Shown here one piece after another: positions 1-64,000 of a stretch of 64,000 bases of DNA. The notes under the pieces are model-generated. The model had not been told where the DNA came from. It searched no databases and saw only the letters and a list, made by a program, of their open reading frames with translations. The stretch lies in the NCBI GenBank assembly GCA_903927185.1, contig CAIYLW010000020.1:62001-126000 (forward strand). Reading direction: 5' to 3'. A program made the position numbers and the translations under genes. Each line of letters begins with the position of its first letter. Position 1 is the first letter of the stretch. Origin of the DNA: an uncultured Bacteroidota bacterium. GTDB taxonomy: Bacteria > Bacteroidota > Bacteroidia > Chitinophagales > Chitinophagaceae.

Positions 1-1
1 G

Positions 2-220
2 AGTTGCATACAACTTAAAATGTTGCCAGAGGAAGCCATCAATGCTGCAACCATTAATGGTGCCTTTGCGATGGGTTTAGAAGAATGTGTTGGTTCCATT
101 ATGAAGGGAAAATTGGCAAATCTGATATTCACCAAACCTATACCTTCATTAGCCTATATTCCATATGCATTTGGCTCTAATCTGATTGATAAAGTGATGG
201 TAAAAGGTGTTTTTCAATAA
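2..220 (+). CDS. hutI: Imidazolonepropionase, C-terminal end (partial)
   Basis: Last 72 codons of a gene that begins upstream of the window; the reading frame is open from base 2. Imidazolonepropionase hydrolyses 4-imidazolone-5-propanoate to N-formimidoyl-L-glutamate, the third step of histidine breakdown, in the cytosol. The tail shows the amidohydrolase-family ending: a helix with EEAINAATINGAFAMG, then a GSIMKGKLANLI strand typical of the small composite beta domain, then a family-typical SLAYIPYAFGSNLID stretch. The metal ligands and catalytic residues lie outside the window. The next gene, 66 bases downstream on the same strand, encodes the following enzyme of the pathway, which supports the call. 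An ATG at base 20 is internal, not a start. Confidence 0.88.
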   Translation, partial: SCIQLKMLPEEAINAATINGAFAMGLEECVGSIMKGKLANLIFTKPIPSLAYIPYAFGSNLIDKVMVKGVFQ

Positions 221-286
221 CTGATATTTTTCTCTATCAAGCTAATAGGTTAAATTACCAAGATCAGAAAATTTCAAAACTGATTT

Positions 287-1339
287 ATGAAACATTTCAA
301 GTACTATAACAAAGAAAATATTCTATCAATCACTAAGATTCGTAGATACGAAACTAAGCTTGGAGAGCGCATTCAGGTGTTAACAGATGTAAACAATATA
401 GAGCAATCTTTAAAGGAATCAAATGCAGGGTTTGTCCTAATAGGCATACCTGAAGATATTGGTATCAAAGCAAACCATGGAATAGGAGGGGCTGACTCTG
501 CCTGGGTTCCATTTTTGCAGGCGTTTTTAAATATACAGAGTAATGATTTTTTAGAAGGCGGGGAACTTTTGCTGTTGGGACATTTTGATTTTTCTGATAT
601 GGAACACTTAATTGAAAATAATGCTTTAAGTCTGGATGAAAGGTCAGAAGCATTTCGTCATGCGGTAAATACTATAGATGCAGAAGTGGAGCAATTGATT
701 CATTTAATTACACAGAATAAAAAGATCCCAATTGTAATTGGAGGTGGACACAACAATTCTTATCCTTGTATCAAAGGAGCTGCAAAAGGATATTATAAGG
801 CAGGGTTATTACCCATTGCTCAAATTAACGCGATTAATCTTGATGCGCATGCAGATTTACGTCCCATGGAAGGAAGGCATAGTGGTAATGGATTTACTTA
901 TGCAGAAGAAGATGGTTACTTAGAAAAATATTGTGTGATTGGAATTCAAGAAAATTATTTACCTCAAAACGTATGGATTGATATCGTTAATAATCCATTT
1001 GTTGATTGTATCACTTATGAAGACATCTTTATTCATGAAAAAAGAACTTTTCTTCAAGCCATAGGCCACGCTACTTCATTTACCGATGATACAAGATCTG
1101 GCATAGAATTAGACCTGGATATTATTAAAGATGTATTAAGTAGTGCTACATCACCTGTTGGGATTAGTACAAATCAAGCGCGTCAATATATTCATTATGC
1201 CACTTCACAATCAAAAGTAGCTTATCTACATATTTGTGAAGGAGCTACTCATTTATCTGATGGCAGAACAAATCCAAGCACAGGTAAACTCATTAGCTTT
1301 TTAGTAAGTGACTTTGTAAAAGCTGTTTTAATCGATTAA
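287..1339 (+). CDS. hutG: Formimidoylglutamase (arginase superfamily)
   Basis: Ureohydrolase-fold enzyme of 350 residues, predicted to hydrolyse N-formimidoyl-L-glutamate to glutamate and formamide at the end of histidine degradation. Manganese-site motifs of the arginase family are visible: GGGHNNSYP near residue 151, NLDAHADLRP near 184, and ELDLDII near 273. The segment between them (EGRHSGNGF) resembles Bacteroidota formimidoylglutamases more than agmatinases or arginases. Length is normal. It sits directly downstream of hutI and probably shares its transcript. It converges on the penicillin-binding protein gene, with only 3 bases between the stop codons. Cytosolic; no signal peptide. Agmatinase is the alternative, but the hutI context argues against it. 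Confidence 0.88.
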   Translation: MKHFKYYNKENILSITKIRRYETKLGERIQVLTDVNNIEQSLKESNAGFVLIGIPEDIGIKANHGIGGADSAWVPFLQAFLNIQSNDFLEGGELLLLGHFDFSDMEHLIENNALSLDERSEAFRHAVNTIDAEVEQLIHLITQNKKIPIVIGGGHNNSYPCIKGAAKGYYKAGLLPIAQINAINLDAHADLRPMEGRHSGNGFTYAEEDGYLEKYCVIGIQENYLPQNVWIDIVNNPFVDCITYEDIFIHEKRTFLQAIGHATSFTDDTRSGIELDLDIIKDVLSSATSPVGISTNQARQYIHYATSQSKVAYLHICEGATHLSDGRTNPSTGKLISFLVSDFVKAVLID

Positions 1340-1342
1340 ATT

Positions 1343-3793
1343 TTATTTGCCATTACCAGGTTTTTTATTGGTAGGCGGCATAATTGCTTTCCCTTTTTCA
1401 ACAGGTTTATTAGTTGGAAGAGGTGATTTGCCATCAGTTGCTTTTGGAACAATTTGTGGTTTAAGATCTGATTCTTTAAGCTTTGATTTTTTGGTGGCCT
1501 CTAAATTAATATCTGATTCAGGACTGATTTCTTCTGCTTTAATTTCTTTTGGTACTTCATAATCTGTGCTAGTTCCGTTGCCCTGATCTTCACCTTCACC
1601 AGTCATAGGTGCAGCAGTTCCATTGATAAAATCAAAATTCATATCACTCATGTTTTCAGGCTTCATAAATGTTTGACTTGGATCTAATCCACAATTAGGA
1701 TCTGCTGCTGCTTTAGCATAGAAGTAAGCCCAGATAGGCATGGCTGCTCTTGCACCTTGTCCGTTTAAATTCTCTCCATTAAATCGAATTATTCGATCAT
1801 CAGCACCCACCCAAGTACCTGCCAAGATTTGAGGAGTATATCCCATAAACCATGCATCACTATTATCGTTTGTAGTTCCTGTTTTACCAGCCATTTCTAA
1901 ATTGCCAGGTAAATCGTATGCCCATATTCCCCTTGCCGTACCAAATTGAACAACACCTTGCATCATCTTAACTACTGAATAGGCAGTTACTTCACTGATT
2001 ACTTCTTTACGCTTCGGACTAAAACTTTCCAATACATTTCCATTTCTATCTTCAATCCTGGTTATGTACATGGGTTTAGCATTCATGCCTCTTCCTGGAA
2101 ACATACTGTAGGCTTGCATCATTTCGAATAATGAAATTTCACAAGAGCCTAAAGCAATGGAAGGATAGGGTTCGATTTTTGTTTGTAAATCGCAGCGTTT
2201 CAGATAATCTACAAATCTTTTAGCGCCATTATTCCCAACAGCATCGAGTTGTTTCATAATATAAGCAGATGCACAGTTTCTGGATTTAGCCAATGCTTCA
2301 GCCATTGTGATGGTGGCACCTGTACATGATTTGCTGGTAGCAGGAACTAAGCCATAAGCACCGAAACTTTGTTGTTGATCTTCTACCGTTGTATTAGGAG
2401 TAAATCCTGCTTCTTCAATGGCCAAACTATACAACAGGGGCTTCATAGTAGAACCCACCTGACGTTTGGTATTGATATTTGCGTGGTCGTATTTAAATGT
2501 CTTGAAATCAATTCCACCAACCCAGGCTTTTACCTCGCCAGTATTGGGATCCATCGCCATGAAACCAGCCTGCATCATTTGTCTGGTATATTTAATAGAA
2601 TCATAAGGTGTCATGAATGTGTCTTTGCCTCTGGTATTATTCCAAGCAAATACATGCATAGGTATTTTTTGTTTGAAGCTTGCTTTTATTTCATCTTCAT
2701 TCAATCCTTCTTTTTTCAAAAAGTGCCAACGATCACTTTGTTTCATGGCATTTTCTAAAATGTTTTCATGATCTTTCCAAACGGATCCTGTCTTGATATT
2801 GTCTTGTGTGTTAAGAATCTTCTGCATATAATTCATATGCTTTGCCACGGCCTCCTCTGCATACATTTGCATTCTAGGATTGATAGTAGTGTAAATACGC
2901 AAACCATCTCTGTACAAATCGTAATTATCACCATTACTTTTTTTATGAGTTTTGCACCACTTCTTCATATCCTCACCCAACACCATTCTGAAGTAAGGTC
3001 CAAGGCCAGCACTTTCATCCAATTTTTTATAATTTAATTCAATGGGCTTACGTTTTAAAACTTCGGCTTCAGAATTACTTAAATAATTTTTTTGAACCAT
3101 TCTATTTAAAACAAGGTTTCTTCTTTCCAAGGCCTGACGAGGATTACGTCTTGGATTATATAAACCAGGGCCATTAATCATTCCTATTAAAACTGCTGAT
3201 TCTTCTATATTTAAACGGTCTGGTTCTTTCTGAAAAAAAGTTTTTGCACCATTTCGGATTCCAAATACATTGTCACCAAATGCAACCGTATTTAGATATA
3301 ATGTGAGAATTTCCTCTTTAGTAAAATTTCTTTCTAACTTAATGGCAATGATCCCTTCCTTCAATTTTTGAATACTTCTTAATAGGAAATTTTTAGTACT
3401 CCAATTTTCAGTAAATAAATTTTTTGCGGTTTGCATGGTAATGGTACTTGCACCTCCTTGGCTTCCCAGATAAATGAACGCTCTAGCAAGGCCTTGTGCA
3501 TCAATTCCACTATGGTCATAGAATCTTTTATCTTCAGTGGCTACAAGCGCATTGATGGCATGTTTGCTAATGTCTCTATAATAAACATTTATTCGGTCTT
3601 CAATATAATATTTGCCCATCAAGTATCCATCTTGTGCATACACCTGACTAGCTTGTAAGGCAGTAGGGTTTTCGATATCTTCAATATCTGGCATATCGCC
3701 AATCCATCCCCAATTAATCATCAAAAGGAAAAGAATGATGAAAGCCATGCCTCCAAAAAATATTCGCCAAAAAAGCTGAACTGGTCTAGACAT
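1343..3793 (-). CDS. mrcA: Penicillin-binding protein 1A (bifunctional transglycosylase/transpeptidase)
   Basis: Class A penicillin-binding protein of 816 residues that polymerises glycan strands from lipid II and cross-links the peptides. It has a short cytoplasmic start and one membrane segment (residues about 10-27). The GT51 glycosyltransferase domain follows, with the catalytic Glu in VATEDKRFYDHSG (about residue 87). The transpeptidase domain has the Ser nucleophile in GSTMKP, then SRN, then KTGTTND. The C-terminal 80 residues are a low-complexity Pro/Lys/Glu tail (PTNKPVEKG), likely a flexible periplasmic extension. The SprE-like gene lies 72 bases upstream on the same strand, so the two may be co-transcribed. 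Intact, with all catalytic motifs present. Confidence 0.95.
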   Translation of the reverse strand: MSRPVQLFWRIFFGGMAFIILFLLMINWGWIGDMPDIEDIENPTALQASQVYAQDGYLMGKYYIEDRINVYYRDISKHAINALVATEDKRFYDHSGIDAQGLARAFIYLGSQGGASTITMQTAKNLFTENWSTKNFLLRSIQKLKEGIIAIKLERNFTKEEILTLYLNTVAFGDNVFGIRNGAKTFFQKEPDRLNIEESAVLIGMINGPGLYNPRRNPRQALERRNLVLNRMVQKNYLSNSEAEVLKRKPIELNYKKLDESAGLGPYFRMVLGEDMKKWCKTHKKSNGDNYDLYRDGLRIYTTINPRMQMYAEEAVAKHMNYMQKILNTQDNIKTGSVWKDHENILENAMKQSDRWHFLKKEGLNEDEIKASFKQKIPMHVFAWNNTRGKDTFMTPYDSIKYTRQMMQAGFMAMDPNTGEVKAWVGGIDFKTFKYDHANINTKRQVGSTMKPLLYSLAIEEAGFTPNTTVEDQQQSFGAYGLVPATSKSCTGATITMAEALAKSRNCASAYIMKQLDAVGNNGAKRFVDYLKRCDLQTKIEPYPSIALGSCEISLFEMMQAYSMFPGRGMNAKPMYITRIEDRNGNVLESFSPKRKEVISEVTAYSVVKMMQGVVQFGTARGIWAYDLPGNLEMAGKTGTTNDNSDAWFMGYTPQILAGTWVGADDRIIRFNGENLNGQGARAAMPIWAYFYAKAAADPNCGLDPSQTFMKPENMSDMNFDFINGTAAPMTGEGEDQGNGTSTDYEVPKEIKAEEISPESDINLEATKKSKLKESDLKPQIVPKATDGKSPLPTNKPVEKGKAIMPPTNKKPGNGK

Positions 3794-3865
3794 AATGAAT
3801 TGTATATATCAAAGTAAACTTATTGTAAATCTAAATAACTGTTATTGAATCTTTCGTTATAAGTT

Positions 3866-6805
3866 TTAAAAAATATCAGGAAAAATGCCGTGCATAAATG
3901 TTTTATAAGTGGCAATATCTTTGTTGGTCAATAATATATTCAAGTTCTGTCCACTAATAATGGTGAAACTATATTTATCGGCAGCTAACCATGGAACAAT
4001 TCTAGATGCAGTCAAGGGTTTGGTTTTATTTAAATAGCTTACAGCATCACCAGCATTTGCAAAGGGACCAATTAAAATTAGAAGTTCTTGATTTGTAATA
4101 GCTGAAGCATTGATGTCTAATTTTTGGATATTATAGTTCTCTCGGTTATATCTATTAAAAGCATTCTTACCCTCACTAGCATAAATAGCATCAACTTTTG
4201 TAAGTATCACAGCAACATATTGTGAGTCGGTTGGATTAAATGAATATCCATTTTGAGCAATGTTAATTGGTTTCACATTGGGCGCTGAAATCCCAGGTAG
4301 CTTTAGCTCTTTAGGAGTTTGTTTTACAGTAGAACCTGATTGGAATGGTATTGCCGTTTTTACAGTAGCAATAGTATCTATATCGATTTGACGAGTTACT
4401 TGTTCCTCTGGCTTTTCGATTTTAAGATTTGTAAGATAGTTTTCAATTTCTTTTCTTCTATGCAAAACCTCAACCATGGTTGCAGCTTTCTCTGACATAG
4501 GTGATTTTGGAAAACGAGCTAGTATTACTTCTAATCTTTTATTGCCAATACTATCTTCTCTATTTTTAATGTAATAAATGGCTTCTATATATAATTGCTG
4601 AGGTGTCCAGTATGAAGTGCCGTAAATTTTATCTGCTTTTTGCTTTGTAGCAATTGCATTCTTAAAGTCGCCAGCAAGAAATAAATCGTAAATCTCTTTA
4701 TATGTTTCAGTGGCAGGATCTATTTTAACTTCTTTTGTTTTTTGTTGAGTAAGGTTGGTGAAATTCCCATTAGGGAAATATACTTTCAATAAGTTTCTGA
4801 TAGAATCTGCCTGTATTGGTTGATGATTTCTATCGTAACAAATGGCAAGGTTGAAATATGATTTTTCTGTTTCCTTAATATTGGTAAATCTTGTTACAAC
4901 AGTTCTATAATCTTTGATAGCGCTTGGATAGTCGTATAATTCATTTTGAAATTCATATCCATTTCCTAATAAAGCGGTTAATATTTTAAAATAGGAAGCA
5001 GTCATTTTTTCATTAGTTAATGGAAGATCATCAGTGAGAGCTTCAATACTTAATTCTTTTGTTTTTGGAGTAGCCGCATCTCCGGCATTTTGCGTCATTG
5101 TTTTTGAAGTAGGGTTACTTCTAGCAAATGTTTTTTCAACTGATGATTGTTTTCTCCAATTATCTACATTAGGACGATTACCCCATTTAGCTTTAAATTC
5201 TGTAAATCCCCTTATTTTTAATGATTGATTTTGGAAATAAAAATCAGATCCACCCCCGCCATTCATTGTGTTATTTTGCCCAATTATCCCAGTAGCACCT
5301 GCGCCTCCAAAAGTGATATCTGCATTTTCGGCTTCTCTTAAACCAGCTTCTTTTCGTAATCCTTTCAATTTATTATTTAAAAAAGCAGTTCTTTCTGGAA
5401 GGGACATCAAAGCAATCTTTTGCAAACTATCTTCCCTATTAATAATAGTTAGATTTTCGTTAATGATTTTCAGAGCAGGCTTCCTAGTATTTACTCTAAT
5501 TTGATCCATTTCTTTAAGCTGACTAACTGATAAGCTATCATAATAGCGATAAGAATCTTGATAGTGTTTTCTACTATAATTTAAATCTGCTAATAGTAAA
5601 AAAATTTCTTGTCTTTGCGACGGATTGTTTTGATTGACTTTTAAACTTTTTAATAAATACTCTTGTGCTTGGTCGGGATGATTTTGCTTTAATTCTAATT
5701 TAGCAGCAGCATAAAAAATGATGTCTTTATATTCTTCATATAAAGGTCGTTTCCCCATTTTTTTTAAATCTTCTAAATTTTGTTTTAATGCATCTTGTTT
5801 GTGCCCAGATTCTAAGGCACTAATTGCTAAGTGAGCATATACTTCGAGAATAGGGTCAACTGTTGTTTTAATGGATTGTTTATAATTTACTACTGCTAAA
5901 CTATCCCGGCCTACACTGGAATATAATTGACCAATTAAATATTGCCAACGTGCTTTCTCCCCTTTATTAATAGCTCTGTCTAGTGCTTTTGCAAGATAAT
6001 TTGCCGCACTATCAGGTGTGTTTTCTTTATAATATTTATAGGCAATGAGTTCTTCCAAATGGGTATGTAAACGGCTAGGAAAATTGGGATCTATTCTTAA
6101 AATTTCAATTAATGCTCCAGCTTCAGCAAGCTTATTTTGTTCTAGATATGTTCTGATTCTCCAGAGAAAACTTTCATTTCTGCCAGGAGGATTTGTAGTA
6201 AGTTTTTTCCAAAGACTTTTCGACTCAACTGTTGATATAGAGAAAGCACCTTTTTGTTTACTTGCATTACTTCCAATTGGTATATCATAGCCATCATCTT
6301 TAGGCGCAAAGGAATAATTTATGTATTGGAAAACAGTGGCTGCGGAATCGTAATATTGTTTATAGAGGTAAGCTTGTCCCATTAATAAGTAGAGATCATC
6401 TACCCAATCTGTTCTTAGATCATGCAATAAAATGCCTGCGGTACATTTATAAATGACAGAATCGAGTTGTATATTATTTTTTGAAACACCTTCCATTGTA
6501 TAATTATAGAAAGGGAGTAATTCTGTATAGTCTTCATGAAAATTGCTTTTTGCTTTTTCAAGAATCTCATTTAATTTATTATTTGCATTAAAATAATAGT
6601 TGAAATGGGTTACCGTATTTTGGTAAAACTTTTTTGAAGCTTTTAGTTTTCCAGAGCCTGTCATTTCTGCTTGAAGCGGGCGATCTTGGTAAGCTTTGGG
6701 CTTTACTAATTCAATAGAACTATATGGCTGTGCATTACCTTTTAAAAAGGATAGAAGGGATGCAAAAAAAATGAATAATAATAATAAATACCTATATTTT
6801 GCCAT
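3866..6805 (-). CDS. sprE: TPR protein of the SprE/PorW gliding and type IX secretion family
   Basis: Exported tetratricopeptide-repeat protein of 979 residues. An N-terminal signal sequence (residues 1-25, ending near GNAQ) is clear, but there is no lipobox cysteine, although known SprE and PorW proteins are usually described as lipoproteins. TPR-like helical repeats occupy about residues 100-460. A Gly/Asn-rich spacer follows, then more TPR-like helices (about 600-780). The C-terminal 110 residues form a compact domain starting VAVILTKVDAIYASEG, which I recall from Bacteroidota SprE-like proteins. SprE and PorW are needed for type IX secretion and gliding in Flavobacterium and Porphyromonas. 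The family call rests on domain layout and remembered similarity; the exact role here is inferred. Confidence 0.72.
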   Translation of the reverse strand: MAKYRYLLLLFIFFASLLSFLKGNAQPYSSIELVKPKAYQDRPLQAEMTGSGKLKASKKFYQNTVTHFNYYFNANNKLNEILEKAKSNFHEDYTELLPFYNYTMEGVSKNNIQLDSVIYKCTAGILLHDLRTDWVDDLYLLMGQAYLYKQYYDSAATVFQYINYSFAPKDDGYDIPIGSNASKQKGAFSISTVESKSLWKKLTTNPPGRNESFLWRIRTYLEQNKLAEAGALIEILRIDPNFPSRLHTHLEELIAYKYYKENTPDSAANYLAKALDRAINKGEKARWQYLIGQLYSSVGRDSLAVVNYKQSIKTTVDPILEVYAHLAISALESGHKQDALKQNLEDLKKMGKRPLYEEYKDIIFYAAAKLELKQNHPDQAQEYLLKSLKVNQNNPSQRQEIFLLLADLNYSRKHYQDSYRYYDSLSVSQLKEMDQIRVNTRKPALKIINENLTIINREDSLQKIALMSLPERTAFLNNKLKGLRKEAGLREAENADITFGGAGATGIIGQNNTMNGGGGSDFYFQNQSLKIRGFTEFKAKWGNRPNVDNWRKQSSVEKTFARSNPTSKTMTQNAGDAATPKTKELSIEALTDDLPLTNEKMTASYFKILTALLGNGYEFQNELYDYPSAIKDYRTVVTRFTNIKETEKSYFNLAICYDRNHQPIQADSIRNLLKVYFPNGNFTNLTQQKTKEVKIDPATETYKEIYDLFLAGDFKNAIATKQKADKIYGTSYWTPQQLYIEAIYYIKNREDSIGNKRLEVILARFPKSPMSEKAATMVEVLHRRKEIENYLTNLKIEKPEEQVTRQIDIDTIATVKTAIPFQSGSTVKQTPKELKLPGISAPNVKPINIAQNGYSFNPTDSQYVAVILTKVDAIYASEGKNAFNRYNRENYNIQKLDINASAITNQELLILIGPFANAGDAVSYLNKTKPLTASRIVPWLAADKYSFTIISGQNLNILLTNKDIATYKTFMHGIFPDIF

Positions 6806-6909
6806 GCTGTCTGAACGATGATTTTAAAAACTTACTTAAAAATACAGTTATTTCTTATTTCTAGTGGCTAAAAGCAGATACAATCCTACCTTTAACCTGA
6901 TTTAACACT

Positions 6910-7305
6910 ATGGCCAAACTGGATTATAACGATACAATAAAAAGATTAAGGAATAGTTACCGCTTGGTAATTATGAATGATGATACCTATGAAGAGGTAG
7001 TTACCTTTAAACTGACCAGGTTAAGTGTCTACATTGGATTAAGTGTAAGCTTTGTATTATTAGTAGGTTTAACCATCGCCTTGATAGCTTTTACACCACT
7101 CAAGTTTTATATACCTGGTTATGGAACTAGAGAGAGTAGAACAGCACTTCAGGTTCTAAAAATCAGGACTGATTCATTGGAACAGAGTATACGATATAAG
7201 GATCAGTACCTTGAAAGTATTAAAAAGGTATTGAATGGTACTTCAACCAATCAAAGGGATACCGTACTTTTGGTTTCGCCAAAAACAGCCATTTCAAACG
7301 AATAA
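6910..7305 (+). CDS. Short single-pass membrane protein resembling the N-terminus of an M23 peptidase family
   Basis: Protein of 131 residues: a basic cytoplasmic start, one membrane helix (about residues 42-62), the family-like block FTPLKFYIPGYG, then a coiled-coil-like helix rich in Leu/Glu/Lys and a short Ser/Thr tail. The first 110 residues resemble the anchor and helical neck of Bacteroidota membrane-bound M23/LytM-type peptidases. The peptidase domain with its HxxxD and HxH motifs is absent. It is either a stand-alone anchor protein or a shortened relative. It stands 104 bases from the divergent SprE-like gene and is followed 2 bases later by atpZ, so it heads a small operon. Function unknown. 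Confidence 0.7.
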   Translation: MAKLDYNDTIKRLRNSYRLVIMNDDTYEEVVTFKLTRLSVYIGLSVSFVLLVGLTIALIAFTPLKFYIPGYGTRESRTALQVLKIRTDSLEQSIRYKDQYLESIKKVLNGTSTNQRDTVLLVSPKTAISNE

Positions 7306-7307
7306 TC

Positions 7308-7517
7308 GTGGATAAAAATGATAGTAACCGACTGCTTTGGCAATATGCCGGACTTGCAACTCAGTTGTTAGTTACTCTCGCTTTTGCCATGTATATAGGT
7401 TATTGGTTGGATAATAAAATTGGTTGGCAAAGGTCTTTATTGGTATGGCTATTACCTTTATTGGTATTATTGGCAACCCTATATAAATTAATAAGGGACA
7501 CTTCAAATAAAAAATAA
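7308..7517 (+). CDS. atpZ: AtpZ/AtpI family membrane protein
   Basis: Tiny integral membrane protein of 69 residues with two hydrophobic helices and the family pattern QYAGLATQLL followed by YIGYWLDNKIGW. AtpZ/AtpI proteins accompany ATP synthase genes and are thought to help c-ring assembly or Mg2+/Ca2+ supply; this comes from family knowledge. The start is GTG, 2 bases after the previous stop. Its stop overlaps the next ATG as TAATG, which suggests translational coupling. In many Bacteroidota this gene precedes atpB, but here no ATP synthase structural gene follows. Confidence 0.8.
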   Translation: MDKNDSNRLLWQYAGLATQLLVTLAFAMYIGYWLDNKIGWQRSLLVWLLPLLVLLATLYKLIRDTSNKK

Positions 7518-7918
7518 TGTTCGAAAAGAGGAAGATATTTTTGCCATTGGTTTTGGTCTTTGTGGTAGTTAATCTAATTGCCCTGCTGATAGGTTCTGTA
7601 TTAAAAGTCTGGAAAGTTGACCCATATGTGGTGGTAGGTGCCAATATCTTACTTTTTTTGATTAGTTATTATAATGCCTTACAACATATTAAAGTGATGT
7701 CTCAATCAAATCCTCATGCAATGGTTAGAGGGGTAATGGGGTCTACCGTTTTGAAACTATTTGTTTTAGGAACTGCTGCATTTATTTATCTATATAATTC
7801 AGGTGATCAAATAAATGTGAACGGTTTATTTATTAGTATGGGACTTTATATTTTATATACCTGGTTAGATGTTCGTATTGCTTTAAAAAGAAACCCAGTG
7901 AAAAAAAGATGGCAGTAA
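7517..7918 (+). CDS. Four-helix membrane protein of the atpZ cluster (AtpI-like)
   Basis: Integral membrane protein of 133 residues with four predicted helices (about residues 8-28, 37-53, 75-93 and 101-118) and a basic C-terminus. The size and four-helix layout match the small AtpI-like protein often found between atpZ and atpB in Bacteroidota, but I see no diagnostic motif. Its start codon shares one base with the atpZ stop (TAATG), and its 3' end overlaps the SprT-like gene by 10 bases, so translation of all three is probably coupled. A role in F0 assembly is inferred from position only. Confidence 0.65.
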   Translation: MFEKRKIFLPLVLVFVVVNLIALLIGSVLKVWKVDPYVVVGANILLFLISYYNALQHIKVMSQSNPHAMVRGVMGSTVLKLFVLGTAAFIYLYNSGDQINVNGLFISMGLYILYTWLDVRIALKRNPVKKRWQ

Positions 7919-8538
7919 CTGAGCATCCCATGCAGGCATTGGCCGCCTATTTACCCGATAGTAGCTTTGAACCTGTGGTAACATACCTCCACCAATACAA
8001 AGTTCATTTAACTGTAACGAAACAACGTAAATCGGTCTTGGGCGATTATCGACATGCCGGGTGGGGTGGAAACCATAGAATTAGTATCAATGGAAATTTA
8101 AACAAATTCGAATTCCTGATTACGTTATTGCATGAGCTTGCACATTTACTTACTTATGAGCAATATCGAAATAAAGTGGAGGCCCATGGTAAAGAATGGA
8201 AATATTGCTACAGCCAGCTATTAATTGTATTTGTTGAATTAAAAATTTTTCCAATTGATGTTGAAAAAGCTTTACAGAAATCTATAAAAAATCCTTCTGC
8301 CACGGCCAATGGAGAAACTGCCTTATTATTAATTTTGCGTTCTTATGATGCTATAAAAAAAGAAGGTTTTTCTACTGTTTTAGAATTACATGAAGGGGAT
8401 ATTTTTCAAACGGATAAAGGAAAAATATTTCGAAGAGGATTAGTTAGGAGGAAAAGAATTGAATGTATTGAGTTGAAAACTAATTTACATTATATTTTTA
8501 GTCCTATTACTTTAGTAAAAAAAATAGTGCTTCCATAA
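7909..8538 (+). CDS. SprT-like domain protein (putative zinc metalloprotein)
   Basis: Cytosolic protein of 209 residues. The metalloprotease-type motif HELAH lies at residues 75-79 and a third possible ligand in EAHGKEW (His93), the layout of SprT/SPRTN-like domains. The preceding strand (HRISINGNL) fits the family. SPRTN cleaves DNA-protein crosslinks in eukaryotes; the substrate of bacterial SprT-like proteins is unknown. The C-terminal 60 residues are basic and beta-rich (RRGLVRRKRIECIEL) without the cysteine pairs of a zinc ribbon. The gene starts inside the end of the preceding membrane protein gene (10-base overlap), which suggests co-translation. Confidence 0.78.
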   Translation: MAVTEHPMQALAAYLPDSSFEPVVTYLHQYKVHLTVTKQRKSVLGDYRHAGWGGNHRISINGNLNKFEFLITLLHELAHLLTYEQYRNKVEAHGKEWKYCYSQLLIVFVELKIFPIDVEKALQKSIKNPSATANGETALLLILRSYDAIKKEGFSTVLELHEGDIFQTDKGKIFRRGLVRRKRIECIELKTNLHYIFSPITLVKKIVLP

Positions 8539-8634
8539 TTTAATTGACGGAGTGTTTTAGCGGTTTAAAATGGGTGTTTAAAATTCTATTAATTTGAAAC
8601 AGCTGAGTATTATTGTACTTCAAAACTAAAATTT

Positions 8635-8892
8635 ATGCTGTACCATCAAAGAAAATCAGAAAGAATGCAATTAGGAAAAAATATTAAATCCATTCGGGGC
8701 ATGAAGGGGCTTCCACTAAAATATGTGGCCAATGAATTAGGAATGAGTATTTCAAATCTAAGTAATATTGAAAATGGCATTACTGGTATTGAACAAAAAA
8801 ATCTTTTAAAACTTGCTTTAGTTTTTGGAGTTGATCATCAACAAATTCAGATTTTCAATCCAGATAAAATAATGGAATTATCAGTTCAATAA
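8635..8892 (+). CDS. Small XRE-family helix-turn-helix protein
   Basis: Protein of at most 85 residues consisting almost wholly of one Cro/C1-type HTH domain: LGKNIKSIRGMKG, then YVANELGMSISNLSNIENG, then IEQKNLLKLALVFG. An internal ATG at 8665 (MQLGKNIK) would give a 75-residue protein and is an equally good start, because the domain begins there. No effector domain is present. It converges on the response regulator gene with no base between the two stop codons. Target unknown. Confidence 0.75.
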   Translation: MLYHQRKSERMQLGKNIKSIRGMKGLPLKYVANELGMSISNLSNIENGITGIEQKNLLKLALVFGVDHQQIQIFNPDKIMELSVQ

Positions 8893-9288
8893 TTAAAAGT
8901 TTAATATAGAAACTATGGTTTCTAAATCTACAGGTTTGCTTAAATAATCTAAAATTTCAGGAAAAGTTTTTGATTTTTCAAAATCTTCATTTGCAATTGA
9001 AGAGCTAACAATATAGATTGGTATTTTTTTGTAGGTATCAATATTTACTTTTCTAAATTCTGTTAAGAACTCCCATCCATCCATAATGGGCATATTGATA
9101 TCTAATAAGATTATTCCGGGCAATTCTTCATGGTTAGATTTGAGCTGTATTAATGCTTCTAATGCATCAGAACCATTGATAAAAGAAATCACTTCATTAT
9201 TGATTCCCATGGCCGATAAAGACTTTTTCATTAGAAAAATGTAAATCTCATCGTCATCAATAATGCATATTTTTTCAGTTTCTTTCAT
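8893..9288 (-). CDS. Single-domain response regulator (CheY-like receiver)
   Basis: Receiver domain only, 131 residues: acidic pocket IIDDDE (residues 9-14), phosphorylation site LLDINMP (Asp63), a Ser in the Thr/Ser position (IVSSS) and the conserved Lys in LSKP (Lys118). There is no output domain, so it probably acts by protein contact or phosphotransfer. It lies 68 bases downstream of the PAS histidine kinase on the same strand. A TACTTTTG promoter-like box in that gap may also give it its own transcript. The kinase is the obvious phosphodonor, but this is inferred from position. Confidence 0.88.
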   Translation of the reverse strand: MKETEKICIIDDDEIYIFLMKKSLSAMGINNEVISFINGSDALEALIQLKSNHEELPGIILLDINMPIMDGWEFLTEFRKVNIDTYKKIPIYIVSSSIANEDFEKSKTFPEILDYLSKPVDLETIVSILNF

Positions 9289-9315
9289 TATATTATTTTT
9301 TGGTTAAAATAAACC

Positions 9316-9354
9316 CTAACCATTAACTATTTACAAAAGTAGATTAATGGTTAG
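9316..9354 (-). promoter_or_regulatory. Promoter box of the response regulator gene inside an 11-bp perfect inverted repeat
   Basis: The minus strand carries TACTTTTG (9341-9334), a full match to the Bacteroidota -7 box, which would start transcription about 39 bases before the response regulator ATG. It lies in the 17-base loop between perfect 11-base arms CTAACCATTAA (9316-9326) and TTAATGGTTAG (9344-9354). A second small dyad, TGGTTA/TAACCA (9301-9322), follows. The palindrome could be an operator or an RNA hairpin ending the kinase transcript. No T-run follows on the minus strand, so an operator seems at least as likely. No TTG -33 element was found. Confidence 0.45.
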
Positions 9355-9356
9355 AT

Positions 9357-10939
9357 TTATATAAATGTTATTTTAAAACTTGTTCCAACATTAACCTCGC
9401 TATTTACTTCAATTTTGCCGCCCATAGCAACAATTTGATTCTTTGTTATGAATAATCCAATGCCTCTAGCATCTTTATTTCCATGAAATGTTTTGTACAT
9501 GCCAAAAATTCTATCATGGTATTTGTTCATGTCAATTCCTATTCCATTATCTGAAATTACTAGAACTATTGTATTTTTTTTGTTAACATATTAAAATTGA
9601 TAATCGGCACTCTTTTAGGTGAGGAATATTTTATTGAATTAGAAAGAAAATTTAATAATATACTCTCCAAATAAGCTGGGTTATAATTGATGAGTATGTC
9701 ATTTGGAATATTATTATGTACTGTAACATTTTTAGCGATAATTTCTTTATTAAGAATCTCGATGGCTTGATCTATATAATTAGATAAATTAAGTTTCTCT
9801 AAAGTTGTTTGTAAATTTCTTTGAATGGAAACAACTTCATTTAGATTATAAAGGGTTTCATTCAAAAGATTTGAAACCTTTTTGAGGTGAATCAATAATC
9901 CGGCTTTTTCAGTTTCAGACTTTTCTTTTTCTAAAAAACTCAGAATTGAACTCATATTACTAGCGTGGGAGCGAAGATTATGAGAAACTATATAAGAGAA
10001 GTTTAAAAGTCTTTTATTTTGTTCAGTTACCAAGCTCAAAGAATTATTTAATTCAATTTCATTTTTCTTTCGGTCAGTAATATTCTCCATCGACATAATG
10101 AATCCAGCAACAAGTTGATCTTTATTAAATACAGGAGAAAATTTCACATAGTACCAATGATGTTCTCCATTGTGTAATATATATCTTTCAAATGAAGTGG
10201 TCTCGCCATTTAATACAGGAGCAATAATATTGCTTAGGTATTCCCGCATGATTTCAGGAAAATAGGTAGAGAAATTAGTACCTATGTGGATCTCTTTATT
10301 GAATTCCTTAATAGCAAAAATAGATGCAGGTTTATTATATGAAACAATGTTTTGAAATTGATTAAATAATATATAACCTACTTCCGTATTTTCAAAAACA
10401 GTTCTTAGATTATCTTCTGAATTTTGAATTGCATCTTCCAGATGTTTTATTTCTGAAATATTGTTGAAAGAATGTATATGCAAACATTCTTCGTTAGCCA
10501 TAATAATTTCTATAGAAAGTAAACATAAAATACTTTTTCCATGAAAGTTTCGAATTGCTATTTCACTATTTTGAACTTTTCCGTGTAAATTAAGTTGCAA
10601 TAATAATTGATTGTATTCTTGATTATCTACAATTATTTCATTTATTTTCTTCCCGATTATTTCTGATTTATTAATATGCAAAATAGTTTCTACGCCAGCA
10701 CTGATTAAAATGATTTCGGCATTTTTATTCCTTGTAATAATTAACGGTACAGGTAAGAAGTTGAAAATGTTTTCTAACAGGCCTTCTTTTTCTTTTATGA
10801 TAAATGCAGCTTCTATCATTTCTAAATTATCTATACAATTGGTTTTGTTATTAGTACCTGTTAATGACTGCCCGCGATTAAGTTCCAACATATTGTTGCT
10901 AGAGTTATTTTCATTTTTTAGTTGTAAAGATTTCATCAA
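9357..10939 (-). CDS. PAS-domain sensor histidine kinase, split by a -1 frameshift
   Basis: The 0-frame ORF starts at 10939 and stops at 9566 (457 residues). It contains two PAS-like domains (about residues 50-165 and 175-290), the dimerisation/phosphoacceptor helix with SYIVSHNLRSHASN, and the start of the ATPase domain up to LLNFLSNSIKYSS. The missing ATPase end continues in the -1 frame after an A8 tract: SDNGIGID (G1 box), MYKTFHG, then ARGIGLFITKNQI (G2 box), stopping at 9357. The rejoined protein would have 527 residues. No transmembrane helix is evident, so it is probably cytosolic. Causes could be programmed frameshifting, transcriptional slippage, a real mutation or a sequencing error. 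Without the shift the product lacks most of its ATP site. Confidence 0.8.
9575..9581 (-). other. Slippery heptamer A_AAA_AAA in the histidine kinase gene
   Basis: The 0-frame codons read ACA AAA AAA ATA CAA TAG. The heptamer A_AAA_AAA within an 8-base A run is a classic -1 slippage sequence. After a -1 slip the frame reads AAT ACA ATA GTT and enters the conserved ATPase end. One extra A from RNA polymerase slippage gives the same result. The 0-frame stop follows two codons later. I did not identify a convincing downstream stimulatory hairpin or upstream Shine-Dalgarno-like stimulator by eye. Confidence 0.5.
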
Positions 10940-11105
10940 GCCATTACTATTTTAATATTAAGAATTAAACAGAATGGCCTAAGAGGGGGGGATCCAATTT
11001 GAAAAAACAGTTTCTAATCTGGGTTTACCATATAATAGTATAACAAAAAATGCAAATGGTATAATTATTTATATAAAAAGGAGACATTTTTGTTTTAAGC
11101 CCCCC

Positions 11106-11143
11106 AAAAAAGCCCCCATTAAGTGTCTAACTTTTTGGGGGCT
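11106..11143 (-). terminator. Rho-independent terminator of sucC
   Basis: On the minus strand a stem AGCCCCC (11143-11137) pairs with GGGGGCT (11117-11111), followed at once by six T, 35 bases after the sucC stop. A second, mutually exclusive 10-bp pairing exists between 11101-11110 and 11132-11141, using the same G run. Confidence 0.8.
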
Positions 11144-11178
11144 GTCTATATCGGGACCTTTTTTAGATTTTGTATATT

Positions 11179-12390
11179 TTAAGCTACTGCTTTTCTCACT
11201 AATTCTGCTGCTTCGCTTAACTGAATGGCTGATTCAACTTTTAGTCCACTTTCATCAATCAATTTTTTTGCTTCTACTGCATTGGTTCCTTGCAATCTTA
11301 CAATAATTGGAATTTCAATATTGCCCAATTTTTTGAAAGCTTCAATAACACCTGCAGCTACGCGGTCACAACGAACGATTCCGCCGAAAATATTAATAAG
11401 AATAGCTTTCACATTTGGATCTTTCATAATGATTCTAAATCCTGCTTCAACTGTTTGTGCATTTGCGGTACCACCGACATCCAAAAAGTTAGCAGGTTCG
11501 CCTCCACTTAATTTGATCATGTCCATAGTTGCCATCGCTAAACCAGCCCCATTTACCATACAACCAACATTACCATCGAGTTTTACGAAATTCAGGTTAA
11601 ACTGACCAGCTTCTACTTCTGTAGGATCTTCTTCAGTAACATCTCTAAGTGCTGCAATATCTGGATGACGCATCAAAGCATTATCATCTAGATTTAACTT
11701 ACAATCTACAGCGATAATTTTTTCATCGCTGGTTTTGAATAAAGGATTGATTTCTAACATGCTAGCATCAATACCTACATAAGCATTGTAAAGATTGGTA
11801 ACAAATTTCACGCAATTTTTAAAGGATTCTCCACTTAATCCAAGGTTAAAAGCAATTTTACGAGCCTGAAATCCCTGTAACCCTCCGCCAGGGAATACCC
11901 ATTCTTTGTGAATCTTTTCTGGGGTATTATGTGCTACTTCCTCAATATCCATACCACCTTCAGTACTATACATTATCACATTCTGTCCTTTTGCACGGTC
12001 TAGAAGTATAGAAAGATAGAATTCTTTGGTTTCATTAGGGCCTGGATAATAAACGTCCTGAGCGATCAAAATTTTATTTACTTTTTTCCCTGCAGGACCA
12101 GTTTGGATGGTCACTAAAGTTCCACCAAGAATATTTTTAGCAATATTGCTAATGTCTTCTAAGCTTTTACCAACTGCAACTCCTCGTTGTTCGCTACCAA
12201 CAATTTTACCTTTCCCACGACCACCAGCATGAATTTGGGCTTTAATAACCGCAAAATTGTTATTGGTTTGTGTCTTGATTTGGCGGTAAGCTTCTTCAGC
12301 AGCCATAACGGTATCTACAGCGATACCTTCTTGTACAGGAACATTGTATTTTTTTAGCAATTCCTTCGACTGATACTCATGCAGATTCAT
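11179..12390 (-). CDS. sucC: Succinyl-CoA synthetase beta subunit
   Basis: ADP- or GDP-forming succinate-CoA ligase beta subunit of 403 residues; with the alpha subunit it makes ATP/GTP from succinyl-CoA in the TCA cycle. It has the start MNLHEYQSKELLKKY, an ATP-grasp domain (about residues 9-230, with KAQIHAGGRGKGK) and the C-terminal ligase domain with NGAGLAMATMD, FLDVGGTA and NIFGGIVRCDRVA. Length is normal. sucD is not adjacent, and separate sucC and sucD are common in Bacteroidota. A strong terminator follows, and a near-consensus promoter lies 17 bases before the start, so it is probably monocistronic. Confidence 0.97.
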   Translation of the reverse strand: MNLHEYQSKELLKKYNVPVQEGIAVDTVMAAEEAYRQIKTQTNNNFAVIKAQIHAGGRGKGKIVGSEQRGVAVGKSLEDISNIAKNILGGTLVTIQTGPAGKKVNKILIAQDVYYPGPNETKEFYLSILLDRAKGQNVIMYSTEGGMDIEEVAHNTPEKIHKEWVFPGGGLQGFQARKIAFNLGLSGESFKNCVKFVTNLYNAYVGIDASMLEINPLFKTSDEKIIAVDCKLNLDDNALMRHPDIAALRDVTEEDPTEVEAGQFNLNFVKLDGNVGCMVNGAGLAMATMDMIKLSGGEPANFLDVGGTANAQTVEAGFRIIMKDPNVKAILINIFGGIVRCDRVAAGVIEAFKKLGNIEIPIIVRLQGTNAVEAKKLIDESGLKVESAIQLSEAAELVRKAVA

Positions 12391-12406
12391 ACTGTAAAAA
12401 TTTTTG

Positions 12407-12414
12407 CGAAGATA
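12407..12414 (-). promoter_or_regulatory. Near-consensus -7 box for sucC
   Basis: The minus strand reads TATCTTCG, one mismatch from TAnnTTTG, 17 bases upstream of the sucC ATG. The identical octamer precedes purK. No clear TTG -33 element. Confidence 0.35.
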
Positions 12415-12473
12415 GGCGAAACTAGTCTATAAATTTTGTAGATAATTTATCAATGTTGTAACATTAATTTATT

Positions 12474-12481
12474 TAATTTTG
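12474..12481 (+). promoter_or_regulatory. -7 box upstream of the YceI gene
   Basis: TAATTTTG matches TAnnTTTG, 23 bases before the ATG. A TTG at 12456-12458 could be the -33 element, but the 15-base gap is short. Confidence 0.45.
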
Positions 12482-12504
12482 TATTCTATTAATAAAAAAT
12501 ATAT

Positions 12505-13077
12505 ATGAAAAAAGCAATCGTAGCTATCACTAGTTTTGCCCTTATTTTAGGGTTATCATCATTTGTAACTATTAATTCAAAAAAGAATGTAGTTAATTAT
12601 TCAGTTAATGCTGAAAAAAGTAAAGTTGATTGGATCGCATCTAAAAAAGGAGATTTCCATACAGGACTTTTCCCAATTAAAAGTGGTTCAGTTTCTGTAG
12701 AGGCTGGCAAATTAAGCGGAGGTAAATTTACAATTGATTTAGCAGGTGTGAAAGTAGATGCTTCTGGTGGAGATCGTTTAGCAGGCCATTTAAAAAGCCC
12801 TGACTTTTTTGATGTAGCAAAATTTGCTGAAGCAACTTTTGAAATAACTTCAGTTAAATATACTAATGATCAAACTGCAGATGTTGCTGGAAACTTGAAT
12901 ATTAAAGGTATTTCTGTTCCAGTAAAATTTGTAGCTAATATCCGAAGTGCTGATGATAAAGGTTTCTTCGCACAAGCTTTTTTAAGTATCGACAAAACTC
13001 TATTAGGTCTGAATTATGGGGCTGGTATGGTTTCTAATGACGTACAATTAGCGATCCATATTTTTGGTACTAAATAA
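12505..13077 (+). CDS. YceI family exported lipid-binding-like protein
   Basis: Secreted protein of 190 residues with an N-terminal signal sequence (MKKAIVAITSFALILGLSSF). The YceI lipocalin-like beta-barrel fold is recognisable from YSVNAEKSKVDWIASK at the start, the HLKSPDFFDVAKFAEATFEI block in the middle and the ending DVQLAIHIFGTK. YceI proteins bind long isoprenoid or other amphiphilic ligands in the periplasm; the ligand here cannot be told. It is monocistronic, with its own promoter box and a strong bidirectional terminator shared with the convergent DinB gene. Confidence 0.92.
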   Translation: MKKAIVAITSFALILGLSSFVTINSKKNVVNYSVNAEKSKVDWIASKKGDFHTGLFPIKSGSVSVEAGKLSGGKFTIDLAGVKVDASGGDRLAGHLKSPDFFDVAKFAEATFEITSVKYTNDQTADVAGNLNIKGISVPVKFVANIRSADDKGFFAQAFLSIDKTLLGLNYGAGMVSNDVQLAIHIFGTK

Positions 13078-13092
13078 TAATTACCAAATTAT

Positions 13093-13134
13093 AAAAAAAG
13101 CCCCGTCTGAGTAATTTTAGACGGGGCTTTTTTT
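13093..13134. terminator. Bidirectional terminator between the YceI and DinB genes
   Basis: Perfect 16-bp stem: AAAAAAAGCCCCGTCT (13093-13108) and AGACGGGGCTTTTTTT (13119-13134), loop of 10. It gives a GC stem plus T-run on both strands. It overlaps the stop codon of the minus-strand DinB gene. Confidence 0.92.
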
Positions 13135-13642
13135 ATAAATACTTTTCTTTTAGAATCTTTAAATGGTGTAAATTATGACCATAGATAATAAAACAAAGCG
13201 CTCTTAAGGTTATTGAAGTATTACTTGCATTTCCACTATAGTTTAATTGATATTCTTCAAAACTACTGATCATTAAATCGGTGGCTTCACGCAATAATAA
13301 AAACTCTTTCTTTAAATCTTCCAATTTCCGATGCGCTACTGGTGCATTCGCTGCAAAATAATTTTCATCAAATCCTGCTAAAGGTGTTTTATCATTTCTT
13401 GATATCCTCAAAGCACGATAACTAAATACCCTTTCAGTATCGATCATATGCTGCAACAATTCTTTGATTGTCCATTTATCAGGGGCATAACGATAGTCTC
13501 TTTTTTCTATTGGCAATTCTAAAATCTTTGCTTTTATGAAGGCAGAATGAATATCTAAAACTTCTTTTAAAGTATTTCCAGTTGCGGCATCAGCATAGCC
13601 TTTATAAAAACTACCATATTCGTTATCTAATGGTCGGGACAT
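13133..13642 (-). CDS. DinB/YfiT-like family protein (putative metal-dependent enzyme)
   Basis: Four-helix-bundle protein of 169 residues. The DinB_2 pattern is visible in KWTIKELLQHMIDTERVFSYR and the C-terminal HNLHHLKILKE; the histidines in these helices are the expected metal ligands. Family members include thiol transferases such as bacillithiol transferase BstA and many uncharacterised proteins, so the reaction cannot be named. Its ATG shares one base with the stop of the upstream subtilase gene (TAATG), which suggests translational coupling, although a functional link between the two is not obvious. Confidence 0.82.
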   Translation of the reverse strand: MSRPLDNEYGSFYKGYADAATGNTLKEVLDIHSAFIKAKILELPIEKRDYRYAPDKWTIKELLQHMIDTERVFSYRALRISRNDKTPLAGFDENYFAANAPVAHRKLEDLKKEFLLLREATDLMISSFEEYQLNYSGNASNTSITLRALCFIIYGHNLHHLKILKEKYL

Positions 13643-15330
13643 TATTTTTTTAATTTTGAGGTTTTTGTATTTTGCTTACCAGCATCTTTTAAAGTAAGTG
13701 GTTTTAATAAATCGGCAGCAGATACTGCATAATAGGCATTCACAATTCCTCCTGTTTTACTTAATGATGCAAAACTAACTGGACTAGGATCTGGACCTGG
13801 TTTTAAATTTACTAGGGTTGTATCTGGTACCCAAACTGATTCCACCAAAATTTTTCTTAGTTGCACAGCAGATAATTCTGGATAATAAGATCGAATCAAC
13901 GCGGCAAGGCCAGTTACAATTGGGGTTGACATACTAGTTCCTTGTAAATTGCCATATTTGTTTATCCCTGGTAACGTAGAGTAAATTTTAACTCCAGGTG
14001 CAAATAGATCTACAGACTCTTTGCCATAATTACTGAAATCTGCTGATATGCTTTTTGAAATTTTTGGATCGCTACTTGCTCCAATGTTGAGAAAATTTTC
14101 AGCCGTATTATTAAATTGTTGTGAAAAAGGGGCAGGGAAATTGTCTTTCACATCGTTATCTGCACCATCATTACCTGCTGCATGAATGATTAATACATCT
14201 TTGGCTGCAGCATAACGAATGGCACTATCTACCCATGGTTTTTCTGGAGAAAAAGATTTACCAAAACTCATATTAATCACTTTTGCACCATTATCTACAG
14301 CGTATCTAATCCCGAGGGCTACATCCTTATCATATTCATCCCCATCTGGAACTACTCTTACCATCATTACTCGAACATTGTCGGCCACACCGTCCATACC
14401 AATACCATTATTTCTTTTTGCTGCAATGATACCTGTTACATGAGTGCCATGCATGGAATTGGGACCCATTACATCATTATTGCCATAATGACTATCTGAA
14501 AAGTCTGCATAATTGTCTTTTACTATTTGAGAACGATAGTCTACAGGTGACTGTTCTTTAGATTCGAATGCTGTTTTTTTTCCATCGATGTATTCGTCTA
14601 ATTGTTCAATAGTACTTTTGTTTGTTTCTTCTGGTTCTATACCCAATATCTTCATACAAGTGAGATATCCTAATTTGGCTTCCTTTCCAATTTTTGAATT
14701 AGGTTCAAATTTTTCAAGTGTTTCTATCGTATATTCTTCTTGATCTAATTCTTTTCTTAAAATTTTATCATGTCTCTTAATGGCTTTCGCAGTAATATCT
14801 ACATAAATGAGTTCAGTTTGTTCTTCCGAACTGAAATTCAATTCTGCAGCAGCTTTTTTCCATATTTTGTAATGGCTTTTTTGATCATAACTAAGTAAAG
14901 TTGTATCAATATTTTTATTTAAGTAATCGGATTTATACCTATGATAAATTCTGGATCTTTCATCTGAGCATTTCTTTACATTGCTCCCATCTTTACCACC
15001 TAAAAAATTCCAGCCATAAATATCATCTACATATCCATTACCATCATCATCAATACCATTTCCAGGTATTTCTTTAGGATTTCTCCATAGAATATCTTTT
15101 AAATCTTCATGAGCAGTATCAACCCCTGAATCTAATACAGCTACAATTACTTGTTTCGATTGTCTATTATGTTCTTTCAAAAACAGATAGGCCTTATTTA
15201 AGCTGATACCGTAAAAATGATCATCAACAGGATCAAGCAATTGCCAACCCTTCGGAACCTCCTGTGAAAAGGCGTTAAATGAGAGGAAATAAATAAAGAG
15301 AAAAGTAAAAACAATCGATAGTCGCTTCAT
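13642..15330 (-). CDS. Secreted S8 (subtilisin-like) serine peptidase with an insertion
   Basis: Exported protein of 562 residues with a signal peptide ending near FNAFSQ (residue 23). The catalytic triad is intact: Asp67 in VAVLDSGVD, His294 in HGTHVTG, Ser466 in GTSMSTP, with oxyanion Asn387 in HAAGND. The Asp-His spacing is about 225 residues because of a charged, mostly helical insertion (about 115-285). It begins with a calcium-loop-like DDDGNGYVDD (about 94-103). The C-terminus is a short basic tail with no type IX sorting domain or P-domain that I can see. It is coupled to the downstream DinB gene by TAATG. Likely periplasmic; substrate unknown. Confidence 0.93.
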   Translation of the reverse strand: MKRLSIVFTFLFIYFLSFNAFSQEVPKGWQLLDPVDDHFYGISLNKAYLFLKEHNRQSKQVIVAVLDSGVDTAHEDLKDILWRNPKEIPGNGIDDDGNGYVDDIYGWNFLGGKDGSNVKKCSDERSRIYHRYKSDYLNKNIDTTLLSYDQKSHYKIWKKAAAELNFSSEEQTELIYVDITAKAIKRHDKILRKELDQEEYTIETLEKFEPNSKIGKEAKLGYLTCMKILGIEPEETNKSTIEQLDEYIDGKKTAFESKEQSPVDYRSQIVKDNYADFSDSHYGNNDVMGPNSMHGTHVTGIIAAKRNNGIGMDGVADNVRVMMVRVVPDGDEYDKDVALGIRYAVDNGAKVINMSFGKSFSPEKPWVDSAIRYAAAKDVLIIHAAGNDGADNDVKDNFPAPFSQQFNNTAENFLNIGASSDPKISKSISADFSNYGKESVDLFAPGVKIYSTLPGINKYGNLQGTSMSTPIVTGLAALIRSYYPELSAVQLRKILVESVWVPDTTLVNLKPGPDPSPVSFASLSKTGGIVNAYYAVSAADLLKPLTLKDAGKQNTKTSKLKK

Positions 15331-15451
15331 TATTAAGTATTCAGTCCTTACAAATTTGCGAAAACCAAATGATAAAGAGCTAAAAGGACTCCAGTTTTAT
15401 GAAAATGTTAAGTTTGCAGTAAGCAATTCACGGGTAAAGCAAACTTAATCC

Positions 15452-15949
15452 TTAAAAAAGGGTTTGTACGCCATGCGCAACTTTGAATTCTTGTTGGAGT
15501 AGCCATTTTTTTCGCCACATTCCACCTGAATAGCCTGTAAGAGATCGATCACTACCAATTACCCTATGACAGGGAACAATTATTACGATTTTATTTTTTC
15601 CATTGGTACTTGCTGCTGCTCTGATTACTTTGGGATCCCCCATTTTTTTCGCAAGATCCATATAGCTAATGGTTTTGCCATATGCTATACCCAGTAATTC
15701 GTTCCAAACTCTTTTCTGAAAATCAGTTCCCTCTTGGTGTACAGGAATTGTAAAGTTTCTTCTATTACCATGAAAATATTCAATGAGTTCTTCTGTACAT
15801 TGATGCATTACTTCGGTGATACCAGGCTCGCCATGTTCCATCTGATCTGATTCGTCTATAAAACTTAGCTCACCTATATATTGGTCAGTTCCGCCAATTT
15901 TTAAAAGACCAATTGGGCTTTCATAATAGGTAAAATGTAATTCACTCAT
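15452..15949 (-). CDS. ogt: Methylated-DNA--protein-cysteine S-methyltransferase
   Basis: Suicide DNA-repair protein of 165 residues that moves the alkyl group of O6-methylguanine to its own cysteine. The active-site motif is PCHRVIG (Cys127). The helix-turn-helix carries RAAASTNGKN with the arginine finger at Arg110, and the conserved GYSGGMWRKKWLLQQE tail is present. The N-terminal domain is the short type, as in Ogt; there is no AdaA-type domain. Length is normal. Confidence 0.95.
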   Translation of the reverse strand: MSELHFTYYESPIGLLKIGGTDQYIGELSFIDESDQMEHGEPGITEVMHQCTEELIEYFHGNRRNFTIPVHQEGTDFQKRVWNELLGIAYGKTISYMDLAKKMGDPKVIRAAASTNGKNKIVIIVPCHRVIGSDRSLTGYSGGMWRKKWLLQQEFKVAHGVQTLF

Positions 15950-15983
15950 CAGTTTTCAAAATGTTTACTCAAGTTAATTTAAA

Positions 15984-16862
15984 TTAATCCAACAAAGCAG
16001 ATAGTGCTAACAATTCCGTTTTTTTATACCTGTTCAAAGAAGTGTCAAAACATTTTGATGTTTCCTTTATCAATAACTGGATAATCTGTTTATGAGATAA
16101 AGGTTTAAAGAAGTTTGCTTTTGGTAATTGTCCAATTTTTTCAAAATAGGCTTCAATGTCTTTATGTGAAAAGGCTTGTCCAGTAGTACTATCAATATAA
16201 AATTGAATAAATTCTTGTGGATTTCCAACTTGTGTTGCAGGGTCGTAATCTGATTGAAAAAATGCTATAATACATTGTTTAGGAATATTAATAACCCTGG
16301 CATTTATGTCTAATTGCTCACACATTACTTGGTAAATAATTCCATTGGTAATCGCATTCCCTTTTTTGGAGGAAAGAACTTTATTAATACAAAAGTCTTC
16401 AGGACATTCATGGTTGATCTCAACACCTTTTAATTGGAAATATTTGTAAAGGATACTTGATAAAACATTTGCTTGTTCAAGGGGTGTAAGAAAATTATTT
16501 AATTCCAACCAAACATTTCTCCGCAGCTTTTCGATGTCTTGTAAAACAGGGGTGCTTTGTAAATCGGGATATTGAAATTTTGCAACTAACAGTGTACCTA
16601 ATAAAAGATCGTTATAGGCACTGTCTCTCCAATCAATGATATCATTTGTAAGGTCACAGTAATGCAACCTATGAATAATCATTTCTATTCTTTCCTGAAG
16701 TGCATCATTCAGGGTTGTTTCCCAAAGATGTTCCAAATTGGGAATAATCGCTTTCCCATAAGCAACAATTTTTTCCGAAACCGTATAATAGACTTCCTCA
16801 TCTGGATCATCTATCAGTGTAAACAATGCGGTAATCTCTTTGGTAGTTTGCATATGGATCAT
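15984..16862 (-). CDS. SirB1-like (transglutaminase-like core 2) protein, degenerate
   Basis: Protein of 292 residues. Residues 10-70 look like short helical repeats. The central part matches the SirB1/Tglut_core2 layout: NNFLTPLEQANVLSSILYKYF, INKVLSSKKGNAITNGIIYQVM, then VINIPKQCIIAFF. In typical SirB1 proteins the last block reads PGHFLV; here the His position is Gln (PKQC), so any transglutaminase-like chemistry seems unlikely. No signal peptide. Function of the family is unclear. The neighbouring MGMT gene is 34 bases downstream on the same strand. Confidence 0.65.
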   Translation of the reverse strand: MIHMQTTKEITALFTLIDDPDEEVYYTVSEKIVAYGKAIIPNLEHLWETTLNDALQERIEMIIHRLHYCDLTNDIIDWRDSAYNDLLLGTLLVAKFQYPDLQSTPVLQDIEKLRRNVWLELNNFLTPLEQANVLSSILYKYFQLKGVEINHECPEDFCINKVLSSKKGNAITNGIIYQVMCEQLDINARVINIPKQCIIAFFQSDYDPATQVGNPQEFIQFYIDSTTGQAFSHKDIEAYFEKIGQLPKANFFKPLSHKQIIQLLIKETSKCFDTSLNRYKKTELLALSALLD

Positions 16863-17067
16863 TTTGAAAATGACAGCAATAGATTTTAACCATTATCTGC
16901 GATTAATCTATATCAAACTAAATATTTTTTAACTGAATAACAGCAATTTAGTTATTCTATGGGTGTGGAAATTTCGCGAATATGACACATAATAATCTCT
17001 TCTTTCCTTCGTTCGGACTAATTCTAATAGCTGTTTAATTTTAACAAGCATATCAAAATAGAAGGTT

Positions 17068-17075
17068 TACTTTTG
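17068..17075 (+). promoter_or_regulatory. -7 box upstream of the desaturase gene
   Basis: TACTTTTG, a full match to TAnnTTTG, 18 bases before the ATG. It implies a very short leader. No clear TTG -33 element. Confidence 0.5.
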
Positions 17076-17093
17076 AATATTAATTAGTTTTTT

Positions 17094-18170
17094 ATGATCG
17101 ATTTTGCTATACCTAAGTTTCCTGTAGTAAACCAATCCCTTCATGCGGAACTTAAAAAAAGGGTGCAAGCCTATTTTGATGAAAGAGGCATAGAATCAAC
17201 AGGAACGCCACGGCTTTTTACGAAAGCCATTATAATGGTTATTGCATTTATCACTTTATATATACAATTATTAGTATGGACACCAGTTTGGTATTTAGGT
17301 GTTATAGAAAGCTTTATTTTAGGAGGATTAGTTGCAGCTATTGGGTTTAATGTTATGCATGATGGGAGTCATGGAAGTTTTAGCACCAATAAATGGATCA
17401 ATAGGGTTGCCGCTTCATCTATCAGTATGTTAGGTGCGAATCATTTTATGTGGAATATGAAACATAATATGATACACCATAGTTTTACCAATGTTGATGG
17501 GGTAGATGATGATATTGAAATTGGTATTTTAATGCGAATGGCCCCAACTCAGAAACGTCTTAAAATGCACAAATTTCAACAATATTACTTTTGGTTTTTG
17601 TATATGTTACTTTACCTTTTTTGGATATTCTTTACAGATTACAAAAAGTATTTTTCTAAAAAGATAGGGAATGTGCCTCTAAAGAAAATGACTTTGGGAG
17701 ATCATTTTGAATTTTGGGGAGTTAAGGTGTATCATATAGCTTTCTTTATTGTAATTCCTATTTATGCTGTTGGATGGTTAGCCTGGTTAATAGGGTTTTG
17801 TGTAATGAGTGTAGTTGCTGGCTTTGTTTTAAGTATTGTCTTTCAATTAGCACATACCGTTGAGCAAACGGCATTTCCAATAGCTGATATAGAATCACAT
17901 AAACTGCCCGATGAATTTGCTGCCCATCAAATTAAAACTACTGCTAATTTTGCTACAAGAAATAAATTGGTTAGTTGGTTAGTAGGTGGATTGAATTTCC
18001 AAATTGAGCATCATTTATTTCCAAAAGTTTCACACGTTCACTATCCGGCAATTAGCAAAATTGTTCGTAAAATTTGTGCAGAATATCATTTAAAATATAT
18101 CGAGTACCCTACAATGAGAAGGGCAGTTGTAGCACACGTTCGCTTCTTGCGTAGTATGGGAAGAGCTTAA
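17094..18170 (+). CDS. Membrane fatty acid desaturase (acyl-lipid/acyl-CoA type)
   Basis: Integral membrane di-iron desaturase of 358 residues. The three histidine boxes are present: HDGSH (residues 89-93), HNMIHH (124-129) and QIEHH (about 302-306), the last of the kind found in front-end (delta-5/delta-6-like) desaturases. Four or more membrane segments lie at about 45-85, 165-185 and 210-255. It introduces a cis double bond into membrane acyl chains; regiospecificity cannot be read from sequence. There is no fused cytochrome b5 domain, so electrons must come from a separate carrier. Transcribed alone from its own promoter box and converging on topA with one base between the genes. Confidence 0.9.
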   Translation: MIDFAIPKFPVVNQSLHAELKKRVQAYFDERGIESTGTPRLFTKAIIMVIAFITLYIQLLVWTPVWYLGVIESFILGGLVAAIGFNVMHDGSHGSFSTNKWINRVAASSISMLGANHFMWNMKHNMIHHSFTNVDGVDDDIEIGILMRMAPTQKRLKMHKFQQYYFWFLYMLLYLFWIFFTDYKKYFSKKIGNVPLKKMTLGDHFEFWGVKVYHIAFFIVIPIYAVGWLAWLIGFCVMSVVAGFVLSIVFQLAHTVEQTAFPIADIESHKLPDEFAAHQIKTTANFATRNKLVSWLVGGLNFQIEHHLFPKVSHVHYPAISKIVRKICAEYHLKYIEYPTMRRAVVAHVRFLRSMGRA

Positions 18171-18171
18171 T

Positions 18172-20760
18172 CTATTTCTTTATAATAGCTTTCTTTACAG
18201 CTTTTTTTGCGGGTGATTTTTTAGTATTACTAACAGCTTTTTTTGCTGGTACTTTTTTAGTAAATGCCCCTGGAACTTGTTCCTCAATCATTTTCTTGAT
18301 ATCTTCTAATTCAACGATAGCAAGATCTTCAGGTAAGAACTTTGTGCCATCTGATTTTTTACCCAGCTTCAACATTTTTTTCTGAAAACGAATAAATGCA
18401 CCCCAACGACCATTCTCAATAGAAATCTTTTCAGCAGGCCATTGTCTGATAAAACGATTAGCCTCTTTATCAATCTTCTTTTCAATAAGTTCATTGATAT
18501 CTTTCTGACTTAACTCGTCAAAGTTGTAAGCTCTAGGAATATTAATATAGAGGTCGTTCCATTTTATAAAAGGGCCAAATCTTCCTTTGCCTTTTGTAAC
18601 GGGCAATTCTTCAAAAAAACCAATTGGTGCATCTGCCAGTTGCTTTTCATTGATTAAAAGAATGGCTCTTTCAAGATCCATAGTATGAAGATCTTCTCCT
18701 TTAGGAATGGAAATAAACTGTTCCCCCAATTTAATATACGGACCAAATCTACCAATATTCACTGCTAATTCTTGCCCTTCGTATTCACCTATAGTTCTAG
18801 GTAAATCAAACAATTGCATGGCTTCTTCCATAGAAATTGTTTCGATGCTTTGGGTTTGTTTTAATTTAGCAAAGCGTGGCTTTTCTTCTTCATTACTGCT
18901 ATCTCCAATTTGAACCATTGGGCCATATCTGCCCATACGTGCAATTACTTTTTTCCCGCTTAAAGTATCTATTCCTAATTCTCTTTCACCTTTTGCTCTC
19001 TCAGCTGTTTCAAGGGTATGTTCAATTGTAGAATGAAATGGTTTATAAAATCCATCAATCATATTACTCCAGACAATCTTACCAGCAGCAATTTCATCAA
19101 ACTCTTGTTCAATTTTAGCTGTAAAGCCAAAATCCATCACTTTGGTAAAGTGTTGTTTTAAAAAGTCGGTAACAACCATCCCTAAATCAGTTGGAAATAA
19201 TTTTGATTTTTCCGCTCCTGTATTTTCAGAGAGAATTTGCTTTTCTATTTCGTTTGAAGGATTTAAAGTATAAACAGTGCTTTGTCTTTTAATAGCATCT
19301 TTATCTCTTTTTTCTACGTAATTACGCTTCATAATGGTGGTAATGGTTGGAGCGTAAGTAGATGGTCGGCCAATTCCTAATTCTTCTAATTTCTTTACTA
19401 AAGAAGCTTCAGTATATCTTGCTGAAGCACGCGAAAATTTTTCGCTGGCTGTTAACTGATTTAAATTTAGTGATTGTTTAATTGCTAACTGAGGCAACAT
19501 GCCTTCTGTATCTTCTTCCTCATCTTCATCTTTTCCTTCCAAATAAACTTTCAAGAAACCATCGAATTTCATCACTTCACCTATAGCCTGAAGTTGTTCT
19601 TTATTTGTACTGATTTCAATATGGGCAGTTGTTTTTTCAAAAGCGGCATCAGACATCTGACTGGCGATGGTTCTCTTCCATATTAATTCATATAGCCTTC
19701 TAGTTTCATCATCAGCAATGGTATGATTGTTCATATAGGTTGGACGAATTGCTTCGTGCGCCTCTTGAGCTGATTCATTTTTATTTTTAAATTTCCTAGG
19801 CTGATGATAGTTCTTACCAAATGCATTAGTGATTTCATTTTGAATATCTCCCAGTGCAGTATCACTTAAATTGATACTATCTGTACGCATATAAGTGATC
19901 TTACCACTTTCATACAGTTTCTGAGCCAGTAACATAGTTTTACTAACACTATAACCCATTTTACGTGATGCTTCTTGTTGTAGAGTGGATGTTGTAAAAG
20001 GAGCAGCGGGTGTTCTTTTTGTTGGTTTTACCTGTATATCTGTTACTGTATAACTAGCATTTTTACAAGTTTCCAGGAATTTTTTGGCTGCTTCTTCCTG
20101 AGCAAACTTTGTAGGTCCTTCAGCCTTAAAACCTACTTTTTTCCCATTAATATCTAGAGCAGAAAATTCAGCTTCAATTTTAAAACTACTTTCTGAAATA
20201 AATTGATTGATTTCTCTTTCTCTTTCAACCACCAATCTTACGGCTACGCTTTGCACTCTACCGGCACTCAGACTCCTCTGCATCCCAATTTTGCGCCATA
20301 GTACAGGGCTAAGCTCAAATCCCACCAATCTATCTAATACGCGTCTGGCTTGTTGTGCATTTACCAAATTCATATTGATAAGTCTAGGATTAGCTACTGC
20401 TTTCTTAATTGCAGGGGCCGTAATTTCATGGAAAACAATTCTTTTGGTAGTTTTCGGATCAAGTCCTAACACTTCCGCCAGATGCCAACTAATACTTTCC
20501 CCTTCTCTGTCCTCATCCGACGCTAACCATACTTCCGTTGACTTTTTTGCCAATTGTCGAAGTTCCTTTACCACTTTTTCCTTGTCATCCGGAACTTTAT
20601 ATCTGGGTAAATAATGATTATTAACATCGATCCCCATATCGTCTTTTTCCAGATCACGAATATGACCAAAACAGCTTTTTACTTCAAAATCAGATCCTAA
20701 GATCTTTTCGATTGTTTTAGCTTTTGCAGGTGACTCAACGATTAGTAGATTTTTTGCCAT
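18172..20760 (-). CDS. topA: DNA topoisomerase I (type IA)
   Basis: Relaxes negative supercoils. The Toprim domain is at the N-terminus (LLIVESPAKAKTIEKILG; WLASDEDREGE), followed by the arch domains with active-site Tyr near residue 290 in TYMRTDS. The C-terminal third carries repeated short beta units of the topo C-repeat type (GRYGPMVQIG, GRFGPYIKLG, GRFGPFIKW, GRWGAFIRF) in place of four-cysteine zinc fingers. It ends in a Lys/Ala-rich tail (about 30 residues), a plausible DNA-binding extension. The start MAKNLLIVES at 20760 is preferred over the ATG three codons upstream because the domain begins there. Full length and intact. Confidence 0.97.
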   Translation of the reverse strand: MAKNLLIVESPAKAKTIEKILGSDFEVKSCFGHIRDLEKDDMGIDVNNHYLPRYKVPDDKEKVVKELRQLAKKSTEVWLASDEDREGESISWHLAEVLGLDPKTTKRIVFHEITAPAIKKAVANPRLINMNLVNAQQARRVLDRLVGFELSPVLWRKIGMQRSLSAGRVQSVAVRLVVEREREINQFISESSFKIEAEFSALDINGKKVGFKAEGPTKFAQEEAAKKFLETCKNASYTVTDIQVKPTKRTPAAPFTTSTLQQEASRKMGYSVSKTMLLAQKLYESGKITYMRTDSINLSDTALGDIQNEITNAFGKNYHQPRKFKNKNESAQEAHEAIRPTYMNNHTIADDETRRLYELIWKRTIASQMSDAAFEKTTAHIEISTNKEQLQAIGEVMKFDGFLKVYLEGKDEDEEEDTEGMLPQLAIKQSLNLNQLTASEKFSRASARYTEASLVKKLEELGIGRPSTYAPTITTIMKRNYVEKRDKDAIKRQSTVYTLNPSNEIEKQILSENTGAEKSKLFPTDLGMVVTDFLKQHFTKVMDFGFTAKIEQEFDEIAAGKIVWSNMIDGFYKPFHSTIEHTLETAERAKGERELGIDTLSGKKVIARMGRYGPMVQIGDSSNEEEKPRFAKLKQTQSIETISMEEAMQLFDLPRTIGEYEGQELAVNIGRFGPYIKLGEQFISIPKGEDLHTMDLERAILLINEKQLADAPIGFFEELPVTKGKGRFGPFIKWNDLYINIPRAYNFDELSQKDINELIEKKIDKEANRFIRQWPAEKISIENGRWGAFIRFQKKMLKLGKKSDGTKFLPEDLAIVELEDIKKMIEEQVPGAFTKKVPAKKAVSNTKKSPAKKAVKKAIIKK

Positions 20761-20900
20761 ATTACTCAAAACCGCTATGGGCGGTTCTTTGATGATTTTT
20801 TTACTATATGTTTTTTTCTTTCAACTGCTATCAAAAACTCTTTGGAAGTTTTGCTAGTTCGGATGCAATATTAGTTCAAACCTTCAAATTCCAAAAAATA

Positions 20901-21767
20901 TCAATTTAAACCTTCCCTGAAAAAATGGTCAATCGTATTACCGATTGATGCTTCTTTATAGATTCTGCTATGTCCAAGTCCCTCAGTTATTACAAATTGA
21001 ATATTCGAAGGTTTTTCATTTAAAATTGGAATTAAGTCTACAAATGGACAGATTTTGTCATCCTTATCATGTATCCATAAAATAGGGGCACTAATATGTT
21101 TGATAGCATGAACCACTGATATGTTTTCAATTGATTCATGTGTCATTTCTTTGATAAGCTGTTCAAATGCGTTCATCAGTTTCTGATCTGGGGAGAACAG
21201 GCTATAAAAATGTTCAATTGCTCTATCTGTTCTTATAGCTGGGGCCACTAATACTAATCGCCTACTTGATTGATTGGGAAGCTCTTTAAATGCCAATGAT
21301 CCTGCTAATCCACCTAATGAATGTCCCATTATACCATAAAATGGGCCAAAACTAGCTTCGATTTTTAAAATTGCTTCTTTATAAATGAGCGCATTTATCA
21401 ATTTCCCATCACTTAATCCATGAGCCGGGGCATCAAAAGTGTTTACTTCAAAACCTTGTTTTTTAAATAGACTCACATATTTTTCAAATTTGTAACTATA
21501 ACTGCTAAAGCCGTGAAGAATTAATATTTTATTACCATTGGGCTTTGGTGAAGTAAAACGAAAACCTCTTATGGTTATATCTGATAGTAATAATGCTAAT
21601 TTTTCTGCTTTATGAAAAAGGGGAGGTTCTTTAAGTTTTTTTCTTTGATTTCTTGGGGTACAGAAAAGTTTATATGCCATTTCTGCTGCTTTTCTTGGCG
21701 ACACGAGCCCAATGGTATGAATCTTAGTTTTATAATAAGTGATTGCTAACCGCTGAGATAATTTCAT
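20901..21767 (-). CDS. Alpha/beta hydrolase
   Basis: Serine hydrolase of about 288 residues. The nucleophile elbow is GHSLGG, the acid is probably the Asp in IHDKDDKICP, and the base His is in GLGHSRIY. The oxyanion-side motif HGFSSYSYKFEKY follows strand 3. No signal peptide, so probably cytosolic; substrate unknown (esterase or lipase-like). A longer ORF starts at 21812, but the promoter at 21782-21812 would place transcription start near 21776, so the ATG at 21767 (MKLSQRL) or 21773 is the likely start. Divergent from the ferredoxin gene. Confidence 0.85.
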   Translation of the reverse strand: MKLSQRLAITYYKTKIHTIGLVSPRKAAEMAYKLFCTPRNQRKKLKEPPLFHKAEKLALLLSDITIRGFRFTSPKPNGNKILILHGFSSYSYKFEKYVSLFKKQGFEVNTFDAPAHGLSDGKLINALIYKEAILKIEASFGPFYGIMGHSLGGLAGSLAFKELPNQSSRRLVLVAPAIRTDRAIEHFYSLFSPDQKLMNAFEQLIKEMTHESIENISVVHAIKHISAPILWIHDKDDKICPFVDLIPILNEKPSNIQFVITEGLGHSRIYKEASIGNTIDHFFREGLN

Positions 21768-21781
21768 TTTCATATAATTCG

Positions 21782-21812
21782 CAAATATAGTGATGATAGA
21801 AGGACCGGTCAA
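21782..21812 (-). promoter_or_regulatory. Promoter of the alpha/beta hydrolase gene
   Basis: Minus strand: TTG (21812-21810), 20 bases, then TATATTTG (21789-21782). Both elements and spacing fit the Bacteroidota promoter. It decides the hydrolase start: ATGs upstream of about 21776 would not be transcribed. Confidence 0.6.
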
Positions 21813-21873
21813 TCAATTATAAACAGTTATAAGAAATTTCGCATTTCGAAGTGTATCTATTCATTTGAACCGA

Positions 21874-21881
21874 TACTTTTG
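21874..21881 (+). promoter_or_regulatory. -7 box upstream of the ferredoxin gene
   Basis: TACTTTTG, full match to TAnnTTTG, 17 bases before the ATG. No clear -33 element. Confidence 0.5.
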
Positions 21882-21898
21882 CAGCAAATAGGGATATC

Positions 21899-22234
21899 AT
21901 GTATAATATCACAATAGAGTTTGAGCAAAAGGGACTAATGCCAGTTACCTTAAGTTCAGTTAAAGAAGGGGATAGTTTATTAGAAGTTTGTCTTGACAAC
22001 GGAATTGAATTACACCATAATTGCGGAGCAGTTTGTGCTTGTAGTACTTGTCATTTATATGTTGACAGAGGTGCAGATCATATTCAAGAATTAACTGACC
22101 GAGAAGAAGATTTCATCGATCGTGCTGTTAACCCTCGAATCAGTTCCCGTTTAGGTTGTCAGTGTGTTTTAGAAAAAGGAACTGGGAATATTAAGATTAC
22201 CATACCAGACCAATCTCAATTTTTAGGAGAATAA
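21899..22234 (+). CDS. fdx: [2Fe-2S] ferredoxin of the ISC/adrenodoxin type
   Basis: Small electron carrier of 111 residues. The cluster ligands follow the Isc-ferredoxin pattern: Cys42, Cys48 and Cys51 in NCGAVCACSTCHLYV, and Cys87 in RLGCQCV. The acidic helix ELTDREEDFID fits the adrenodoxin-like family. It is likely to supply electrons for iron-sulfur cluster assembly. The next gene is iscX, 31 bases downstream, which supports this role; iscS, iscU and hscA/B are not in this window. Confidence 0.92.
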   Translation: MYNITIEFEQKGLMPVTLSSVKEGDSLLEVCLDNGIELHHNCGAVCACSTCHLYVDRGADHIQELTDREEDFIDRAVNPRISSRLGCQCVLEKGTGNIKITIPDQSQFLGE

Positions 22235-22265
22235 TTTCATTTAATTTTACTGAATAGTTAATAGT

Positions 22266-22505
22266 ATGACGCATTTTGAACCTCCCATTCACTGGAATGA
22301 TCATGAAGATATTGCCATGAAACTGTATGAAAGATTCGGAGACGATTTCACAGAATCAAAAATTTATCGGATCCGTTTTACGGATTTATTAGAATGGATA
22401 TTGGAAATACCCAGATTTGAAGGCACAAAAGAACAGAGTACAGAAGGTCATTTAGAAATGATTCAAAGCGCTTGGGTTTATGAATGGCGCGATAATCAGA
22501 AATAA
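22266..22505 (+). CDS. iscX: IscX-like Fe-S assembly adaptor
   Basis: Acidic protein of 79 residues matching IscX/YfhJ: IHWNDHEDIAMKLYERFG, then IRFTDLLEWILEIPRFEG, then EMIQSAWVYEW. IscX binds the cysteine desulfurase IscS and iron and tunes cluster assembly. It is a few residues longer than proteobacterial IscX, with the extension at the N-terminus. Probably in one operon with the preceding ferredoxin. Confidence 0.88.
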   Translation: MTHFEPPIHWNDHEDIAMKLYERFGDDFTESKIYRIRFTDLLEWILEIPRFEGTKEQSTEGHLEMIQSAWVYEWRDNQK

Positions 22506-22560
22506 CTTTGCGCTCTTTTTGGCAAAACCTCCTTTACTTGTCTTAATTTCATAGTGACTT

Positions 22561-23082
22561 ATGAATATATTAAAACAATTTAATGCTATTTCTTGTTTAG
22601 TTTTTGACATGGACGGGGTGTTAACTGATGGCACTCTTTTAGTATTGCCAGATGGAGTAATGGCAAGAAAAATGAATATCAAAGACGGATATGCCTTACA
22701 GCTAGCTGTAAAAAAAGGATATCGTGTTTTGGTAATTTCAGGAGGTAATTCCCCGGAAGTTAAAGACCGTTTATTGAAATTGGGCATTTCTGAAGTATGG
22801 ATGCAAGTCTCAGATAAAGCTTCTGTTTTAAAAGAATGGTTATCAATTAATCAGATTCCTACATCGGAAGTGTTGTTTATGGGGGATGATATTCCTGATT
22901 TGCCGGTAATGCGAATGGTGGGTTTGAAAGCTTGTCCTGCAGATGCTGCTATCGATATTAAAAATTCAGTTGACTATATTTCTATTTATAAAGGTGGGGA
23001 AGGTTGTGTTAGAGAGGTTATTGAGAAAGTTATGAAGTTGAGGGGTGATTGGGATACGGATACTGGTATTATGGCTCAATAA
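22561..23082 (+). CDS. kdsC: KdsC-type HAD phosphatase (Kdo 8-phosphate phosphatase)
   Basis: Capless HAD phosphatase of 173 residues. Motif I is FDMDGVLTDG (Asp nucleophile and general acid), motif II VISGGNSP, motif III Lys in VSDKASVL, motif IV GDDIPDLPVM. These, and the short length, match KdsC, which dephosphorylates 3-deoxy-D-manno-octulosonate 8-phosphate for lipopolysaccharide inner core synthesis. The related N-acylneuraminate-9-phosphatase-like YrbI subgroup is an alternative. It lies 55 bases after iscX and 27 bases before the prenyltransferase, all on the same strand. Confidence 0.85.
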   Translation: MNILKQFNAISCLVFDMDGVLTDGTLLVLPDGVMARKMNIKDGYALQLAVKKGYRVLVISGGNSPEVKDRLLKLGISEVWMQVSDKASVLKEWLSINQIPTSEVLFMGDDIPDLPVMRMVGLKACPADAAIDIKNSVDYISIYKGGEGCVREVIEKVMKLRGDWDTDTGIMAQ

Positions 23083-23109
23083 GATGTTTTAATAATTAAT
23101 CATTTTTTT

Positions 23110-24042
23110 TTGAAATTAATCATTGCTTTTTTTCGTTTAATACGATGGCCCAACCTCGTATTCATAGCACTTACACAAATATTATTTGAGTATTGTATTT
23201 ATGAAAGAGTTTTCAGTAATGATATACATACCTATCAATCATTTTATTTACTGATAATTGCATCTGTTTTAATAGCTGCTGCTGGTTATATTATTAATGA
23301 TTACTTTGATTTAGATATTGATCAGATTAATAAACCAGAAAAAGTGGTTGTGAATTCTGTTATCAATAGGAGATGGGTCATCTTCTGGCATATGTTCCTT
23401 AGCTTAATAGGAATTTATTGTACCATGGTTGCATTGCATTTTACAGAATATTGGCATTTGATTTTAGCAAATATGTGTAGTGTTATTTTTCTTTGGATTT
23501 ATAGTACATCACTAAAAAAACAATTATTAATAGGTAATGTACTTATTTCTTTAATGACTGCTTGGGTTATTGGGATCTTATATTTTTCAAAATATCCGTT
23601 GAATAACTTCCCAAATTCAAATTATACATCCAATCAAAATGTTCGTTTCTTTCGTTTGTCAATTCTTTATGCTGGATTTGCCTTTGTAATTTCTTTAATT
23701 CGGGAAGTGGTAAAAGATCTTGAAGACATGGAGGGTGATAGGAAATATGGGGGAAGAACCATGCCAATTGTTTGGGGTGTGAATGCCAGCAAAGTATTTA
23801 TTTCGGTATGGTTAATTGTTTTGATTACTACCCTTATTATTCTTCAGCTTTATGTTATACAGCTTGGATGGTGGTTTAGTATTATCTATTGTCTTATTTT
23901 GATCATAGCCCCTTTACTATATGTTTTCAAAAAACTATTTTCTGCAAATACTGCATCCGATTTTCATCAACTGAGTATCCTAATAAAAATGGTAATGTTT
24001 ACAGGAATACTTTCTATGATTTTTTTTAGGTATTATCAATAA
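23110..24042 (+). CDS. UbiA-family prenyltransferase
   Basis: Integral membrane protein of 310 residues with eight or nine hydrophobic helices. The two Asp-rich motifs of UbiA enzymes are visible: NDYFDLDIDQINKP (about residues 63-76) and REVVKDLEDMEGD (about 198-210). These bind prenyl diphosphate through Mg2+. Bacteroidota homologues are commonly annotated as geranylgeranylglycerol-phosphate geranylgeranyltransferase, but the true substrate is unsettled. The likely start is TTG at 23110, directly followed by KLIIAFFRLIRWPN, the usual beginning of the domain. Likely co-transcribed with kdsC upstream and maf, 20 bases downstream. Confidence 0.83.
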   Translation: MKLIIAFFRLIRWPNLVFIALTQILFEYCIYERVFSNDIHTYQSFYLLIIASVLIAAAGYIINDYFDLDIDQINKPEKVVVNSVINRRWVIFWHMFLSLIGIYCTMVALHFTEYWHLILANMCSVIFLWIYSTSLKKQLLIGNVLISLMTAWVIGILYFSKYPLNNFPNSNYTSNQNVRFFRLSILYAGFAFVISLIREVVKDLEDMEGDRKYGGRTMPIVWGVNASKVFISVWLIVLITTLIILQLYVIQLGWWFSIIYCLILIIAPLLYVFKKLFSANTASDFHQLSILIKMVMFTGILSMIFFRYYQ

Positions 24043-24062
24043 CTATTTACATATCATTTCTC

Positions 24063-24650
24063 ATGAAAGACTTTATACTTGCTTCTCAATCGCCTAGAAG
24101 AAAACTTTTATTGGAATGGGCAGAGATGTCATTTGAAATAATTGTAAAGTCAACCGATGAAGTTTTTCCTGATGGACTTTCTATTGATGAGATACCTGTG
24201 TATATTGCTCGTCAGAAAGCTGTAGCAGTGAAAGAGCATATTCAATCTGCCTATCATAAATTATATGCCCGAAAGCCCATTTTGGCCGCAGATACGGTAG
24301 TTGTTTTGGAAAATGAAATCATCGGTAAACCCAAGGATCGCAATCATGCCATTGAAATTCTAAGCCGACTTTCTGGTAAAAAACACCAAGTAATTACAGG
24401 TGTAGTAATACTTCATGAAGAAGGCGAAATTTCTTTTTTGGATACTACAGATGTTGAATTCTATCCGCTTACATCAGAACAAATAGAATTTTATGTAGAT
24501 AAATATCAACCTTATGATAAGGCGGGCTCTTACGCTATTCAGGAATGGATAGGAGTAGTAGGGATTAAATCTGTAAAAGGAGATTTTTACAATGTAATGG
24601 GTTTGCCAATTAGTAGGGTTGTACAAGCTTTTCAAAATATTTTAGTGTAA
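24063..24650 (+). CDS. maf: Maf family nucleotide pyrophosphatase
   Basis: House-cleaning nucleoside triphosphate pyrophosphatase of 195 residues that hydrolyses non-canonical or modified NTPs such as dTTP/UTP or m7GTP. Family motifs: LASQSPRRKLLLEW at the start, the PILAADTVV strand, IGKPKD and SGKKHQVITGV, and DKAGSYAIQEW. The QxxDKAG-like block places it in the YhdE/dTTPase-like subgroup by eye, though that assignment is tentative. A weak hairpin (24676-24710) follows, just before the next start codon. Confidence 0.93.
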   Translation: MKDFILASQSPRRKLLLEWAEMSFEIIVKSTDEVFPDGLSIDEIPVYIARQKAVAVKEHIQSAYHKLYARKPILAADTVVVLENEIIGKPKDRNHAIEILSRLSGKKHQVITGVVILHEEGEISFLDTTDVEFYPLTSEQIEFYVDKYQPYDKAGSYAIQEWIGVVGIKSVKGDFYNVMGLPISRVVQAFQNILV

Positions 24651-24710
24651 TTATTTTTTAAAGTTTGTCATTATAAAAAAAGGCTACTAATTTTCTTTAG
24701 AACCTTTTTT

Positions 24711-25982
24711 ATGAATGAGAATCTTTTACAATTTATTTGGCAAAACCGCTTCATTAGAACCGGACCCTATCATACTACAGAAGGTATTTTATTAGAGATC
24801 ATTAACCCTGGAATACATAATTTTAATCAAGGACCAGATTTTTTAAATGCTCGAATTAAACTTGCAGAAACAGAATGGGCAGGTAATATTGAGTTACATG
24901 TTCAGTCATCTGACTGGTACAAACATCATCACGAAAAAGATCCAAATTTTAAAAATATTATTTTACATGTTGTTTGGATAGATGATATCAATATTGTTGG
25001 TCAGCCTGGAATTGGAATACCTACTTTTTGTATTCAACCCTATGTTTCCAATTTTTTATTAAACAAGTATGCTAGTTTGATGTTAGATTATCCTTTTGCA
25101 AAACCCTGTTATTCTTATTTACCAGCTATGAGCCAATTGAAATGGTTAGCATGGAAAGAGCGATTGGTATTAGAAAGATTAGAAAAGAAAACAAAGAAAA
25201 TTTGTCAATATTTAAAAGAAGCTAATCAAGATTGGGAAACGATTACATGGTGGTTATTAGCCTCAAATTTCGGACTTAAAGTAAATGAACATTTATTTGA
25301 GTCAATGGCCCGTTCTATTCCTTTAAGAATATTGGCAAATCATAGAAATCAAATTCAACAACTTGAATCAATATTAATGGGGCAGTGTAATTTGCTAAAT
25401 CAACCATTCGAAGAGCACTATCCCAAGATGCTGCAAAAAGAGTATCGTTATTTAAAAAACAAATATCGTTTGCAAAATATAATTGCCCAACCAGCTTTTT
25501 TAAGAATGCGACCAGCTTCATTTCCAACATTACGTCTGGCACAATTGGCAAAAATGATTCATAGGAATGATCATTTTTTCGATTATTTTAAAAATGAAGA
25601 AAATATTTCTCTACTCCAAAAAAAGCTGATGGTCTTTCCTAATGATTATTGGCTATACCATTATAGGTTTGATGACATTGGAATATTTAAAGAGAAAAGG
25701 ATGGGAATCTCCATGGTGAATTCCATATTAATCAATACCGTGATTCCATTGTTATTTGCTTATGGATATTTTAAAAAGGAAAGTAGCTTTCAAGTAAAGG
25801 CTTTAAATTGGTTGATGGAGCTAGGGTCAGAAAGGAATCGTATTACCAATGAATGGTCTTCTTATAAAGTATTTAATAAAACCGCTTTTGATTCACAGGC
25901 TTTAATAGAATTGAGTCAAAGTTATTGCAAAGAGAAACTTTGTCTTAATTGTGCAGTAGGCATATCTATACTTGGAAATTAA
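24711..25982 (+). CDS. DUF2851 family protein
   Basis: Protein of 423 residues matching the Bacteroidota-typical DUF2851 family: LLQFIWQNRFI at the start, NQGPDFLNARIKLAETEWAG, then ELHVQSSDWYKHHH and the strand ILHVVWIDD. The core resembles a small restriction-like or lectin-like beta domain, but no catalytic set is established. Four cysteines near the end (YCKEKLCLNCAVG) could bind a metal or Fe-S cluster. No signal peptide or membrane segment. Function unknown. Probably the last gene of the kdsC-UbiA-maf run; it converges on osmC. Confidence 0.88.
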   Translation: MNENLLQFIWQNRFIRTGPYHTTEGILLEIINPGIHNFNQGPDFLNARIKLAETEWAGNIELHVQSSDWYKHHHEKDPNFKNIILHVVWIDDINIVGQPGIGIPTFCIQPYVSNFLLNKYASLMLDYPFAKPCYSYLPAMSQLKWLAWKERLVLERLEKKTKKICQYLKEANQDWETITWWLLASNFGLKVNEHLFESMARSIPLRILANHRNQIQQLESILMGQCNLLNQPFEEHYPKMLQKEYRYLKNKYRLQNIIAQPAFLRMRPASFPTLRLAQLAKMIHRNDHFFDYFKNEENISLLQKKLMVFPNDYWLYHYRFDDIGIFKEKRMGISMVNSILINTVIPLLFAYGYFKKESSFQVKALNWLMELGSERNRITNEWSSYKVFNKTAFDSQALIELSQSYCKEKLCLNCAVGISILGN

Positions 25983-25991
25983 TAGATAAAT

Positions 25992-26023
25992 AAAAAAGCA
26001 CTTCGAATATTTCATCGAAGTGC
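25992..26023 (-). terminator. Rho-independent terminator of the OsmC gene
   Basis: Perfect 9-bp stem GCACTTCGA (25998-26006) with TCGAAGTGC (26015-26023), loop of 8. On the minus strand it is followed by six T (25997-25992). No T-run on the plus strand. Confidence 0.88.
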
Positions 26024-26033
26024 CCAATAATCT

Positions 26034-26438
26034 TTACCAATTAAAAACCATATCTAATTCAATATCAGGGTGCAGACTCCTTTCTACAGGGCAGGTTCTA
26101 GCTGTTCTTTCTAATATTTCTTTTTGCTTATCATCTAGATTCAAGTTCGTAGGGAAAAAAATATGGGCAATTAATTTACCTATTCTACGAGGATCTGAAA
26201 CCATTATTTTTGTTACATCTACTCTAGTACCATCTAACACTATGTTCATCGTATTTGCTTTAATGGCCATAGTTGTTATCATACAAGTTCCAAGAGCCGT
26301 GGCCATTAAATCTGTTGGAGAAAAACGTTCTCCCTTGCCCTGATTATCACTAGGTGCATCTGTTTCAATTTCTGTAGAACTTTGTAAATGGATGGCACTT
26401 GTTCTTAGACCACCTTTATAAATAATTTGTGAAGTCAT
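26034..26438 (-). CDS. OsmC family protein
   Basis: Protein of 134 residues from the OsmC/Ohr superfamily. The redox pattern is visible: the first Cys in LGTCMITTMA (helix) and the second in TARTCPVERSL, where an OsmC peroxidase has its resolving pair. SPTDLMATALGTC and CPVERSLHPDIEL are family signatures. It probably reduces organic hydroperoxides using thiols in the cytosol. Single gene with its own terminator, divergent from the next gene. Confidence 0.9.
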   Translation of the reverse strand: MTSQIIYKGGLRTSAIHLQSSTEIETDAPSDNQGKGERFSPTDLMATALGTCMITTMAIKANTMNIVLDGTRVDVTKIMVSDPRRIGKLIAHIFFPTNLNLDDKQKEILERTARTCPVERSLHPDIELDMVFNW

Positions 26439-26481
26439 TGCGTCATTTTTGCCCTAAATTTACTGTATCAAATCATAAGAA

Positions 26482-27306
26482 GTGAAGCAAACCTTTTTAA
26501 TTTTATCAATTTTTTGTTCGATACTATTATCTGCGCAACAAAATCAACCAAGTTCTGCAGCCCAAAATAAAGCCCAGAAAAAGGCCGAAAAGCGGGAACG
26601 CATTAACTTATTGATTAAACAGGAAGAAGAGGGTGCTTTGATTTTTCAAAAGCAATCGGCATTCGGTATTAAATTTAATACGGATGGTTGGGGCTTATTT
26701 TTCGAAAAGGGTAAATACAAAACAATTACAAAAACCAATTTATATTGGTTAGAAATTGGTGAACGTAAAGATAAAAAAGAAGAAAAGGTTCCAACACTTA
26801 GTACTTCTCAGGGTTTTGTTGTTTTTTCTAGCTATATTTTTGGGAAACAAAATAACTTTTATTATGCCAAGCTTGGATTTGGACAACAAAAACTAATTGG
26901 TGGCAAGGGGAATAAAAATGGGGTAGCAGTATCTGCTATTTATGGAGGAGGCTTTTCTGCAGGATTATTGAAGCCATATTATATACAGGTTGAAAAACCC
27001 TATGGAAGTGGCAATATTCAAGATATTAAGTATAATAATAATGACAGCATATTTTTAGATCCTACCATTATTCAAGGACATTCCAGTTTGGGTAAGGGGT
27101 TTAATGAAATTCAATTTGTTCCTGGGGTATACGCTAGGACTTCTCTTCGCTTTGATTATGGAAGGTATAATGAATTGATAAGTGCCCTTGAAGTAGGCCT
27201 AAATGCAGAATACTATACGAAGACAATGCCCATCATGGTAATGGGCGAACCTAAGAAATTCTTCTTAAATGCTTACGTTTCTATCGTATTTGGTAAACGA
27301 AAATGA
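26482..27306 (+). CDS. Exported beta-barrel-like outer membrane protein, function unknown
   Basis: Protein of 274 residues with a signal peptide (to about residue 18, ending near LLSAQQ), a short Gln/Lys/Glu-rich helical spacer (about 20-50), then alternating hydrophobic/aromatic strands (FGIKFNTDGWGLFFEKG; LYWLEIGER; YYAKLGFGQQ; FLNAYVSIVFG at the end). This is typical of small outer-membrane beta-barrels in Bacteroidota. The start is GTG at 26482. I do not recognise a named family. It lies 43 bases from the divergent OsmC gene; lipA is downstream. Confidence 0.7.
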   Translation: MKQTFLILSIFCSILLSAQQNQPSSAAQNKAQKKAEKRERINLLIKQEEEGALIFQKQSAFGIKFNTDGWGLFFEKGKYKTITKTNLYWLEIGERKDKKEEKVPTLSTSQGFVVFSSYIFGKQNNFYYAKLGFGQQKLIGGKGNKNGVAVSAIYGGGFSAGLLKPYYIQVEKPYGSGNIQDIKYNNNDSIFLDPTIIQGHSSLGKGFNEIQFVPGVYARTSLRFDYGRYNELISALEVGLNAEYYTKTMPIMVMGEPKKFFLNAYVSIVFGKRK

Positions 27307-27408
27307 TTTTTTTTTGTTCTCTTTGCACAGAGTCGAAGAAAACTGCTGATTTGCTGATTGCATAGATTAGCAGTAAAATTTAATTTAAACAGAACAAGGA
27401 TTAGAGGC

Positions 27409-28335
27409 ATGCAAGAACTACCGGTTATACCTGCGAATAATACTACTACCACTAGATTACAAAAACCAAATTGGTTACGCGTTAAGTTACCGATTGGTGA
27501 GAGTTATAAACATGTTCGTGGATTAGTAGATGACCATAAACTGCATACCATTTGTGAAAGTGGTAATTGCCCCAATATGGGTGAATGCTGGGGAGAGGGA
27601 ACTGCAACTTTTATGATACTGGGTAATATCTGTACTAGATCCTGTGGATTTTGTGCAGTAGCTACTGGAAGGCCAGATGCTGTTGATTGGGATGAACCAC
27701 AAAGAGTTGCAGAGGCAATTCATTTAATGAAAGTTAAACATGCCGTATTAACGAGTGTTGATCGTGATGAATTAAAAGATGGCGGTTCTATTATTTGGTA
27801 TAATACTATTAAAGCAGTAAAATCTTTAAATCCAGCAACCACTCTTGAAACCTTAATTCCTGATTTTAGAGGGATTACTGACCAAATACAAAGAATCATT
27901 GATGCTGCACCGGATGTGGTAAGCCATAATTTGGAAACTGTTGAGCGAATTACCCGCCAGGTTCGTATCCAAGCTAAATATCGTCGCAGTTTAGAAGTAC
28001 TCAAAACTTTAAAGGAAGGAGGCATGCGAACTAAAACAGGTATTATGTTAGGTTTGGGCGAATCTAAAGAAGAAGTCATTCAAAGTATGAAAGATTTAGT
28101 GGCTGTTGGAACTGATGTTTTAACGCTTGGTCAATATTTACAACCTACTAAAAAGCATTTGCCAGTTCAACGATTTGTTCACCCTGATGAGTTTGCTGAA
28201 TTACGGGAAATTGGCTATAGCATTGGTTTTGACTATGTAGAAAGTGGCCCGCTTGTAAGGTCATCTTATCATAGTGAAAAGCATGTTTTTAAAGGAATTG
28301 GCAAAGCAAAATGGGAGGCAGAAAAACAATCCTAG
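27409..28335 (+). CDS. lipA: Lipoyl synthase
   Basis: Radical SAM enzyme that inserts two sulfurs into protein-bound octanoyl groups to make lipoate for pyruvate and 2-oxoglutarate dehydrogenases and the glycine cleavage system. The auxiliary cluster cysteines are in [12 protein letters not shown], the radical SAM cluster is CTRSCGFC, and the end has the Lip[12 protein letters not shown] motif, whose serine ligates the auxiliary cluster. The open frame extends to a TTG at 27358, but ATG 27409 ([10 protein letters not shown]) follows a purine-rich AGGATTAGAGG stretch and begins where the family usually does, so it is preferred (308 residues). Confidence 0.95.
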
Positions 28336-28359
28336 TTTAATGGATTTTTTTTGTTGAAA

Positions 28360-28923
28360 TTATTTATTACCCCATCTAAATGAGCTAATATCAATTCCGG
28401 CTAAATCTAAAGCCCTATCTACCACTGTGGCAGCAGCAGCTTCAATGGTCTGCGGTTGACTATAAAAAGAAGGACTGCAAGGGCAAATGATACCACCAGC
28501 AAGGGTTACGGTCTCCATATTCTTAATATGTATTAAATTATAAGGAGTTTCTCTTACCATTAAGATTAATTTTCTTCTTTCTTTTAAAACCACATCAGCA
28601 GCCCTAGTAATTAAGTCATCACTTATACCGGTTGCAATTCTACCTAATGTTCCCATGCTACAAGGAACTACGAACATACAATTATATTTTGCAGAACCTG
28701 AAGCAAAGGGTGCATTGAAATTATGTTTTTCAAAAAAACGAAAAGGCAGATTAAGATATTCTTTATTGCCCATTTCAGTTTCCCAAACAGTCATTGCATT
28801 TTGACTCATCACGATGGAAACATCTTCTATTTGAAGGGAAGCTTGCTGTAATTTATCAAGTAAAATTTTTGCATAAACCGATCCACTTGCACCTGTGATA
28901 GCCACTACAATCTTATGTTTCAT
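28360..28923 (-). CDS. ubiX: Flavin prenyltransferase UbiX
   Basis: Makes prenylated FMN, the cofactor of UbiD-type decarboxylases, from FMN and dimethylallyl phosphate. The FMN-binding start VVAITGASGSVYAKILLDKL is followed by MSQNAMTVWE and the conserved VPCSMGTLGRIATGISDDLITRA-type block. RRKLILMVRETPYN completes the family pattern. Length 187 is normal. No ubiD is adjacent in this window. It converges on lipA 24 bases away and has its own promoter box. Confidence 0.94.
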   Translation of the reverse strand: MKHKIVVAITGASGSVYAKILLDKLQQASLQIEDVSIVMSQNAMTVWETEMGNKEYLNLPFRFFEKHNFNAPFASGSAKYNCMFVVPCSMGTLGRIATGISDDLITRAADVVLKERRKLILMVRETPYNLIHIKNMETVTLAGGIICPCSPSFYSQPQTIEAAAATVVDRALDLAGIDISSFRWGNK

Positions 28924-28942
28924 AATTCGGTTTTAAATAGAA

Positions 28943-28950
28943 CAAAAATA
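28943..28950 (-). promoter_or_regulatory. -7 box upstream of ubiX
   Basis: Minus strand TATTTTTG, full match to TAnnTTTG, 20 bases before the ubiX ATG. The nearest upstream TTTG is 25 bases away, a little too far. Confidence 0.45.
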
Positions 28951-28976
28951 GGATGTAATAGTTTAGGATGTATATC

Positions 28977-29004
28977 AAAAAAAAGTCCCCGCTAAGCAGG
29001 GACT
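28977..29004 (-). terminator. Rho-independent terminator of the glucan phosphorylase gene
   Basis: On the minus strand AGTCCC (29004-28999) pairs with GGGACT (28989-28984), with a further GC pair in the loop, followed by eight T (28984-28977), about 20 bases after the stop. Confidence 0.82.
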
Positions 29005-29022
29005 AATATTTTCAAAACAATT

Positions 29023-30681
29023 TTATATTGCTTTATACATTAACTCATAATATTCTTGAGCCATTCTATTGCTATCAAACTGCCAACGTACATCCATCAT
29101 TCCGTTTTTCATAATCTGTCTCCAGGTATCAGGTTGTTCGTAATAAAGGGGTAGTATTTGTTGATTTAGTATTTCATACATCTTATTTAAATCATAATCA
29201 TCCTGTTCCTGAACAGACATATTTTCGTAATCTGCTTTTGGAACAACAAATCCGTTATTGCCATGGTTAATGAATTCTGGTATCCATCCATCATCTGTAG
29301 AAAAATTCACAGACCCATTCATAGAAGCAGTCATACCACTAGTTCCTGAAGCTTCACGAGGTACACGTGGATTATTTAACCATAGGTCGGAAGCTTGTTT
29401 TAGCCTTTTGCTCAAACCAAGTTCATATCCAATAAGTACAGATACATTTTTATACTTTTTACTTATTTGAACCAAGTTATTAAACTGAGTGATAGCTGGA
29501 TAATCTAAAGGGTAAGGTTTCCCAGCCCAAATAATTTGAACAGGATACTTAGTGTTTGCCAGTAGAGTTTCGAATTTTTCTTCATCCCAGCTCAACATAT
29601 CCGCACGTTTATAACCGGCAAAACGACGAGCCCAAACAATTGTAAACACATTAGGATCAAATAATTTTCCTGTTTGATCTGCTACTATTTCAAAAGCTCT
29701 TTTCTTTAAGTATTTTTTTCTGTCATCAAAACTAAAATCATTCTTTTCTTCCAATGAACGATACAATTGTTTATCAGCCCAATAATGCCAGTTCTGTGCA
29801 TTGGTGATACTGATAATTGGACAAATGCCCTCGTAATGAGACCACATTTCCCTACTTACAACACCATGTAATGCAGACACTCCATTTGCTTTTCTTGCAA
29901 ATCTAAGTGCAACTAATGAGTGATTAAATTGATCGTCTTTAAGGCCTGTTATTTTTCGAACCTCATCTAAACTGAGTCCACAGAAATAACTCATTTTTTG
30001 ACACAGATATATATCGTGTTTTTCATTTCCGGCTTCTTCAGGAGTATGGGTTGTAAAAACTAAATGATCTTTTACTTTTTCTAAGCTTTTGAATTTATTT
30101 AAAAGATAGAAAGCCGCTGAAATGCCATGTGCTTCGTTCAAATGATACACTTCAGGATTGAATCCTAACTCATCAATTAATTTTGCTCCACCAATTCCTA
30201 GTAGAATAAACTGTGCAACTTTAGTAGCCACATTCGCATCATATAAACGATGTGTGATGGTTTGAGAAACATAATCATTTTCAGGTAAGTCTGTGCTCAA
30301 AAGAAAAAGAGGAGCACTTTTAAAAGTTTCTGGATTTAAATAATATGCTTTAACCCAAACTGGATGATCATGAATTAGTATCTGAAACTTTATATCTGTT
30401 TCTTCCAGGTAGCTGTGGATTTTTTCCATGAAAGTAACCTGTAATGTTTGATCCTGATTTCTGGCCTGATCATAATATCCATATTTCCATAAAATACCGA
30501 TTCCAACCATATTCTGGCGTAATTCGTAAGCACTACGTAAATGTGAACCCGCTAAAAATCCTAATCCACCACTATATATTTTTAGTGGTTGGTGAATAGC
30601 AAACTCCATAGAAAAGTAAGCTGCTTTTTTTGCATATTGTTCATCTACAGAATAAGGTACCTGAAAGCTTCTAAAATTCAT
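29023..30681 (-). CDS. glgP: Alpha-glucan phosphorylase family protein (GT35) lacking the PLP lysine
   Basis: Protein of 552 residues, the short form of GT35. Family blocks: SMEFAIHQPLKIYSGGLG, HLNEAHGISAA, FTTHTPEEAGNEKHD, RRFAGYKRADM, WAGKPYP and PREASGTSGM. GT35 enzymes degrade glycogen or maltodextrin to glucose 1-phosphate with pyridoxal phosphate bound to the Lys in the GTGNMK-type motif. Here the motif is SGTSGMTASMNG, so that position is Thr451. The protein may be a non-PLP glucan-binding relative or may use another chemistry; I recall the same change in related Bacteroidota proteins but cannot verify it. malQ is 14 kb away. The gene stands alone with its own terminator. Confidence 0.82.
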   Translation of the reverse strand: MNFRSFQVPYSVDEQYAKKAAYFSMEFAIHQPLKIYSGGLGFLAGSHLRSAYELRQNMVGIGILWKYGYYDQARNQDQTLQVTFMEKIHSYLEETDIKFQILIHDHPVWVKAYYLNPETFKSAPLFLLSTDLPENDYVSQTITHRLYDANVATKVAQFILLGIGGAKLIDELGFNPEVYHLNEAHGISAAFYLLNKFKSLEKVKDHLVFTTHTPEEAGNEKHDIYLCQKMSYFCGLSLDEVRKITGLKDDQFNHSLVALRFARKANGVSALHGVVSREMWSHYEGICPIISITNAQNWHYWADKQLYRSLEEKNDFSFDDRKKYLKKRAFEIVADQTGKLFDPNVFTIVWARRFAGYKRADMLSWDEEKFETLLANTKYPVQIIWAGKPYPLDYPAITQFNNLVQISKKYKNVSVLIGYELGLSKRLKQASDLWLNNPRVPREASGTSGMTASMNGSVNFSTDDGWIPEFINHGNNGFVVPKADYENMSVQEQDDYDLNKMYEILNQQILPLYYEQPDTWRQIMKNGMMDVRWQFDSNRMAQEYYELMYKAI

Positions 30682-30805
30682 AAATTCTTATTTCGTTATC
30701 ATTTAATCGTCCGCAAGTTAAGCGTTTTATGCAAAATGTAATATTTACACATTAAATCAATTTTATTTCTCAAAAAATATACCCGATCTGTTTTCATTGA
30801 TACAA

Positions 30806-31741
30806 TTACTTCGCGGATCTTCTTTTACGAGTGAATTGGTCATCAAAAAAACATTTTATTCCGCGATGATTACCACAGGAACCAGTTTCTTTAACACTGA
30901 TTTGGTTTTCATCAAAAATAAAATCAATGACACAAGGGTCTCCATTGAAAGTATAAATTCCGTGGGAAGCATCTTTCATTTTAAATTCACCCTTCAGTTC
31001 ACCAATGCAGGTTGCTTCATTTTTTTCGAAATGCATAAAAAATGTGTAGGTGGATATATTTTTCCCGTCTCTTACTGAGATGAAATTTCTTTTGTCTTGC
31101 GTGTAGTCTCCGCTTAATTTGTTTTTGTGTGGTAAAGTATCGATTGGGTTTATAATGGCAGATTTGGATGGACTTTCATTAGAATCATTAATAACAATCA
31201 TAAAACCAACACCTGAAGTATATACCCAACCTGACCTTGAGAATTGAATCAAATTTTCTTTACCTGCTTTTTCCTGACTTAATAGGAATGTAGGTTCTTT
31301 ATTTATACTTAGTGAATGCACATAATCATCTTCTGTAGTATTGTCAATTAAAAACTTTGAAGCTAAATAATGGGTTGATTTTGTGTCAAGAACAAATACA
31401 ACCATTTCAACTTTGTGTTTCAAAACAATGTTAACCAAAAGGTAAGTCTCTTTCTCTTTAATTATTCTACCAACAGGATAGAAGTGGGGGCTTTTTTCTT
31501 TACCAATATATTTAACTGTAACTGTATCAGGAATAAATTGATTAATCGCTTTTAATCCTATTTTATTAGAGTCGCTAACATTTGTAAAGTTGCTATCTGC
31601 AATTAGGTAGTTACCAGAAATAACAGGAAAAATGGAAAGAAAATCTTTGGCTTTTAATGGAGATGCCCCAGTTAAGTCTAATTTTTTTTCGCCGCAGGCA
31701 AAAATGGCTATTAAAAAAACATAGAACAATTTCTTTGGCAT
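30806..31741 (-). CDS. Lipoprotein of unknown function
   Basis: Protein of 311 residues with a lipoprotein signal peptide: MPKKLFYVFLIAIFACGEKK, lipobox Cys16. The mature part is beta-rich and polar. The last 60 residues hold two cysteines (GDPCVIDF and GSCGNHRG) that could form a disulfide. I do not recognise a family. The gene is divergent from the mntR regulator gene, 108 bases apart, and shares an intergenic region with two inverted repeats. A link to metal homeostasis is therefore possible but unproven. Confidence 0.72.
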   Translation of the reverse strand: MPKKLFYVFLIAIFACGEKKLDLTGASPLKAKDFLSIFPVISGNYLIADSNFTNVSDSNKIGLKAINQFIPDTVTVKYIGKEKSPHFYPVGRIIKEKETYLLVNIVLKHKVEMVVFVLDTKSTHYLASKFLIDNTTEDDYVHSLSINKEPTFLLSQEKAGKENLIQFSRSGWVYTSGVGFMIVINDSNESPSKSAIINPIDTLPHKNKLSGDYTQDKRNFISVRDGKNISTYTFFMHFEKNEATCIGELKGEFKMKDASHGIYTFNGDPCVIDFIFDENQISVKETGSCGNHRGIKCFFDDQFTRKRRSAK

Positions 31742-31785
31742 GATTCGATTTTTTATATAAAAATAAGTTTTTCAGCCAATCTACT

Positions 31786-31833
31786 CGAACTATATAATTG
31801 ATTAGTTCGTTAAATTATTTAGATTTGTCTAAA
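31786..31833 (+). promoter_or_regulatory. Promoter of the mntR-mntH unit with two operator-like dyads
   Basis: TTG (31798-31800), 19 bases, then TAGATTTG (31820-31827): a consensus Bacteroidota promoter ending 22 bases before the mntR ATG. The dyad TTTAGA-TTTG-TCTAAA (31818-31833) covers the -7 box. A second dyad CGAACTA/TAGTTCG (31786-31792 and 31803-31809) straddles the TTG. Dyads over the core promoter of a DtxR-family gene suggest metal-dependent autorepression. Which protein binds is inferred. Confidence 0.6.
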
Positions 31834-31849
31834 AATAATTTTAGATAGC

Positions 31850-32509
31850 ATGAATTTAACTGTTACCGAAGAGAATTATATTAAATCTATTTTTCATTTA
31901 CAGCAAGCAGAAGGTAATGTGAGTACGAATGAATTAGCTGCTTCTTTACATACTAAACCAGCTTCTGTAACTGATATGCTTAAAAAGCTTACTAATAAAA
32001 ATTTATTAAATTATATACCCTATCAGGGAGTAAGGTTAACTAAGGATGGAAAAAAGCAGGCTTTAATGATTGTTCGTAAGCATCGTTTATGGGAATTTTT
32101 TTTAGTAGACAAATTGCAATTTGGTTGGGATGAAGTGCACGAAGTAGCTGAAGAATTAGAACATGTTAGTAGTAAAAAATTAGTTGAAAAGTTAGATTCT
32201 TTTTTAGGTCATCCTAAATTTGACCCTCATGGTGATCCTATCCCAGATATTCATGGAAATATGGTGGCAGTCCGCCAATTCAATTTAATAGATATAAAAC
32301 CAGGCACATTGGTGGAGGTCTGCAGTGTAGGGAGCCAATCTGCAGAATTGCTTGAATTACTTCGTCATAAAAATATAGGCATAAGTACCGAAATGTTAAT
32401 TATGAAGAAATTTGAATTTGATCATTCAGTGGAAATAAAAATTAAAAACAGTCAGCATATTAATATTAGTCAGCAATTGGCGCAGGCTTTATTTGTAAAA
32501 TTAGTTTGA
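31850..32509 (+). CDS. mntR: DtxR/MntR family metal-dependent transcriptional repressor
   Basis: Regulator of 219 residues. The N-terminal winged helix reads NYIKSIFHLQQAEGNVSTNE and TKPASVTDMLKKL (residues 6-60). Next comes the metal-binding and dimerisation helix pair with HRLWEFFLVDKL and HEVAEELEHVSS (about 78-105). The last 75 residues form a FeoA/SH3-like domain (LIDIKPGTLVEV). With Mn2+ or Fe2+ bound, such proteins repress metal uptake genes. The downstream gene, one base away, is an Nramp Mn2+/Fe2+ transporter, so this is probably its manganese or iron sensor. Confidence 0.9.
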   Translation: MNLTVTEENYIKSIFHLQQAEGNVSTNELAASLHTKPASVTDMLKKLTNKNLLNYIPYQGVRLTKDGKKQALMIVRKHRLWEFFLVDKLQFGWDEVHEVAEELEHVSSKKLVEKLDSFLGHPKFDPHGDPIPDIHGNMVAVRQFNLIDIKPGTLVEVCSVGSQSAELLELLRHKNIGISTEMLIMKKFEFDHSVEIKIKNSQHINISQQLAQALFVKLV

Positions 32510-32510
32510 A

Positions 32511-34394
32511 ATGAATTCATCTTTACAGAATCAAAACTCACTCAGTGATGTGCACGAATCCGTGGATATGAGTCATAGTACTAAGGGCTGGAGAAGACTA
32601 TTGGCATATATGGGGCCAGCTTATCTTGTTAGTGTAGGTTATATGGACCCAGGTAATTGGGCTACAGATTTACAAGGTGGCGCACAGTTTGGATATAGTT
32701 TAATTTGGGTTTTATTAATGAGCAATTTAATGGCTTTATTATTACAAAGTCTGAGTGCCAGATTAGGAATTGTAAGAAGACGAGATTTAGCCCAGGCTAA
32801 TAGAGAAGTGTATCCTCCTCTAGTAAATTTTTGTTTGTATGTTTTTGCAGAAATTGCTATTGCTGCATGTGATTTAGCTGAGGTATTGGGAATGGCATTA
32901 GGTATCTATTTATTAACCGGCCTTCCGCTTATTTGGGGAGTTTGCATTACTGTATTAGACACGCTATTATTGTTGTGGTTACAAAATTTCGGAATCCGAA
33001 AATTAGAAGCCTTTATCTTATCACTTGTTGCGGTGATTGGAATTTCTTTTTTTGCGGAATTATTTTTTGCTAAACCTGACCTACATCAAATAGCATCTGG
33101 ATTTATTCCAGGAATTTTGAATAAAAATGCGCTTTATATTGCCGTAGGAATTATTGGTGCTACTGTGATGCCTCATAATTTGTATCTCCATTCTGCTTTA
33201 GTTCAAACTCGGAAAATAAAGTCTGATAAAGAGGGAATAAAAAATGCATTGCGTTTCAATATGATTGATAGCACCATTGCATTAAATGCAGCGTTTTTTG
33301 TAAACACCGCAATATTAATATTAGCTGCTTCAGTATTTTTCAGCTCTGGTAATACACAAGTTGCTAAAATAGAAGATGCACATAAATTATTAGCTCCATT
33401 ATTAGGAAGCAAATTGGCACCGATACTTTTTGCAATTGCATTAATTGCTGCTGGCCAAAGTAGTACCATTACAGGAACCCTTGCAGGTCAGATTGTTATG
33501 GAAGGTTATCTGCAATTAAGGATTAATCCGCTATTAAGGAGATTAATTACTCGGATAATTGCAATTACACCTGCAATTATCACGATACTTATTTATGGCA
33601 ATGAAAAAATAGATGCTTTGCTTGTATTAAGTCAAGTAATACTAAGTGTACAATTAGGTTTTGCTGTAATACCATTAATCCATTTTGTAAGCGATAAAGC
33701 TACTATGGGCGAGTTCGCAATTAAAAACAGAACCAAGATTGCTGCTTGGCTTGTGGCTGGAATTTTGGTGTTTCTAAATGTAAAAATGGTATTAGATCAA
33801 TCAATTGATTTTTTTAAGCAGCCTGGAAATATGGTTTGGAAAATAATAATTCTTTTGGGAGCAGCCATTTTTATTTGGCTATTTATCATGATGACTTTTC
33901 TTCCCATTTTTAAGAAAAGGAAATTGCGTGATATTGCCCGAATGCATAATGATATACCCATTTTACAAAATTTAGCGGTAAATGTAAATCGTGTAATTGC
34001 CATTTCCCTCGACTTCTCAAAGGCAGACGAAAAATTGATTGCTTATGCCATTGCTCAAGGGCAATCTGATGTTCGTTATATTTTGATTCATATTGTAGAA
34101 AGTCCTTCTGCTAAATATTTTGGAGAGGCTAGTGATGATTATGAGACCAGAAAGGACATGGAAAGGTTGGAAGCTTTAAGTAGTCAATTAATAAATGCTG
34201 GATACAAAGTAGAATTTGTTCTAGGCTATAGAAACCGGGTTTCAGAAATAGTTAGGATTGTGAAAATGAAAGAGGCAGATATGTTAGTAATGGGAGCACA
34301 TCGGCATAAGGGAATAAAAGACTATATATTTGGAGAAACCATCGAAAGTGTTAGGCACCAATTAGAGATTCCAGTACTAATTGTGAATGTGTAA
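32511..34394 (+). CDS. mntH: Nramp divalent metal transporter fused to a universal stress protein domain
   Basis: Protein of 627 residues. Residues about 25-480 form an Nramp (SLC11) transporter with 11 or so helices. The metal-site motifs are DPGNWATD in helix 1 and MPHNLYLHS in helix 6. It imports Mn2+ or Fe2+ with protons. Residues about 495-627 form a UspA-like nucleotide-binding fold: VIAISLDFSKADEKLI, HIVESPS, then ADMLVMGAHRHKGIKDYIFGET with the Gly-rich ATP motif, and PVLIVNV at the end. The fused domain may sense nucleotide state on the cytosolic side. One base separates it from the mntR-like gene, so they form one operon. Confidence 0.93.
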   Translation: MNSSLQNQNSLSDVHESVDMSHSTKGWRRLLAYMGPAYLVSVGYMDPGNWATDLQGGAQFGYSLIWVLLMSNLMALLLQSLSARLGIVRRRDLAQANREVYPPLVNFCLYVFAEIAIAACDLAEVLGMALGIYLLTGLPLIWGVCITVLDTLLLLWLQNFGIRKLEAFILSLVAVIGISFFAELFFAKPDLHQIASGFIPGILNKNALYIAVGIIGATVMPHNLYLHSALVQTRKIKSDKEGIKNALRFNMIDSTIALNAAFFVNTAILILAASVFFSSGNTQVAKIEDAHKLLAPLLGSKLAPILFAIALIAAGQSSTITGTLAGQIVMEGYLQLRINPLLRRLITRIIAITPAIITILIYGNEKIDALLVLSQVILSVQLGFAVIPLIHFVSDKATMGEFAIKNRTKIAAWLVAGILVFLNVKMVLDQSIDFFKQPGNMVWKIIILLGAAIFIWLFIMMTFLPIFKKRKLRDIARMHNDIPILQNLAVNVNRVIAISLDFSKADEKLIAYAIAQGQSDVRYILIHIVESPSAKYFGEASDDYETRKDMERLEALSSQLINAGYKVEFVLGYRNRVSEIVRIVKMKEADMLVMGAHRHKGIKDYIFGETIESVRHQLEIPVLIVNV

Positions 34395-34442
34395 TTACTC
34401 GAAATATGTTACCTTGTGGCCTCTAAAATAAACAGATCAGCT

Positions 34443-35675
34443 ATGTCTCAGAAAATTAAAGTACTTAATCCAGTGGTTGAGCTGGATGGTGATGAAATGA
34501 CAAGAATTATTTGGAAGTTCATTAAAGACAAATTAATTCTTCCTTACCTAGATGTTGAAATTAAATATTATGATCTTGGGATGGAGTATCGTGACGAAAC
34601 TAACGATCAAGTAACTGTAGATGCCGCAAATGCCATCAAACAGTATGGTGTTGGTATCAAATGTGCCACAATAACACCTGACGAAGCAAGGGTTAAAGAG
34701 TTTAATCTAAAACAAATGTGGAAGAGCCCTAATGGCACTATCCGTAATATATTAGATGGAACTGTATTTCGTGAACCAATTGTGTGTGCTAATGTTCCGC
34801 GTTTAGTTCCTAACTGGACTGCTCCTATATGTATTGGTCGTCATGCATTTGGTGATCAATATCGTGCAACAGATTTTGTAACAAAAGGCAAAGGCAAATT
34901 AACTATTAAGTTCGAAGGTGAAGATGGTAACACACAAGAGTTTGAAGTTTTTAACTTTAAAGGAGATGGTGTTGCACTAGCTATGTATAATACCGATGAA
35001 AGTATCTATGGTTTTGCAAGAGCTTGTTTTAATCAAGCATTGACCAAAAAATGGCCATTATATTTATCTACTAAAAACACCATTTTGAAAAAATATGATG
35101 GTCGTTTTAAAGATATTTTTGAAGAAGTTTATCAAAACGAATTCAAAACAATATTTGATACTGCAGGTATCGTTTATGAACACCGTTTAATCGATGATAT
35201 GGTGGCGAGCGCTTTAAAATGGAATGGTAATTTTGTTTGGGCATGTAAAAATTATGATGGTGACGTTCAAAGTGATACAGTTGCTCAAGGTTTTGGTTCT
35301 TTAGGTTTAATGACATCTGTTTTAATTACTCCTGATGGAAAAACTATGGAAGCTGAAGCTGCTCACGGTACTGTTACTCGGCATTATCGCGAGCATCAAA
35401 AAGGCAGACCAACATCTACTAATCCTATTGCATCAATATTCGCATGGACCAGAGGTTTGGAGTTCCGGGGCAAATTAGATAATAACCAAGAACTCATTGA
35501 TTTCTGTCAAGCACTTGAACAAGTTTGTGTGGAAACTGTGGAGAGTGGTAAAATGACGAAAGATCTTGCTCTTTGTATCTATGGAAGCAAAATGAATCAT
35601 GGAGAACACTATTTGTATACTGAAGAGTTCTTAGATGCATTAGATCAAAATCTGAAAGTGAAACTAGGGAAGTAA
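34443..35675 (+). CDS. icd: NADP-dependent isocitrate dehydrogenase, eukaryotic-like homodimeric type
   Basis: Oxidatively decarboxylates isocitrate to 2-oxoglutarate in the TCA cycle. The sequence is the eukaryote-like type: [18 protein letters not shown] at the start, [35 protein letters not shown] with the substrate Ser and Arg residues, [13 protein letters not shown] for the metal Asp, and [16 protein letters not shown] for NADP. The frame is open to a GTG at 34416, but ATG 34443 ([11 protein letters not shown]) is the family-typical start (410 residues). It lies 48 bases after mntH and ends before a terminator. Confidence 0.96.
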
Positions 35676-35704
35676 AAGTTAATAGTCAAAATTCAAAAGT
35701 CAAA

Positions 35705-35733
35705 AAAAGCCTCTGATTATTCAGGGGCTTTTA
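35705..35733. terminator. Bidirectional terminator between icd and the PafA-like gene
   Basis: Stem AGCCTCTGA (35708-35716) with TCAGGGGCT (35721-35729), one G-T pair, loop of 4, flanked by A and T runs. It closely resembles the hairpin at 38902-38941, and both are embedded in repeated TTCAAAA/TTTTGAA sequence. Confidence 0.8.
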
Positions 35734-35790
35734 TATTTTGAATTAAAGGTTAAAATACTACAAACCTTTTGAATTTTGAATTTTGATTTT

Positions 35791-37434
35791 TTAATTTGTT
35801 TTTATTGCTTCCTCGATTACTTTCCCAATTGATCCACTTGGCATTTGGATGTTTAATAATGCAGCAATAGTAGGAGCGATGTCGGTCATATAATTTTCTT
35901 TATTAGTACTACCTTTTTTAATTCCCCAACCATAAAAAAGTAATGGGATATGCGCATCATAAGGTGCCCATAGTCCATGAGTAGTTCCTGTACTTCCTCC
36001 CTCTATATATCCGGGTTTTAGAATAATTTGTATATCACCGCATCTATTTGGATAATAACCGTTGGCAAACATTTCTCTTTGTGTCTTATTCAAAGTACTG
36101 GTTAATATTTTGCTTGTTTCAACAGCATTTGCAACAGCTTCTTTTTTTAATAAACCTGTAATGATTAATTTTTTAATCGCATCAATATCAGCTTTTGCAG
36201 AATCAATTTTAGAATGATTCAATGTTACTTGATAATTGAAAAAATTCTCAATGGCGGATGTTACTCCAAATTTTTCTTTAATTTGATCATTCAATTCTTT
36301 ACGCGTGGTGTTATCATCAAATAAACCACCTGGTAATTTATGTTCTTTCATAAATCCTGGAATATGAGCTACCGCATGATCTGCAGTTAAGAAAACAGTA
36401 TACTGGTTTTTACCAACTGAGGCATCCAGAAATGATAACAATTTACCTAATTCTGCATCCAATCTTATATAGTCATCTACCATTTCCCAAGAATTCGGTC
36501 CGAAGGAATGTCCAATATAATCTGGGGATGAAAAACTTATAGCCAGGAAATCAGTGACATCACCTTTACCCATTTTTTCATTGATAACTGCTGCTTTTGC
36601 CATTTCAACTGTTAGGCTATTGCCATAAGGTGTAGTTGAAATTTTGCCATAATCTTTGCCTTTAAACTTTGAAAGATCATAGGGAAAGGCGTTCATATCC
36701 TTTCCAAAAGGAGTTGCTTCATAAGCTTTCATGTCTTCAGTAGCAAAGATGGTATAGATAGATTTATTTAAGATAGTATTCCATCCAATTTGAAAAAATG
36801 AATCTACTAATTTGCGTTTATTAAATTGATTTACCCATGTTGGTAATTCATTCATATAGTAAGAACTGGTAATAAAATCCCCGGTCTTACTATCATACCA
36901 ATACGCAGCATTTGCAGAATGTCCGGCAGGTAGTATGGAACCTCTGTCTTTAATGGCAACTCCGATCACTTTACTTTTAAAATTTGTTGCTAATCTTAAT
37001 TCATCGCAAATAGTTGTTGTGAGCATGTTCTTAGGGCTCATCTGGCCGGCATCTGATGTAGTGCCCACGCTATTCACTGTTTTATCTTCGCTACAATATA
37101 CATTACGCATTAATTGATTATCCCACCAGTTGTTTCCAGTAATTCCATGTATAGCAGGAACTGATCCGGTATAGACACATGTGTGGCCGCATGCTGTAAC
37201 AGTTGGGGCATAGGGTATTAAGGTGTTATTACTGGTAAATCCTTCACCCATCATTCTTTTAAATCCTCCAGTTGGAGAAAATAATGAATTGAAACGATAT
37301 AGATAATCCCATCTCATTTGATCGATAATAATTCCAACTACTAGTTTGGGCCGTTGTATCGCAGGAGATTTTGACTGGGACTTAACACTTACTAAAAACA
37401 GTAAAAATGCAAATAAACTAAATGCTTTTTTCAT
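35791..37434 (-). CDS. pafA: PafA-type alkaline phosphatase
   Basis: Exported phosphatase of 547 residues with a signal peptide (to about residue 19). It matches the phosphate-insensitive PafA enzyme of Elizabethkingia: metal Asp39 in IIDQMRWDYLYRF, nucleophile Thr80 in PTVTACGHT, Asn101 in TGNNWWD, and Lys162/Arg164 in IKDRGSI, the same spacing as the known PafA active site (Thr79, Asn100, Lys162, Arg164). Further metal ligands are in SFSSPDYIGHSFG and LTADHAV, and TTHGLWAPYD near the end. It hydrolyses phosphate monoesters in the periplasm for phosphate supply. The serine palmitoyltransferase-like gene is divergent from it. Confidence 0.93.
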   Translation of the reverse strand: MKKAFSLFAFLLFLVSVKSQSKSPAIQRPKLVVGIIIDQMRWDYLYRFNSLFSPTGGFKRMMGEGFTSNNTLIPYAPTVTACGHTCVYTGSVPAIHGITGNNWWDNQLMRNVYCSEDKTVNSVGTTSDAGQMSPKNMLTTTICDELRLATNFKSKVIGVAIKDRGSILPAGHSANAAYWYDSKTGDFITSSYYMNELPTWVNQFNKRKLVDSFFQIGWNTILNKSIYTIFATEDMKAYEATPFGKDMNAFPYDLSKFKGKDYGKISTTPYGNSLTVEMAKAAVINEKMGKGDVTDFLAISFSSPDYIGHSFGPNSWEMVDDYIRLDAELGKLLSFLDASVGKNQYTVFLTADHAVAHIPGFMKEHKLPGGLFDDNTTRKELNDQIKEKFGVTSAIENFFNYQVTLNHSKIDSAKADIDAIKKLIITGLLKKEAVANAVETSKILTSTLNKTQREMFANGYYPNRCGDIQIILKPGYIEGGSTGTTHGLWAPYDAHIPLLFYGWGIKKGSTNKENYMTDIAPTIAALLNIQMPSGSIGKVIEEAIKTN

Positions 37435-37520
37435 TCAAGGGATTTAAGTTTGTAAAAATAGAGGATAGGTTGCTTATTTAGTTTAAATAGTAGGTTAATA
37501 AGTTGTGTTTAATAAATGGC

Positions 37521-37551
37521 TTTGCCCTTAAGTGTTAAAAGTTTATTTTTG
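37521..37551 (+). promoter_or_regulatory. Promoter of the serine palmitoyltransferase-like gene
   Basis: TTTG (37521-37524), 19 bases, TATTTTTG (37544-37551): a textbook Bacteroidota promoter. It ends 30 bases before ATG 37582 and so rules out the in-frame ATG at 37516 as a start. Confidence 0.7.
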
Positions 37552-37581
37552 CGCCCTATTCAATTTAGAAATAGTGTAATT

Positions 37582-38835
37582 ATGGCAGATATATTTGAAA
37601 AACTGGTTAAGAATTACGGCCCATTGGGTCAGCACCGCGAAAGAGCGCATGGGTATTTTGCCTTTCCTAAATTAGAGGGTGAAATTGGAAGTCGTATGAA
37701 ATTTCGCGGAAAAGAAATGATTGTTTGGAGCTTAAACAATTATTTAGGATTAGCCAATCATCCTGAGGTTCGCAAAACTGATGGGGAAGCTTCTGTGCAA
37801 TATGGACTGGCTTCTCCAATGGGAGCTCGCATGATGAGTGGTAATAGTAATTATCATGAAGAATTAGAAGCAAAACTGGCTTCTTTTGAAAATAAGGAAG
37901 ATGCCATTTTGATGAATTTTGGCTATCAGGGAATCATGAGTGCTATCGATTCAATTTGCGGAAGACACGATATAATTGTTTATGATGCAGAATCTCATGC
38001 ATGTATTATTGATGGTTTGCGTTTACATACTGGTCATCGTTATGTATATAAGCACAATGATATTGCTGATTTCGAAAAGCAAATGGAAAGAGCTACTACA
38101 CTTATCGAAAAGCAACCTGCTGGTGGAATTTTAGTAATTACAGAAGGGGTTTTTGGTATGGCAGGTGACCAAGGAAAATTGAAAGAAATTGCAGCATTAA
38201 AAACTAAATATAATTTTCGTTTATTGGTAGATGATGCACATGGATTTGGAACACTTGGCAAAACTGGAGCTGGTGCAGGTGAAGAACAAGGTTGTCAGGA
38301 TGGTATTGATTTATACTTCTCTACTTTTGCAAAATCTATGGCTTCCATTGGCGCTTTTATGGCGGGCGATAAAGCAATTATAGATTTTATACGTTACAAT
38401 ATTCGTTCTCAAATATTTGCAAAGAGTGTTCCAATGCCTTTAGTATTGGGTAACTTGAAGCGCTTAGAATTATTACAAACCCAACCTGAACTAAAAGAAA
38501 GGCTTTGGAGTAACGCATTGAAATTACAAAATGGCTTAAAAGAAAGGGGCTTTGATATTGGAAATACGGATACGCCGGTTACTCCTGTTTACATGAAAGG
38601 AGGTGTAGAAGAAGCAACTGCGATGGTGATGGATTTAAGAGAAAACTACAAAATATTTTGTTCAATTGTAGTTTATCCAGTGATTCCTAAGGGACATATC
38701 ATTTATCGATTAATTCCAACAGCTGTGCATACTGATGCTGATATTAATGAAACTCTTGTTGCTTTTACTGAAACAAAATCCAAATTAGATGCTGGAGCTT
38801 ATAAAGCTGAAGTAATTCCGGATATGGCGGGGTAG
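37582..38835 (+). CDS. spt: Serine palmitoyltransferase-like PLP enzyme (alpha-oxoamine synthase family)
   Basis: Fold-type I PLP enzyme of 417 residues. The internal aldimine Lys is near residue 251 in STFAKSMASIGAF. VDDAHGFGTLG holds the PLP-stacking Asp and His, and MMSGNSNYHEELEAKLA fits the alpha-oxoamine synthases. Bacteroidota use such an enzyme to condense serine with a fatty acyl-CoA for sphingolipid synthesis. The alternatives are 8-amino-7-oxononanoate synthase and glycine C-acetyltransferase; no bio genes are nearby, and the N-terminal FEKLVKNYGPLGQHRERAHG resembles serine palmitoyltransferases. The upstream in-frame ATG is excluded by the promoter position. Confidence 0.8.
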   Translation: MADIFEKLVKNYGPLGQHRERAHGYFAFPKLEGEIGSRMKFRGKEMIVWSLNNYLGLANHPEVRKTDGEASVQYGLASPMGARMMSGNSNYHEELEAKLASFENKEDAILMNFGYQGIMSAIDSICGRHDIIVYDAESHACIIDGLRLHTGHRYVYKHNDIADFEKQMERATTLIEKQPAGGILVITEGVFGMAGDQGKLKEIAALKTKYNFRLLVDDAHGFGTLGKTGAGAGEEQGCQDGIDLYFSTFAKSMASIGAFMAGDKAIIDFIRYNIRSQIFAKSVPMPLVLGNLKRLELLQTQPELKERLWSNALKLQNGLKERGFDIGNTDTPVTPVYMKGGVEEATAMVMDLRENYKIFCSIVVYPVIPKGHIIYRLIPTAVHTDADINETLVAFTETKSKLDAGAYKAEVIPDMAG

Positions 38836-38901
38836 GTTAAATTAAAAATTCAAAAGTAAAAATATCAAGGTATAAGTATATCTCAGTATTACATATTTTG
38901 A

Positions 38902-38941
38902 AAATATAAAAGCCTCTGAATTTACAGAGGCTTTTATATTT
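38902..38941. terminator. Bidirectional terminator between the spt-like and DUF2911 genes
   Basis: Perfect 17-bp stem (38902-38918 with 38925-38941), core AAAGCCTCTG/CAGAGGCTTT, loop AATTTA, with A and T rich ends on both sides. Confidence 0.92.
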
Positions 38942-38963
38942 GAATTTTGAATTTTTACTTATT

Positions 38964-39806
38964 CTACAATTTCTTTATAAGGTCAGTAGCTTGTTTTACA
39001 TAGTCTTCGTTCTTAGCAGCAGTTGCCAGAGCAATACATTTTTCTGCGCTTGTTTTTGCGGCAATTTTATCACCATTCTCTTTTTCGATTTTGGCTCTTA
39101 ATAAAAATAACCAAAAACCATTTGGAGTTGCTTCAGTTGCTTTCTTGGCATTTGCTAATGCCTTTGATAAGTCCTTATCCCACTCAAAATAAAAGTTTGC
39201 AGCAGTTTGATAGATTGCCGGATTTACTTTGTCGGCACTTAATTCTTTTTCAATTTGTGCCCTTAATCTTGGTTTAACATTTGTACTAATTGGAACTCTT
39301 ACTGTTGTATTGCCCCATGTAATCAGTAGCTCGCAAGTTTCAGGTTGGATAGCTTCAAATTGCAAAGAAAAAGTTTCCACTGCAGTAGCTATTTTCTCTG
39401 ATTTCAACTTAAATCTAACAACATCTTCCGCTTCTTTATAGCCATCTGTACCCCAATTATTCAATCCTTTATTGACTATTATTTCCCAATAATCCTTTCC
39501 TGGTATAGCGTATAAAACATAAGAACCGGTATCTAAAACTTTACCACCCATTGTTACAATGTCTGTAAATTTAATTCTCGTAGCAGCATTGGCTCCTAAT
39601 CTCCATAACTTATTCAAGGGTGCTAGATCACTATTCTCTTTCAACAAAGAACGACCCTTAATATTTGGTCTAGAATAGGTTAGTTCAATTTTGCCCATAC
39701 CAAAATCCTGTGATATAGACTGAGTAGTACTTGGAGCAGGCATTTTGATTTGTGAATTTGCAATTAGTGCAAATGACATTAGAGTAAGCAAAAGAATTCT
39801 TTTCAT
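38964..39806 (-). CDS. DUF2911 family exported protein with a C-terminal TPR-like region
   Basis: Exported protein of 280 residues, signal peptide about residues 1-18 (FALIANSQ). The DUF2911 domain is plain: SISQDFGMGKIELTYSRPNI, then APLNKLWRLGANAATRI, GSYVLYAIPG and NNWGTDGYKEAEDV. The last 90 residues are helical pairs reminiscent of tetratricopeptide repeats (YQTAANFYFEWDKDLSKALA; GFWLFLLRAKIEKENGD). Such proteins are common in Bacteroidota and their function is unknown. Own promoter upstream; terminator shared with the spt-like gene. Confidence 0.88.
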   Translation of the reverse strand: MKRILLLTLMSFALIANSQIKMPAPSTTQSISQDFGMGKIELTYSRPNIKGRSLLKENSDLAPLNKLWRLGANAATRIKFTDIVTMGGKVLDTGSYVLYAIPGKDYWEIIVNKGLNNWGTDGYKEAEDVVRFKLKSEKIATAVETFSLQFEAIQPETCELLITWGNTTVRVPISTNVKPRLRAQIEKELSADKVNPAIYQTAANFYFEWDKDLSKALANAKKATEATPNGFWLFLLRAKIEKENGDKIAAKTSAEKCIALATAAKNEDYVKQATDLIKKL

Positions 39807-39826
39807 ATGTGATTTATTTTATGCTA

Positions 39827-39857
39827 CAAACCTAATACATGGAAAGCTGATTGCCAA
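39827..39857 (-). promoter_or_regulatory. Promoter of the DUF2911 gene
   Basis: Minus strand: TTG (39857-39855), 20 bases, TAGGTTTG (39834-39827), 21 bases before the ATG. Confidence 0.6.
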
Positions 39858-39878
39858 TCATTTTATATAATTGGTATA

Positions 39879-40778
39879 TTATTTAAAAGAAGGATGGAAA
39901 CGTTGAAGGGTATCACGTAAATAATCCCTATCAAGATGGGTATAGATTTCTGTGGTTGTAATGCTTTCGTGCCCTAACATTTCCTGCACTGCTCTCAAAT
40001 CTGCCCCTCCTTCAACAAGATGTGTGGCAAAAGAATGGCGAAAAGTATGAGGTGAAACAACTTTTTTAATCCCGGCTTTCATTGCCATCTCTTTAATAAT
40101 ATAAAATATCATTACCCTGCTTAATCCGTTCCCTCTTTTATTAAGAAATAAAATGTCTTCATTGTTTTTTTGCACTTTTTGGTGAACTCGAATATTATTC
40201 TTGTATAAAAGGATATATTTTATCGCATCTTTACCTATTGGTACTAATCTTTCTTTATCACCTTTCCCGGTAACTCGGATAAACCCAAGGTCTGGATATA
40301 ATCCAGATATTTTCAAATTGATTACTTCTGTTACCCGAAGTCCACAACTATACATGGTTTCTAATATAGCTTTATTCCTTCCACCCTCTGGTGTACTTTG
40401 ATCAATCTGTGCAATCACTAATTCTATCTCTTCAAAACTTAAAGTGTCGGGTAGTTTTCTTTTTGTTTTTGGTGCATCTAACAAATGGGTAGGATCTTTT
40501 AAACATATTTGTTCAATCAAACAATATTTATAAAAACTGCGTATCCCTGATATGATACGAGCTTGGGAAGTCTGACTCATACCTAGTTCACTAATCCATT
40601 TTACAAAATGTTGTAAATCTTTCAACTCAATATTTCCAGGTGTTTTGCTTGAATCGCTTATTGTTAGAAACTGAGTCAATTTTTCTATGTCGTGTAAATA
40701 TGCATCCACAGAATGATCACTTAATGATCTTTCTAGTTGCAGATAACCCTTGAATCCATTTTTATATGAGTCCCACAT
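39879..40778 (-). CDS. xerD: Site-specific tyrosine recombinase XerD
   Basis: Chromosome dimer resolution recombinase of 299 residues. N-terminal SAM-like DNA-binding domain ([20 protein letters not shown]), then the catalytic domain with Arg148 (SCGLRVTEV), Lys172 ([11 protein letters not shown]), His244 and Arg247 ([10 protein letters not shown]), His270 (LGHESI) and Tyr279 ([11 protein letters not shown]). Length and motifs are those of host XerC/XerD, not an integrative-element integrase, and no element borders are seen. XerC is the only serious alternative. Confidence 0.93.
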
Positions 40779-40786
40779 AGAATAAT

Positions 40787-40815
40787 CAAAAATATAATTG
40801 ATATTAAATATTCAA
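40787..40815 (-). promoter_or_regulatory. Promoter of xerD
   Basis: Minus strand: TTG (40815-40813), 18 bases, TATTTTTG (40794-40787), 8 bases before the ATG, so the leader would be almost absent. Confidence 0.5.
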
Positions 40816-40912
40816 TTTGAAATGAAAGTTACAAATTAGATTTTCTCTTTGATTGAATTAAATTTTGATTCCCTAAATTGTGTCTAATATAATTTAATCC
40901 GAAACTAGAATT

Positions 40913-41431
40913 ATGCAGGTAAACCTTCGCTCCTTTAAACAAAAAGTTCGTCATAATACAAAAGCATTTACAAAATATTTAGGATCTATTGCGAAGAACC
41001 CACCTAAAGGCCTTGATAATATGGCATCAAAAATTGATGAGCAAGTTTGGAAAGAGATTGACTGTTTAAGTTGTGCGAATTGTTGTAAAAGTATGACGCC
41101 CACATTTACAAAGACAGATGTGAAGCGGATATCGAATCATTTAGAAATGTCTGTGAAAGAGTTTACTGAGAAATGGTTAGTGTATGAAGAAGAAGATAAA
41201 GATTGGATAAATAAAAAACAGCCTTGTCAATTCCTGAGTAAGGAAACGAATATGTGTAGTATATATGAAGTGAGACCTCTCGATTGTGCAGGATTCCCAC
41301 ATCTGAAAAAACGAAAAATGCCAGAATATATGCATTGGCATCAGCAAAATATTAACTATTGCCCTGCAACGTATAAAATGGTAGAAAAAATGATGGAGCA
41401 AGGTATTAAGCCTGAGAAAAAATCAAAATAA
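40913..41431 (+). CDS. YkgJ-type cysteine-cluster protein
   Basis: Small protein of 172 residues with the zinc/iron-chelating YkgJ pattern: CLSCANCCKSMTPTF, then KQPCQFLSKETNMCSIYEVRPLDCAGFPH and a later NYCPAT. The eight or so cysteines probably bind Fe-S or zinc. The N-terminal 50 residues and the C-terminus are strongly basic. No signal peptide. Role of the family unknown. Converges with the yraN gene with 4 bases between them. Confidence 0.85.
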   Translation: MQVNLRSFKQKVRHNTKAFTKYLGSIAKNPPKGLDNMASKIDEQVWKEIDCLSCANCCKSMTPTFTKTDVKRISNHLEMSVKEFTEKWLVYEEEDKDWINKKQPCQFLSKETNMCSIYEVRPLDCAGFPHLKKRKMPEYMHWHQQNINYCPATYKMVEKMMEQGIKPEKKSK

Positions 41432-41435
41432 TTTA

Positions 41436-41792
41436 TTAGAAGTATACATCTTCTATCATAAAAATTTCTTTCGGGTGATTACCAATAATTGTAATAGCAA
41501 TTACATCAAATTGTACATATTTCCAGAATGGATGCTGATATTGATAGGCTTCTGCTGCATTTTTGAGAAAAGTCATTTTATCCCGTTTAATACTTTCTTC
41601 AGGTCGGCCATATCTAAGTGAATGTCTTGTTTTCACTTCTATAATATGTAACAACTCCTCTTTAAACGCTATTATATCTACTTCAAGGTGATGATGACGC
41701 CAATTTCTATCTAAAATGGTGAAACCCAATTCTTGTAAATAATCAGTTGCTATTTGTTCCCCATTTGCACCTTTGTCTTTGTTAGATTCCAT
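41436..41792 (-). CDS. yraN: YraN/UPF0102 endonuclease-like protein
   Basis: Restriction-endonuclease-like fold protein of 118 residues: GEQIATDYLQELGFTILDRNWR, then LEVDIIAFKEELLHIIEVKTRH (the E-xx-D-IIA ... EVKTR nuclease-like core) and GRPEESI. Widely conserved; thought to act on branched or damaged DNA, but no activity is proven. Full length. Confidence 0.9.
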   Translation of the reverse strand: MESNKDKGANGEQIATDYLQELGFTILDRNWRHHHLEVDIIAFKEELLHIIEVKTRHSLRYGRPEESIKRDKMTFLKNAAEAYQYQHPFWKYVQFDVIAITIIGNHPKEIFMIEDVYF

Positions 41793-41869
41793 AAATAAGT
41801 GTTCTGGATTTCTTTTTTATTTTGCGCAAGATTTGTTTTGAATTAACGTTATAAAATAAAATTCAAATA

Positions 41870-43069
41870 ATGGAAGCTTCCCACAAAATTTTCAAAATAA
41901 AAGGGTGTATTCAACATTATGCATGGGGTGGAAACACCTTTATTCCTGAATTGTTAGGGATTGCAAATCCTAATTTAGATCCTTGTGCAGAATATTGGTT
42001 AGGAGCACACTCATCTGCTTCTGCCCAAATTTTGGATAATGGGGAGGCTGAAACCTTATTTGAACTCATCAAAAAAGACCCATCTAAAACATTAGGTGAG
42101 GCTATTTTTAATAAATTCGGAGAATTGCCCTATTTGTTAAAGGTGTTAGATGTAAAGCAAATGCTTTCTATTCAAGTGCATCCGACAAAACAGGAAGCAG
42201 CATTAGGTTTTGATCGGGAGGAAGCAGCAGCAATTCCAATTAAAGCAGCAAATAGAAATTATAAAGATCGCAATCACAAACCTGAAGTAATGGTGGCGTT
42301 AAGTGATTTTTGGTTATTACATGGTTTTAAGGAAAAGGGATTACTTGAAAAGACATTGGAGGAGGTTCCTGAATTCAATATTTTATTACCACTTTTTAAA
42401 AGAGATGGTTATAAAGTGTTGTATCAGTTTGTGATGGAAATGAGTGTAGAAGAGGTAAATTCATTTTTAATGCAAACCGTAAAACGGGAAATTAGAAATA
42501 AAAAAGAGGGGTTGCTTTTAAAATCAAATCCAGGCTGGTGGGTAGCTAAATTATTCGAAGGGGAAGATCAGATTACTAATATAGATAAAGGCGTTTTCTC
42601 TATTTATTTTTTCAATATCGTTAATGTAAAGCCTGGCGAAGCTGTATTTCAAGGTGCAGGCTTGCCTCATGCTTACCTTGAAGGCCAAAATATAGAATTA
42701 ATGGCAAATAGCGATAATGTTTTAAGAGGAGGTTTAACGCCCAAACATATTGATGTAAATGAATTAATTAAGCATACGTTGTTTGAAGGCATTATCCCAA
42801 ATGTTATGAAGGGAAATGAGATTGGAATAGAAGAAAAGAATTATCCTTGCCCAGTACCCGATTTTTCAATTAGCAAAATAGATTTGAAGAATAATCTACC
42901 ATATAGTAATGTATCGGTATCTCTGGAAATTTTGCTAGTAACTGAAGGTGGGGCGGTATTAAATAATAGTATGACATTAAAGCAAGGAGAAGCTGTATGT
43001 CTATTGCCAGGTGCTACGTATACGCTAATCTCATCTGGACATTGTACTTTGTTCAAAGCTTTTACATAG
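41870..43069 (+). CDS. manA: Mannose-6-phosphate isomerase, class I
   Basis: Interconverts fructose 6-phosphate and mannose 6-phosphate, the entry to GDP-mannose. Zinc ligands fit the family: LSIQVHPTKQEA (Gln and His), DRNHKPEVMVAL (Glu), and GAGLPHAYLEGQNIE (His, with the catalytic region). HYAWGGNTFIPELLG starts the protein and NVLRGGLTPKHID is the signature. Length 399 is normal for class I. Cytosolic. Confidence 0.94.
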   Translation: MEASHKIFKIKGCIQHYAWGGNTFIPELLGIANPNLDPCAEYWLGAHSSASAQILDNGEAETLFELIKKDPSKTLGEAIFNKFGELPYLLKVLDVKQMLSIQVHPTKQEAALGFDREEAAAIPIKAANRNYKDRNHKPEVMVALSDFWLLHGFKEKGLLEKTLEEVPEFNILLPLFKRDGYKVLYQFVMEMSVEEVNSFLMQTVKREIRNKKEGLLLKSNPGWWVAKLFEGEDQITNIDKGVFSIYFFNIVNVKPGEAVFQGAGLPHAYLEGQNIELMANSDNVLRGGLTPKHIDVNELIKHTLFEGIIPNVMKGNEIGIEEKNYPCPVPDFSISKIDLKNNLPYSNVSVSLEILLVTEGGAVLNNSMTLKQGEAVCLLPGATYTLISSGHCTLFKAFT

Positions 43070-43101
43070 ATTATACCCGCTTTCTTCACACTTAACGAAA
43101 A

Positions 43102-43134
43102 TTGCACTTTAAAATATTTTTTCGCCTATTTTTG
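43102..43134 (+). promoter_or_regulatory. Promoter of the DUF6580 gene
   Basis: TTG (43102-43104), 22 bases, TATTTTTG (43127-43134), 17 bases before the ATG. Confidence 0.5.
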
Positions 43135-43151
43135 TCTCGAAATAAAAAATA

Positions 43152-43712
43152 ATGAAACTAAATAAGAACTTTTTTTTATCAATTGGTCTGATGATAGCAA
43201 TTACATCAGTATATAGAATTTTGCCAAATAGACCTTATGGGTTTGCACCGCAGATTGCTCTAGCCTTATTTGGTGGAGCTTTCTTTGTACAAAATAAAAA
43301 ATGGGCATTTAGTCTTCCTTTGATTTCAATGTTTATTTCTGATCTTTTATATCAAGTTCTTTATAATTACGGTTATTCTGAGATTCAAGGATTCTATAGT
43401 GGTCAGTGGGTAAACTATTTATTGATAGGATCTTTAACAGTTTTTGGATTTTTAATAAGTGACGGTAAAATTTTAAAAGTAATCATAGCTTCTATAGCAG
43501 CACCTACAACCTATTTTCTTTTGTCTAATGGCCTTGTTTGGTTTGGAAATGGCGGCTACCATCGCTCTCGTACATTAGGTGGATTGATTCAGACCTTAAT
43601 AGATGGAATTCCTTTTTATCAGAGTAGTTTGATTGGGACATTAGTTTTTGGTGCTATCCTATTTGGTGGCTATTCGTTGTTAAAATCTGCGGATACTAAA
43701 CAAACAGCTTAA
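43152..43712 (+). CDS. DUF6580 family membrane protein
   Basis: Integral membrane protein of 186 residues with about five helices. It has the family pattern YRILPNRPYGFAPQIALALFGGAFF, ISDLLYQVLY and SNGLVWFGNGGYHR near the fourth helix. The layout resembles ECF-transporter substrate-binding (S) components, but no ECF ATPase partner is nearby and no ligand can be proposed. Monocistronic. Confidence 0.78.
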   Translation: MKLNKNFFLSIGLMIAITSVYRILPNRPYGFAPQIALALFGGAFFVQNKKWAFSLPLISMFISDLLYQVLYNYGYSEIQGFYSGQWVNYLLIGSLTVFGFLISDGKILKVIIASIAAPTTYFLLSNGLVWFGNGGYHRSRTLGGLIQTLIDGIPFYQSSLIGTLVFGAILFGGYSLLKSADTKQTA

Positions 43713-43763
43713 TTTAGGTTACATCAGATAAAGTGTATTTCTGCAAAATGTTGCTTTTGTTAG

Positions 43764-44273
43764 TTAATACCCATTTTCCGATTCATATCCTTCATCTATT
43801 TTCAAATCTTTACCATCAGCAGCAGCTGTTGCTAACTCATCACATCTATTATTCCATTTATTATCAGCATGCCCTTTAACCCAAACGAAACGTAGTTTAA
43901 ACTGTTTAGACAATGAATGATAGTGTAGCCAAAGGTCTTTATTTTTTTTGCCACCTTTGAAATCGGTTTTAATCCATTTATCTAACCATTTTTTCTCAAC
44001 ACTGTTCACAATGTATTGACTATCAGTATAAATAGTTGCTGAAATCTGGTTCTTTTTTAATGACTCCAGGGCTTTAATAACTGCTAATAATTCCATTCGA
44101 TTATTGGTAGTTAATCGGTAACCACCCGACAATTCTTTTTGCATCTCTCCCCATAAAAGGATTGCTCCAAATCCACCAGGGCCAGGGTTGCCCCTAGACG
44201 AACCGTCGGTATAGATTTTTAGTGGGTGTCCAACTAAATTTGATGAATGAATTGTTTTTAAGTCTTCTTTCAC
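43764..44273 (-). CDS. rnhA: Ribonuclease HI
   Basis: Degrades the RNA strand of RNA-DNA hybrids. The catalytic carboxylates are visible: Asp23 (IYTDGSSRGNPGPGG), Glu61 (NNRMELLAVIKAL), Asp84 (YTDSQYIVNSV) and Asp near residue 148 (NNRCDELA). The basic handle WLDKWIKTDFKGGKKNKDLW is present. Length 169 is slightly over E. coli RNase HI because of the acidic tail. Confidence 0.95.
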   Translation of the reverse strand: MKEDLKTIHSSNLVGHPLKIYTDGSSRGNPGPGGFGAILLWGEMQKELSGGYRLTTNNRMELLAVIKALESLKKNQISATIYTDSQYIVNSVEKKWLDKWIKTDFKGGKKNKDLWLHYHSLSKQFKLRFVWVKGHADNKWNNRCDELATAAADGKDLKIDEGYESENGY

Positions 44274-44449
44274 AGATAACTTTCATTTAATAAGTGGCAA
44301 AGAAACTTAAAACGGGTAAGATTCTTAGTGGGATCTAAATAATAATTTAAGGTTTTAATTAAAACTAATAGATAAAAGTGCTTTTTTGTTTAATTATTGT
44401 GTTTAAATTACATATTGTTTTATTTATTTTTAATTATTAAATAGAGGAC

Positions 44450-47398
44450 TTGAATAAGGATAAAAAAACGAAAGCTACACAGCTCAATTCGCTGTCAAAA
44501 AAAACTAATATAAAATCTTTGGAGATCAAAATGGATGAAATTAAACCCGAAACAAAGAAAATAGCGAAAACTGCTCAGGGAGGAAAAGCTGTTCTAGATA
44601 AAGAAAAGTCAATTAAACCATCAATTCGTGTTAGCAACAAGCCAAAAGTTACAGTTCTTTCAGAAAAAAAACAATCTAGTAAAGTGATTAGTCAAGTTCG
44701 TTTTCAATTAAGGTATCGTACTAAATATGGTCAAGAAATCTTCATTAGTGGTAATCATCCTTTATTAGGGAATGGCGACCCTCTAAAAGCGGTTCCGTTG
44801 TATTATAATAATGAAGATCGTTGGTCGTTGGAACTTGATTTTTCTAAGTCAGAACCAATATCAAAAACTATCACCTATCAGTATATTTTAAAAAATGACG
44901 ATGGAAGTTTTAGTTATGATGCTGGAAATGATAAGCAAATTAATCCTAACCTTTTTAGTTCAGAAAATATCATAACTATTGATTCCTGGAATTTCGCTGG
45001 TTATATTGAGAATGTTTTTTACACTGAACCTTTTATAAATGTTTTATTAAAAGGAAATTATACGGATGTTAAAATTGTTACTCCCAAAAGAGTAACTCAT
45101 CAATTTAAAATTAAGACTCCATTATTATCCAAAGGTCAGACTTTGTGTATTCTGGGAAATTGTAAAGGCTTGTCTAAATGGGATACTAATAATCCTATTC
45201 TAATGAGTAGAAAGTCTGAAGAAAACTATTATACAGTAGGATTAGATCTAACGCAAGAACATTTTCCCGTTGCTTACAAATATGGTATTTATGATACCAT
45301 TTCTAAAAAGTTCTTGCAATTCGAACAAGGTAACAACCGAGTTCTTTATGAAACTAATTTACCTGAAGAGCAAACCATTATTCATGATAGTTTTGCCGTA
45401 CTACCTGAAATTGATTGGAAGGCTGCAGGTGTTGCCATTCCGGTTTTTAGTTTAAAATCTGAAAATAGTTTTGGAGTAGGAGAGTTCACAGATATTAAAT
45501 TACTGGTTGATTGGACAGTAAAAGTAGGTATGAAATTGATTCAGATTTTACCAATTAATGATACTACTGCAACGCATACTTGGACTGATTCTTATCCCTA
45601 TGCATCAATATCTGCATTTGCATTACATCCCATGTATTTGAATCTTGATTTGTTAGCGAATAGTGATACGATAAAAGATTTGAATTTATTGAAGGATGAA
45701 TATTCGAATTTAAATAACCTTGAAGAGGTTGATTATGAAATTGTGAATCAAGTTAAACTAGCCTTTATTAAAAAGACTTACCAACTTGATAAGCTTAAAT
45801 TTTTAAAAGACAGCCAATTCCAACAATACTTTAATCAGAATTCACATTGGCTAGAACCCTATGCGGTATTCTGTTATTTAAGAGATCAGTATAAAACTGC
45901 TGATTTTAGTAAATGGCCAGCACATCAACAATACAATAAAGCTGAAGTGAACGAATTAATTAAAGAGGGTTCTGTCGCATTTGAAGGTATAGCCTTATAT
46001 TTTTTCATTCAATACCAGTTGCATTTGCAATTAAAATCTGCAACTGATTATGCGCATTCAAAAGGAATTATTGTAAAAGGGGATATCCCAATTGGTATTT
46101 ATCGAAATGGTGCAGATGCATGGCAGCAACCGGAATTATATCATATGGACATGCAAGCAGGAGCACCTCCAGATGGTTTTGCAATAAAAGGCCAGAATTG
46201 GGGCTTTCCCACTTATAACTGGCAAAAGATGAAGGAAGATGGATTTGCTTGGTGGAAACAGCGTTTTGAGCAAATGAATTATTACTTCGATGCATTTAGG
46301 ATAGATCATATACTTGGTTTTTTTAGAATTTGGAGTATTCCAATAGATGCAGTTGAAGGTATCATGGGCTATTTTGTACCAGCCATACCAATGCATATCA
46401 ATGAATTTTATTCTAAAAATATATGGTTCGACTATCATCGTTATACAAAACCATTTATTACTGAGAATACCTTATGGGAAGTTTTCGGTTATGAAAACGA
46501 ATATGCAAAGGAACAATTTCTTGACGAAGATGGCTATTCGGGATATAAGCTAAAACCTGCTTTTGCTACTCAACGGTTAGTTGAAAAATATTTTGTAAAG
46601 TTAGAGGATAATGATTATCACCAGAAACAAAAGCAACAACTTTTCGATTTGATTAGTAATGTTATTTTATTTGAAGTAGAGGGATCTCAGGCGCAACAGT
46701 TTCATTTCCGTTTTGGGATGGAATCTACTAGTTCATTTATAAATCTGGATTTAAATACTCAAAATCAACTAAAGGATTTATTTGTACAATACTTTTATAA
46801 AAGGCAAGACGATTTTTGGATGCAAGAAGCACTTCAAAAATTACCAGCATTGAAAAGGGTCACAAATATGTTAGTATGTGGAGAAGACCTTGGTATGGTA
46901 CCAACTTGTGTTCCTGAAGTAATGCGACAGTTAGGATTACTTAGTTTAGAAATACAAAGGATGCCTAAAGATTCATCAAAAGTATTTTTTCATCCCAATG
47001 ACGCACCATATTTGAGTGTTGTAACTCCGTCTACACATGATATGAGTACCATTCGTGGATGGTGGGAAGAGGATAGAGAAAATATTCAGAAATTTTATAA
47101 TCATGAGCTTGGTCAATATGGCGAAGCTCCTTTTTTCTGTGAAGCTTGGATTAATAATGCCATAGTATTGCAGCATCTGTATTCTCCAGCCATGTGGAGT
47201 ATTTTTCAATTACAAGATATCATGGGTATAGACCCTGTTGTACGTCGCGAAAATCCAAATGATGAACGAATTAATGTTCCAGCAAATTCAAAACATTATT
47301 GGAGATATAGAATGCACCATAGCTTAGAAGCTTTAATGAGTTTTGACATGTTTAATCAAAGTCTTGGCAAAGCAATTAAAGAATCTGGGCGTTCTTAA
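44450..47398 (+). CDS. malQ: 4-alpha-glucanotransferase (GH77) with two CBM20 domains
   Basis: Transfers alpha-1,4-glucan chains in maltodextrin/glycogen metabolism. A Lys/Thr/Ser-rich N-terminal extension (1-75) precedes two starch-binding CBM20-like domains (about 80-185: VRFQLRYRTKYGQEIFISG; about 210-300: LLSKGQTLCILGNCKGLSKW). The GH77 barrel follows from about 325, with nucleophile Asp619 (FRIDHILGFFRIW), acid/base Glu812 (CGEDLGMVP) and Asp864 (STHDMST). At 982 residues it is of the large plant DPE2-like type. The start is TTG at 44450 behind AGAGGA; ATG 44531 would remove 27 residues of the low-complexity extension and is possible. Confidence 0.94.
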   Translation: MNKDKKTKATQLNSLSKKTNIKSLEIKMDEIKPETKKIAKTAQGGKAVLDKEKSIKPSIRVSNKPKVTVLSEKKQSSKVISQVRFQLRYRTKYGQEIFISGNHPLLGNGDPLKAVPLYYNNEDRWSLELDFSKSEPISKTITYQYILKNDDGSFSYDAGNDKQINPNLFSSENIITIDSWNFAGYIENVFYTEPFINVLLKGNYTDVKIVTPKRVTHQFKIKTPLLSKGQTLCILGNCKGLSKWDTNNPILMSRKSEENYYTVGLDLTQEHFPVAYKYGIYDTISKKFLQFEQGNNRVLYETNLPEEQTIIHDSFAVLPEIDWKAAGVAIPVFSLKSENSFGVGEFTDIKLLVDWTVKVGMKLIQILPINDTTATHTWTDSYPYASISAFALHPMYLNLDLLANSDTIKDLNLLKDEYSNLNNLEEVDYEIVNQVKLAFIKKTYQLDKLKFLKDSQFQQYFNQNSHWLEPYAVFCYLRDQYKTADFSKWPAHQQYNKAEVNELIKEGSVAFEGIALYFFIQYQLHLQLKSATDYAHSKGIIVKGDIPIGIYRNGADAWQQPELYHMDMQAGAPPDGFAIKGQNWGFPTYNWQKMKEDGFAWWKQRFEQMNYYFDAFRIDHILGFFRIWSIPIDAVEGIMGYFVPAIPMHINEFYSKNIWFDYHRYTKPFITENTLWEVFGYENEYAKEQFLDEDGYSGYKLKPAFATQRLVEKYFVKLEDNDYHQKQKQQLFDLISNVILFEVEGSQAQQFHFRFGMESTSSFINLDLNTQNQLKDLFVQYFYKRQDDFWMQEALQKLPALKRVTNMLVCGEDLGMVPTCVPEVMRQLGLLSLEIQRMPKDSSKVFFHPNDAPYLSVVTPSTHDMSTIRGWWEEDRENIQKFYNHELGQYGEAPFFCEAWINNAIVLQHLYSPAMWSIFQLQDIMGIDPVVRRENPNDERINVPANSKHYWRYRMHHSLEALMSFDMFNQSLGKAIKESGRS

Positions 47399-47441
47399 TC
47401 ATCTGTTTCTTCACTTACCTGGATAGCATATTTTTCAAATT

Positions 47442-48458
47442 ATGATTTTAAATTATTGGCATAAAGAATTGCCATTTAAATATCCATTTACAATATCAAA
47501 TGGTAGAACAAAAACGCATCAGCCATCGCTGATTGTATCTTTATCTATCGGGAACTTTGTTGGTTTTGGGGAAGCTCCAGCAATTGTTTATTATGATATA
47601 ACAGTAGAAAAAATGATCGCTGATATGGAGTCGAAGCGAACATTGGTTGAAAAATTTGCGCTAACTGATCCCGAAAGATATTGGCATTATCTTCATCACT
47701 TATTTCCACAAAACCCTTTTTTAGTTTGTGCATTAGACATGGCTGCATGGGACCTTTTTGCTAAAATGAAGGGCAAACCTTTATTTGAGTTATGGGGTAA
47801 GCCTTGGAAGGAAACTCCAATCTGTGATTATACCATTGGGATTGATACTATTGATAAAATGGTGTCGAAAATGTTGGAAAAACCTTGGCCAATTTATAAG
47901 ATTAAATTAGGAACTAATCAAGATATTGAAATCGTTAAATCCTTAAGGGATCATACAAAATCTGTATTTAGAATTGATGCGAATGCAGGTTGGCAACTAG
48001 ATGAAGCTTTAGCTAAAATTCCAAAATTAGCCGAGCTGGGTGTTGAAATGATTGAACAGCCATTAGAAAAAAATAATTGGGAAGGAATGAAGATTCTGTA
48101 TGAGCAATCAACATTGCCTCTGTTTGCAGATGAATCATGTGTATTTGAGCAAGATGTTTCTAGATGCCATCAACACTTTCATGGCATCAATATTAAACTA
48201 ACAAAATGTAGTGGTTTAACACCAGCCAGAAGGATGATTCAAGAAGCCCGTGAACTAGGAATGAAAGTAATGATGGGTAGTATGAATGAATCCAGTATTG
48301 GTTCAGCTGCTATTGCTAATTTTCTTCCTCAAATTGATCTAGTTGATATGGATGGACCTTTATTGCTTTCTGAAGATTTTGCTTCAGGACTACATTACAA
48401 TGATGGTAAGATTCAATTGAATGGTTCAGCAGGTTTAGGTATCCAGGTATATTTATAA
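47442..48458 (+). CDS. Dipeptide epimerase (L-Ala-D/L-Glu type, enolase superfamily)
   Basis: Enolase-superfamily enzyme of 338 residues that epimerises dipeptides, typically L-Ala-D-Glu from recycled peptidoglycan. The catalytic set is present: KIKLG (Lys base), FRIDANAGW (Asp), EMIEQPLE (Glu), ADESC (Asp), NIKLTKCSG (second Lys) and GSMNESSIG. The N-terminal capping domain holds GFGEAPAIVYYD. Substrate preference is inferred from the family. The 3' end overlaps the convergent membrane protein gene by 46 bases. Confidence 0.87.
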   Translation: MILNYWHKELPFKYPFTISNGRTKTHQPSLIVSLSIGNFVGFGEAPAIVYYDITVEKMIADMESKRTLVEKFALTDPERYWHYLHHLFPQNPFLVCALDMAAWDLFAKMKGKPLFELWGKPWKETPICDYTIGIDTIDKMVSKMLEKPWPIYKIKLGTNQDIEIVKSLRDHTKSVFRIDANAGWQLDEALAKIPKLAELGVEMIEQPLEKNNWEGMKILYEQSTLPLFADESCVFEQDVSRCHQHFHGINIKLTKCSGLTPARRMIQEARELGMKVMMGSMNESSIGSAAIANFLPQIDLVDMDGPLLLSEDFASGLHYNDGKIQLNGSAGLGIQVYL

Positions 48459-48991
48459 GCAGGATTTATCATCACCTGATTGTCATCAAATGAGTATGAT
48501 TCAAACTCAGAACTATCAAAATCAGACTGTTCTAATTTGTTAATATTTAAAACTACTAAACCATAAAACAAGAAAGCTATTTGAATAAGAATTAATACTT
48601 CAAAAAGAGCAATAGCAACATCATTATAAAGTTCCCAACGTGAGAAATTTGGGTTAGTTAGAGGCGAATCCTTCCAAGACCTGTCGATAGAGGGTGCATA
48701 GGAATAAATGGTAATGATGCTCAAAATCAGTAATAGAGTAGGAACAATATGTATCCACGAAATAATGGTACTTCTTAATTCTTTTTCCCTTAAATGGCGA
48801 TGCATATAAAAAGGCAAAGAGATAATAATTAAAAGTATGATTAAGTATGAAAAATAGTTAAATAGGTAAAAGCTACCCTCAATTAAAACGATAAAATTTG
48901 AAATGGGAACATTGATGCCGGTTAACCATATATATAAAATAGGGGTTAGCCACAACAAATGCTCTCCTCGAACATGATTTGTAGAATACAT
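48413..48991 (-). CDS. Multi-pass membrane protein of unknown function
   Basis: Integral membrane protein of 192 residues with four clear helices (about 11-28, 39-58, 80-98 and 121-143 from the chosen start). A His/Arg-rich loop (MHRHLREKE) sits between the second and third, and an acidic C-terminal tail (DSSEFESYSFDD) follows the last. No family recognised. The frame is open to ATG 49054, but a promoter at 49025-49054 would start transcription near 49018, so ATG 48991 (MYSTNHVRGEH) is chosen. The 3' end overlaps the epimerase gene by 46 bases on the other strand. Confidence 0.65.
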   Translation of the reverse strand: MYSTNHVRGEHLLWLTPILYIWLTGINVPISNFIVLIEGSFYLFNYFSYLIILLIIISLPFYMHRHLREKELRSTIISWIHIVPTLLLILSIITIYSYAPSIDRSWKDSPLTNPNFSRWELYNDVAIALFEVLILIQIAFLFYGLVVLNINKLEQSDFDSSEFESYSFDDNQVMINPAYKYTWIPKPAEPFN

Positions 48992-49024
48992 TGGGCACGT
49001 TTGGGTGAACGTAGGATTACGGAT

Positions 49025-49054
49025 CAAAATTAAGCTCTTTAAAACAGAAAACAA
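49025..49054 (-). promoter_or_regulatory. Promoter of the membrane protein gene
   Basis: Minus strand: TTG (49054-49052), 19 bases, TAATTTTG (49032-49025). Both elements and spacing fit. It decides the downstream start at 48991. Confidence 0.6.
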
Positions 49055-49198
49055 CAGTTGATATAGATTAGTGGATAAATCATGTCGCGGGGGTGAATAA
49101 TTGAGTTGAGCTATATTTCGAGAATTTATGCCTTTAAATTATTAGATATTTGTGTTTTAAAAGAATTGAAAGAGTGGATAATAAAGCCAAAATTTAAA

Positions 49199-49834
49199 AT
49201 GACTCCCGAAAGAAGCGATAAATTCCAAAAAGTGCTTTCAAATAGGCAGTCCGATCTAGCCATTGTGATGGAAAACGTACATGATCCTCATAATATCTCG
49301 GCTGTTATGCGCACCTGTGATGCTGTTGGAATTCAAGACATTTATGTGATTAATAGTATATCACCAAAGCATGGATATTTTGGCCCTAAAAGCAGTAGTA
49401 GTGCTGCTAAGTGGTTAACTGTTCATCAATTTAGTTCCATAGAAGAATGCATATTGGTTTTAAGGGAACGTTATAAAAGGATTTATACCACTCATTTATC
49501 TACAGATGCAATTTCCTTGTACGAATTTGATTTCACAAAAGAGTCTATAGCATTGGTATTTGGTAATGAACATGACGGTGTTAGCGCTGAAATGCGCCAA
49601 TTGGCCGACGGAAATATCATTATACCACAGGTAGGGATGATTCAAAGCTTAAATATATCTGTAGCCTGTGCAATCACTATCTATGAAGCTTATAGGCAGA
49701 AAATAAATGCAGGCCACTATAATCAGCGAAGTTTAACAGAGGAAAGGATTCAGGAAATAAAATCAAATTGGAGTAAGCCAAAAGTGAAATTTCGCTTTAA
49801 AGATTTAAAGGCACTTAGGAGATTGAATCAATAA
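49199..49834 (+). CDS. trmH: TrmH-type tRNA (guanosine 2'-O) methyltransferase
   Basis: SPOUT methyltransferase of 211 residues, predicted to methylate G18 of tRNA. Motif 1 is ENVHDPHNISAVMRTCDAVG (with the catalytic Arg), motif 2 ALVFGNEHDGVS, motif 3 IIPQVGMIQSLNISVACAI, which forms the SAM-binding knot. The open frame begins earlier with a TTG at 49106, but ATG 49199 (MTPERSDKFQKVLSNRQ) aligns with the family start. The stop lies 20 bases inside the convergent BrkB-like gene. Confidence 0.9.
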   Translation: MTPERSDKFQKVLSNRQSDLAIVMENVHDPHNISAVMRTCDAVGIQDIYVINSISPKHGYFGPKSSSSAAKWLTVHQFSSIEECILVLRERYKRIYTTHLSTDAISLYEFDFTKESIALVFGNEHDGVSAEMRQLADGNIIIPQVGMIQSLNISVACAITIYEAYRQKINAGHYNQRSLTEERIQEIKSNWSKPKVKFRFKDLKALRRLNQ

Positions 49835-50786
49835 TTGACTTTTCTTTCTTTTTTTTTCTTAGAGCTACCTGTTTTTGTAAATTGGTAATACTCACATTCA
49901 ATTCAAATCCAATCAATAGGATTAGCGCATTGTAATCGATGATTATCATGATTATTAATACGGTTCCAATAGATCCATATACTTTATTATAGCTTCCGAA
50001 ATGAGTAAACCAATAAGAACAAATAATAGTAGATGCAAGAGTTAAAAAAGTGGCTAATAATGAACCCGGAGAAACGAAATTCCATTTTTCTTCTACAGAA
50101 GGTGCGTATCTATAAATAATAGAAATTCCAAAGAAAATCAATGCAACAATAACTAACCATCTGGTGCTTTCCCACCACCATAACCAATCCGCTTTTTTGA
50201 CATTAAAATAGTGTCGCAATATTTTCTCTAAAGCATCATGACCAATTAAAAATAATACACAGCTGATTACTAACATGATGAGAAGTAAAGTGAGTCTTAT
50301 TGCTTTCCATCGCTTATGGATGAAATGTGTTTTTGCATGAAGAATGGATTTATCAAATGTTCTGATAATTCCCATCATGGCATTCGACGCATAGAAGATA
50401 ACCATAAGTATACCAAAAGATAAGAGACCTCCTTTAGATTTTTTAAAGAAATCGTTTAAGAAAGATTCAACTAAATCGTAAGTTTTTATATTGGGTGTAA
50501 GGTCTTTTGTTAATGCCAATAATTCTACCCTAAATTGAGCTGAAACTGGCAGATAGGGCACTACAGAAAACAAAAAGATACATGCTGCAGGAATAGCCAT
50601 AATAATATTAAAAGAAATGGCGGCGGCTCTTTCGTTTAACCCAATTTTGTTTATCTGAATAAAGAAGAAACGAACTACATCAAATAAAGGTAATCCCTGA
50701 AATCCTGGAATGACAATTTGTTTGCTTTTTCTAATGAGAAATGCAATTGGTCTAGATGTTACTATAAGTCGTTCTACTTTTGTCAA
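49815..50786 (-). CDS. YihY/BrkB family inner membrane protein
   Basis: Membrane protein of 323 residues with six helices in the YihY/BrkB pattern: LNERAAAISFNIIMAIPAAC, the SFGILMVIFYASNAMMGI segment, YRYAPSVEEKWNFVSPGSLL and VYGSIGTVLIIMIIIDYNALILLIG. Once called RNase BN in error; real function unknown (possible transporter). Its ATG overlaps the mltG stop as ATGA, so the two are co-translated. The 3' end overlaps trmH by 20 bases. Confidence 0.9.
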   Translation of the reverse strand: MTKVERLIVTSRPIAFLIRKSKQIVIPGFQGLPLFDVVRFFFIQINKIGLNERAAAISFNIIMAIPAACIFLFSVVPYLPVSAQFRVELLALTKDLTPNIKTYDLVESFLNDFFKKSKGGLLSFGILMVIFYASNAMMGIIRTFDKSILHAKTHFIHKRWKAIRLTLLLIMLVISCVLFLIGHDALEKILRHYFNVKKADWLWWWESTRWLVIVALIFFGISIIYRYAPSVEEKWNFVSPGSLLATFLTLASTIICSYWFTHFGSYNKVYGSIGTVLIIMIIIDYNALILLIGFELNVSITNLQKQVALRKKKKEKSIIDSIS

Positions 50787-51820
50787 TTCTTTCCTGCTTG
50801 TTTTTCTGCCATATAGATATCCAATGCTTTCTGATATTCCTTTGCATAAGTATTATGTTCCGCAAAATTACTACTGAAATGATGATATCCACTGAAATCA
50901 CTTTTTGCTACAAAAAATAAATAATCTGTTTTTGGAGCATTTAAAACAATATCAATGGTTTTTGGTGATGGTGTACAAATTGGCCCGGGCGGGAGTCCTT
51001 TATGCCTGTAGGTATTATATAGGGATGGGTTACTTAAATATTTTTCATAGATCCTTGTAAGTGTAAAATCTTTCATGGCATATTTAATAGTGGGACAGGC
51101 TTGTAAGGGCATTTGTTTTTGCAGCCTATTAAGATATACACTCGCAATTTTATATTTATCAGAGTCGTAATTTGTTTCTTCATCAACGATGGAGGCTAAA
51201 ATATATACTTCTAGTTTGCTTAAGTGACTTGCGGATAATTTATTTTTACGATCGTTCTTTGACCAGAAACTAATATTCGCATCATGTAATTTTTGAAATA
51301 TATTATCTAATGAAGCGTCCCAATAAAATTGATAAGTGTCTGGAATAATCATCGTGAAAACGGTATTACTATCAACATTCCATTTTGCCAATGAGTCATT
51401 TGATGCCAGATATTTCAATACTTCAAATGAATCAGGAGAAAAACTTTTACTAATCAATTTTGCTAAATCTTCTTTAACTCTAAGTCTATTGATGACAAGT
51501 TTCATTTCTGCTGTTCGACCTTTCTTTAATTGTCGGGCAATTGACCAAATATTTTGACCATTTTTAACTTCATACTTGCCTGGTTTAATTTTTCCCCAGG
51601 TACCCTGAATACTCATAAAAAGGTCAAAGGCAAAAGGGTATTTTAAGATGCTGTTATCATCCATATTTTTGAGAATAGCCTCTTTTTCTATGCCGTTTTT
51701 GGATATAAGCAGGTACTTTGATTTTTCAGTAAAGTTGGTAGAAGATCCAAATATTAACCATCCTGAAAGGATACTAAATACAAATAAAATCAGTAAAATA
51801 AATTTTAAAAGTGATTTCAT
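50783..51820 (-). CDS. mltG: Endolytic transglycosylase MltG
   Basis: Membrane-anchored lytic transglycosylase of 345 residues that cuts nascent glycan strands and sets their length. One N-terminal membrane helix (about 5-25), a LysM-like portion with PGKYEVKNGQNIWSIARQL, then the catalytic YceG domain with the Glu in LASIVDEETN and the block VYLNRLQKQMPLQACPTIKY. HKGLPPGPICTPS completes the signature. Overlaps the BrkB-like gene by 4 bases. Lies 15 bases after the secG terminator, so some read-through from the upstream operon is possible. Confidence 0.93.
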   Translation of the reverse strand: MKSLLKFILLILFVFSILSGWLIFGSSTNFTEKSKYLLISKNGIEKEAILKNMDDNSILKYPFAFDLFMSIQGTWGKIKPGKYEVKNGQNIWSIARQLKKGRTAEMKLVINRLRVKEDLAKLISKSFSPDSFEVLKYLASNDSLAKWNVDSNTVFTMIIPDTYQFYWDASLDNIFQKLHDANISFWSKNDRKNKLSASHLSKLEVYILASIVDEETNYDSDKYKIASVYLNRLQKQMPLQACPTIKYAMKDFTLTRIYEKYLSNPSLYNTYRHKGLPPGPICTPSPKTIDIVLNAPKTDYLFFVAKSDFSGYHHFSSNFAEHNTYAKEYQKALDIYMAEKQAGKN

Positions 51821-51835
51821 GGGTTCAATTTAAAT

Positions 51836-51866
51836 AAAAAACCCTGTCTGCAAGGGCAGACAGGGT
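51836..51866 (-). terminator. Rho-independent terminator after secG
   Basis: Perfect 10-bp stem ACCCTGTCTG (51841-51850) with CAGACAGGGT (51857-51866), loop of 6. On the minus strand it is followed by six T (51841-51836). It sits between secG and mltG. Confidence 0.88.
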
Positions 51867-51886
51867 ACCTTTTATTTGCTATTTTT

Positions 51887-52240
51887 TTATTTCTTTCCAG
51901 AATCTTTTGAAAGAGGCACTGTATTAGAAGGAGTAGCAGCAGGAGCAGCAGCAGGAGCTGAACTACTAGTATTTACTTTCTGCAAAAGTGAATTGTCTAC
52001 ATTAGAAGAACCACTTCCTTTTAAAAAAAGGCTAGAGAAAGTAGCAAGTATTGCTATAATTCCAGCAAACAACCCAGTGCCTTTCTCTAAAACGTCTGTA
52101 GTTTGTTTAACACCCATCAACTGGTTGCTCAAACCACCCACGTTAGCAGATAATCCACCACCTTTAGGGTTTTGAACCAAAACAATAAATCCTAGCGCCG
52201 CACAGGCAATCACAATCAAGATCAAAAACAAAATTATCAT
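51887..52240 (-). CDS. secG: Preprotein translocase subunit SecG
   Basis: Small SecYEG channel subunit of 117 residues with two membrane helices (about 2-22 and 56-74) joined by the conserved GFIVLVQNPKGGGLSANVG and GVKQTTDVLEKGT segments. The C-terminal 35 residues are an Ala/Ser/Pro-rich tail (SSSAPAAAPAATPS), as in other Bacteroidota SecG. Its ATG overlaps the stop of the upstream gene by 4 bases (ATGA). Confidence 0.95.
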   Translation of the reverse strand: MIILFLILIVIACAALGFIVLVQNPKGGGLSANVGGLSNQLMGVKQTTDVLEKGTGLFAGIIAILATFSSLFLKGSGSSNVDNSLLQKVNTSSSAPAAAPAATPSNTVPLSKDSGKK

Positions 52241-53283
52241 TGTATTCCTTTTAAATGTTGAATTTTGGAGGCAAAATAAGCGGATTTTTCAGGATTTAAG
52301 AAACTTAATTTAATATAGAGCTGAATTGCCTTGTCTAATTGACCTTGTTTTTGCAAAACATCGGCCATTGTTTCTGTTACGATTTCCCTTTGTTCATTAG
52401 AACTTTTAGCTATCATTTCAACAGCTTCCTCTAAATCTTGGTTGGTACCAAGGTCAATCGGGTTGGGATTGTCATGTTTCATGTATTTTAGCCAATCTGT
52501 AAATCTTCGAAGATGTGTGGTTAATTTATCTTGAGGAATCTTGGATAAGTCGATTTTAATGCCCTGGGAGGCAAAATAATCGATGGTATACATGGGTTCT
52601 CTAGAAATTTCCAATTCTTCCTCTATTTGTACAGGCTTCTTAAAATCGGCTAATTGATTAGATAGTAAACTGGATATTTTAGAATTGCTTAAATCAGTTG
52701 CAGCTTCCTCATTATAAGGCTCCACATGAGAGAGGATCGATTCTGATTCATCAAAATCTGGTTGTTTAGTGATTACTTCCTCAAAATTTTCGTCGTGAGA
52801 AGTTTCAGGAAACGTTTGTTTATCAATTCCACGCATCATTTCTTTTACCGATTCGATTGTGGGTATTGAAATATTACTTGAAAAATCGTTATTGCTAATA
52901 GAAAGCTCTTTTTCTACAATATCCTCTTTTGTTTCAGTAATCGCTTGAACTTCACCATAAATGTTTCTAGATATAGCAGAATCTGGATTCTCTAATAAAT
53001 AATCAATAGATGCAGGTGAGGAGTCCTCTAAAAGAGGTTGGATTGGCTTTTCCTGTATTAAATAATGTAACCAATAAGGATTGGTAAAATAAAGACTTGT
53101 TTTTTGCACTTGTTTTATGAAATCAGAAGAATTGTCAGTTTTATATTTAGCAGAAAGAAGCATTTGCACGGGAGCAAAATAAGGATAATTATCGGCCAAC
53201 TTAACCAATGTCTCTTCATTAACCATTGAAAGGTCTTTGAAACCGGTTAAATGATATAAAGCTTTCTCCTGAATTGAATTCAT
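52237..53283 (-). CDS. Cytosolic protein of unknown function in the lptE-secG cluster
   Basis: Protein of 348 residues with no signal peptide. The N-terminal 100 residues are helical (LVKLADNYPYFAPVQMLLSA; LYFTNPYWLHYLIQEKP). Residues 120-235 are acidic, Ser/Glu-rich and probably disordered. The C-terminal 90 residues end in a TPR-like pair (ETMADVLQKQGQLDKAIQLYIKLS and SAYFASKIQ). I know no named family. It starts 21 bases after lptE and overlaps secG by 4 bases (ATGA), which suggests co-translation with the translocase subunit. A scaffold role in envelope biogenesis is speculation. Confidence 0.75.
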   Translation of the reverse strand: MNSIQEKALYHLTGFKDLSMVNEETLVKLADNYPYFAPVQMLLSAKYKTDNSSDFIKQVQKTSLYFTNPYWLHYLIQEKPIQPLLEDSSPASIDYLLENPDSAISRNIYGEVQAITETKEDIVEKELSISNNDFSSNISIPTIESVKEMMRGIDKQTFPETSHDENFEEVITKQPDFDESESILSHVEPYNEEAATDLSNSKISSLLSNQLADFKKPVQIEEELEISREPMYTIDYFASQGIKIDLSKIPQDKLTTHLRRFTDWLKYMKHDNPNPIDLGTNQDLEEAVEMIAKSSNEQREIVTETMADVLQKQGQLDKAIQLYIKLSFLNPEKSAYFASKIQHLKGIQ

Positions 53284-53304
53284 ATTATTAAAAGTACAAC
53301 TTGA

Positions 53305-53850
53305 TTACCAGTTGGAAAAAATATGGTTAAAAATTTCATCCGTTAAATTTCTTACTAACTCATCCAATAATTGGCCTTCGGCTTGTTGCAAAGATAAGTT
53401 TGCCGAGAAATCGGCATTTCTTGACACATCGAATTCGTCAGTTTTATTTTCAAGTGTTTTTTTCAAAACCACGTGAACACTTACGGTAAGTCGGTTAGTG
53501 GTAGCTTGTTGAGCACTAATTCCTACTGTCTGGGAAGGATTGTAGCCAGTAATAGTAGCAATGATTTGATAATGGGCTTCATCACTATTAGTTCTAGTAA
53601 GTTTGGTTGAATTGATAAATTTTTGAGATAATTTATCGTACAATTTTGGACTAAGCTGAGGGTTCACATAGTTGGCCTTATTCTCAATTGCAAATAACTT
53701 TATCGTTTTGACTTTAGTATAATCAATTGAGACATCGTTCAATGTATAGATTCCGCAACTTGTAAACTGCAACGTTAAAAATAGCAATAAACCGGAACGA
53801 AATATTTTTGATTGATAGATTTGAGTCATTGATAAGATAAGTTTTCTCAT
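53305..53850 (-). CDS. lptE: LPS-assembly lipoprotein LptE
   Basis: Outer membrane lipoprotein of 181 residues (from the first ATG) with a lipobox Cys32 in LTLQFTSCGIYTLND. An ATG at codon 8 would shorten the pre-sequence to a more usual length. The mature part shows the LptE pattern in Bacteroidota: YTKVKTIKLFAIENKA, then ISAQQATTNRLTVSVHVVLK, and a C-terminal helix. LptE plugs the LptD barrel that inserts lipopolysaccharide. It sits between the sigma-54 activator gene (25 bases upstream) and the unknown cluster gene. Confidence 0.85.
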   Translation of the reverse strand: MRKLILSMTQIYQSKIFRSGLLLFLTLQFTSCGIYTLNDVSIDYTKVKTIKLFAIENKANYVNPQLSPKLYDKLSQKFINSTKLTRTNSDEAHYQIIATITGYNPSQTVGISAQQATTNRLTVSVHVVLKKTLENKTDEFDVSRNADFSANLSLQQAEGQLLDELVRNLTDEIFNHIFSNW

Positions 53851-53875
53851 TAAAATTTAATTGAAATTAAATGAA

Positions 53876-55162
53876 TCATTCGTCAATATCATATTCTTTA
53901 AGCTTACGATATAAAGTTCGTTCACTAATACCTAAATCTAAAGACGCATCTCGTCGTTTTCCTTTATGTTTTTTTAATGCTTTTACAATCAATTCTTTTT
54001 CCTTATCCATAATATTTAACGATTCTTCAATTTCCTCATGATGATGAATACTATCTTCTGTAATAATCATTGGCTGTGAATTTGGAGAAGAAGTTTGATT
54101 GATATATGCAGGCTGAATTGCGGAAGAAGCATTACTATTATTAGAGTTAATAGAATTGGTCAATTCTCCATTACTATGAAAATCATTTAGAATCGAATCT
54201 CTTGTGAAATTAGCAGCAGAGCCAGCCAAAGTTGGGTTTTGCAATATTTCTAAAAACATTTTTTTCAATTCTGTTACATCTTTTTTCATATCAAAAAAAA
54301 GTTTGTACAAAATTTCTCGTTCATTAGAAAAATCATTTGATCCGGTTGGGTGATTTGCTAAGACAGGTAAAGAATTTCTGTTTTTTTCTGGTAAGAAATT
54401 TTTTAATACAGTGGCACTAATTTGAGGATTTGTACTTAAAACTGAAATTTGTTCTGCAATATTTTTTAACTCGCGTACATTGCCCTGCCAACGGTAATTG
54501 ATTAAAATTTGCTTTGCTTCTTCATCTAATTGAACAGGGGCAGTTTTGTAGCGTTCCGAAAAGTCAACTACAAATTTTCTAAAAAGCAGTAAAACATCTT
54601 CTTTTCTATCTCTTAAAGAGGGAACTCTTATTGGCACTGTACTTAAGCGATAATATAAATCTTCTCTAAATCTTCCTTTCTGAGTAAATTCTAAAAGCTC
54701 TCTATTGGTTGCTGCAATAACCCGGACATCCGTTTTTTGAACTTTAGACGACCCCACTCTAATAAATTCGCCAGTCTCCAATACACGTAATAATCGGGCT
54801 TGAGTGCCTAATGGCATTTCCCCAATTTCATCTAAAAAGATTGTGCCCCCGCTTACCGTTTCAAAATATCCTTTTCTACTATCAACTGCGCCAGTAAACG
54901 CGCCTTTTTCATGGCCAAATAATTCAGAATCGATAGTCCCTTCAGGAATTGCCCCACAGTTAACAGCGATAAATGGATTATGTTTTCTACTAGAAAGTGC
55001 ATGAATGATTTGAGAAAAGACCTCTTTACCCACACCACTTTCCCCCACAATTAAAACTGTCAGGTCGGTAGCAGCTACCTGAACGGCTGTATTCAAAGCA
55101 TGGTTTAGGGCTGGAGCATTTCCAATGATACCGAATCTATTTTTGATTGACTGTAAGTCCAT
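53876..55162 (-). CDS. Sigma-54-dependent transcriptional activator without receiver domain
   Basis: Enhancer-binding protein of 428 residues. The AAA+ domain begins almost at the N-terminus: Walker A GESGVGKE (40-47), the sigma-54 contact loop GAFTGA (87-92), Walker B GGTIFLDEIGEM (about 105-116), then R-fingers in RFREDLYYRLS. A Ser/Asn-rich linker (about 290-380) leads to a C-terminal Fis-type HTH (KHKGKRRDASLDLGISERTLYRKL). No receiver, GAF or PAS domain is present, so its activity must be controlled in another way or be constitutive. It is 43 bases after miaB. Targets are unknown; no -24/-12 sigma-54 site was seen within this cluster by eye. Confidence 0.93.
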   Translation of the reverse strand: MDLQSIKNRFGIIGNAPALNHALNTAVQVAATDLTVLIVGESGVGKEVFSQIIHALSSRKHNPFIAVNCGAIPEGTIDSELFGHEKGAFTGAVDSRKGYFETVSGGTIFLDEIGEMPLGTQARLLRVLETGEFIRVGSSKVQKTDVRVIAATNRELLEFTQKGRFREDLYYRLSTVPIRVPSLRDRKEDVLLLFRKFVVDFSERYKTAPVQLDEEAKQILINYRWQGNVRELKNIAEQISVLSTNPQISATVLKNFLPEKNRNSLPVLANHPTGSNDFSNEREILYKLFFDMKKDVTELKKMFLEILQNPTLAGSAANFTRDSILNDFHSNGELTNSINSNNSNASSAIQPAYINQTSSPNSQPMIITEDSIHHHEEIEESLNIMDKEKELIVKALKKHKGKRRDASLDLGISERTLYRKLKEYDIDE

Positions 55163-55205
55163 TTTTTTCTTTTTTTCCGATTAAACAAATCGGTATTACC
55201 TCAAT

Positions 55206-56633
55206 TTAAAAGCTCACAAACTCTCCAAGCAACGTACCTTTAGTACAACTATTTATTTTTACTTGCACATAATCTCCGATTAAAATACCGTGATTTTTCT
55301 TTTCAAAAACCGCTACTTTATTTTGGTCGTTTCGTCCTTTCCAAAAATTTGCATCTTTTTTGCTTTCACCATCCACCAGAATTCGAAAAGTTTTTCCAAT
55401 GTCGTTTTGATTACTTTTTAAAGACAAGTGGTATTGTACATCAACAATTTCAGTTAATCTTCTTTTTTTCTCTTCCTCGGGAATATCATCTTTAAACCTT
55501 TTACTAGCAAGTGTTCCAGGTCTTTCACTATAAAAGTACATATAGGCATAATCATACCTACTATACTTCATGATATCGATAGTGTCTTGATGGTCCTCTT
55601 CAGTTTCTGTACAAAATCCGCAGATAATATCAGTACTGATTCCACAATCCGGGATAATTTCTCGTATTCTTTCAACCTTTGCCTTATACCACTCTCTGGT
55701 ATAAGTTCTATTCATTAATTGTAGTACTCGGTTGTTGCCACTTTGAATGGGTAAATGAATATAATTACAAATATTATCGTACTTGGCAATTGTAAATAAC
55801 ACATCATCAGTGATATCCTTTGGATGAGAAGTGCTAAATCGAACACGTAATTGTGGACTAATTAAGGCAATTTTCTCAAGTAATTCTGCAAAAGTTACTG
55901 CATGAGTATTCACTTCATCAATCCAATAATAGCTATCTACATTTTGCCCTAAAAGCGTGATTTCTTTGTATCCTTTTTCAAATAGATCTATTGATTCAGC
56001 AAGAATAGAATGGGCATCTCTGCTTCGTTCTCGCCCTCTGGTAAAAGGCACAACACAAAAGCTACACATATTATTACAGCCTCTCATAATTGATACAAAT
56101 GCTGAAACGGAATTACTATCTAGTCTAATGGGAGAGATATCTGCATAGGTTTCATCCCTGCTTAATAAAACGTTCACAGCTTTTTGTCCAGTCTCCGCTT
56201 CTTCAATGAGAATTGGGAGGCTTCGGTAAGCATCAGGGCCAACCACTAAATCAACTAATTTTTCTTCTTCAAGAAGTTTTGATTTTAATCTTTCTGCCAT
56301 ACAACCTAAAACACCTACTAAGAGACCGCTTTTATTGGTTTTGAATTTTCTGAATTCTGTAAGTCTTTTGCGGATGGTTTGTTCAGCTTTTTCACGAATG
56401 GAACAGGTATTTAATAAAATCAAATCGGCTTCACCAATATTATTGGTTGCTCCAAAGCCCTGATCCTGTAAAATGGATGCCACAACCTCGCTATCTGCAA
56501 AATTCATCGCACATCCATAACTTTCTATATAAAAGTGCTTTTTATATAGATTAGGATCTTTGATAAAGGGTTTATATGCCTCACCTTGCCTCAATTCATC
56601 ATGTTCTTTTGCTCCCAAATCCAGCAATTCCAT
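55206..56633 (-). CDS. miaB: tRNA-2-methylthio-N6-dimethylallyladenosine synthase MiaB
   Basis: Radical SAM methylthiotransferase of 475 residues that adds the 2-methylthio group to i6A37 of tRNAs reading U-starting codons. N-terminal UPF0004 domain with cysteines in [27 protein letters not shown] and [11 protein letters not shown]; radical SAM cluster [21 protein letters not shown]-terminal TRAM domain ([14 protein letters not shown] to LLGEFVSF). First gene of the minus-strand envelope cluster, with a promoter box upstream. Confidence 0.97.
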
Positions 56634-56654
56634 ATTTTATATTCGTTTAGGGCA

Positions 56655-56662
56655 CAAAAGTA
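56655..56662 (-). promoter_or_regulatory. -7 box of the miaB cluster promoter
   Basis: Minus strand TACTTTTG, full match to TAnnTTTG, 22 bases before the miaB ATG. No clear TTG at the expected distance. Confidence 0.45.
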
Positions 56663-56726
56663 CAAAAAATAGCGATTTTAATGCCAGATTGTCAGCGTCT
56701 CATTCGTTAAACTTATTAATATCTTC

Positions 56727-56734
56727 TATTTTTG
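56727..56734 (+). promoter_or_regulatory. -7 box upstream of the DUF3078 gene
   Basis: TATTTTTG, full match to TAnnTTTG, 10 bases before the ATG, divergent from the miaB promoter box 65 bases away. No clear -33 element. Confidence 0.45.
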
Positions 56735-56744
56735 CTGCTTTAAA

Positions 56745-57698
56745 ATGAAAAAAATGAAAAACCTGGGTTTTATTATAATGATTTTATTTGCTGTACAAGC
56801 TTTTTCTCAAGATGTAGTAGTTAACAAATTAAGGAGTGAAACTTCAAGAACAGTTAAAAAAGAAACTGATACGACTATTTGGAAATCGAAAAGAGGCGGC
56901 ATGTTTCTATTTTCACTTTCTCAGGGATCTTTAAGTAACTGGGCTGCTGGTGGGGACAATTTTTCTATGGCCGCAAGTAGTTATTTAAACTATTACTATC
57001 TATATAAGCACGGACGTCAGGTTTGGGATAATAATATGGATTTAAATCTGGGCTATGTGAATACTTCCAGCTCTGGAGGTAGAAAGAATGATGATCGCAT
57101 GGATTTTCTAAGTAAGTATGGTTATAAAATGGATACGGTTGGAAAGTGGTATTTATCAGGTTTGTTTAATTTTCGTTCACAATTCTTTGATGGATTTAAT
57201 TATGGAAGTACACCTGCGGAACTTTCTTCCTCCTTTTTATCTCCAGCTTATTTTATTCTATCTGTAGGGTTTGACTATAAGCCAACCGATAAATTTTCAT
57301 TATTCCTTTCTCCATTAACTTCTAGATGGACTGTTGTTACCAACAAAATTTTATCTAATAAAGGTATATACGGGTTAACACCGGGTTCTCATTCATTGAA
57401 CGAAATAGGCACTTTCGCAACAGTTAATTATACCTCCACTTTGGCAAAAAATATTATATACAAAGGAAGATTAGATTTATTTTCCAACTATATCAAAAAA
57501 CCTCAGAATATTGATTTTTTTATGACTAATCAAATTGCATTTAAAATCAATAAATATTTCTCGGCTACCTATAGTTTAGATATGATTTATGATGATAATG
57601 TAAGATTGTTTGGTCCAAATCATAGTTCGCCAGCTTTGCAAACAAAAAGTCTGATAGGTATTGGATTTTTAAAACCCTTGAATATAATAAAGAAGTAA
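56745..57698 (+). CDS. DUF3078 family outer-membrane-like protein
   Basis: Exported protein of 317 residues with a signal peptide (to about residue 22, VQAFSQ). The DUF3078 domain is recognised by WKSKRGGMFLFSLSQGSLSN, WAAGGDNFSMAASSYLNYY and NNMDLNLGYVNTSS. The rest alternates aromatic and polar residues over about 10-12 strands and ends IGFLKPLNIIKK, consistent with an outer-membrane beta-barrel. Function unknown. ATGs at codons 1 and 3 are both possible starts. Confidence 0.9.
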   Translation: MKKMKNLGFIIMILFAVQAFSQDVVVNKLRSETSRTVKKETDTTIWKSKRGGMFLFSLSQGSLSNWAAGGDNFSMAASSYLNYYYLYKHGRQVWDNNMDLNLGYVNTSSSGGRKNDDRMDFLSKYGYKMDTVGKWYLSGLFNFRSQFFDGFNYGSTPAELSSSFLSPAYFILSVGFDYKPTDKFSLFLSPLTSRWTVVTNKILSNKGIYGLTPGSHSLNEIGTFATVNYTSTLAKNIIYKGRLDLFSNYIKKPQNIDFFMTNQIAFKINKYFSATYSLDMIYDDNVRLFGPNHSSPALQTKSLIGIGFLKPLNIIKK

Positions 57699-57762
57699 TC
57701 CGATTAAAATTTCATAATTAAAAAGCAATAAAACTTTTGGTTAACTTAAAGCTTCTTATATT

Positions 57763-58881
57763 TTAGGCAATTATTTGAAGTTGTTGCTTTATTTTATTTG
57801 CTTGGAAAATGAGTTCCTGATAATCATTACTAAGAATGGTAACATGCCCCATTTTTCTACCTGGTTTTGTTTCTTTTTTTCCATACAGATGTACAAAAAC
57901 ATTGTCGATTTTTAAAACATCCTCTAATCCTTCATAAACAGCATCACCACTATATCCTGGTGCTCCTAATAAATTTACAATTGCTGCTGGAAGAATAGGT
58001 TTTGTATTGCCTAATGGATAATTTAATATAATCCGCCAAAGCATATCATATTGACTGCTAAAATTTCCTTCAATAGTATGATGTCCGCTATTATGAACCC
58101 TAGGGGCAGTTTCATTAACCCAAACATTTTGCGCTTGATCTACAAAAAGTTCGACAGCAAAAAGACCTGGACTTTGCAATGATCTTGCCACTTTTAAGGC
58201 AATGGCTTCAGCTTTCCATAATACTTTTTCACTCAATCTAGCAGGTGAAACTTGATAATTTAATAAATTTAAAATTGGATCGAATAACATTTCTGCGGGA
58301 GGGTAAATGGCTGTTTCACCTTTCTGATTAACGCATACTATTATTGCAATTTCTTTTTGAACATCAACCATTTTTTCGAGCACTGATGGTGCATTAAATC
58401 CTTTGGAAAGATCATTTAAATCTTTAATTATTTGAACTCCTTTTCCGTCGTATCCACCCTCACCAATTTTATGAACAGCAGGTAAAAAATGAGCATATTT
58501 TTTTAATTCCTCTAATGAATGGGTAATCAAAAAATTGGATGATGGAATTTCATTTTTTTGATAAAATTCTTTTTGAACAATTTTATTTTTAATAATACGA
58601 ATAGCTTCTGGACTTGGAAATATTTTTACACCTTCAGATGATAGTTTATCCAAAGCATCAATATTAACTGCTTCAATTTCTATAGTTAAAGCATCTAAAT
58701 CTTTTCCAAATTGATAAACAGTTTCAAAATCTTGAATATCACCTTTTATAAAATGATGACATAAATGAGCTGAAGGGCAGGTTATATCATTTTCTAAAAC
58801 AAAAGTTTCAACTGTGTAGTTTGCCGCAGCCTGTAAAAGCATTCTTCCTAATTGACCTCCGCCTAAAATACCTACTTTCAT
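57763..58881 (-). CDS. purK: N5-carboxyaminoimidazole ribonucleotide synthase
   Basis: ATP-grasp enzyme of 372 residues that carboxylates AIR to N5-CAIR in purine synthesis. It starts with GILGGGQLGRMLLQAA, followed by TIEIEAVNIDAL, the ATP-grasp lid with KIGEGGYDGKGVQII and the metal-binding VNETAPRVHNSGHHTIEG. NLLGAPGYSGD lies near the end. No purE is adjacent in this window. Same promoter octamer as sucC upstream. Confidence 0.95.
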   Translation of the reverse strand: MKVGILGGGQLGRMLLQAAANYTVETFVLENDITCPSAHLCHHFIKGDIQDFETVYQFGKDLDALTIEIEAVNIDALDKLSSEGVKIFPSPEAIRIIKNKIVQKEFYQKNEIPSSNFLITHSLEELKKYAHFLPAVHKIGEGGYDGKGVQIIKDLNDLSKGFNAPSVLEKMVDVQKEIAIIVCVNQKGETAIYPPAEMLFDPILNLLNYQVSPARLSEKVLWKAEAIALKVARSLQSPGLFAVELFVDQAQNVWVNETAPRVHNSGHHTIEGNFSSQYDMLWRIILNYPLGNTKPILPAAIVNLLGAPGYSGDAVYEGLEDVLKIDNVFVHLYGKKETKPGRKMGHVTILSNDYQELIFQANKIKQQLQIIA

Positions 58882-58970
58882 GTATTAATATTTATTTTTT
58901 TAAGTGAGCCAATAACAATTTAGAGGAAACACTTATAATATGATTCTATTCAAATATTCAATCAGAGTGG

Positions 58971-58978
58971 CGAAGATA
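58971..58978 (-). promoter_or_regulatory. Near-consensus -7 box for purK
   Basis: Minus strand TATCTTCG, one mismatch from TAnnTTTG and identical to the sucC box. It lies 89 bases upstream of the ATG, giving a long leader, so the assignment is weak. Confidence 0.3.
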
Positions 58979-59063
58979 GTTATCCCTTTAATTTTTTGAG
59001 AATTGAATAGATATTTCTTTGATTTTTATTATGGATTTTCAGCTATTGCTTAATTTTGAATTT

Positions 59064-59822
59064 ATGAAGTACCTTATTTGGTTAACTTTTTTACATTTAT
59101 GTATCCAAGAAACTTCCGCTCAAACTGTATTCTTGGAGCAGCAAAAGTCATTTCCAAAAGTTAAATACGCTTTTGATCACAAAAATGATAGTATCAAACT
59201 GGCATATCTTAAAGCACAATTGAGCTGGCCTCCTAAAGAAATATATATTAGAAGCTTTAAATATGATAGTCAATTAGAAGTTTGGGGTAGAAACAATCGG
59301 ACAGAATCTTTTAAGCTGGTAAAAACCTACAAAATATGTGCTTTATCTGGCACTATGGGACCAAAACGAATGGATGGAGATTTTCAAGTACCAGAAGGTT
59401 TCTATTATATTAATGAATTTAGACCCAATAGTAATTACCATTTGGCACTGGGAATTAATTATCCAAATGAATCTGACAAGCTATTAAGTGATTCAATAAA
59501 ACCAGGGAGCGATATTTTTATTCATGGTAATTGTGTAACTCAAGGTTGTATACCAATTCAAAATAATCAAATTGAAGAATTGTATTTAATGGCTGCTTAT
59601 GCACATGCTGCAGGGCAGGATTATATTCCAGTTCATATATTCCCAATTCGTTTTAATAATAATAAAGACATTCAATTTCTCAATAAGAGTAGTAAAGATG
59701 AAATTGAGTATAAAATATTTATAAATAAGATGCAATCTGTTTTTCATTATTTTGAACAATATAAGAAACTACCGGTGATTGCTATAGACTCAGAAGGGGA
59801 ATACGATATATACACAAATTAA
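59064..59822 (+). CDS. L,D-transpeptidase family protein (YkuD-like)
   Basis: Exported protein of about 252 residues. Signal peptide MKYLIWLTFLHLCIQETSAQ points to ATG 59064 as start rather than the in-frame ATG at 59019. The YkuD catalytic motif is IFIHGNCVTQGCIPI (His and Cys), preceded by KTYKICALSGTMGPKRMDGD and GFYYINEF. Such enzymes form 3-3 cross-links in peptidoglycan or attach proteins to it. The C-terminal 70 residues are helical and charged and may be accessory. No peptidoglycan-binding LysM domain. Confidence 0.86.
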   Translation: MKYLIWLTFLHLCIQETSAQTVFLEQQKSFPKVKYAFDHKNDSIKLAYLKAQLSWPPKEIYIRSFKYDSQLEVWGRNNRTESFKLVKTYKICALSGTMGPKRMDGDFQVPEGFYYINEFRPNSNYHLALGINYPNESDKLLSDSIKPGSDIFIHGNCVTQGCIPIQNNQIEELYLMAAYAHAAGQDYIPVHIFPIRFNNNKDIQFLNKSSKDEIEYKIFINKMQSVFHYFEQYKKLPVIAIDSEGEYDIYTN

Positions 59823-59915
59823 ATTATAAGAAAAGCAAAAATTCGACTTTAATACATTTTTTTAGCGAAATAATAGTATTTTCATTTTTCTATATCCCTG
59901 AATCCTATTTCTTTA

Positions 59916-61343
59916 ATGAAAAGTTTAAAACTTTCAAATTCCAATATTGTTTTTATTATAGCAGCTTTAGTGTCTATAATTAGCATCCTGTTTTTGAATA
60001 GTTATTATATTAATCAAATATCAAATTTTCAGATAGCTACAATTAAAGAAAATGCAAGGATTTCAATGATTGCATGGATTTTATTTGGGATTAGTATACT
60101 GTCTATATTGATTTTATTTTTTAATCTAAAGAAGTTCATCAAAATCGAAAAGCAAACTGTTGGAAGAAAGGGAGATTTCGAAAAACAGATTCAAACAAAA
60201 AGTCGATTCTTGAGTAACATGAGCCATGAAATAAGATCCCCTTTGAATTGTATTATGGGATTCACTGATATAATTGATCGAATTGAAACTGACCCTGAGA
60301 AAAAGAAGTACTTACAAGCTATAAAAACATCTTCTGATCATTTGTTGAATACTGTTAATGATATTTTAGATTTTTCTAAACTTGATGCAGGAAAATTAGA
60401 ATTAGAATCGCATCCATTTAATATTAGTGAAGCAATACATGAAATTGCTTTTGCTTTTAGTGCTTTAGCAGCTAATAAAGGAATCATTATTATTGAAGAA
60501 ATTAGTTTATCGAAAGAATTGATGATAATCGGCGATAAATTCCGACTAAAACAAATCTTATACAATCTAACTAGTAATGCTATCAAATTCACCAGTAAAG
60601 GTTATGTGGTAATTACTGCTGACGTTATATTTAGAGCGGAGGGAGATGCTGATATTAAAATTCAGGTGGCAGATTCGGGTATTGGTATTCCTCCGGATCA
60701 TTTAAAAACTATTTTCGAAGAGTTTTCGCAGGTAAGATCCTCTAATAAATCAATTGAAACAAGTAGATCTATTACTGGAACTGGTCTGGGGTTACCTATT
60801 TGTAAAATGTTAGTTGAATTACAAGGAGGACGCATTCATGTATCTAGCAAACTCAATGAGGGTTCTGTTTTTTCAATTTTACTTTGTTACCCCGTTCATA
60901 ATCATTTGATTGAAACTCTTGAAAATCAAATCGGATATGTTTCAAAAAAAGTGAAACAATTATATATTGGAAAGAAGGCACTAATTATTGAGGACAATGA
61001 AATGAATGCCATGTTGTTAAGTTTATTATTAAAAAAACAACAGATAAAATTCGATATTGCTATTAATGGTAGATTAGGTTGGGAGCTTTTCAATAAAAAT
61101 AGATACGATATCATTCTAACTGATATCAATTTGCCTGAAATGAAAGGAGATGAGTTAGCTACAGCAATTAGAAAATCGTCCAATGGTAAGTCGCATATGC
61201 CAGTCATAGCCTTAACAGCATCAAATATCAAAGAAGAGCTTGAGGGATATAGAAAATCAGGGATCTCTGATATTCTATTAAAACCATTTAAGGAAGATGA
61301 CTTAAACTCGATTTTACAAAAACATTTTTATCCAGAAATATAA
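59916..61343 (+). CDS. Hybrid sensor histidine kinase/response regulator
   Basis: Membrane kinase of 475 residues: two N-terminal helices (10-28 and 51-70) with almost no periplasmic sensor between them. HisKA phosphoacceptor His104 is in FLSNMSHEIRSPLN. The HATPase domain has LYNLTSNAIKFTSKG (N box), VADSGIGIPPDH (G1) and GTGLGLPICKMLVELQGG (G2). A C-terminal receiver has ALIIEDNEMNAM, phosphorylation site Asp403 (IILTDINLPEM) and LLKPF. No downstream output gene is adjacent; phosphotransfer partner unknown. It converges on lysC, 6 bases apart. Confidence 0.94.
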   Translation: MKSLKLSNSNIVFIIAALVSIISILFLNSYYINQISNFQIATIKENARISMIAWILFGISILSILILFFNLKKFIKIEKQTVGRKGDFEKQIQTKSRFLSNMSHEIRSPLNCIMGFTDIIDRIETDPEKKKYLQAIKTSSDHLLNTVNDILDFSKLDAGKLELESHPFNISEAIHEIAFAFSALAANKGIIIIEEISLSKELMIIGDKFRLKQILYNLTSNAIKFTSKGYVVITADVIFRAEGDADIKIQVADSGIGIPPDHLKTIFEEFSQVRSSNKSIETSRSITGTGLGLPICKMLVELQGGRIHVSSKLNEGSVFSILLCYPVHNHLIETLENQIGYVSKKVKQLYIGKKALIIEDNEMNAMLLSLLLKKQQIKFDIAINGRLGWELFNKNRYDIILTDINLPEMKGDELATAIRKSSNGKSHMPVIALTASNIKEELEGYRKSGISDILLKPFKEDDLNSILQKHFYPEI

Positions 61344-61349
61344 TCACAG

Positions 61350-62615
61350 TTATCTAAAAAGAACTTGTACTGTTTCTTTAGATTGTTGCTGTAATACTTT
61401 GTCTTTGCTTTCGCTCAAGGTTGTTAATACGTCCTCATTATAATGTCGAATAGTAAGTAGCGATAACCCTTTTTGAATTTGTACATCAAATTGTGAACCA
61501 GCAGCTAACGCCATTTGCTCTATTTTTTCAGGTTTATCGTCTAAACAGATAAAAATACTAATAGCTGCAGTTTGAATTAGGGTTGGTTTTATATGCAGTT
61601 TCTTGAATAATTGGTATAATTCAATGATCGGATCCTCTCCAACAAATGAAAAATCCTGCGTTTTTAATTCAATTAACACCTGATTTTCTTTGATTACAAT
61701 AATAGGTGGTAAGTTTTTATTTTTTTTCTGATGAATGATAGTGCCTGGTAAATTTTTATCCAAAAAACATTTCACAAATAACGGGATGTTCTTATTTTGT
61801 AAAGGTTTGATTGTTTTAGGATGTATAACCTGAGCACCATAATATGCCATTTCAATTACTTCCGTATAACTCAATTCATTGATCAAAACTGCATCTGGGT
61901 ATTTTTTGGGGTCTGCATTCATTACCCCATCTACATCTTTCCAAATACTTAGGCTTTCTGCATCTAATACATTTGCGAAAATAGCAGCGGAATAATCACT
62001 TCCTTCCCGTCCCAAAGTGGTACTCTCATTATCTTCAGTAGATCCAATATATCCTTGTGTTATCACTATTTTATTTTCTGCTGTGATCAAATTGATCACA
62101 TTGCTTCTTATTTTTTCTTTCGAAACATTCCAATCAATATCGGCATCTCTGAAATTATTATTAGTACGAATGGAATCTCTAACATCAATCCATTGATTTA
62201 AAATGCCTGTTTCATTTAAATAATGACTTACAATGCAACTACTAAGTAATTCTCCCAGACATACAATTTGATCATAGTAATAGTCGAAATTGCGTACTGG
62301 TTTGTCATGTAATAACCATTCTATTTCTGTAAAAAAATTCGACAATTGTTCCAGGCAGGCATTATAACGAAACACCAATAGATACTTTGTAGTATTTAGG
62401 TGTTGTTGCTTGATCACTTGAAATAACTGAATAGCTTCTTCTTTTTTGCCAGCATAAAATGTTTCCGCCACTTTTTCCAGTGCATTGGTGGTTTTCCCCA
62501 TGGCTGAAAGAATAATTACTAAAGGCCCTGATTGATTTGCTTCTACAATTTCTGCAAGTTTCTTTACCCTTTCAATACTATTAACACTAGCGCCACCAAA
62601 TTTGAATACTTTCAT
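61350..62615 (-). CDS. lysC: Aspartate kinase
   Basis: Monofunctional aspartokinase of 421 residues, first step of lysine, threonine, methionine and diaminopimelate synthesis. Kinase domain: MKVFKFGGASVNSIERV, VIILSAMGKTTNAL, TTLGREGSDYSAAIFAN and DADPKKYPDAVLINELSY-like block with YGAQVIHPKTI. The C-terminal 120 residues form ACT-like domains (VLIELKTQDFSFV; TAAISIFICLDD), where lysine or threonine feedback would act; the effector cannot be told. No homoserine dehydrogenase fusion. Confidence 0.94.
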   Translation of the reverse strand: MKVFKFGGASVNSIERVKKLAEIVEANQSGPLVIILSAMGKTTNALEKVAETFYAGKKEEAIQLFQVIKQQHLNTTKYLLVFRYNACLEQLSNFFTEIEWLLHDKPVRNFDYYYDQIVCLGELLSSCIVSHYLNETGILNQWIDVRDSIRTNNNFRDADIDWNVSKEKIRSNVINLITAENKIVITQGYIGSTEDNESTTLGREGSDYSAAIFANVLDAESLSIWKDVDGVMNADPKKYPDAVLINELSYTEVIEMAYYGAQVIHPKTIKPLQNKNIPLFVKCFLDKNLPGTIIHQKKNKNLPPIIVIKENQVLIELKTQDFSFVGEDPIIELYQLFKKLHIKPTLIQTAAISIFICLDDKPEKIEQMALAAGSQFDVQIQKGLSLLTIRHYNEDVLTTLSESKDKVLQQQSKETVQVLFR

Positions 62616-62643
62616 TTGTTATTTTTTTATGAAAAACCGCATG

Positions 62644-62651
62644 CAAATATA
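62644..62651 (-). promoter_or_regulatory. -7 box upstream of lysC
   Basis: Minus strand TATATTTG, full match to TAnnTTTG, 29 bases before the ATG. A TTTG lies 24 bases further upstream, slightly far for a -33 element. Confidence 0.45.
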
Positions 62652-62737
62652 AGCCAGAAGTTTAGCCCATTTAACCAAAAATTGCTATCCTTTTAAAACT
62701 CATCACTATCTTTATATCAAACGAATCAGTTTCTGAT

Positions 62738-63253
62738 ATGGTTAAGCATTTGTTTTTATTTGTATTTTTTATGGGATTCTTTTACGGGATCACCGTTGCA
62801 CAATCTCCACCTATTACCCCGGAGTCGCAACAATTTTATTATAGTTATAGGGGGATGAGTTTTGTACCAAGTTTAACCAGGCCTGGACTGATTTATCAAG
62901 GGAAACTATATACAGGAAAACGAAGTTTAGATTATTTAATAGAAAAAGTAAATGTACCTGAATGTTATTTAGAGTATATCGATTATAAAAGAAATAGAAC
63001 TTGGGCTACCGTACTTTCTTTTGTTGGAACAGCAACATCTATCATTGGATTGATTGGGACAAATGATAATCGAAAGATAAATTGGTATTTATTAGGGGGC
63101 GGTATTTTAATAAATGGCAGTTCTGCGGTTTTAAATGCTGCTGCTGCACAACATTTACGAGCTGTTGCTGTAAATTTGGATGAACAAAAAAACAGAATTG
63201 GTATGATTAGTTCCCCAAAGCAATTGGGAATAAGTATACCTTTCAAATTTTAA
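62738..63253 (+). CDS. Small exported membrane-associated protein, unknown function
   Basis: Protein of 171 residues. Signal peptide MVKHLFLFVFFMGFFYGITV, cleaved near VAQS (about residue 22). After a polar region (25-85), two hydrophobic segments follow (about 92-106 and 115-138, Gly/Ala-rich), then a basic C-terminus. No family recognised. It is followed 3 bases later by an ABC transporter ATPase gene, so the two may be co-transcribed. Confidence 0.65.
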   Translation: MVKHLFLFVFFMGFFYGITVAQSPPITPESQQFYYSYRGMSFVPSLTRPGLIYQGKLYTGKRSLDYLIEKVNVPECYLEYIDYKRNRTWATVLSFVGTATSIIGLIGTNDNRKINWYLLGGGILINGSSAVLNAAAAQHLRAVAVNLDEQKNRIGMISSPKQLGISIPFKF

Positions 63254-63256
63254 ACT

Positions 63257-64000
63257 ATGAGCAACATTATTATATCAGTAAAGAACCTTATAAAAAACTA
63301 TGGCGATTTTGAAGCTGTAAAAGGAATTAGCTTTGATGTGAAAAGAGGGGAAATCTTTGGTTTGTTAGGACCCAATGGTGCCGGTAAATCCACTACTCTT
63401 GAAATTATTGAAACACTACGGGAAAAAACAAGTGGAGAAATTTTTGTAGACGGATTTAATCTTGATAATTCTCCTAATGAAATTAAAAAAATTATTGGGG
63501 TTCAATTACAGACCTCTGGATATTATCCAAGTTTAAATCTAACAGAATTAATACATTTATTTGCTGGCTTGTATAATGAAATAATTGATCCTCTTATATT
63601 ATTAGATAGTGTTAATCTTCGAGATAAAGCAAAGGCCAAGTATAAAGAGTTAAGTGGGGGACAAAAACAAAGGTTTTCAATAGCAACAACTTTAATAAAT
63701 AAGCCAAGGATTATTTTTTTGGATGAACCAACTACGGGTCTAGATCCACAGGCCAGAAGAAATCTTTGGGAACTGATTAAAAAAATTAGAGCTACAGGAA
63801 CTACCGTAATTATTACGACTCATTATATGGACGAAGCTGAAGTACTTTGTGATAGAGTTGCAATTATTGATAGTGGAAAAATTATTGCATTGAACTCACC
63901 AGATAAATTGATAGATGAATTAGTCGATACTGGATTCGAACGTCCGAAAGAAGTTAAGAAAGCAAATTTGGAGGATGTTTTTATAAATCTGACTGGACAC
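63257..64000 (+). CDS. ABC transporter ATP-binding protein (partial, runs off the window)
   Basis: The first 248 codons are open to the window edge. Walker A GPNGAGKST (38-46), signature LSGGQKQR (from 132), Walker B IIFLDEPTTGLDP (from 151) and H-loop THYMDEAE are intact. The GLLGPNGAGKSTTLEIIETL and DEAEVLCDRVAIID style and the ending LEDVFINLTG match DrrA-like ATPases of ABC-2 exporters, so a permease gene probably follows outside the window. Substrate unknown. The start ATG lies 3 bases after the preceding stop. Confidence 0.93.
   Translation, partial: MSNIIISVKNLIKNYGDFEAVKGISFDVKRGEIFGLLGPNGAGKSTTLEIIETLREKTSGEIFVDGFNLDNSPNEIKKIIGVQLQTSGYYPSLNLTELIHLFAGLYNEIIDPLILLDSVNLRDKAKAKYKELSGGQKQRFSIATTLINKPRIIFLDEPTTGLDPQARRNLWELIKKIRATGTTVIITTHYMDEAEVLCDRVAIIDSGKIIALNSPDKLIDELVDTGFERPKEVKKANLEDVFINLTGH

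Follow-up and report, generated by a model that had tools for sequence, protein, structure and literature searches.

The window, by which is meant the whole stretch of 64,000 nucleotides analysed here, carries on its reverse strand an open reading frame for a protein of 552 residues, confirmed at the position given in Table 1, which profile searches place among the GT35 alpha-glucan phosphorylases: it scores 424.4 bits against TIGR02094 (the NCBIfam model for alpha-glucan family phosphorylases, cut-off 191.7) and 47.3 bits against Pfam PF00343 (cut-off 27). The phosphate-binding Arg and Lys residues and the catalytic Glu-Ala-Ser-Gly-Thr that are features of GT35 are present (Arg353, Lys358, Lys388 and Glu443, each in 23 of 23 reduced clade representatives), while the defining lysine that forms the aldimine with PLP is absent, Thr451 standing in its position. 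The substitution lies within YELGLSKRLKQASDLWLNNPRVPREASGTSGMTASMNG, the translation of 29427-29314 (reverse strand), and had been picked out in a first-pass annotation of this DNA; it is borne out both by the codon, ACT at 29331-29329, and by a MAFFT alignment in which Thr451 is opposite Lys646 of E. coli MalP, the PLP lysine of that enzyme according to PMC11046441. The same column holds Lys in the solved Segatella copri phosphorylase 9l6i. Proteins with Thr or Ser at this position are referred to below as T-forms, and those with Lys as Lys-forms. Judged from sequence, the T-form most likely descends from, and works like, the GT35 phosphorylases, minus one defining feature.

Table 1 Positions within the window of the T-form gene, of residues and motifs discussed in the text, and of neighbouring genes.
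Feature	Position	Strand	Basis or remarks
CDS, 552 aa; homologue of GT35-type alpha-glucan phosphorylases, Thr/Ser in place of the PLP lysine (T-form)	29023..30681	-	ORF and profile matches
Motif EASGTSGMTASMNG, residues 443-456, counterpart of EASGTGNMK	29314..29355	-	Alignment
Thr451 codon (ACT)	29329..29331	-	Aligned with E. coli MalP Lys646
Lys428, candidate replacement cofactor lysine	29398..29400	-	T-forms 121/121, Lys-forms 0/21; presumed close to cofactor
Lys388 (= MalP Lys574)	29518..29520	-	In all reduced representatives of both forms (residue table)
RRFAGYKR segment; Arg352, Arg353, Lys358, phosphate-handling	29608..29628	-	Kept (alignment)
NAQNWHYW, residues 294-301	29779..29802	-	Asn and Trp kept; Gln296 against Val/Ile of Lys-forms (alignment)
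GGLG loop, residues 38-41	30559..30570	-	Kept (alignment)
311-aa predicted lipoprotein-like protein	30806..31741	-	Just upstream of T-form, same strand; no Pfam match
DtxR/MntR-type repressor	31850..32509	+	Adjoins Nramp-Usp fusion
Nramp metal transporter with fused C-terminal universal stress protein domain	32511..34394	+	

Thr451 is not an error, since Thr or Ser occurs throughout its 121 clade relatives. Among these distinct proteins, all from Bacteroidota and counted after extra genome sampling with duplicates removed by core sequence, position 451 is Thr in 119, Ser in 2 and Lys in none, while Lys is found in 21 of 21 other short TIGR02094-type proteins examined; the alignment of short GT35 proteins proposed at first pass, to see if the Thr is fixed in a clade, thus gives a positive answer. 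In the first alignment, of 110 rows, the counts were Thr 97, Ser 2 and Lys 11, the Thr and Ser rows being those of the query and its 98 close relatives, and the Lys rows those of 11 Bacteroidota proteins further removed; once 12 proteins from plasmids had been included, the rows numbered 101 with Thr/Ser and 21 with Lys, no other residue occurring, and two E. coli enzymes were excluded from both counts. Within a sample of 148 genomes the position was read in 11 of the Lys-type matches, a minority of such matches, and Lys also occupies it in a match of 1430 aa from G291. The nearest named relatives of the T-form are from Chitinophagaceae, chiefly Sediminibacterium, and members of the clade are also carried on plasmids of Pontibacter and Runella, where they are annotated as glgP; among cultured bacteria, relatives are found in Sediminibacterium goheungense (L041) and Runella rosea (L156). 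A literature search, thin in its coverage of subscription papers, brought up no description of the T-form clade or of GT35 proteins without the PLP lysine, and passages of PMC10395257 and PMC9081730 contain nothing on such proteins.

A tree built from 41 rows places the Thr/Ser forms together on one side of a single branch, with support of 100/100, and the stem of the clade is 2.07 changes per site in length. With E. coli as outgroup, Lys-forms lie on both sides of the T-form branch, so that Lys is probably the ancestral state at position 451; the fork linking the T-form clade to its nearest Lys-forms (94/91) is drawn open. Comparison with the closest relative (94% identical) gives a dN/dS of about 0.014, with dS near saturation, and synonymous sites are saturated in the remaining eight comparisons; as far as the codons can tell, the T-form is under strong purifying selection.

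Asn294, Trp301, Arg353, Lys358, Lys388, Tyr419 and Glu443, together with Ser445, Gly446, Thr447 and Ser448, are invariant in 23 of 23 reduced clade representatives, Arg352 is present in 22 of 23, and the ring-side residues Trp301, Tyr419 and Asn436 are the same as in Lys-forms. Of the columns conserved to 90% or more among Lys-forms, the clade keeps 14 of 15 cofactor and catalytic positions (the lysine being the sole loss) as against 61 of 102 elsewhere, with a Fisher p of 0.01 that is indicative only, the 15-position list having been based on the rabbit enzyme and fixed after the residue table had been seen. On these alignments the loss of the PLP lysine looks selective, the cofactor and phosphate pocket being otherwise retained. 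The earlier statement that glucan-site and phosphate-side motifs are otherwise kept agrees with the residue table for the phosphate side, but needs an addition, in that several neighbouring motifs differ from those of Lys-forms: TNGVH has become TNAQN and GKAHP has become GKPYP, among others, and at individual positions the changes accompanying that of Lys451 include Asp46 to Ser, Phe70 to Tyr, Gly295-Val296 to Ala-Gln, Gly349 to Val, Ala389-His390 to Pro-Tyr, Lys397 to Ile, and Ala to Ser at 424.

Just two new lysines, Lys322 and Lys428, are shared by every clade representative and absent from every Lys-form representative, and of these Lys428 is the sole one in the C-terminal half near the motif. 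In the predicted structure it sits on the adjacent helix (residues 421-430), four residues after Ser424, which we take to be the counterpart of rabbit Ala653, a PLP-lining residue. Lys428 could be a relocated cofactor lysine, its predicted proximity to the cofactor site resting on the alignment and on helix 421-430. A second conserved lysine at the PLP site had been named at first pass as an outcome that would contradict a loss of PLP chemistry, and Lys428 makes this a live possibility.

The structural model itself, calculated with AlphaFold2 from 51 sequences, has a mean pLDDT of 81.2 and a pTM of 0.80, and is weak at the active site, where pLDDT falls below 50 at residues 440-445 and in some of the loops. 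Its best structural match is the S. copri phosphorylase 9l6i (VIA Z 30.1, 518 aligned), followed by ADP-bound GT5 synthases (Z 28.5-27.2) and E. coli MalP (Z 27.4), all these Z-scores being for the T-form model only; in Foldseek the top 50 matches listed are GT35 proteins, again headed by 9l6i. The GT-B fold is therefore nearest to those of solved phosphorylases, with GT5 synthases close behind. As for sequence, the GT5 profile TIGR02095 gives 44.4 bits with the query, below its cut-off of 328.45, and 41 bits with a Lys-form from Microvirga; a drift of the T-form sequence towards GT5 was looked for and not seen, its 44 bits being near the 41 of that Lys-form.

No second GT35 gene was found in the window's genome, which encodes GlgA, GlgC and GlgB elsewhere. 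Searching 37 genomes with PF00343, 19 of them with a T-form, returned T-forms only, so that the T-form is the sole GT35 gene in 19 of 19. Within this group of 19 a GT5 GlgA scores over cut-off in 13 and a GT3 synthase is found in 3 others, with GlgC in 14 and GlgB over cut-off in 16; one genome (G118) has GlgC without GlgA over cut-off, and in two (G076 and G111) all these synthases are missing. The 18 genomes without a T-form have GlgA in 9 and GlgB in 12. The comparison for GlgB over cut-off is not clear by itself in the 37 genomes (16 of 19 with a T-form against 12 of 18 others), but in 395 genomes the figures are 26 of 39 against 39 of 356 (p 6e-14, kinship not corrected): the T-form goes with glycogen branching enzyme.

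Some further observations on glycogen genes were made in passing. A glycosyltransferase of about 400 residues is found beside glgC in two genomes that have no GlgA over cut-off there (G118:C1:3036818-3037411 and G103:C1:1679146-1679745), and is a possible alternative glycogen synthase. An ORF of 258-397 residues matching just the N-terminal part of a GT5 synthase is listed for 37 of 37 genomes; such a GlgA fragment in Bacteroidetes is mentioned in PMC11046441. Nine genomes (G002, G021, G025, G064, G068, G084, G088, G122 and G142) have GlgA and GlgB over cut-offs and zero GT35 matches, and therefore seem to use glycogen without a GT35 phosphorylase.

A phosphoketolase (XFP) lies near the T-form in 3 of 41 T-form genes (42 loci inspected), all from one family. 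At one of these loci (L179) the genes for acetate kinase (AckA), XFP, the T-form and a universal stress protein (Usp) are on one strand, and at the other two (L129 and L183) XFP is beside the T-form in a similar arrangement. Plasmid Lys-forms have related company: that of Criblamydia is likewise found as XFP-glgP with AckA nearby, and phosphoglucomutase, and GlgX or isoamylase, also occur near Lys-forms; the Pontibacter T-form is close to a type II GAPDH and an isoamylase. No glycogen gene adjoins the T-form in the window, nor at most other inspected loci. The flanking genes of the window (a flavoprotein, the 311-aa predicted lipoprotein, the metal repressor and Nramp-Usp) are met again at loci of the family to which the window belongs, and were rejected as a guide to function on account of their absence from distant T-form loci. 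A phage or viral origin was also rejected, the peptide patterns finding no match in viral_contigs. Taken simply as observations, a transporter of the Nramp family accompanies the T-form at 68 of the 100 loci inspected, almost all of those 68 belonging to the window's family, and the 311-aa lipoprotein-like protein recurs in 77 of 100. At two Runella-like loci a pyridoxamine 5'-phosphate oxidase-like gene begins about 30 bases downstream of the T-form (L180:8100-8540 and L170:15642-16082), which may be chance or may be related to the cofactor.

As to what the loss of the lysine implies, it should be borne in mind that the chemistry of the GT35 family does not involve the imine, and that rabbit phosphorylase is reported to remain active after borohydride reduction. 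The explanation we favour, tentatively and with not quite an even chance of being right, is that the T-form is an active alpha-1,4-glucan phosphorylase which represents a separate subfamily in Bacteroidota and serves glycogen turnover with a cofactor that lacks the canonical imine. A phosphate-bearing cofactor, most likely PLP, would still occupy the pocket, held there either non-covalently or through an imine formed with the relocated Lys428, and its phosphate would still shuttle the proton in a phosphorolysis that yields glucose 1-phosphate; for PLP, the phosphate is described as the catalytic acid/base group in PMC6411801. This reading is suggested by the retention of the pocket (14 of 15 positions), the gain of Lys428, the status of the T-form as sole GT35 gene, its co-occurrence with branching enzyme and its XFP neighbours, and also by the fact that most T-form genomes already own a glycogen synthase (GT5 in 13 of 19, GT3 in 3 more). 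Against it, the long stem and the joint changes in pocket motifs appear to exceed what the same reaction would need, the XFP adjacency (3 of 41) is confined to one family, glycogen genes are few among the neighbours, and the model of the active site is weak.

The long stem and the coordinated changes near the pocket would suit a new ligand, and an unlikely alternative is a nucleotide-using glucosyltransferase, in which the PLP site would take the nucleotide of ADP- or UDP-glucose, as in GT5, and glucose would be moved between nucleotide and glucan. The closeness of the model to ADP-bound GT5 enzymes (Z 28.5-27.2, against 30.1 for the best GT35 and 27.4 for MalP) is consistent with this, although these Z-scores are those of the T-form model only, and a review (PMC11046441) proposes a proto-GT35 in which PLP took the place of a nucleoside monophosphate. 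However, the sequence has not drifted towards GT5 (TIGR02095 44 bits against 328, with 41 for the Microvirga Lys-form), a GT5 or GT3 glycogen synthase is already present in 16 of 19 T-form genomes, and Trp301, Tyr419 and Asn436 on the ring side are unchanged from Lys-forms. These last residues, along with the GTS phosphate loop, would also not be expected to persist so well in a site with no cofactor at all, which makes it rather improbable that the T-form is a PLP-free glucan-processing enzyme, be it a disproportionating transferase, a hydrolase or a phosphorylase working with inorganic phosphate alone; what speaks for such an enzyme is that Thr/Ser in 121 of 121 could mean a functional hydroxyl, and that Glu443, Asn294, Arg353 and Lys358 stay although the imine is gone.

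A catalytically dead glucan-binding regulator or scaffold is more improbable still. A pseudoenzyme might show just such a long stem branch followed by a lost hallmark residue, and most loci lack a tight link to one operon, but the catalytic and phosphate residues are invariant, purifying selection appears strong, and the T-form is the only GT35 in its genomes; the sensor suggested in the first-pass annotation is disfavoured on the same ground of a complete catalytic set. Its companion suggestion, a loss of PLP chemistry, is borne out in part: what the alignments show is a clade-wide loss of the Schiff-base lysine, while the cofactor-phosphate and ring-side positions are conserved above the rest of the protein and Lys428 has been gained. 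A phosphorylase remains the best fit to the gene context, but "without PLP" is better reworded as "without the canonical PLP lysine".

Taken more broadly, it is somewhat more probable than the contrary that a whole GT35 clade has dropped the PLP imine, the lysine having migrated to the Lys428 helix or PLP having been abandoned for a nucleotide or bare phosphate. Glucan phosphorylases are taken to have the PLP lysine as an unvarying signature, and T-forms appear in public annotation as glgP with no remark on its absence. A natural, fixed replacement with the rest of the site intact offers a direct test of the role of the imine in GT35, as well as of the proposed role of PLP as a substitute for a nucleotide phosphate; were PLP to have been abandoned, this would reverse the step proposed for the origin of phosphorylases from nucleotide-sugar transferases. 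The matter also bears on glycogen use by those Bacteroidota genomes that have the T-form as their only GT35 gene.

Among known systems the T-form is closest to the short-type GT35 proteins (TIGR02094; S. copri 9l6i), to judge by profile (424 bits) and fold (Z 30.1), and it shares with them the EASGTSG block, RRF..YKR, Asn294, Trp301, Lys388 and Tyr419. It differs in having Thr/Ser for the PLP lysine, in the gain of Lys428, in its TNAQN and GKPYP motifs, and in its length of 552 residues, the members of 700-870 aa having N- and C-terminal extensions that it lacks. With the classical phosphorylases (E. coli MalP and GlgP; TIGR02093) the catalytic and phosphate residues align, but the T-form scores only 39 bits against a cut-off of 552.9, and MalP has its PLP lysine, Lys646. 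The GT5 synthases (GlgA) have the GT-B fold in common with it, with Z up to 28.5, whereas the profile score (44 bits against 328) and the presence of a separate GlgA or GT3 synthase in most T-form genomes set the two apart.
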